A stretch of 22,228 nt of DNA from a virus: the IMG/VR virus record IMGVR_UViG_3300025313_001042, positions 1 to 22,228 of that record; one strand, written 5' to 3'. Positions 1 to 22,228 of the stretch are shown here, one piece after another; position 1 is the stretch's first letter; every line of letters begins with the position of its first letter. The position numbers were made by a program, and so were the translations under genes. Below the pieces are notes generated by a model that ran no database searches, had not been told where the DNA came from, and saw nothing but the letters and a program-made list of their open reading frames with translations.

Positions 1-71
1 CAGGCAAAGCCACAGTGCGACATGGGGTGAGCCCCACTCGAACTAACCCCCGGTGGGACAGGGGGAAAAGA

Positions 72-91
72 CCTGCCTGAAGGCAGACAGG
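72..91. repeat. CCTGCCTG-type palindromic repeat
   Basis: CCTGCCTG, four bases, then CAGACAGG: an 8-bp inverted pair with one mismatch. It is the first of at least eight copies of a CCTGYCTG/CAGRCAGG family scattered through the window (1356, 1705, 1977, 9830, 19306, 19405, 20369). Confidence 0.6.
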
Positions 92-219
92 CATCTACAC
101 TGTCAGAGGGATTCTGTTCCTGATGAGTCTGGGGTGTGGAATTTGATCTCGATCTGATACGTTCCCCTTCCCTCAGCCAAGAACGCGGCATCTGAAAAAG
201 AAAAACCAGGACGGGGGGA

Positions 220-451
220 ACAAAAAGCCTGGGCTGGCAAATGATAATCCAAAGCAAAAATGCGCAAGTGTCAAAATACCGGCGTGGTGGCGAACCCGTG
301 TTTGTTTTTTGGTGGATGCTGGCTGTGCGGCAAAACCAAAAGCGCCGCAGGCCATCACCACCAAAACAACACGCCACCACCCGTATTTTGAGAGCACACT
401 TGCCGCATTTTTTCTGCTTTGGGAATTAGCCAGAAATCCAGGCATTTTTGT
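220..451. repeat. Long imperfect inverted repeat (~230 bp)
   Basis: The left arm (220-~328) and the reverse complement of the right arm (~342-451) read the same with small gaps. Matching blocks, from outside inwards, are ACAAAAA-GCCTGG, CCAAAGCA, AAATGCG-CAAGTGT, CAAAATAC, GTGGTGGCG, TTGG and GGTGGATG-like. The centre is near 335. The whole stretch could fold into one long hairpin as RNA or single-stranded DNA. It has no coding capacity and no clear flanking target duplication. It could be a MITE-like element, a structured RNA or a single-strand origin; the sequence alone does not decide. Confidence 0.7.
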
Positions 452-508
452 AGTGCAAGGCAAAGGCAAAGGCAAAAAAAACCTTGCATAATTGTAAACT
501 CTTTTGTA

Positions 509-537
509 TTGCATTGTATTGCATTGTGTGCTACACT
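509..537 (+). promoter_or_regulatory. Promoter of the 544 gene (extended -10)
   Basis: A -35-like TTGCAT (509-514) is followed by a 17-base spacer and TACACT (532-537), preceded by the extended -10 dinucleotide TG (529-530). The ATG at 544 begins six bases after the -10, so transcription should begin at or next to the start codon and the message would be leaderless. No Shine-Dalgarno sequence precedes that ATG, which agrees. Confidence 0.55.
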
Positions 538-543
538 GTAGCT

Positions 544-729
544 ATGAAAACATCAATCCAGCAAGCAGCAGCACGATCCCTAATACACAGGGCAATCACA
601 GCGCCAACCCAAACAAAGGCGCAAATCTTGGCGCAGGCAGCAGCCGCCCTTGATCCATCCGTCAACCCAAACAAAGTTCAAGAAATCTGGCTAGCAAAGT
701 TCAGCCAAACAAAAAAGGCAGGTTCATAA
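544..729 (+). CDS. Small unknown protein, likely leaderless
   Basis: Encodes 61 residues starting MKTSIQQAAARSL, alanine- and glutamine-rich and probably helical, ending in a basic tail. I do not recognise the family. The internal segment resembles helices of small DNA- or RNA-binding proteins, but nothing specific can be named. The upstream in-frame ATG at 484 is rejected because it lies inside the promoter and gives an odd Cys/Tyr-rich extension. The start at 544 sits six bases after a -10 box, so the mRNA is probably leaderless. The stop codon overlaps an ATG (TAATG at 727-731), so a downstream short frame could be coupled to it. Confidence 0.6.
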   Translation: MKTSIQQAAARSLIHRAITAPTQTKAQILAQAAAALDPSVNPNKVQEIWLAKFSQTKKAGS

Positions 730-818
730 TGTCAGCATCATTCGAGCATTTCATCTGCGTTCTAGTAATGCGGTTTCTTTCTGTGCTCCCCCTTCCATGG
801 GCGGTGTCCCATGTCTAG
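729..818 (+). CDS. Possible 29-residue coupling peptide
   Basis: An ATG overlaps the stop of the previous gene (TAATG) and opens a 29-codon frame with a hydrophobic middle (FICVLVMRFLSVLPLPW). Its stop overlaps the start of the SLOG-like gene at 811. That gene has no visible Shine-Dalgarno sequence, so this frame could act as a coupling ORF that delivers ribosomes to 811. No homology is recognised and the frame may be chance. Confidence 0.25.
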   Translation: MSASFEHFICVLVMRFLSVLPLPWAVSHV

Positions 819-1353
819 CGTTTACTTCGGCGGTTCCCGATCGCTCCCATCATCCCCCATCGTGGGCCAGGTTGTAAAGGCAATTCTTAGTTCCGGCCAG
901 TCCGTTACTGTTGGTTGTGCCACAGGCGCAGATCAGCAGGTAATACAGTCTGTTGGTGTCTCATCGTTTTCGCAGCTTCGCGTGTTTGCAGCCTTCGCTC
1001 AGTCCGGGGCCGGTTCCTGGTCGGGTTCAGCCGTCCGCCAGGTTCAGCAGTTCGCAAAAATGGGCGGGTCCGTGTCATGGCTGGCCGGTGGTGGTTTGCA
1101 GGTTCCCATGGTCGCCCGTCTCATGTCCCGTTCCGTGGCAGGTCTCACAGGCGCATCCGCAGCCGTCTTTTTTAGTCCTGGGGTTGGCTCGCTCAAAGTC
1201 GCTGGTGTTGCAGTAGAGCGCGGCATTCCGGTTTTTGCTTTTTCCAATCCCATGCCAGGCAGCCCGCGCGGTTGTGCCGGTTCCTGGGTCAAATCTCAGT
1301 TCATGGGTTTTCAATGCTGGCAGTGGTTGTCCGCGCAATTATCTTTTATTTAG
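811..1353 (+). CDS. SLOG/DprA-like Rossmann protein
   Basis: 180 residues with the hallmarks of the SLOG superfamily (DprA, LOG and YspA-like proteins), which bind nucleotides or nucleotide-derived ligands. An N-terminal strand ends in GGSR (residues 7-10). A glycine loop VGCATGADQ (34-42) follows, and a late GSLKVAGVAVERGIPVFAF segment (126-144) matches the usual GS..A...G.PV pattern. A Cys/Trp-containing tail follows. Function is unknown; related proteins are common on mobile elements and in predicted nucleotide-signalling or defence systems. The plus strand is G/T-rich here while most neighbours are A/C-rich, suggesting a different origin or an inversion. No clear ribosome binding site is seen; coupling to the short frame at 729 is possible. 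A perfect palindrome follows the stop. Confidence 0.75.
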   Translation: MSSVYFGGSRSLPSSPIVGQVVKAILSSGQSVTVGCATGADQQVIQSVGVSSFSQLRVFAAFAQSGAGSWSGSAVRQVQQFAKMGGSVSWLAGGGLQVPMVARLMSRSVAGLTGASAAVFFSPGVGSLKVAGVAVERGIPVFAFSNPMPGSPRGCAGSWVKSQFMGFQCWQWLSAQLSFI

Positions 1354-1355
1354 TC

Positions 1356-1397
1356 ACCTGCCTGCGCAGGCAGGTCTTCCGCGAGGCGTTCTCGCGG
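1356..1397. repeat. Perfect palindrome plus second hairpin after the SLOG gene
   Basis: ACCTGCCTGCGCAGGCAGGT (1356-1375) is a perfect 20-base palindrome three bases after the stop codon. It is followed at once by CCGCGAG, five bases, CTCGCGG (1379-1397). There is no T-run, so neither is a classical intrinsic terminator. The position suggests transcript-end protection or a REP-like repeat insertion. Confidence 0.7.
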
Positions 1398-1426
1398 TTC
1401 AATCAATCAATAGGAGAAACCAGCAA

Positions 1427-1753
1427 ATGAGTCCAATCAATACCCCCCCCGAAGGCAAAGGCGCCATCAACTTACGCGGCAGATGTTTCGTGCAGGGCGC
1501 ATACCGTGATTGTTTGGTGATCGAAGCAAGCAGCCTTTCAAAATCCGCCAAAGTTCAAGTACGCGGCAGTCTGTTTGTTACCGAAGTCACGTTTCAGAAC
1601 ATTGCCAATATTTCGCTAGTCTATGACGACGGAACCATCCTTCAATCGTTCGGAGCGCCGCGCGCAACGAACACAAACTCACTCGCGTTCATTCAATTCA
1701 GCCACCTGTCTGCGTGCGACGCACAGGCAGAGGCGATCCAAGAGCAAACATGA
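1427..1753 (+). CDS. Unknown small phage protein
   Basis: 108 residues. The start is set by the module TAGGAGAAACCAGCAAATG directly upstream, shared with several other genes of the window. The middle looks like a compact beta-rich fold (alternating strands around LRGRCFVQGAYRDCLVIEAS and FVTEVTFQNIANISLVYDDG). The last 15 residues, LSACDAQAEAIQEQT, are encoded by a copy of the short palindromic repeat (1705-1730), so the native C-terminus has probably been replaced or extended. The stop overlaps the next start (ATGA). I do not recognise the family. Confidence 0.65.
   Translation: MSPINTPPEGKGAINLRGRCFVQGAYRDCLVIEASSLSKSAKVQVRGSLFVTEVTFQNIANISLVYDDGTILQSFGAPRATNTNSLAFIQFSHLSACDAQAEAIQEQT
1705..1730. 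repeat. Palindromic repeat inside a gene end, copy 1
   Basis: A 26-base unit beginning CCTGTCTGCGTGC and ending GCACAGGCAG, with TGCGT/ACGCA as inner stem. It differs by only two bases from the unit at 1977-2002. It is translated in frame as LSACDAQAE near the C-terminus of the gene at 1427. Confidence 0.75.
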
Positions 1754-2031
1754 AAACCTACTACGAACAACGCTATTGCGACGAATGCGTCCGTGTCCAC
1801 TGGCTGGAAGTCACCCGCAGGCAAAAGCAAATCTGCCACGGAGAGACCTACTTCCCACACGGAGACCCAACCCACTACACCCGCCGACTCGGACATGGTA
1901 TAGAAGTGATCGAGAAAGTTTATAACCTGCCGATTGACTGGCAGATGGTGCTTGAAGCGAAAGAGCCAGAGCGCGACCTGTCTGCGTGCAGCGCACAGGC
2001 AGAGACAGTAGACCAGTCTCAAGACTGGTAA
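1750..2031 (+). CDS. Unknown small protein with Cys pair
   Basis: 93 residues starting MKTYYEQRYCDECVRVHW. The early Cys-x-x-Cys together with later Cys and His residues could bind a metal, but only weakly suggests a zinc fold. The start overlaps the stop of the previous gene (ATGA, 1750-1753), so translation is probably coupled. The C-terminal LSACSAQAE again comes from the palindromic repeat unit. Two consecutive genes therefore carry nearly the same repeat at nearly the same place relative to their stop codons. Confidence 0.65.
   Translation: MKTYYEQRYCDECVRVHWLEVTRRQKQICHGETYFPHGDPTHYTRRLGHGIEVIEKVYNLPIDWQMVLEAKEPERDLSACSAQAETVDQSQDW
1977..2002. repeat. Palindromic repeat inside a gene end, copy 2
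   Basis: Same unit as 1705-1730 with two substitutions, translated in the same frame as LSACSAQAE just before the end of the gene at 1750. Conservation of both frame and position suggests selection for insertions that keep the gene open, or duplication of a gene end. Confidence 0.75.
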
Positions 2032-2042
2032 AGGAAAACACA

Positions 2043-2261
2043 ATGTTTTACTTCACGACATACCAAACATACCTAAAGCAGGAATTCTGGTTCACGGTCA
2101 CAGAACGTTTTTTTGGAAAAGTGCGATATACCAGTTCGACTTACCCGACCGTCGAAGAAACTGAAACCGCAGCGCGGGAATTCGTCGCATACTACGAAGC
2201 AATCGCACGACGCGACGAAGAAGATTATCTGAACTCACTCAAAGGAGAATCCAGCAAATGA
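2043..2261 (+). CDS. Unknown small acidic protein
   Basis: 72 residues, aromatic-rich N-terminal half (MFYFTTYQTYLKQEFWF) and an acidic helical C-terminal half. The start has an AAAGGA ribosome binding site nine bases upstream. The stop overlaps the ATG of the next gene (ATGA at 2258-2261). The last codons, GESSK, are the next gene's start module read in this frame. I do not recognise the family. It belongs to a run of small co-oriented genes typical of phage early or accessory regions. Confidence 0.65.
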   Translation: MFYFTTYQTYLKQEFWFTVTERFFGKVRYTSSTYPTVEETETAAREFVAYYEAIARRDEEDYLNSLKGESSK

Positions 2262-2470
2262 ACAGTTACGTTTACATCAAAGAGCCAGGACTTTACACCG
2301 TGGGGTTTTACGACCCATCCGGTAAGTTTCAGCCAGAGAGCTATCACGCCAGCCAGGAAGCAGCAGCCGAGCGCGTGCACTGGCTCAACGGCGGCAGCGA
2401 CAGCGACGAAGGCGAAAGCCCCGCCGAGACCATCCGCAAGAACGCCGATGCCAAACGATGGAGCAAATAG
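2258..2470 (+). CDS. Unknown small protein
   Basis: 70 residues, with a short beta-like N-terminal half (VYIKEPGLYTVGFYDPSG) of the kind seen in small phage accessory proteins, then an acidic linker (SDSDEGESPAE) and a basic end. The start follows the shared module AAAGGAGAATCCAGCAAATG. The gap to the next start is one base. No family assignment can be made. Confidence 0.65.
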   Translation: MNSYVYIKEPGLYTVGFYDPSGKFQPESYHASQEAAAERVHWLNGGSDSDEGESPAETIRKNADAKRWSK

Positions 2471-2471
2471 C

Positions 2472-2900
2472 ATGAACGCCCAACCCATCCAACCCAACAC
2501 CCTATTAGATGACCTCCATCCGAAACGCTTCCTCCAGGTTTCGGACCTGCTCGAACGCTGGAACGTGCAGCAGCTTATAGTCACGATTTCACGCATGATG
2601 AGCGAAGAAACCGTACCCAACCCAAAGGACTTGGATCCAAAAACCGCGGACAAGCAGCACCCCAACGGAAAGCCGCGCGTAGTAATGCAGCCAGTGCTTT
2701 ACTTCAAGACCAAGGCCGGCGCAGAATTCCCGCGCGGTTATCTGGTCTCCGCACAAGTGGACGTGGAGTCGCTCAAGTCATCGACCGGGGCCAGGACAAC
2801 CGGCGAAGTGATCGGCAAGAAGATTATCATTTTCGTAGGCGAGCACAGGAAGCAAGCCGTATTGAGGATCTCGCCGGTAAAGCCAGAGCCGGAGAAGTAG
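2472..2900 (+). CDS. Unknown phage protein, 142 residues
   Basis: The start ATG lies one base after the previous stop; no strong ribosome binding site is seen, so coupling is likely. The N-terminal part (HPKRFLQVSDLLERW) is helical. The C-terminal part is beta-rich (PVLYFKTKAGAEFPRGYLVSAQVDVESL, then GKKIIIFVGEHRKQAVLRI). The alternation of strands would suit a small single-domain binding protein, possibly for nucleic acid, but there is no motif that proves it. Upstream in-frame starts inside the previous gene are rejected. Confidence 0.65.
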   Translation: MNAQPIQPNTLLDDLHPKRFLQVSDLLERWNVQQLIVTISRMMSEETVPNPKDLDPKTADKQHPNGKPRVVMQPVLYFKTKAGAEFPRGYLVSAQVDVESLKSSTGARTTGEVIGKKIIIFVGEHRKQAVLRISPVKPEPEK

Positions 2901-2983
2901 CCGTGCCAACGCACGAAGCAGCGGCCGGCGAAAAACCGCCGCCGCTGATTTCATAGTTGGGCGGACTCGCCCAGGAGATGAAA

Positions 2984-3244
2984 ATGTTTGAAAGTATCAA
3001 AGATTGGTTTTGGAATCGTAGCATTGCATATGATCTTCGCAAAGCTGGCATAAAAGCCGAAATCCGCAAAGGTTCAAGTTTTGCTGATGCGATAAAGCAG
3101 TTGGCAGAGGAAGAAGCCGCCCAACAAGGCGTGCAGGCGGACAATTGCCCGCGGTGCGGCGGTCGTGGTGAAGTGCGTAATGAAGGTTTTGTGTGGGTTG
3201 CTTGCCCCGTCTGCGATGGTGCGGGCATTGCCGCTAAAGCCTAA
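2984..3244 (+). CDS. Small zinc-ribbon protein (DnaJ-type CxxCxGxG)
   Basis: 86 residues: a helical N-terminal part (MFESIKDWFW to about residue 50) followed by a pair of DnaJ-like zinc knuckles, CPRCGGRGEV (Cys55, Cys58) and CPVCDGAG (Cys74, Cys77). This is the CxxCxGxG pattern that holds one zinc ion. The start at 2984 is chosen for the AGGAG at 2973-2977; a longer TTG start at 2957 lies inside a small hairpin and is less likely. The role is probably a protein-protein or protein-nucleic acid adaptor. A strong terminator follows directly. Confidence 0.75.
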   Translation: MFESIKDWFWNRSIAYDLRKAGIKAEIRKGSSFADAIKQLAEEEAAQQGVQADNCPRCGGRGEVRNEGFVWVACPVCDGAGIAAKA

Positions 3245-3258
3245 GCCGTTTGCACCCA

Positions 3259-3290
3259 ACCCGCCGATGACCTCGGCGGGTTTTTCTTTC
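3259..3290 (+). terminator. Rho-independent terminator
   Basis: ACCCGCCGA, five-base loop TGACC, TCGGCGGGT, then TTTTTCTTT: a perfect 9-bp GC-rich stem with a T-run, 15 bases after the stop at 3244. It ends the left rightward gene cluster. Confidence 0.9.
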
Positions 3291-3476
3291 AAAAAAATTT
3301 TTCGAGCCTGGCGGCTCGCACTTCGTGGCGGGACGGATAAAGACTCCGGTTTACTGTTGGCTTCGCGTTTGGGTTTGGGAATACACCCGTTTCGACAGGA
3401 GAGCCAGGGCATAAGCCGCCACGCGAGGCGTGGCATGCCCTTCCCGGAATGAAGCCGACGAGTTTCCCACCAGCCA
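3291..3476. other. Hairpin-rich intergenic stretch
   Basis: No gene is seen between the terminator and the promoter at 3477. Two short hairpins are present: CGAGCC-TGGC-GGCTCG (3303-3318) and CCACGC-GAG-GCGTGG (3419-3433). The text around 3303-3340 resembles short dispersed repeats rather than coding DNA. Confidence 0.5.
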
Positions 3477-3505
3477 TTGACAGCACTTGGAGTATTTGGT
3501 ATATT
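3477..3505 (+). promoter_or_regulatory. Strong sigma-70-type promoter of the excisionase-like gene
   Basis: A perfect -35 TTGACA (3477-3482), a 17-base spacer and TATATT (3500-3505). The ATG of the gene starts at 3512, six bases after the -10, so the start codon should be at or next to the transcript 5' end. This is the same spacing as at 532/544. Confidence 0.85.
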
Positions 3506-3511
3506 TGGCTT

Positions 3512-3721
3512 ATGACCAAGACGACACTATCAACCAAAGAAGCGGCGGAGATACTGGAAGTCAGCGACCAAACCATTATCAACTGGTGGAAAGAAGGATT
3601 TATTGAAGGATACAAACTCAATCCGTCAAAGAGCAATTCGGCAATACGTGTCTCTAGGAAACGCATTGACCAAATACTTAGAGAACGAACGAACCCGAGA
3701 AGTCAGCCAACAGGAAAATAA
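3512..3721 (+). CDS. xis: Excisionase-like MerR-type HTH protein
   Basis: 69 residues starting MTKTTLSTKEAAEILEVSDQ. Residues 5-56 match the short winged-helix (excisionase/MerR, HTH_17) DNA-binding domain: LSTKEAAEILEVS as the first helices, TIINWWKEGFIEGYKL as recognition helix and turn, then RVSRKRIDQIL as the closing helix. The basic tail would add DNA contacts. Position fits: the tRNA-derived att core is about 165 bp downstream and the integrase lies beyond, so a directionality factor is the likely role, although transcription control cannot be excluded. It has its own strong promoter and probably a leaderless message. The upstream start at 3449 is rejected because it overlaps the promoter. 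Confidence 0.8.
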   Translation: MTKTTLSTKEAAEILEVSDQTIINWWKEGFIEGYKLNPSKSNSAIRVSRKRIDQILRERTNPRSQPTGK

Positions 3722-3731
3722 CGAAACTGCA

Positions 3732-3791
3732 ATGTTTCTTTTCCTGTTTGTCGTCGTCTGGTTAGTTGCACTAGAATTCGGCCATAAGTAA
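3732..3791 (+). CDS. Possible 19-residue membrane peptide
   Basis: A very short frame, MFLFLFVVVWLVALEFGHK, that is one hydrophobic helix. It lies 10 bases after the excisionase-like gene, and an AGGAAA sequence is present upstream at poor distance. Such mini-proteins occur in phages, but chance is possible. Its end runs into the terminator hairpin serving the opposite strand. Confidence 0.3.
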   Translation: MFLFLFVVVWLVALEFGHK

Positions 3792-3824
3792 AAAGACCGC
3801 CCCCCGCTCTAACGGAGGGCGATC
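3789..3824 (-). terminator. Terminator for leftward (integrase) transcription
   Basis: On the minus strand a stem of about 12 bp (3813-3824 with 3795-3806, two mismatches, loop 3807-3812) is followed by TTTTTAC. It lies about 130 bp past the integrase stop, beyond the tRNA fragment. It could end the integrase message or, after integration, the tRNA transcript. Confidence 0.7.
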
Positions 3825-3839
3825 AAGAGCCATCTTCGC

Positions 3840-3869
3840 AAAGGTAAGACCATTTACACCTGTACCTTT
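3840..3869. promoter_or_regulatory. Inverted repeat beside the att core
   Basis: AAAGGTA (3840-3846) and TACCTTT (3863-3869) form a perfect 7-bp inverted pair 17 bp from the tRNA-derived core. Arm-type binding sites for an integrase or excisionase are expected near attP; this is a candidate only. Confidence 0.35.
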
Positions 3870-3886
3870 ACAACCGAATAGCTCAG

Positions 3887-3941
3887 AGCGGGTGATGGGA
3901 CTCGAACCCACGATATCTTGCTTGGGAAGCAAGCGTTCTAC
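3887..3941 (-). other. attP core: 3' part of tRNA-Gly(CCC)
   Basis: Read on the minus strand, this is tRNA-Gly from the 3' side of the D arm to the discriminator: GTAGAAC, anticodon arm CTTGC-TTCCCAA-GCAAG with anticodon CCC, T arm GTGGG-TTCGAGT-CCCAT, acceptor CACCCGC and a final T. The 5' half (acceptor 5' strand and D stem) is missing and replaced by unrelated sequence, so it is not a functional tRNA. Tyrosine integrases commonly use such tRNA 3' ends as attachment sites. The fragment ends 15 bp from the integrase stop codon. Excisionase-like and integrase genes lie on either side. Confidence 0.85.
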
Positions 3942-3956
3942 AGTGGGAATAGTACA

Positions 3957-4796
3957 TTATAAATCCTTTACGAGCTTCGAAACAGGCAAATACTGACGCA
4001 TGGAATCCAGCTTCAGGGTGCGAGTGTAGCGATGGATCATCTCTGAATTATTCCACCGGCCCCCCTCCATCAACACACGTTCAGGAGCACCATTCTCCGT
4101 GGCAAGCACGGCGAAAGTACGACGAAAATCATGCGGCGAAAGTTTTATGCCAATTCGCCGACCCCATTCCCTGACAATCGACTGCAACCCTTCGGGAGTC
4201 AGCCCACCCCCCGTAAAAACATTCGTGAATAAAAACCCCTGCCCATCCGCAACCTCGCGGTAATGCAGCCAGCGCGCGATATTCTCGGCGGTCTCGGGGG
4301 AAAAAACAGCCGCCGACCACTGACCACCCTTGACGATCACTTGTAAAACACGTTGATTCAGATCAGTATCCGCTTGCTGAAGCCGGCAGATCTCCGAACA
4401 GCGCAGGCCCGTATCCAACGCCACAGACGCAATCGCCAGATCACGAGTCCCCTTCGACGTATACGGATCAAATGAAGCCAGCAACCGCAAGGCCACATCC
4501 GCACTCAAAGCGCGCTGTGGCTTGCCAGCAACACGCTTCAACTTCGCCGACAATGCAGGATGACTGCCATACTTCCATGAAAGATATTTCTGACAGGCAG
4601 CCAGGGCAACGCAGCGCCGGCTACTCCCCCACTCAGGCTTAGAGACAAACTCAATCAATCCAGCAGCCGAGAGATCTGCAGGGTCACACGATTTGCTAAG
4701 CAAATCGGACAGGAAGCGGAAAAGCACACTTGCATAAGTGCGCTTGGTTGTGTCTGCAAGCGGAAACGACGCAAGGAACTCTCGAACCCGAATCAT
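3957..4796 (-). CDS. int: Tyrosine recombinase / phage integrase
   Basis: 279 residues, the normal size for a compact tyrosine integrase. Residues 1-90 form the SAM-like core-binding domain (TKRTYASVLFRFLSDLL). The catalytic domain follows, with Arg132 (TGLRCSEICRL), Lys156 (VKGGQW), His222-x-x-Arg225 (HDFRRTF), Trp248 (GGRW) and the nucleophile Tyr257 (HRYTR). The usual second histidine is replaced by Trp, as in Cre. The start has a strong GGAGGTG seven bases upstream. The enzyme should join the phage attP (3887-3941) to a host tRNA-Gly(CCC) gene. It is the only clear leftward gene and is separated from the rightward genes by a structured intergenic region. Confidence 0.93.
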   Translation of the reverse strand: MIRVREFLASFPLADTTKRTYASVLFRFLSDLLSKSCDPADLSAAGLIEFVSKPEWGSSRRCVALAACQKYLSWKYGSHPALSAKLKRVAGKPQRALSADVALRLLASFDPYTSKGTRDLAIASVALDTGLRCSEICRLQQADTDLNQRVLQVIVKGGQWSAAVFSPETAENIARWLHYREVADGQGFLFTNVFTGGGLTPEGLQSIVREWGRRIGIKLSPHDFRRTFAVLATENGAPERVLMEGGRWNNSEMIHRYTRTLKLDSMRQYLPVSKLVKDL

Positions 4797-4871
4797 ATAG
4801 CACCTCCACGATCAGAAACTAGACGAAAGCGACAAGCGTTTGTAACTCACACTTTGGTAAGGCGTCGCCAT

Positions 4872-4917
4872 CTACAAAAACGGGAGGGCTCGAAGAGCCC
4901 GAGCCCTGTTTTTGTAG
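4872..4917. terminator. Symmetrical hairpin in the divergent int/5013 region
   Basis: CTACAAAAAC (4872-4881) and GTTTTTGTAG (4908-4917) form a perfect 10-bp inverted pair enclosing a GC-rich inner hairpin (GGGCTC-GAA-GAGCCC, 4886-4900). With A-runs on one side and T-runs on the other it could terminate in both directions. A bidirectional terminator between divergent genes is unusual, so an operator or protein-binding dyad is also possible. Confidence 0.6.
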
Positions 4918-4942
4918 ACGCAACAAATGTCACCAACCGCGC

Positions 4943-4957
4943 GGGAGAATCCAGCAA
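4943..4957 (+). repeat. Orphan start-site module without a gene
   Basis: GGGAGAATCCAGCAA here repeats the module GGAGAATCCAGCAAATG found 56 bp later before the 5013 gene, but is followed by GAC instead of ATG. It may mark a deleted gene or a past duplication. Confidence 0.55.
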
Positions 4958-5012
4958 GACAATCACACACGATTAGTGACAATCCGATTTTACCAGAAGG
5001 AGAATCCAGCAA

Positions 5013-5204
5013 ATGAACAAAAAGGACGATGTATTTCGCAATGGCGAGAACGGCGCGCAGCGCCAAACCACTCGCTATGATGTGCTCGATGCACAGAGGG
5101 ACGGTAAATTCCCCGTCCGAGACGGCGAGACCGGACACCCCATCGGCTCAGACGGCAAGACTGATTGGGCACGCGTGATCCGGGAGGCGAACGAAGAACA
5201 ATGA
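5013..5204 (+). CDS. Unknown small phage protein
   Basis: 63 residues, hydrophilic, rich in Gly, Asp and Arg, with a middle DGKFPVRDGETGHPIGSDGK of repeated short turns. The start is set by the module AAGGAGAATCCAGCAAATG. The stop overlaps the next start (ATGA). No family is recognised. As first gene of the rightward operon after the integrase it would be expressed with the two genes that follow. Confidence 0.65.
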   Translation: MNKKDDVFRNGENGAQRQTTRYDVLDAQRDGKFPVRDGETGHPIGSDGKTDWARVIREANEEQ

Positions 5205-5425
5205 CCAATACGACAAGTAGAGTACTAGCGGCCATCACGGATTATTGGCGGGAGAACGCCATCCCGCCAACCATCCGCAACATACAAGCAGCAACAGGCT
5301 TACGCTCTACATCAGCAGTTCGTCACTGCTACCTGAAACTCGAAAAATACGGGGCAATCAAAAGAATAAAGAGCAAGCCTGTACCAATCTCAATCTATCT
5401 ACTCATAAGGAGAAACCAGCAATGA
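5201..5425 (+). CDS. LexA-like winged-helix DNA-binding protein
   Basis: 74 residues matching the LexA N-terminal winged-helix domain: ITDYWRENAIPPTIRNIQAATGLRSTSAVRHCYLKLEKYGAIKR (residues 12-55) follows the LexA order of helix, PPT-R-I, GL-S-S-V and LE-GI-R. The autoproteolytic domain of LexA/CI repressors is absent, so it cannot be self-cleaved. A small DNA-binding regulator of phage or host promoters is likely. The start overlaps the previous stop (ATGA, 5201-5204) and the stop overlaps the next start at 5422. Its last residues, IRRNQQ, are simply the next gene's start module read in another frame, so the true functional part ends before. Confidence 0.75.
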   Translation: MTNTTSRVLAAITDYWRENAIPPTIRNIQAATGLRSTSAVRHCYLKLEKYGAIKRIKSKPVPISIYLLIRRNQQ

Positions 5426-6099
5426 CAAACCAAACAGTGTCGCATGGCGCCATTGGCGCAACAAGTGACAGCGGCATAGGCCGATTCTTCGCCGGAGCAG
5501 GCAAAGTAATAATCGCCTTGACCGTGCTCGCCTTTCTCGGATTACACACGCTCAACTTTTTTGCGTGGACCTTCCCCGACGAGCAAGCCATCTACCGCCC
5601 TCTTGGATTCGGATTGACAGGCGGAGCCTTCATCGCCTACATCCTGATCTTCAAGTTTCTGGCAAAGACAGACCTGCAAAAGTTCGTATCCATGTCCATG
5701 ATCCTGATTTGCGGGATCGGCGAACTGGCAGCCGCAGGCTTCGGGATGCAAGTCGAAGCCTATACAAACGTAGGGATAGCCTTCACGAAGGAGGAAATCG
5801 ACATCATGATTTGGGCGATCCGCATCCTAGGCGGAGTCCATGCAGTAGCACTTGTGCTCGACTTCATCGGGGATGACATCGGCGCAGCATGGAGAAAAAC
5901 GCCCATCGACAACACCGTATTCGACCGCAGAGTCGAGAGCCGAACCTATCCCGCACAAGTTCCCCAGGTCGTCCCCTCCCCCAACGTTCAGCCGCAGGAC
6001 TACACCGGAATCGCCAAGGAACTTTATCACCCAAAAACGCAATTCATCGAAGAACAGAAGGAGGCGGGCACACAGCCCAACCCTTTTCAACCAGAGTAA
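5422..6099 (+). CDS. Four-helix integral membrane protein
   Basis: 225 residues. Four hydrophobic helices are visible: about 28-49 (VIIALTVLAFLGL), 60-80 (LTGGAFIAYILIF), 89-108 (MSMILICGIGELAAAGF) and 128-149 (IMIWAIRILGGVHAVALVL). The C-terminal 75 residues are soluble, Pro/Gln-rich and probably cytoplasmic. No known family is recognised. It could be a phage membrane protein for exclusion, signalling or anchoring; context does not decide. The start is fixed by the module AAGGAGAAACCAGCAATG and overlaps the stop of the LexA-like gene. A longer upstream start at 5245 would read through that gene in another frame and is rejected. Confidence 0.75.
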   Translation: MTNQTVSHGAIGATSDSGIGRFFAGAGKVIIALTVLAFLGLHTLNFFAWTFPDEQAIYRPLGFGLTGGAFIAYILIFKFLAKTDLQKFVSMSMILICGIGELAAAGFGMQVEAYTNVGIAFTKEEIDIMIWAIRILGGVHAVALVLDFIGDDIGAAWRKTPIDNTVFDRRVESRTYPAQVPQVVPSPNVQPQDYTGIAKELYHPKTQFIEEQKEAGTQPNPFQPE

Positions 6100-6122
6100 C
6101 CGAATTGACTCAAAGCCTATGG

Positions 6123-6329
6123 ATGCAGACCATCACCAGCAGGGACGGGAGCAAACGCCGAGCCTTTTGCCTGTCCTGCTTGAAGGAAGGCAAGGACTGG
6201 ATCGGCGGAGATCTGTGCAGCCACATGCTGGCAGAACAGGAGCCGGTAGCGCCACCGTCGAAACTCGAGAAGCCTGAAAAATATAATCCAAAGAAGCCTG
6301 TCCGAATGCGCTACGAGAAAAAGCAATGA
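6123..6329 (+). CDS. Small Cys/His protein
   Basis: 68 residues with Cys16-x-x-Cys19 and Cys32-x-His34 in CLSC...DLCSHM, a pattern that could hold one zinc ion. The C-terminal half is Lys/Pro-rich and basic. The start is uncertain: ATG 6123 has no ribosome binding site, and a TTG six codons upstream would also work. The stop overlaps the start of the following zinc-ribbon gene (ATGA). Probably a nucleic-acid-binding accessory protein. Confidence 0.6.
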   Translation: MQTITSRDGSKRRAFCLSCLKEGKDWIGGDLCSHMLAEQEPVAPPSKLEKPEKYNPKKPVRMRYEKKQ

Positions 6330-6673
6330 CAGATGAAGTCCGTCCGCCTGCGTGTCCAATTTGCCACGCTGATTTGAATGTATATGAGTTTCTCAAATTA
6401 GCGGCATCAGTGTTTACAGCGATGGGCGTCCGTGAAAAATGCCCACGCTGTAAGACTGTTTTTTATCTGGAAAGCGAAGAAGCGGTACACACAATAGAAG
6501 TCATCGATAACTTTACGGGAAAAAGACGCCCCCTTGTTGAGAAAACTTGTAGATGTGGTTGTGGATGGAAATTCAAAACACGCTTCGAGAATAAGAAATA
6601 TTTCAACAACCGCCACAGGCAGCACGCCTATGACGCAAAAAAAATTCTTACGGCACGTGCCATAAGAAAGTAA
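6326..6673 (+). CDS. Double zinc-finger protein
   Basis: 115 residues. A first zinc ribbon is formed by CPIC (Cys10, Cys13) and CPRC (Cys39, Cys42). A second cluster CRCGCGWKF (Cys75, 77, 79), followed by the pattern F..KKYFNNRHRQHAYDAKK, resembles C-terminal zinc-binding modules found in phage and plasmid proteins. A DNA- or RNA-binding role is likely but the target is unknown. Translation is coupled to the preceding gene by a four-base overlap. Confidence 0.7.
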   Translation: MTDEVRPPACPICHADLNVYEFLKLAASVFTAMGVREKCPRCKTVFYLESEEAVHTIEVIDNFTGKRRPLVEKTCRCGCGWKFKTRFENKKYFNNRHRQHAYDAKKILTARAIRK

Positions 6674-6687
6674 GGAGAAACCAGCAA

Positions 6688-6987
6688 ATGAACAACACGC
6701 CAACGATCAAGACCTGCATCTGCCTCCAATACATCGGAGACAACGGCCCCTGCCCCGAGCATGGCGATCCGCCCAAGGGGTACGTTCCACCAAGGATGAG
6801 ATCAAATGAGCCAAAACCAGAACCACTACTCCAAAAAGCCAAGCGCCTGCTGGAATTCCGGCGCCGAACATCACGAGCACCACGGCTGGACGATGATCTC
6901 ATTACACAGACCAGACTCCGCAGGTTGATGAAAGTCATCCGGCCTAGCCGGTTCGCTAGATGGTTTCGCAAACTGACCGGAAAGTAA
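6688..6987 (+). CDS. Small Cys-containing basic protein
   Basis: 99 residues. The N-terminus has a Cys/His group, CICLQYIGDNGPCPEHG, that may bind zinc. A Pro-rich linker and a strongly basic helical C-terminal half (KAKRLLEFRRR..., RRLMKVIRPSRFARWFRKLTGK) follow, which suits nucleic-acid or membrane-surface contact. The start follows the module AAGGAGAAACCAGCAAATG. A short stem-loop (6991-7020) follows the stop. Family not recognised. Confidence 0.65.
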   Translation: MNNTPTIKTCICLQYIGDNGPCPEHGDPPKGYVPPRMRSNEPKPEPLLQKAKRLLEFRRRTSRAPRLDDDLITQTRLRRLMKVIRPSRFARWFRKLTGK

Positions 6988-6990
6988 AAC

Positions 6991-7020
6991 GCTCCCGCGC
7001 GGTCGAAGCCGCTCGGGAGC
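6991..7020. other. Stem-loop between two genes
   Basis: GCTCCCG (6991-6997) pairs with CGGGAGC (7014-7020) with a 16-base loop. No T-run follows, so it is not a clear terminator. It lies just upstream of the GGAGAG ribosome binding site of the gene at 7045 and could affect its translation. Confidence 0.5.
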
Positions 7021-7044
7021 ACCATGAGCATAGGAGAGTATACC

Positions 7045-7509
7045 ATGAGCCGCAAGATCATAGTCACAGGAAAAGAAGTATGGGAAGGGCGCGCCAGCAA
7101 CTACGCGCGCTACTACCAAATGTTGCAGACAGGCCAGGCACAGGGCGAACACTTCAGACGCCTCGTGCTCGAAGCACTCCAACCCCTTCCAAAGCCACAC
7201 ATAAACCTGTTTGGGGCATTGGAAGCCTCCCTATACCCAGGCCATGACAATTACACGTTCTGGACAGCCTTTCAAAACCTGCAAATGGCAAGGTTTGATT
7301 GCAAGGAATTTGACGGTTCAGAACTGCTAATTAGATGGTTTTGGTCAGAGCAGGCATGGTCTGAATATGTGACCGAGTTCAACGCATTACCCGAACCAGT
7401 ACCGGCCTACCACTACACAGAAAAGAACGGCTACCCCGAACTGGAACCCTATTGTTACCCTGTGTACAACTCCCGGACAACCCCGGTACAACTTCTTTCG
7501 CATAAGTAA
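7045..7509 (+). CDS. Unknown 154-residue protein beside the AGTTGTAC array
   Basis: Start chosen at 7045 because of TAGGAGAG eight bases upstream; an in-frame ATG at 7024 lacks a site. The protein is aromatic-rich (several Tyr/Trp-rich stretches such as SNYARYYQMLQ, TFWTAFQNLQ and LIRWFWSEQAW) and looks like a folded globular domain with mixed helices. No family is recognised. The last 15 codons run into the AGTTGTAC array, with two inverted copies coding for VYNSR and PVQLL. Proteins next to iteron arrays are often their binding partners, but nothing in this sequence shows a known replication-initiator fold. Confidence 0.65.
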   Translation: MSRKIIVTGKEVWEGRASNYARYYQMLQTGQAQGEHFRRLVLEALQPLPKPHINLFGALEASLYPGHDNYTFWTAFQNLQMARFDCKEFDGSELLIRWFWSEQAWSEYVTEFNALPEPVPAYHYTEKNGYPELEPYCYPVYNSRTTPVQLLSHK

Positions 7510-7663
7510 AAGTTGTACCCAAAAAGGCAAAGTTGTACACAGTTTTGAGAGTTGTACCACGAAAGGGCGAGTTGTGGCAAAAGTTGTACACAGGCCGAGT
7601 GGTACAACTTTACTCTACCAAATCTTCACAATTACTCTACAAAGAAAAGTTGTCCCGTTGTAC
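7464..7663. repeat. Array of AGTTGTAC sites (iteron- or operator-like)
   Basis: Seven exact copies of the 8-mer AGTTGTAC: plus strand at 7511, 7531, 7550 and 7582; minus strand at 7464, 7486 and 7602. Near-copies occur at 7475 (inverted GTTGTCC), 7570, 7649 and 7657. Most neighbours are 19-22 bp apart, about two helical turns, so bound proteins would line up on one face. The array spans the end of the 7045 gene and the gap before 7743. AT-rich stretches lie at 7608-7650 and 7683-7710. This is typical of iteron origins or cooperative repressor sites. Confidence 0.7.
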
Positions 7664-7742
7664 ACACCCGCTACTACTACTACTGATAACTATATAAACG
7701 TATTCAAAAAGAGAGACTCAAATGATAGAAGGCAAACCAACC

Positions 7743-8120
7743 ATGAAAGCCGCGATCCTCATCCTAATCCTAATCCTTGCGTCCCTTGCCTGCATGACAA
7801 GCACCATTCCGGCACCCACCGCCACAAAGAGCGCGCCGGCAACACCGACTCAAACAGCGATACCGGATCCAAAAGCCGAACCCGCAGCCGGCGCAGTCTT
7901 TGACATCCCCACTCCCGACCCCCTATGCGCGACCGTCACCGCCATCCAATCCCTACACTTACGGGACCAGCCAAACGAGCAAGCGCGCATACTGGCATAC
8001 CTTCACAATGGGAAGCAGGTCAGAGTTATTGCCTACGGCCCTTGGTGGAAAATATCCACCGCCAAAGGCACCGGCTACGCCAATGCGAAATACTTACGGC
8101 TTACGGAGTGCATGGAATGA
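7743..8120 (+). CDS. Lipoprotein with bacterial SH3 domain
   Basis: 125 residues. A hydrophobic signal peptide (AAILILILILASLAC) ends in a lipobox with Cys17, so the mature protein is a membrane-anchored lipoprotein outside the cytoplasm. A Thr/Pro/Ala-rich linker (20-58) follows, then an SH3-type domain at 62-123 (LHLRDQPNEQARILAYLHNGKQVRV, WWKI, GYANAKYLRL) of the class that binds cell-wall material. Start 7743 is preferred over 7722 because the signal peptide fits it and GAAGGCAAACCAACC is a degenerate form of the start module. A phage-made envelope lipoprotein suggests superinfection exclusion or host-surface change. The stop overlaps the next start. Confidence 0.8.
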   Translation: MKAAILILILILASLACMTSTIPAPTATKSAPATPTQTAIPDPKAEPAAGAVFDIPTPDPLCATVTAIQSLHLRDQPNEQARILAYLHNGKQVRVIAYGPWWKISTAKGTGYANAKYLRLTECME

Positions 8121-8443
8121 TAAAACCGCCGATTCATCCCGCAACCCCGCGCCGGCTCAAGACCGAATTCAGACGGGCACGCTGGAATTTCCAAACACTG
8201 GCAAAGACAATCGGCGTCAACGTGTACTACGTACACCGGCTCATTCGCTACGGCGAACAGCCGACAAATCCAAACATCCGCAGGATGCTTTACTTGCCAA
8301 AGCACCAGCGATCGAACACAGACAAAAAAAGCGAGCCACTACCGCCACACATCAAATGGTGGAGATACACACTGGACAAACAGGCCAGGAACACCATCGT
8401 AGAAAGGTTATATCATCATGCACAACATATCGACACTCAATGA
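8117..8443 (+). CDS. Small HTH DNA-binding protein
   Basis: 108 residues. Residues 17-62 resemble a lambda-repressor/XRE-type helix-turn-helix: FRRARWNFQTLAKTIGVNVYYVHRLIRYGEQP, followed by NPNIRRMLYLPK. The C-terminal half is basic with HIKWWRYTL and a His-rich end. No protease domain is present. It probably acts as a regulator for the adjacent genes or the AGTTGTAC array 450 bp upstream. The start overlaps the stop of the lipoprotein gene (ATGA). Longer starts in this frame (7925) lie inside that gene and are rejected. Confidence 0.65.
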   Translation: MIKPPIHPATPRRLKTEFRRARWNFQTLAKTIGVNVYYVHRLIRYGEQPTNPNIRRMLYLPKHQRSNTDKKSEPLPPHIKWWRYTLDKQARNTIVERLYHHAQHIDTQ

Positions 8444-8765
8444 ACGCATCCTTGCCATCACAGGCCACACCACTGACATCAACGAAGCACTCGACGAATT
8501 CGAGAACGTGAAGGAAGCCGTAGGCGAACTGTTCGATGCTAATCAAGCATTGGCAATCCTGAATCGCCGCCTGAAGCTCACACTCGATTACGCCAACCAA
8601 ACCATTGCCATCATCGAAAGAGATGCGGCAATGTTCATCACGCCAAAAGGCCGGCAGTGGATCGAGAAGTACAGAGATCAATACGGTAAGTTGTCAAACA
8701 CCGTTGCTCAGTCAAAAGAACTAACACAAAAGGAGAAACCAGCACGGCTGATAGCCGATAGCTGA
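8418..8765 (+). CDS. Unknown helical protein
   Basis: 115 residues, almost entirely helical with heptad-like leucine spacing (LNERILAITGHTTDINEALDEF, ALAILNRRLKLTLDYANQTIAIIERD), so a coiled-coil or helical bundle is likely. It overlaps the end of the HTH gene by 26 bases. The C-terminal residues KEKPARLIADS are encoded by an orphan start module and a short repeat (8731-8776), so the native end was probably shorter. No family is recognised. Confidence 0.6.
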   Translation: MHNISTLNERILAITGHTTDINEALDEFENVKEAVGELFDANQALAILNRRLKLTLDYANQTIAIIERDAAMFITPKGRQWIEKYRDQYGKLSNTVAQSKELTQKEKPARLIADS

Positions 8766-8776
8766 AAGCTGAAAGC
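8731..8776. repeat. Start module interrupted by a GCTGATAGC-type repeat
   Basis: AGGAGAAACCAGCA (8731-8744) is the shared start module, but the following ATG is replaced by a degenerate repeat made of GGCTGATAGCC and GCTGAAAGCTGAAAGC (8746-8776). A new ribosome binding site, AAGGAG, then serves the gene at 8796. This looks like a repeat insertion exactly at the former start codon. Confidence 0.6.
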
Positions 8777-8795
8777 ACCATAAGGAGATAAGACC

Positions 8796-9101
8796 ATGTT
8801 AGCCCAACTGATTAAGCAAATGATTGACGATACACGCCAGGGCAAACCAGCCAGGCGTAGACTCAAGAACGGCCTGCATATGACCGTCACTACGCACAAA
8901 CGCGAGCGCGCAACCGCATATGCGCTAATCATTTCGCGCAACAAGGTTTATCCATCAGAGCAGGAATGGAAAACCGTGCTCAAACATTGGCCGTACAAAA
9001 TAGAGCAAGTAGAACCGAGTAAAATCGTGGACAACGACCGGCGCATGGCGTTGAAAGCTGAAATACCCGCGCCGGCAATTCAAGAGCAGATGTGGCGCTA
9101 A
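8796..9101 (+). CDS. Unknown small basic protein
   Basis: 101 residues with a helical start (MLAQLIKQMIDDTRQGKPARRRL), a short beta-type centre (GLHMTVTTHKRERATAYALIISRNKVYPSEQEW) and a hydrophilic end. The ribosome binding site is AAGGAG nine bases upstream. The pattern 'strand - RxxTAYALIISR - PS..EW..V...W' occurs in small phage proteins of unknown function. The stop lies within a GGCGCT-A-AGCGCC palindrome (9094-9106). Confidence 0.65.
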   Translation: MLAQLIKQMIDDTRQGKPARRRLKNGLHMTVTTHKRERATAYALIISRNKVYPSEQEWKTVLKHWPYKIEQVEPSKIVDNDRRMALKAEIPAPAIQEQMWR

Positions 9102-9150
9102 GCGCCATAACGCTTTAGGCGCTCGTTTTAGGAGCTCATTTTAGGAGCAC
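9094..9150. repeat. Palindromes and TTTTAGGAGC tandem repeats
   Basis: GGCGCT-A-AGCGCC (9094-9106) spans the stop of the previous gene, and another GGCGCT at 9118-9123 can pair with the same AGCGCC. Then TTTAGG(C/A)GC(T) occurs three times in a row (9114-9148), duplicating an AGGAGC ribosome-binding-like sequence before the gene at 9155. Confidence 0.55.
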
Positions 9151-9154
9151 GATC

Positions 9155-9382
9155 ATGACAGTCACCGAACTCGAACCCACCGATCAACCCATCACTGATA
9201 AGACACGCGCAATCCTGCAATCCATCGACAGCAAACTAGCACAATTGCAGGACGTGAGCGAAACCGTCAGAGAAATCAAAGAACAATTAAACACAGGCAA
9301 CACGTGGCGGACTGCCATCATTCGCGCGCTGAATCAATTCCTGTCTCACGTTGATCCTAATTGGAAAAAGAACCACCAATGA
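9155..9382 (+). CDS. Small coiled-coil protein
   Basis: 75 residues: an acidic start (MTVTELEPTDQPIT), a heptad-patterned helix (TRAILQSIDSKLAQLQDVSETVREIKEQL) and a second helix (WRTAIIRALNQFL). Probably a small oligomeric protein. Ribosome binding site AGGAGC seven bases upstream, part of a tandem repeat. No family is recognised. Confidence 0.6.
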   Translation: MTVTELEPTDQPITDKTRAILQSIDSKLAQLQDVSETVREIKEQLNTGNTWRTAIIRALNQFLSHVDPNWKKNHQ

Positions 9383-9406
9383 AATTCACCACTCGCCAAC
9401 AATCAG

Positions 9407-9706
9407 ATGTGCGGCGCTTGTCTTATGAGAAAACAATCTCGCGAAATTCCTAGTTTCCATGTCCAGTGTCCGTTTACCAAGTGTGTCTATAATGGCTTGG
9501 TTCACGACAGCGGGTGCGATAATCCCCGCATCAATCGCGGCAATAGCGATGCTCGTTGCCACAACATGAACCGCGCGCAAATCATCTCGCACCTAACACG
9601 GCGTGCACCCGACTTGGGGCAGGCTACGGCCTTGCGCAAAATGGACGATGGCAGCATGGGTGATTTTGATTGGAGCAATGACACCCAAGAACCGCCCCGC
9701 AGCTAA
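9407..9706 (+). CDS. Cys-rich small protein
   Basis: 99 residues with Cys2, Cys5, Cys21, Cys26, Cys37 and Cys51 plus His residues (MCGAC, CPFTKC, HDSGCDNPRINRGNSDARCH). This is a likely zinc-binding module of the kind seen in small phage proteins whose cysteines are spaced in loops. The C-terminal half is helical, then acidic. No strong ribosome binding site precedes the ATG; the preceding stop overlaps another ATG (9379) that opens only a 24-codon frame. It is the last gene before a probable small RNA and terminator. Confidence 0.55.
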   Translation: MCGACLMRKQSREIPSFHVQCPFTKCVYNGLVHDSGCDNPRINRGNSDARCHNMNRAQIISHLTRRAPDLGQATALRKMDDGSMGDFDWSNDTQEPPRS

Positions 9707-9720
9707 AACCAGCCGTTCTG

Positions 9721-9826
9721 TGATACACTAGCAAACAATCCAAGCCGCTTCCGCGCCATTGGCCCGGAAGCGGACAAGGCGACTGCCTTCACAACCAGCC
9801 GCGTCAGAAATGACGCGGCTTTTTTA
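9721..9826 (+). ncRNA. Candidate small RNA with own promoter and terminator
   Basis: TGATACACT (9721-9729) is an extended -10 nearly identical to TGCTACACT of the 544 promoter; the -35 is weak. Downstream come a perfect hairpin CCGCTTCC / GGAAGCGG (9745-9752 with 9766-9773) and then a terminator hairpin (9797-9826). The transcript would be about 90 bases with no coding potential. It could be a free small RNA or an attenuated leader of the HD-GYP gene. Confidence 0.45.
9797..9826 (+). terminator. Rho-independent terminator before the HD-GYP gene
   Basis: AGCCGCGTCA, loop GAAA, TGACGCGGCT, then TTTTTT: a perfect 10-bp stem with a tetraloop and T-run. It separates the accessory genes from the HD-GYP and packaging genes, so the latter need their own promoter or antitermination. 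Confidence 0.92.
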
Positions 9827-9829
9827 TTT

Positions 9830-9846
9830 ACCTGCCAAAGGCAGGT
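9830..9846. repeat. Short palindromic repeat at the HD-GYP start
   Basis: ACCTGCC-AAA-GGCAGGT, a perfect 7-bp stem of the CCTGCC family, 10 bases before the ATG of the HD-GYP gene. Its GCAGG half is the only ribosome-binding-like sequence there, so a stem could hide it. Confidence 0.7.
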
Positions 9847-9856
9847 TTACACAAAC

Positions 9857-10423
9857 ATGGAACAATTATTCAAAATCGTTTCGATCATCGACCTCATGAG
9901 GGACAACTACAACCATCATGCTTCACGCGTGGCAGAGTACACCGTCAAACTGGCCGAAGCAATGGGCATACCGGACATAGAACTCATCGAAGCCGGAGCA
10001 CATTTACACGACATAGGAAAATTACTCGTATCCAGAGATATATTGAATCTGGAACGCAAACTAAAACCGGATGAACGGGAAAAAGTAGAGCAGCATTCAC
10101 GCCTGGGTTGGGCAATCATGTCACAGGCGGACTACGATCCAATCATCACAAATATGGCACTAAGCCATCACGAGAAATGGGACGGCTCAGGATACCCGGA
10201 CAAACTCTCAGGCCAGCAAATACCCCTGCCTGTCAGAATGCTCTCCGTGTGCGACGTGTACGACGCACTGACCAATCAACGACCCTATCGGAACCGCTAC
10301 ACCTACAACTTCGCAAAATCATACATCCAGGGACTAAAGGGCATAGATTTTGACCCGGAAGTCGTGGATGTGTTTTTCGACAAGGTAATACCCACAGAAG
10401 AAACAGGGAAGGTGGACGGATGA
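9857..10423 (+). CDS. HD-GYP cyclic-dinucleotide phosphodiesterase
   Basis: 188 residues that are one complete HD-GYP domain with no sensor domain. The motifs are in order: HHASRV (20-25), HLHDIGK with catalytic His51-Asp52, His80, ALSHHEKWDGSGYP with His104, His105 and the GYP signature (112-114), then Asp133 in VCDVYDAL and QRPYR. The DFDPEVVDVF end matches the family. HD-GYP enzymes hydrolyse cyclic di-GMP, and some hydrolyse 3'3'-cGAMP, in the cytoplasm using two or three metal ions. All metal ligands visible here are conserved, so activity is expected. It follows a terminator and lies upstream of the packaging genes with an ATGA overlap to the next gene. Roles could be control of host second messengers at the lytic switch or removal of a CBASS defence signal; this is inference. 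Confidence 0.9.
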   Translation: MEQLFKIVSIIDLMRDNYNHHASRVAEYTVKLAEAMGIPDIELIEAGAHLHDIGKLLVSRDILNLERKLKPDEREKVEQHSRLGWAIMSQADYDPIITNMALSHHEKWDGSGYPDKLSGQQIPLPVRMLSVCDVYDALTNQRPYRNRYTYNFAKSYIQGLKGIDFDPEVVDVFFDKVIPTEETGKVDG

Positions 10424-10833
10424 CATCCCTAGAATTTTGGAGCGGCGTGATTGCCGTCCTTGCAGTGCAGCTTGCGAATATGTACATGAGCTACCAGGCA
10501 CGCAAAGCCGGCGCGCCACTCAGCAACGCCCAGGCACAGGAAGCAATCTCCGAAGCATGGGAAAGAGTAGGACAGGAATACGCCAGGCTGATAGAGAATT
10601 ACAAGGCACAGGAAGATGAATTGACCGCATTACGTCCATTGACATTGAGAATAGCAATGCAAGAGCAGTCCATCAACCAGGCCGCAGAAGATAAAGCAGA
10701 CTGGAAACGCTACGCAGAAAAGCTGTCAAACCAGTTGGAAGAACACAACATCATCCCAATTGCATTCCGCAGATTACCAAGTGACGGAGACACGATGGAC
10801 AAGATCAAGGCGATTACGAGAGCGAAGAAGTGA
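10420..10833 (+). CDS. Membrane-anchored coiled-coil protein
   Basis: 137 residues: one N-terminal membrane helix (about 5-22, LEFWSGVIAVLAVQLANMYM), then a long hydrophilic, heptad-patterned region (AISEAWERVGQEYARLIENYKAQEDELTALRPL onwards to about 115) and a basic end. This build, one anchor plus coiled coil, is common for phage proteins placed before the terminase, including spanin- or holin-like and scaffolding accessories, but nothing identifies it. Translation is coupled to the HD-GYP gene (ATGA). It may bring that enzyme to the membrane. Confidence 0.65.
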   Translation: MTSLEFWSGVIAVLAVQLANMYMSYQARKAGAPLSNAQAQEAISEAWERVGQEYARLIENYKAQEDELTALRPLTLRIAMQEQSINQAAEDKADWKRYAEKLSNQLEEHNIIPIAFRRLPSDGDTMDKIKAITRAKK

Positions 10834-10834
10834 C

Positions 10835-11236
10835 GTGCCAAAGAAGAAACCAACAAACGGAAGAAAACACGGCGGACAGCCAGGAAATAAGAACGCACTC
10901 AAACATGGCTTCTATGCACGCCAATTCACAGCGGACGAGAGCAAGCGACTCGAAGAACAAGACCGCTTCACGATTGAAAGCGAACTTGACCTTATCCGTA
11001 TATGCATGGATAGACTTACAAAGCAATTATCTTTCGATGAAATCACTCACAGCGACGACAAAGGCAATTACACCCGCGACAACCATTATTTACAGCAATT
11101 GAACACACTATCGCTTATGACCCAATCCTTATCCACCATGATACGAACGCACTACCTCACGCGCGGCAAAGGCGGAACGCTCGAACAGGGCATCATGGAA
11201 GCATTGGAAGAACTCAGGCTTGAATTAGGATTATAA
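10835..11236 (+). CDS. terS: Terminase small-subunit-like protein
   Basis: 133 residues from a GTG start one base after the previous stop; the longer ATG frame from 10760 is a shadow of the upstream gene. The N-terminus KKKPTNGRKHGGQPGNKNALKHGFYARQF has the PGN-N-KHG-Y motif typical of small terminase and related HTH proteins in phages. The rest is helical (ELDLIRICMDRLTKQL, QQLNTLSLMTQSLSTMIRTHY) and would form the ring-building part. It should recognise the packaging site and pass DNA to the large subunit encoded next. Only 60 bases, carrying a dispersed repeat, separate the two. Confidence 0.75.
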   Translation: MPKKKPTNGRKHGGQPGNKNALKHGFYARQFTADESKRLEEQDRFTIESELDLIRICMDRLTKQLSFDEITHSDDKGNYTRDNHYLQQLNTLSLMTQSLSTMIRTHYLTRGKGGTLEQGIMEALEELRLELGL

Positions 11237-11240
11237 AACA

Positions 11241-11290
11241 GACAGGAGACGGACGACAGACGACCGGTCTTCGGTCTTCAGTCTTCGGTC
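11241..11290. repeat. GGTCTTCGGTC-type dispersed repeat, copy 1
   Basis: A 50-base stretch starting GACAGGAGACGG and ending CAGTCTTCGGTC. It shares both ends with the 50-base copy inside the portal gene (12793-12842): GACAGGAGAC and CGGTCTTCGGTC. Its ends are near inverted repeats. It fills almost the whole gap before the large terminase and leaves that ATG without a ribosome binding site. Confidence 0.65.
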
Positions 11291-11296
11291 AAAAAA

Positions 11297-12793
11297 ATGA
11301 GCACCATCAAACAGACCATCAAGCACATCGCAAAGAACTTCGCTTCGTTCACCGAACGCGGCGGAGGTATCACCATGCGTAAGTACCAGCTTGAACCGGC
11401 CAAAGCGATCATTGATTCAGTGATCAAAAAAAAGGGACTCACGTTCGTCGTCATCATGTCACGCCAGGCAGGCAAGGACGAACTTGTCGGAAACCTGCTG
11501 GCATTCCTATGCAATCTATTCGCACACCGCGACGTGGGGATCGTCGTCGCCAACCCAACCTACAAACCGCAGACGATCAATGCAATCATGCGCTTCGAGA
11601 AACGGCTCTCGACAAACCTGATTACAAAAATGTTCTGGTCGAAACGCTCCGACTTCATGCGAATGATCGGGAATGCAGTCGTCAGTTTCCTGTCAGGTGA
11701 CGGAAGCGCCAACGTGGTAGGAGCAACAGCCTCACTCGCGCTCATCATCAACGAAGCCCAGGACATAGAGCCGAGCGTATATGATAAAAAATTCGCTCCC
11801 ATGGTTGCATCCACAAACGCAACCCGTCTCATTACCGGCACAACATGGACAAGCAAGACTCTATTAGCAAGAGAGATGCGAGCCGCGCACGAACTCGAAA
11901 AGCAGGACGGGATAAAAAGAGTCTTTATCTACAATGCCGACCAGGTCCGCAAGATCGTGCCCGCATACGGAACATTCATCGACAACGAAATCAAGAAACT
12001 AGGCCGGCAGCACCCGCTCGTAAAAACGCAATACTTCTGTGAGGAGATCGACGAACTAACTGGTATGTTCAACGCCGCACGCCGGGCACTGATGATCGGA
12101 GACTGGCCCGTCCTCAGTCCTCCGTCTCCCGTCCTTGGTCACATCTACGCGCTCACCATCGACGTTGGCGGACAGGATGAAGCACTCCTGAATCTCGACG
12201 GCATGGGGAATCCGGGCCGGGACTACACAACACTCAACATCGTGGACGTAGACCTTTCCACGCTCGAAGATTTGCAAGCGCCAACATACCGCGTAATACA
12301 GCGGTTTTCATGGCAGGGAGAAAGTCACGTTTCTATTTTCGGCAAAATCAAAGCAATCGCCGAAACATGGAACGCGCAGTACATCGTCATAGACTCAACC
12401 GGAGTAGGGGAGGGGTTATGGTCGATGACAGCCAAACGATTCCCGACAAAAACCATCCCCGTCAAATTCTCACAGCAAACCAAAAGCGAGATCGGATACG
12501 CATTCATCGGCATGATCGAAACCGGCCGGTTTAGAGATTGCGCGCCGAGCGAATTAGTCGCCGAGCAATACGCCAACTGCGAAAGCGAAATCCTGATCGG
12601 GCCAGCCAAGACCATGCGCTGGGGAGTCAAGGACGGAACGCGCAACAGCAGCGGTCAACTCATCCACGATGACCATATCACAGCCGACGCCATGACCGCC
12701 GAACTGGATCGCCTAACATGGTTCGTGCCGTCAGAAACCACGATCATAGAGCCGGAGCAGGACGTATTAGAGGAGATGAGTAATGCCTATTAG
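11297..12793 (+). CDS. terL: Terminase large subunit
   Basis: 498 residues from ATG 11297. The ATPase domain shows the adenine-binding MRKYQLEP (27-34), Walker A SRQAGKDE (Lys60), Walker B LALIINEAQ (Asn152-Glu153; an Asn replaces the usual Asp) and the GTTW coupling motif (181-184). The nuclease domain shows TIDVGG (Asp289), VIDSTGVGEG (Asp366) and HDDH (458-461). This motor packages DNA into the prohead and cuts it. An alternative start at 11375 has a good GGAGG seven bases upstream, while 11297 has none because a repeat sits before it; translation may really begin at 11375. The linker between the two domains (about 270-281) is encoded by repeat-like DNA (12110-12140). It overlaps the portal gene by 11 bases. 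Confidence 0.93.
   Translation: MSTIKQTIKHIAKNFASFTERGGGITMRKYQLEPAKAIIDSVIKKKGLTFVVIMSRQAGKDELVGNLLAFLCNLFAHRDVGIVVANPTYKPQTINAIMRFEKRLSTNLITKMFWSKRSDFMRMIGNAVVSFLSGDGSANVVGATASLALIINEAQDIEPSVYDKKFAPMVASTNATRLITGTTWTSKTLLAREMRAAHELEKQDGIKRVFIYNADQVRKIVPAYGTFIDNEIKKLGRQHPLVKTQYFCEEIDELTGMFNAARRALMIGDWPVLSPPSPVLGHIYALTIDVGGQDEALLNLDGMGNPGRDYTTLNIVDVDLSTLEDLQAPTYRVIQRFSWQGESHVSIFGKIKAIAETWNAQYIVIDSTGVGEGLWSMTAKRFPTKTIPVKFSQQTKSEIGYAFIGMIETGRFRDCAPSELVAEQYANCESEILIGPAKTMRWGVKDGTRNSSGQLIHDDHITADAMTAELDRLTWFVPSETTIIEPEQDVLEEMSNAY
12110..12140. repeat. Degenerate GTCCTC-type repeat inside the terminase linker
   Basis: The stretch from 12110 to 12140 is a run of GTCCTCA/GTCCTCC/GTCTCCC/GTCCTTG units, similar in style to the GGTCTTC repeats nearby. 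It is translated in frame as VLSPPSPVL between the ATPase and nuclease domains, a place that tolerates extra residues. Confidence 0.5.
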
Positions 12794-14582
12794 ACGGAAG
12801 ACAGAAGACAGGAGACCAATCGTCAGTCATCGGTCTTCGGTCACTAAGAAACAACTCGAAACGCAAGTATCAATACTCAACGACGCGCTCGAAGCATCGC
12901 TCGCGCTCAGCCCCGAAAGAGATTCAAACTTCTTCACAGGCGGCATGAGCGGATTGTACGAAGGCCGCAGCACGTGGGATCGCAAGAAGATTTTCGGCGA
13001 AAGTCTCAGAGCATGGCGCGTAAACCCCATCGCGCGCAGGATCGTCCGGCTCATGACATCCTTCGTGATCGGCAAAGGCATTACCATCACAAGCCCACAC
13101 GAAGGCACAAACAAATTCATTCAGGAATGGATGAAAGCCAACAAACTCAAACGGAACTTGAAACGCTGGAAAGACGAAGATACCAGAACGGGCAATCTAT
13201 TCCCGCTTTTCAATATTGACCAAACCGGCATGTCCATCATCCGCATGGTTCCAGCCGAACAGATCGAAGAAATCGAGACCAAAGAGAACGACATCGAGCA
13301 GGAGACCAAATACACAAGAGACGCCGTAGGAGAGGAAGCATGGGAAGCCTACGAACCAGGACAAGACCAGCCATTATTTATGCTTCACTTCGCCAGCAAT
13401 CAACCGGTAGGTTCACCGTGGGGCGAAGCGGATCTATCACCGCTTCTCGTATGGATAGGACGCTTCTCATCGTGGCTCGAAGATCGAGTCAGACTCAATA
13501 GATTCCGGACAGCCTTTATGTACGTGGTACGCGGACAATACTCAAGCGAAGCCGAACGAGCCACACGAGAAAAGACACTCAAAGCCAATCCGCCGCAATC
13601 CGGCAGCCTGCTTGTACTCAACTCCAACAACGGCGAAGAATGGGGCATCCTGTCCGCACAATTGGACGCGTTCGATGCTTCAATGGACGGCACGGCCATC
13701 AAAAAGATGGTTGCAAGCGGCATCGGATTCCCCATGCACTGGCTGGCAGAGCCGGAAGGCTCGACACGCACAACCGCCGAAGCAGCCGGAACTCCCACAT
13801 TCCGAACACTCGAAGAAACACAGGACGACTTCTTCGAGATGATCATCGACATGGCACACGTCGCGCTCGAAGTCAGATCCAAAATCGACAAAAACGTCGA
13901 TGCTAACGCAGAGATCAAAGTCACCGGTCCCGATATCACAGAGCGGGACAATGCCACGCTCGCGCTGGCATTAGGCAGAGCCTATCCACAACTTGCCGAC
14001 CTGTTCGACAGGGAAGGGATCGACGAAGCCGAATTCCTACGGCTCATCTACAAGATGTTCGCCGAAGTGTGGGAAGGCGAGAAGCCACCGAAGATCAAAC
14101 GAAAGCCACTCACAGCACCAGGCGCAGGCGCAGCAGCCGCGCCAAATCCAGGCGCAGACGAGACCGATCCAAAGGACGAGGAAGAATCGAATTCCGCATG
14201 GGTTGATAACTTACAAAAGTTCCTAACCACTAATACAAGCGCGCCCATCGTGAACATCACGAACCAAATGCCGGAGCAAAAAGAGCCACAAGTCATCGTG
14301 ACCAATCAAGTACAGACTCCGAGCGTCACGATTGAAAACAAAATACCGGAGCAAACCGCGCCGGTTGTAAATGTCACAAACCAGGTCGACACGCCAGTAG
14401 TAAATATCGAGAACCAAATCCCCGAACAGAAAGTTCCGATAGTTCACGTGCTCAACCAGGTAGAGACACCAGTGATCAACATCGAGAACCAGGTCGAAAC
14501 GCCAGCCGTCAATATCGAGAACAGAGCAATGCCAAACATTGAGACCGAACCGGCACTACCCAAACGGAAGCGCAAAAAATGA
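12783..14582 (+). CDS. Portal protein with repetitive C-terminal tail
   Basis: 599 residues. The core is a portal of the siphovirus type: LRAWRVNPIARRIVRLMTSFVIGKGITI (about 77-104), the GNLFPLFN strand, MVPAEQIEEIET, a GSPWGEADLSPLLVWIGRF segment before the long stem helix, and the AIKKMVASGIGFPMHWLAEPEGSTRTTAEAAGTPT region. It forms the DNA gate of the head. Residues 5-20 come from an in-frame 50-base repeat. The C-terminal ~95 residues are a repeat series of the type P-V-V-N-I-x-N-Q (VNITNQ, VNVTNQ, VNIENQ) that probably forms a beta-helix or extended tail, followed by a basic KRKRKK end. The start overlaps the terminase end, with GAGGAG upstream. Confidence 0.9.
   Translation: MPIRRKTEDRRPIVSHRSSVTKKQLETQVSILNDALEASLALSPERDSNFFTGGMSGLYEGRSTWDRKKIFGESLRAWRVNPIARRIVRLMTSFVIGKGITITSPHEGTNKFIQEWMKANKLKRNLKRWKDEDTRTGNLFPLFNIDQTGMSIIRMVPAEQIEEIETKENDIEQETKYTRDAVGEEAWEAYEPGQDQPLFMLHFASNQPVGSPWGEADLSPLLVWIGRFSSWLEDRVRLNRFRTAFMYVVRGQYSSEAERATREKTLKANPPQSGSLLVLNSNNGEEWGILSAQLDAFDASMDGTAIKKMVASGIGFPMHWLAEPEGSTRTTAEAAGTPTFRTLEETQDDFFEMIIDMAHVALEVRSKIDKNVDANAEIKVTGPDITERDNATLALALGRAYPQLADLFDREGIDEAEFLRLIYKMFAEVWEGEKPPKIKRKPLTAPGAGAAAAPNPGADETDPKDEEESNSAWVDNLQKFLTTNTSAPIVNITNQMPEQKEPQVIVTNQVQTPSVTIENKIPEQTAPVVNVTNQVDTPVVNIENQIPEQKVPIVHVLNQVETPVINIENQVETPAVNIENRAMPNIETEPALPKRKRKK
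12793..12842. repeat. GGTCTTCGGTC-type repeat inside the portal gene, copy 2
   Basis: A 50-base stretch starting GACGGAAGAC and ending GTCTTCGGTC. The outer 10 bases are inverted repeats with one mismatch. It shares its internal GACAGGAGAC and terminal CGGTCTTCGGTC with 11241-11290. It encodes residues 5-20 of the portal and begins at the last base of the terminase stop codon. Confidence 0.7.
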
Positions 14583-14881
14583 CACTTCCAGAGAGACAAG
14601 TTGTATCCGTCCGAAATCCCAATGACGGCGAGCCGCTTGATGTAGCAATGGCCAACGCGGCCACAGAGAGCAATCAGAAGGAAATCATCAAACAGTTACG
14701 CGCGATGAACAGCCTCATACCTGATAGCTACGATCAAATCCTATTCGGTTACACGATTGACGCAGACAATCGCGACGACATGACGACAATCACATTCCGT
14801 TCAGACGGAAAGACCATAGCTGTAATCGAAATGACATACCAGGAACACAGACTCACAAGTGTATTTCGACAGACTCAATAA
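14579..14881 (+). CDS. Unknown small protein after portal
   Basis: 100 residues beginning MTLPERQVVSVRNPNDGEPLDVAMANAATES. The N-terminal part looks like a short binding segment and the C-terminal part like a beta-rich domain (FGYTIDADNRDDMTTITFRSDGKTIAVIEMTY). Proteins with this 'DGKTIAVIEMTYQEHRLTS' style occur beside fibre genes in phages and may be assembly accessories. The start overlaps the portal stop (ATGA). Confidence 0.6.
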   Translation: MTLPERQVVSVRNPNDGEPLDVAMANAATESNQKEIIKQLRAMNSLIPDSYDQILFGYTIDADNRDDMTTITFRSDGKTIAVIEMTYQEHRLTSVFRQTQ

Positions 14882-14892
14882 CCATTCAGACA

Positions 14893-16383
14893 ATGAAAGT
14901 AATCTTCAATCCCCTTGCTGTTGAATTTCAACTCGCACCAGACCAGGCGAGCGAAATTCACATTGCCGATCCACGCAAACTCTACCAATCCAAAACCGTG
15001 GAAGGCGCATTACAGGAATTGGGATGGAGAGTTGCCTTGCGCCTTACAGACGCGCCACACGACGGAAACACATACGGGCGCAAGAACGGAGCATGGACAA
15101 CTATCACAGCCGGAGGCGGCACATGGGGAAGCATCACAGGGACGCTCTCCGACCAGACGGATTTACAGGACGAACTCAATGCAAAAGAGCCAACGATTAC
15201 CATTCTGGCATCTACACGCGGCGGGACTGGTGTCAACAATGCCGGGACACTGACCAACGCCTCCAACACCACCATCACAGGCGGGGGAACTGTTGCGCTC
15301 GGCGGCTTCACGCTGACTGTCCCGGCCACAGGCACGGCGGCATTGTTGGCGACGGCGAATGTGTTTACCGCATTACAAACGGTGACGTTCAGCGGCATAA
15401 CAGAGCAAACCGTCGTACCGGCGTTGGACTTGGTAAACACTACCCCGGCAATTAATGGATGGATGTATGGGCAGCAATATTCGGGGGCATTGCACTGGAG
15501 GGGACAGGTTTGGAATGGCAGCGCCAGCCAGGATATAAGTTTTCGAGCGCAAGTTGTCCCGTTAGGTGGGGCAACGCCATACGGCACTTGGAGGCTGACT
15601 GCCTCAACGGGTGGCGGGGCGTATTCGTCCCCATCGATCATGTCTATCACTTCCCTTCTTGGCGGTGGAGTTGGCATTTTACGAGACGACCCAAATCCGG
15701 GCGAAGCAAAACTTTGGGTAGGTGGAAATATTAGGGCACAACCCAATTCAAATGTTGACATATATTTTGACATTGCCAGAGCCGCAAATTCAAACCTGGC
15801 GGCGTTTCGGATTACTCCAACAGGAACATTCACCTCCACCAATCAGCAGTGGTGGGTAGGTTTGAACGCCAATCAAAGTTATTTGATGTTCGCGCCGTAC
15901 TATACCAACCCGCTTACCCCGACCGTGGTATATCTGGTAACGGGGGAAATGGGGGTGGGTCTTACGGCTCCGCTGGCGCAGTTGCACGTGGTGGACACCA
16001 CCACCACCACCAACGCGGTGTTGGAAGTCCAGCGGATTGAAGCAAGAGTTTCCACGGCGTCCACAGGCGGGGCGGCTGGTTTTGGGGTAGGGCAAGGATT
16101 TTTTGCGGAGACTGCTACGGACGCGACATATCAACAGCAAGGACTGATCTCTACATCATGGATTGATGCGACAAATGCAAGTCGCAAAGCAAAAATATCC
16201 TTGTCCGCATACGACACGGCGGTACGGTTGGGATTTGAGATAGAAGCAAGCGGCTCGGAATCAAAGATAGGTTTTCATGGTGTAGCCCCCATTGTGCGGG
16301 CGGTGCTTGCAACAGGAGCAGGCGCAACAGTGGATAATGTGATAACCGCTTTACAAAATTTAGGACTTGTAAAGCAGGCATAG
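14893..16383 (+). CDS. Fibre-like virion protein
   Basis: 496 residues. The N-terminal part has the hallmark DAPHDGNTYGRKNGAWTTI (53-71) and GTWGSITGTLSDQTDLQDELNAK (76-98) seen at the shaft start of phage fibres. The centre is Gly/Thr-rich (STRGGTG, GGGTVALGGFTLTVPATGTAALL). It also carries MGVGLTAPLAQLHV, a form of the common fibre motif 'VGIGTTSPxAKLHV', and ends IGFHGVAPIVRAV...NVITALQNLGLV, a typical fibre C-terminus. It probably forms a trimeric fibre for host binding. Its place between portal and capsid genes is unusual and points to a head fibre or a moved tail fibre. From about 15300 on the plus strand turns G/T-rich, unlike the first third, suggesting domain exchange. Confidence 0.8.
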   Translation: MKVIFNPLAVEFQLAPDQASEIHIADPRKLYQSKTVEGALQELGWRVALRLTDAPHDGNTYGRKNGAWTTITAGGGTWGSITGTLSDQTDLQDELNAKEPTITILASTRGGTGVNNAGTLTNASNTTITGGGTVALGGFTLTVPATGTAALLATANVFTALQTVTFSGITEQTVVPALDLVNTTPAINGWMYGQQYSGALHWRGQVWNGSASQDISFRAQVVPLGGATPYGTWRLTASTGGGAYSSPSIMSITSLLGGGVGILRDDPNPGEAKLWVGGNIRAQPNSNVDIYFDIARAANSNLAAFRITPTGTFTSTNQQWWVGLNANQSYLMFAPYYTNPLTPTVVYLVTGEMGVGLTAPLAQLHVVDTTTTTNAVLEVQRIEARVSTASTGGAAGFGVGQGFFAETATDATYQQQGLISTSWIDATNASRKAKISLSAYDTAVRLGFEIEASGSESKIGFHGVAPIVRAVLATGAGATVDNVITALQNLGLVKQA

Positions 16384-16391
16384 GAGAGATC

Positions 16392-16691
16392 ATGGCAGTT
16401 ACGACTACAACCACAGCAGGAATTACGTCAATCATATTCACCTACAGGGCCGCGACCGCACAATTCACCAAGATCGCAGACCAAGCCGCCCGATACCTGT
16501 ACAGCATTGAATATACCCGAAAACCTGATGCGCCCTATGACCAGCTTACCAATGCTCAAAAGTTGGACATATTGGATAGATACGTTTTTCGAGTTTTGAT
16601 GAATGCGCGTTACGCACAGGACGCCATAGATGGCGAGAAGGCGAAACAGGCAATCGTGGATGCGGCGCAATTGGAACCGCCGTTGACATGA
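16392..16691 (+). CDS. Unknown small structural-region protein
   Basis: 99 residues, Thr-rich start (MAVTTTTTAGITSIIFTYRAATAQ) then helical (FTKIADQAARYLYSIEYTRK, LTNAQKLDILDRYVFRVLMNARYAQDAIDGEKAKQAIVDAAQ). Ribosome binding site AGGAGAG. Position after the fibre gene suggests a virion accessory or fibre partner; the family is not recognised. The stop overlaps the next start. Confidence 0.6.
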   Translation: MAVTTTTTAGITSIIFTYRAATAQFTKIADQAARYLYSIEYTRKPDAPYDQLTNAQKLDILDRYVFRVLMNARYAQDAIDGEKAKQAIVDAAQLEPPLT

Positions 16692-16780
16692 ACTTCGCTC
16701 GCGGCTGCCTCTACGGTATCTTGTTTTCAATCCCGCTCTGGATAATCATCGGGATAATTGTATGGCTTATGAAAGGATAA
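16688..16780 (+). CDS. 30-residue single-pass membrane peptide
   Basis: A short frame with one hydrophobic helix (LYGILFSIPLWIIIGIIVWLM) and a basic end. The start overlaps the previous stop (ATGA) and the next start is two bases after its stop, so it is embedded in a coupled operon, which supports it as real. The role is unknown. Confidence 0.55.
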   Translation: MNFARGCLYGILFSIPLWIIIGIIVWLMKG

Positions 16781-16782
16781 CG

Positions 16783-17019
16783 ATGAAAGGTAAAACAGTA
16801 TCAGCCCCACAAGTGCATAGTGCGGCACAAAACGCTATAAAGATCATCCAAGCCGAGAAAGAGACCAGAGCCAAGCGCGCGATGGACAGGATCAACAACA
16901 TCCTGAATGAGGAACATTGCACGATGCAAGTCGCAATCATCCTCCGGCCAGGCCAATACCCGCAGGGCAATATCGAGATCGTCGCACTAGACGAGCAATC
17001 ACCAAACGGACAAAGCTAA
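16783..17019 (+). CDS. Unknown small helical protein
   Basis: 78 residues: a basic helix (AAQNAIKIIQAEKETRAKRAMDRINNILNEEH) and a beta-type end (CTMQVAIILRPGQYPQGNIEIVALDE). The start has AAAGGA within the previous gene's end; the in-frame ATG at 16762 is less likely. It ends in a TAATG overlap with the next gene. The helix-strand build recalls small virion or DNA-binding accessory proteins, with no firm assignment. Confidence 0.6.
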   Translation: MKGKTVSAPQVHSAAQNAIKIIQAEKETRAKRAMDRINNILNEEHCTMQVAIILRPGQYPQGNIEIVALDEQSPNGQS

Positions 17020-17282
17020 TGCCATCCCCAGGCCCACGCAGACTCACGCCGCTTTCAGGCATCGGCATCCGCTATATCACCATCGGCGGACGCAGAATCG
17101 GAAGCGCACCGCGCCCACCGGCGAAAGGCCGCCCGTCCATCCAATGGGCTTCCTGTGTATTCAAACAACCAAAGCCGGAAGAACCCGAGCCGCCAAAGAT
17201 GGTGAAGTATACAGGCCCCCTTTCTGGTGGATTCACAATACTCGTACCTGAATTTGTAGCATTCAGCGATCCGTGCGCATAA
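17019..17282 (+). CDS. Unknown small Pro-rich protein
   Basis: 87 residues, rich in Pro, Gly and Arg, with a central segment KQPKPEEPEPPKMVKYTGPLSGGFTILVPEF. It starts in the TAATG overlap with the upstream gene. No known family. It lies 13 bases before the capsid gene and could be a minor head component. Confidence 0.55.
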   Translation: MPSPGPRRLTPLSGIGIRYITIGGRRIGSAPRPPAKGRPSIQWASCVFKQPKPEEPEPPKMVKYTGPLSGGFTILVPEFVAFSDPCA

Positions 17283-17295
17283 AGGAGAATGACCA

Positions 17296-19290
17296 ATGAC
17301 TGACTTCACAATCCAACTCAAAGCAACACCAACCGATGACGGTTTCGACATTATAGCCATCTCAGAAGGCGAAGCCAAAGGCCACAATATCACGTTCAGC
17401 CGTGATGTACTTATGGCCGCCATGTCTCTATATGACGGCATTCCTGTATTCGTGGATCATGCAGACTTGTTCGAAGCGCCGAGCGTCCGAAATCTCGCAG
17501 GCACATTGCACATGCCCACGTGGAACGAGATGGAAAGCGGAATACAACTAAAGCTCAAACCATCAGGGCCAGCCAGTGACGTGCTCCTGTCTCTACGCGA
17601 TGCAGCCAGAAAAGAGCCAGCCATCATGAAAGCCGTTGGCTTTTCATCCGTGGTCAATGTGCAGCTCAACAAAGACCGAGCAGTAACGAAGATCGTCCGC
17701 GTCCGAAGTACGGACGTGGTTATTGATCCCGCGCGTGGTGGGAGATTCCTATCCGCGTTAGTTCAAGGACAAAAGGAGAACATCATGTCCGAAGAAACAA
17801 CCCAAGAGGCGGCGTTGTCCGAGAGCCAACGCGCCGACGAACCCAGGCTTCAGCAGATCGAAGCCAACCGCCAGGCAGCCGCGCAACTGCTTGGAGAGAC
17901 CGAACGAATGAACGCACTCGAAGCCCAACTCGCCGAGAGTAACGCCGTTCTCGTTGCGCAATGCGAACACCTGCTATCCAGCGGACTCGCATCATCCAAA
18001 CTACCGGAGATCGTGCAGAAGCGGATCCGCAAGGGATTCGAAGGACGCGCATTCAAGGCACCCGAGCTATCAGAAGCCGTCTCGGACGCGCGCACAGAGC
18101 TTGCCGCGCTCTCGAACGGGAACAACATCCAGGGACCAGGCCGCAGCGTCTACGGCATAGTAGACAGCCGCGATCAATTCCGGCTGGCCGTCGAAGACTT
18201 GTTCGGCATGGAACGCACACCGGCAGAAGCGAACATAAAGGTTCGCAGGCTAAACGGCATTCAGGAAGCCTATCTCATGGCAACCGGCGATGTATCCTTC
18301 ATGGGCGGTTTCTACCCTGAATTCTCGCTCGTGACCGCAAACTTCCCATCCATCGTAGCCAACGTCATGAACAAGATGCTGATCAACGCCTGGAAGGACT
18401 TCGAAGATGTGTACGGCTGGTGGAAGAAGATCGTCACCGTGGAACACTTCACCAACCTAAACCAGGTGACATGGGTCCGCACCGGCACGATCGCAAGCCT
18501 GCCCACCGTCGCAGAACGTGGAGAGTACACCGAACTCCCGATTGGTGACAACAAGGAAACATCCGATTGGGCAAAGTATGGCGGATACGTCCCATTGACC
18601 ATCGAAGCAGTCCTTCGCGATGACTTGCGAGCCTTTACCCGCATGCCGCGCGAAGCCGCACTCGCAGGCATCCGCAATGTCTCGGAGCAGGTCGCAGCCA
18701 TCTTCACGACCAACAGCGCAGCCGGTCCCGTCATGAACGACACCGGAGCCTTATTCAATTCCACGGCCCAGACCACAGCCGGCGGGCACATCAATCTCTT
18801 GACGACCGCCCTCGGCACAGACTACACCGCATGGAACGCGGTTGCAACGGCCATGTACAAGAAAAAGCTCATGGTCAAAAACAGCGCCGGATACTACGGC
18901 ACCGGCAAGCCACAAGGTCTCAAGCCCTCCATCTGCCTTGTACCTGCTGATTTGATAGCGGCAGCCGAAGCCCTGTTCATCCCGCGTTGGGATGCACCCG
19001 CGCAGAACGTGCCAGCCACCGCAAGCGTCACGTGGGGCGGACACGTTGACCCGGTTGCGGTCCCTGAATGGACAGACGCAACCGATTGGGCGGCAGTCAT
19101 CAATCCCAAACTGCGCCCAGGCGTAATGATCGGAGAAATCTTCGGCGTAATGCCGCAGATATTCAGCGCATCGAGCGAGATCGACCCCGCCATGTTTGCC
19201 AATGACGAGAGCCGGATCAAGGTCAGGCAATTCCTGACCGTTGGCGTAGCCGACGACCTGCCCTTGCACAAGAACAACGTCGCAGGATAA
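17296..19290 (+). CDS. Fused prohead protease - scaffold - major capsid protein
   Basis: 664 residues. Residues 1-160 match prohead proteases: GIPVFVDHADLFEAPSVRNLAGTL with candidate catalytic His55, KAVGFSSVV with candidate Ser117/118, and VVIDPARGGRFL. Residues 164-230 are a charged coiled coil of scaffold type (RLQQIEANRQAAAQLLGETERMNALEAQLAESNAVL). From about 285 the HK97-like major capsid part follows (FRLAVEDLFGM, TWVRTGTIASLPTVAERGEYTEL, then the region ending in RQFLTVGVADDLPLHK). The enzyme part should cut out the scaffold during head maturation. A good AAAAGGAG and ATG at 17785 would make a 501-residue scaffold-capsid without the protease. Ribosome binding site AAAGGAG at 17282. Confidence 0.9.
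   Translation: MTDFTIQLKATPTDDGFDIIAISEGEAKGHNITFSRDVLMAAMSLYDGIPVFVDHADLFEAPSVRNLAGTLHMPTWNEMESGIQLKLKPSGPASDVLLSLRDAARKEPAIMKAVGFSSVVNVQLNKDRAVTKIVRVRSTDVVIDPARGGRFLSALVQGQKENIMSEETTQEAALSESQRADEPRLQQIEANRQAAAQLLGETERMNALEAQLAESNAVLVAQCEHLLSSGLASSKLPEIVQKRIRKGFEGRAFKAPELSEAVSDARTELAALSNGNNIQGPGRSVYGIVDSRDQFRLAVEDLFGMERTPAEANIKVRRLNGIQEAYLMATGDVSFMGGFYPEFSLVTANFPSIVANVMNKMLINAWKDFEDVYGWWKKIVTVEHFTNLNQVTWVRTGTIASLPTVAERGEYTELPIGDNKETSDWAKYGGYVPLTIEAVLRDDLRAFTRMPREAALAGIRNVSEQVAAIFTTNSAAGPVMNDTGALFNSTAQTTAGGHINLLTTALGTDYTAWNAVATAMYKKKLMVKNSAGYYGTGKPQGLKPSICLVPADLIAAAEALFIPRWDAPAQNVPATASVTWGGHVDPVAVPEWTDATDWAAVINPKLRPGVMIGEIFGVMPQIFSASSEIDPAMFANDESRIKVRQFLTVGVADDLPLHKNNVAG
17772..17787 (+). promoter_or_regulatory. 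Internal ribosome binding site and start in the capsid gene
   Basis: AAAGGAG followed eight bases later by ATG (17785-17787), in frame, exactly at the boundary between protease and scaffold parts. It would give scaffold-capsid (501 residues) in excess over the protease fusion, the ratio a prohead needs. Confidence 0.65.
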
Positions 19291-19305
19291 GAGTAGTACA
19301 TCGAA

Positions 19306-19423
19306 CCTGTCTGCGCCTGCCTGAGCGAGTACGCTCGCAGTCAGGCAACGCACAGGCAGATCAACCCACCATTGGACACCTGCTTTCACTGTCCAATGGT
19401 GGGACCTGCCTACCGCAGGCAGG
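19306..19423. repeat. Nested palindromes and strong hairpin after the capsid gene
   Basis: An outer repeat CCTGTCTGCG / CGCACAGGCAG (19306-19315 with 19349-19359) encloses a second, CCTGA / TCAGG and GCGAG / CTCGC (19320-19345). Then CCCACCATTGGACA / TGTCCAATGGTGGG (19365-19378 with 19390-19403) forms a perfect 14-bp stem. Finally CCTGCCT-ACCGC-AGGCAGG (19405-19423). No T-run follows. The position suggests stabilisation or processing of the abundant capsid transcript. Confidence 0.75.
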
Positions 19424-19472
19424 ATTAGACCAACCCGCGGAATGTTCAAACCGCAGGAATATAGGAGAAACC

Positions 19473-20180
19473 ATGAACACAATTTTGCAAACCGTCATCG
19501 CAAGCCTGCTACTTGCACTCGCAGGCGGATTAGTGTTCTACAACCTAATCCCGCTCGCCTTCACAGATCGAAGCCTTCGCAATGACATCGACAAACTCAA
19601 AGCCTATGTCGCGCGCAAGTTCAAGATCATGCTCCGCTACGGCTCAGAATTAGGCGGATATGTCCACGACACAACCATTTCACAGTGGATTAGCCCTGCC
19701 ATGTGCAGTTATGTTACCGGCACGTGGACAGACGCAGTAGGCGCAGTTACCGGCACGGTCGTAAAAGAGAAAGCCGCCGCCGATAATACCGGAGTCATCT
19801 ACATCCCCGTATCGGCCGCAGCCATAGCCAGTTCAAGCGGATTGAAAGGAAGCTATCTCAAATCCATTGACATCTGGTGGGCCACGACCACAGCCGCACT
19901 AGATGCAGCCGGCGTAACCGCGCTCATCGACCAATTTGTACTCCCCGCCAATGGCGCAGCCTTCCCCACACTCGTAGCCATCGCATTCAGCTACGACACA
20001 GGCAACGACACCGCAGCCGAGACCGACGACCTCGACGAGCACAAGATGACGCTCACGCTCACAACCCCATTCTGGATGGATAACGACGACTTGATCCAGG
20101 TCCGCTTGACCATGGACGCAGCCGCAACAAGCGTTATCCGTTTCCACGGCGCACGCGTCAACACCACGATCAGATTGTAG
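19473..20180 (+). CDS. Probable virion protein with N-terminal membrane helix
   Basis: 235 residues. A hydrophobic N-terminal segment (VIASLLLALAGGLVFYNLIPLAF, about 8-30) is followed by a basic helix and a large beta-rich domain with the end TLTLTTPFWMDNDDLIQVRLTMDAAATSVIRFHGARVNTTIRL, typical of phage decoration or minor head proteins. An N-terminal anchor on such a protein is odd and may be a cleaved signal. It starts after TAGGAGAAACCATG, a shortened form of the shared start module. Its place right after the capsid gene fits a decoration protein. Confidence 0.6.
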   Translation: MNTILQTVIASLLLALAGGLVFYNLIPLAFTDRSLRNDIDKLKAYVARKFKIMLRYGSELGGYVHDTTISQWISPAMCSYVTGTWTDAVGAVTGTVVKEKAAADNTGVIYIPVSAAAIASSSGLKGSYLKSIDIWWATTTAALDAAGVTALIDQFVLPANGAAFPTLVAIAFSYDTGNDTAAETDDLDEHKMTLTLTTPFWMDNDDLIQVRLTMDAAATSVIRFHGARVNTTIRL

Positions 20181-20186
20181 ATTGAC

Positions 20187-20477
20187 ATGGACCCTGTTAC
20201 CAAAGAGATAGCCGCGCGTTATCTAAAACAGATCGAGCAGCTAGGCCCCGAAAAGCCAGAACTTCTGGACGCGGCGCTTCACGGCACAGAGATCATCATC
20301 ATTCTGTGTGATGGTCGGAAGTTACGATTCGACACGACCAGCCCGGACGCGCCGCGCCCAACAAGAAACCTGCCTAAGCCGCAGGCAGGAGTATCAGAAC
20401 CCTTCGACTACATCGAAGAAGAAGTCGAAAAAGTGAAGACTGAAATGAAACCCAGGAAAGGAAAAACCAAATCATGA
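20187..20477 (+). CDS. Unknown small protein with repeat-coded segment
   Basis: 96 residues: helical start (MDPVTKEIAARYLKQIEQLG), short beta middle (TEIIIILCDGRKLRFDT), linker and acidic-basic helix at the end. The linker part NLPKPQAGVSE is encoded by a copy of the CCTGCCT/AGGCAGG repeat (20369-20389) kept in frame. The stop overlaps the next start (ATGA). No strong ribosome binding site is seen. No family is recognised. Confidence 0.6.
   Translation: MDPVTKEIAARYLKQIEQLGPEKPELLDAALHGTEIIIILCDGRKLRFDTTSPDAPRPTRNLPKPQAGVSEPFDYIEEEVEKVKTEMKPRKGKTKS
20369..20389. repeat. CCTGCCT palindromic repeat inside a gene
   Basis: CCTGCCT, seven bases, AGGCAGG (perfect 7-bp arms) lying in frame within the linker of the gene at 20187, encoding LPKPQAG. 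Confidence 0.7.
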
Positions 20478-20656
20478 TCCCTCCATTCGTTTACTCACTC
20501 GCATTCTGGCAGGCATTCACATACGTCGCAGCCGCGCTCGTCGCCTACTTCACGGACTATAAACTCGAAGCAGGCGTCCTGCTCGTGCTCGTGCTCGCAT
20601 TCCTGAAACTGTTCGACATTGTGCCCGAACTCAGAGCCAAAGGCCGAATAAGGTAA
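20474..20656 (+). CDS. Small two-helix membrane protein
   Basis: 60 residues with two hydrophobic helices (SLAFWQAFTYVAAALVAYF and AGVLLVLVLAFLKLF) and a basic C-terminus. The start overlaps the previous stop. The size and double membrane span would fit a holin-like protein, but its location among head genes and lack of a neighbouring endolysin make that only a guess. Confidence 0.6.
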   Translation: MIPPFVYSLAFWQAFTYVAAALVAYFTDYKLEAGVLLVLVLAFLKLFDIVPELRAKGRIR

Positions 20657-20677
20657 AAAATCGCGCCAAAAAGATAA

Positions 20678-20804
20678 AGGGGCTTGTTATCTTCAAAGTT
20701 ATCGCAAATAACAAGCCCCTAAGCGACTTTCAGCCAATTTACAACCCATACTATGCCCGCGCGACAAAATCGCTCAGGGAGCTTCTCCGTGGCACTACGT
20801 GCCA
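20678..20804. other. Structured intergenic region
   Basis: A perfect 13-bp stem AGGGGCTTGTTAT / ATAACAAGCCCCT (20678-20690 with 20708-20720) with a 17-base loop, then TGGCAC-TAC-GTGCCA (20790-20804). No T-run follows the large stem (it is followed by AAGCG), so it is not a classical terminator. The 174-base gap between two head genes may hold an RNA element or regulatory site; otherwise I see nothing coding in it. Confidence 0.6.
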
Positions 20805-20830
20805 GGACAATTGTGGAAGGCAAATAAACC

Positions 20831-21481
20831 ATGTCCGACTCACTAACCACCCTCATTACAAAAGTCCAGAACATTCTCGGAGACGCCAGCGGGATCTACT
20901 TCACGACCGCCATCGTGACAGCCGGCGTTCGCCAGGCGCTCGACGAATTCAATCTCGCCGTGCCAGTCTACGCGGCAATAACCATCACCGGAGTGAACGA
21001 TCAATACGAGTATGAACTATCAGACGAAGATAGTTTAGCCACCGATATTCTTGACGTGCTCGAGCAGGGAGACAACCAAAACGAACTGGACATCTCACTC
21101 GACTATGACAAGTATTGGGAAGATGAACGTTTATTCTTTCGACTGCGCCAACCCGAGACCACAAGCAATACCATCATCGTGCGCTACACCAAAGACCACA
21201 CAATCAACGGACTGGACTCTGCAACCGAAAGCACCATCCAGGCACAACACGATCAAGTTATCGTAGACGGAGCCGCATTCTATGCAATCACGATCCGAGC
21301 CACAGCGCGAGTCGAGACGATCAATCTATCACAGGATCAATCAGACAATTACCGGGAAATAGCCGAACAATACAAAACAGCATTCAAAGCAGGGATTACT
21401 CAGGCGCAACGCAGACAAGCGCCCGTCTCCGAACCCGACACGCGCGCATGGAATGACCAGTACCATTCATGGGGGCAATAA
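20831..21481 (+). CDS. Head-tail connector-like protein
   Basis: 216 residues. The N-terminus SLTTLITKVQNILGDASGIYFTTAIVTAGVRQALDEFNLAVPVYAAI has the layout of phage head-completion / connector (gp6-like) proteins: short helices, a 'ft...i...i..Al.ef....P' pattern, then a beta-domain (DQYEYELSDED, ERLFFRLRQPETTSNTIIVRYTKDH) and a final long helix (AAFYAITIRATARVETINL...YREIAEQYKTAF). It would dock on the portal ring and form the platform for the tail. Position after the head genes and before a tail-like gene agrees. A GGAAGG ribosome binding site precedes the ATG. Confidence 0.65.
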   Translation: MSDSLTTLITKVQNILGDASGIYFTTAIVTAGVRQALDEFNLAVPVYAAITITGVNDQYEYELSDEDSLATDILDVLEQGDNQNELDISLDYDKYWEDERLFFRLRQPETTSNTIIVRYTKDHTINGLDSATESTIQAQHDQVIVDGAAFYAITIRATARVETINLSQDQSDNYREIAEQYKTAFKAGITQAQRRQAPVSEPDTRAWNDQYHSWGQ

Positions 21482-21484
21482 CAA

Positions 21485-22228
21485 GTGCCACGCACTCTAA
21501 ACGCCACACTCGAAGCCGCACTCGATAGCGGAAGTTTTCAGCCTTACTTTCTACTGACCGTTCGCGAAGTGGGATTCAGCATACTGGAAACAGCACAGCC
21601 ATTTCAATTCAAACTATCGGGAATCAATCTTGAAGCCAAATGGGTCCGACAACAAGGCTCGGTCTACGAAGGCTTCAACTATCCACACGAATTAGAATTC
21701 ATGGTCACGCGCGGCGTGACAGTTGCAGGCGTAAACTACACCATAGACTCCTCCTACTATTACGGATTGACTCAAGTATGGGACGGGACATTCCAGACCG
21801 TCACCGCCTGCATGTTCAAGGCACAGAAATACACAGCCGCAGCAGACGTAACCTATAAGACGCTCATAGACGCACTATGCACAGCCCAGGGCAAGACGGC
21901 AGTGTATTACACAGTCGGAGCGGCATGGCAATCCTACAAGTTTTTGGGATCAGGGAAGGTACTCAATCTCAACCGAGCCTACGATGTGCTAAACATGCTA
22001 AAGCAAAAGTACCTTATCCACGCTTGTGACAACGGCAGTGATCAAATCCTATTCAAAGCCGTAGGCACAGACGCAGACGGAAGCGCAGACCACACACTTG
22101 CAATAGGATTGTTCAAAGAACTCGGCTACGATACAGCCGCGTATAGACGCTTCCTGTACCGGGACGAAGCCGCAACCATTCACTACGACGGAAACGCCAA
22201 TGATCCATTATGGAATTTGGGCTACCTG
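21485..22228 (+). CDS. Probable tail-related structural protein, cut by the window end
   Basis: An open frame from GTG 21485, three bases after the previous stop, to the last base (248 codons, no stop). The start reads VPRTLNATLEAALDSGSF; it has no good ribosome binding site and may be coupled to the preceding gene. It contains Tyr-rich beta segments (GSVYEGFNYPHELEFMV, TIDSSYYYGLTQVWDGTFQTVTACMF) and a later VLNLNRAYDVLNMLKQKY segment. The arrangement is like phage tail or baseplate proteins following head-completion genes, but no definite family can be named. Confidence 0.65.
   Translation, partial: MPRTLNATLEAALDSGSFQPYFLLTVREVGFSILETAQPFQFKLSGINLEAKWVRQQGSVYEGFNYPHELEFMVTRGVTVAGVNYTIDSSYYYGLTQVWDGTFQTVTACMFKAQKYTAAADVTYKTLIDALCTAQGKTAVYYTVGAAWQSYKFLGSGKVLNLNRAYDVLNMLKQKYLIHACDNGSDQILFKAVGTDADGSADHTLAIGLFKELGYDTAAYRRFLYRDEAATIHYDGNANDPLWNLGYL

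Follow-up and report, generated by a model that had tools for sequence, protein, structure and literature searches.

The window analysed here, 22,228 nucleotides making up a linear IMG/VR virus contig of 22.2 kb, harbours a dense cluster of short repeats behind the gene of a small protein, gp7045, and the question raised by this locus is what kind of site the cluster forms and which protein reads it. The original prediction proposed replication iterons or a cooperatively bound operator. The answer considered most probable, at about 0.77 on the basis of sequence comparison, is that the region of about 7460-7720 is a replication origin on the plan of oriC, belonging to a temperate Caudoviricetes phage of Anaerolineales-like Chloroflexota and opened by the host DnaA. 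The features of the locus, in window positions, are:

7045-7509, + strand: gp7045, 154 aa, candidate partner of the array
7464(-), 7486(-), 7511(+), 7531(+), 7550(+), 7582(+) and 7602(-): distal box array of AGTTGTAC sites, with a near-copy at 7570(+); span 7464-7609
7611-7617 and 7633-7639, - strand: two copies of the accessory motif TAGAGTA, between distal and proximal boxes
7648-7655, + strand: diverged AGTTGTCC, which forms the proximal tandem pair together with the box downstream of it
7658-7666, + strand: proximal DnaA-box-like site TTGTACACA, 2 mismatches to TTATCCACA
7667-7670, + strand: GC-rich linker CCCG, 4 bp
7671-7685, - strand: DnaA-trio run, CTACTACTACTACTG on the + strand and 3'-GAT-GAT-GAT-GAT-GAC-5' on the - strand
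7683-7722, + strand: AT-rich candidate unwinding region, 72.5% AT

An exact count over the whole 22.2-kb record bore out the seven clustered copies in both orientations that had been predicted. The 8-mer AGTTGTAC occurs four times on the + and three times on the - strand, all within 7464-7609, and zero exact copies were found in the rest of the record; the expected count in the window is 0.32 and none of the shuffles contained 7 copies. At least four near-copies had been claimed as well. Those at 7570 (AGTTGTGG), 7648 (AGTTGTCC) and 7656 (CGTTGTAC) stand, and through them the array reaches 7663, while 7598 (AGTGGTAC) was rejected as a separate near-copy, being merely an overlap of the 7602 site. 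The first two sites sit within the 3' end of the gp7045 reading frame. Start-to-start spacing of the AGTTGTAC sites is 22, 25, 20, 19, 32 (20+12 via the 7570 near-copy) and 20 bp. With 3 of the 7 exact copies inverted and a spacing of 19-32 bp, the array does not consist of the tandem direct repeats in uniform orientation that are expected of iterons. The distal sites continue as TTGTACACA in three cases and otherwise as ACCGG, ACCCA, ACCAC (twice) and GGCAA. Inside the array no TTATCCACA was found at up to 1 mismatch, and the distal boxes therefore do not conform to the host DnaA-box consensus.

Most of the information in the array region is carried by its end, at 7658-7690, which lies partly beyond the predicted cluster (7464-7663). 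This end reads TTGTACACA-CCCG-CTACTACTACTACTG and is followed by AT-rich DNA; the longer stretch of 7648-7700 reads AGTTGTCCCG-TTGTACACA-CCCG-CTACTACTACTACTGATAACTATATAAACG. According to published criteria a basal unwinding system (BUS) consists of a DnaA-box and, no more than 16 bp further on, three or more DnaA-trios, of which 3'-GAT-5' is the commonest; the GC-rich gap is ~4 bp in bacterial BUS, and tandem sites adjoining the trios are their commonest arrangement (PMC8287927). The window element has four consecutive 3'-GAT-5' trios plus GAC, the only such run in the window. Its box TTGTACACA lies within 16 bp of the trios and is oriented toward them, as in the host elements L197 and L224 described below, and the GC-rich CCCG and adjacent AT-rich DNA are also in place. 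AT-rich DNA after the array had been predicted correctly: the 40-bp stretch just past 7670 is 75% AT compared to 48% for the window, which places it in the top 0.06% of 40-bp windows. The BUS at 7658 is the sole such element in the window on both strands, and 0 of 300 dinucleotide-preserving shuffles of the whole window had any; at sequence level both the element and its uniqueness are plain. The proximal boxes of B. subtilis must have the right orientation, while distal boxes act remotely, in either orientation and helically phased (PMC6669920), and the mixed orientation of the distal sites in the window fits this behaviour. GC skew, which had been proposed as a check, does not centre on the array; it falls steadily through the window and marks no origin.

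The hosts of this phage group are likely Anaerolineales (Chloroflexota). Relatives were collected as TerL homologues: 59 of the loci are viral and three lie in Chloroflexi/Anaerolineales MAGs, and the latter provide the host link. Paired TTATCCACA, mostly 20-22 bp apart, was found in 44 of 61 Anaerolineales genomes, with 0 control matches. The oriC beside dnaA in L197 ends in TTTTACACA-GGGC-CTACTACTGCTAC (also given as TTTTACACA-GGGC-CTACTACTGCTACTTTTTAAT), and L224, another host box cluster, ends in CTGTACACA-CCCC-CTACTACGAC (also given as CTGTACACA-CCCC-CTACTACGACAACG). Further end elements of host chromosomes read ...AAGCCC-CTACTACGAATACGAAT (L204) and ...CAGCCC-CTACTATCACTAC (L196). The end of the related phage L130, ATGTACACA-CCCC-CTACTAAGACGAC, nearly equals that of L224. 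The phage element and the host oriC element match at the level of sequence. All sampled host DnaA proteins have the recognition helix GGRDHTTV/I, once GGRDHSTV. Because this helix is conserved, altered specificity of the host DnaA was rejected as the cause of box drift, and the phage boxes have probably not drifted in step with the host protein. An obvious AGTTGTAC origin array was found in 0 of 199 Anaerolineae chromosomes. Paired AGTTGTAC occurs in 10 of 199, where the matched words look like tandem or interspersed repeats, and these chromosomes were rejected as carriers of AGTTGTAC arrays. At least some viral contigs also have paired AGTTGTAC; among the matches listed, most are repeats within coding sequence, spaced by multiples of 3 bp.

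Wherever sequence 5' of the genes for the SH3 lipoprotein and the HTH protein is present, the related phages show two forms of this locus. In the array form a small protein precedes a non-coding array whose end consists of a box, a short linker and triplets of the CTACTA type. The small protein is of the gp7045 type in the window, L129/L130, L155, L156 and L161, and of a different type in L128, L132, L140, L164, L166 and L171, and by weak match in L176. In the Rep form the place is taken by a Rep gene with in-gene repeats (L122, L126, L136, L145, L147, L159; L136 and L122 share 98% identity). All five Reps scanned have an N-terminal HTH_36 domain, and DnaA_N was detected in L122, L126 and L145. 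The in-gene repeats differ in sequence from those of the window; examples are GGGTGACATTCCTTC in L122 (Rep at 1482-2165), GGGTGTCATTCCTTC in L126 (Rep at 4432-5181) and GGGTGCAATCCCTTC in L147. An unwinding element is absent from this locus in all six Rep-type relatives, and array and Rep gene exclude each other in the sequences compared. At least 3 changes between the forms can be counted on the TerL tree, five by parsimony, and the TerL proteins of the window and of the Rep-type L122 are 93% identical. These swaps with a Rep gene at one locus between close relatives indicate that the array holds the slot of a replication-initiation module.

A search for the array in related phages had been proposed; in 11 TerL relatives a box array with this end element occupies the corresponding locus. 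The box-linker-CTACTA-like end is visible in 12 of 12 array-type phages (the window and the 11 relatives). A strict end pattern was found in 9 of 12 array-form origins, compared to 0.15 expected; L155 and L166 are variants, and L130 was counted outside the 9 because the scanned span was too short, its element being visible on full reading. In 10 of the 11 relatives, a CCACA or TACACA box of matching orientation takes the position of the window's proximal box. The linker, 2-4 bp in most relatives, is GGCC, CCCC, TGCG, AGCC, GGCT, GACT, GGG or GG. As judged from these sequences, position and linker length are conserved across divergent phages. The distal boxes differ more widely and form a gradient that extends to perfect DnaA boxes. 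Perfect TTATCCACA makes up the series in L140 (8 exact), L161 (7) and L176 (3), and mixtures occur in L156. L130 has TTGTACACA plus a single TTATCCACA and a single TTGTCCACA, and TTCTTTCCACA is the distal box of L128, L132, L164, L166 and L171, with two additional AGTTGTACACA in L132. In L155 the distal word is TTGTACC(TT), TTGTACCTT, and in the window it is AGTTGTAC(A/C). The motif TAGAGTA has 9 copies in five phage origins (window, L130, L132, L164, L166) out of 28 in total in 648 kb of related phage sequence. In those five origins it is usually paired and stands between distal and proximal boxes, and its orientation is opposite in the L132 type.

Two proteins had been named as possible partners of the array. 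The 8117 HTH protein is unlikely and was rejected as a dedicated partner, since its homologues are common to both locus forms and thus also occur in phages lacking the array. gp7045 is a plausible partner, because its type or the alternative small protein is present, among the relatives compared, only with an array-type locus. Homologues of gp7045 were found in L130, L155, L156 and L161, each directly 5' of the same kind of array, in shallow alignments of 22-27% identity. gp7045 showed no Pfam or PHROG match and no recognisable DNA-binding or helicase-loading domain, and its structure model (pLDDT 66) had no PDB match. No PDB match was obtained for the modelled small protein of the L132 type either; the small-protein models are of low or middling confidence. 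Single-sequence searches with gp7045 and with the integrase gave zero matches.

The remaining genes of the record include TerS, TerL, portal and head genes, and the following:

3449-3721: excisionase-like protein
3957-4796, - strand: integrase
5165-5425: LexA-type DNA-binding protein

A tRNA-like stretch at 3893-3942 on the - strand (Rfam RF00005, 29.2 bits, just over threshold) directly adjoins the integrase gene. ARAGORN found no full tRNA there, and the stretch looks like the partial tRNA copy of an attachment site. A phage able to replicate as a plasmid had been suggested; together with the integrase, excisionase-like and LexA-like genes the tRNA-like stretch points, by gene content, to an integrating temperate phage. 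An HD-domain protein at 9857-10423 (Pfam HD_5, E 2.5e-30), just 5' of the packaging genes, is kept in several relatives. A YabA match of the 8418 protein (E 0.007) was too weak and was set aside. Among the window proteins scanned there was no polymerase, primase, helicase or initiator and neither parA nor parB. No initiator domain was detected in gp7045 or its scanned neighbours in this incomplete fragment, at the locus where the Rep-type relatives have one. An initiator gene could also lie beyond the ends of this linear fragment.

The prediction of a replication origin is supported by the end element, by its place at a homologous locus in related phages and by its agreement with the oriC of the host. 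As the origin is built like a host oriC, the phage probably uses the host initiator DnaA and not a full initiator of its own. We infer from these comparisons that the site is bound by host DnaA and fires, and that gp7045 has a role. Host DnaA would bind the proximal box TTGTACACA, with the distal array supplying a high local concentration of the initiator. DnaA would then extend as a filament onto the trio strand and stretch it, the AT-rich DNA would open and the host helicase would be loaded there, and gp7045 may bind the diverged distal sites or help to load DnaA. CACA is the part of the box read most strongly by DnaA (domain IV). The main weakness of a reading by host DnaA alone is the loss of this part in the distal sites: AGTTGT is invariant in the nine window sites, while CACA is missing from 5 of the 8 distal sites and kept in only three of them and in the proximal site, which itself deviates from TTATCCACA. 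A second, phage-encoded reader is therefore suspected. Tentatively, the origin may be a hybrid in transition, its unwinding core kept for host DnaA and its distal boxes re-coded for a small phage protein that delivers DnaA. The re-coded words could then possibly be AGTTGTAC in the window, TTGTACCTT in L155 and TTCTTTCCACA in the L132 type, with gp7045 or an unrelated counterpart as reader.

The same invariance of AGTTGT beside a variable CACA would also fit an origin at which gp7045, or a phage initiator encoded outside the fragment, bound AGTTGTAC as an iteron and opened the AT-rich DNA by itself, the DnaA-like end being an ancestral residue. The word specific to L155, which has a gp7045 homologue, the two unrelated types of small protein that accompany the array-type locus only, and the Rep-type relatives with initiator modules swapped at the locus agree with such an origin. 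However, the trio run, the linker length and the proximal CACA are retained in diverged arrays, the same small-protein families also occur with perfect TTATCCACA arrays (L161, L156, L140, L176), and gp7045 has no recognisable domain of the kind that such a role calls for. Iterons with a dedicated Rep, as originally predicted, are unsupported in the usual sense, since no recognisable initiator lies beside the array and what is conserved is the unwinding element of host type and not the repeat word; an iteron-type origin is considered unlikely.

Much less probable still is a cooperative operator that would control gp7045, the lipoprotein gene downstream or both, with a phage regulator, for example the 8117 HTH protein, binding to it. 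The location of the array between two genes and its helical phasing would suit cooperative binding, but 8117 homologues are also present in Rep-type phages without such an array, and a promoter and terminator scan, which did not include Chloroflexota promoter types, was empty at the array, with no sigma-70-like promoter. An operator would also leave unexplained the trios, linker and AT-rich end that are common to host oriC. Clusters of DnaA boxes of the datA type sequester DnaA elsewhere, and a cluster without trios occurs in Escherichia phage P483. It is nevertheless very improbable that the array only titrates DnaA or acts as a centromere, without unwinding, as the unwinding element is the most conserved part of the locus and partition genes were lacking among the proteins scanned.

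Three kinds of known system come closest to the locus. It resembles the bacterial oriC BUS of the B. subtilis incC type (PMC6669920, PMC8287927) in its helically spaced distal boxes, oriented proximal pair, short GC linker, 3'-GAT-5' trio run and AT-rich unwinding region. Unlike bacterial BUS, it belongs to a phage that has no dnaA, it follows a small phage gene instead of lying in a dnaA region, and its proximal TTGTACACA and distal AGTTGTAC(A/C) deviate from TTATCCACA. With iteron origins of plasmids and lambdoid phages (O protein) it shares multiple short repeats, set about two helical turns apart, next to AT-rich DNA. However, its repeats lie neither in nor beside a recognisable initiator gene, and its conserved element is a DnaA-trio module; the true counterpart of the iteron class is found in the Rep-type relatives with their HTH_36 domain and in-gene repeats. 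The plasmid origins pSC101, RK2 and P1 oriR contain accessory DnaA boxes, and there DnaA assists a Rep. The window likewise has DnaA boxes on a mobile element, but no Rep was found and the unwinding module is complete and of the chromosomal type.

Similar arrangements were found in other viruses. TTATCCACA followed by CTACTACTA at 2-16 bp occurs in 69 stretches in IMG/VR. In total 73 motif instances, three of them from a second pattern, were read, and boxes were counted in the 350 bp upstream, with the downstream side as control. At least 4 DnaA boxes were present upstream in 27 of the 73 instances, while none had at least 3 in the downstream control. Of 25 such viral records checked, none had dnaA and 11 had a phage terminase. 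The complete gokushovirus genome KT264804.1 (L336, an ssDNA phage of 4785 nt) shows the same arrangement at about 3620-3770, where TTATCCACATTTCCACAGCACCCTACTACTACTACTA stands after four further boxes and the TTATCCACA cluster ends in a tandem box plus CTACTACTACTACTA. This oriC-like element is in a phage of a family unrelated to the window group. In the T7-like Escherichia phage P483 (L338) an intergenic tandem array of about six TTATCCACA-like boxes, without trios, lies at about 37330-37410. A limited open-access literature search, which does not prove absence, found no papers reporting DnaA-trios on phages.

In the common view, a phage supplies an initiator itself, or uses one to recruit proteins of the host. 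If the reading of this locus as an oriC-type origin is true, phages without dnaA start replication directly with host DnaA, and their copy number is tied to the replication switch of the host. If the distal boxes have indeed been re-coded for a small phage protein, the phage origin would no longer depend on the timing of host DnaA or have to compete with oriC. The natural gradation between perfect DnaA boxes and re-coded sites, together with the repeated Rep swaps, offers a direct system for tests of the co-evolution of origin and initiator. The motif also enables origins to be found in uncultivated phages, here in a gokushovirus too.
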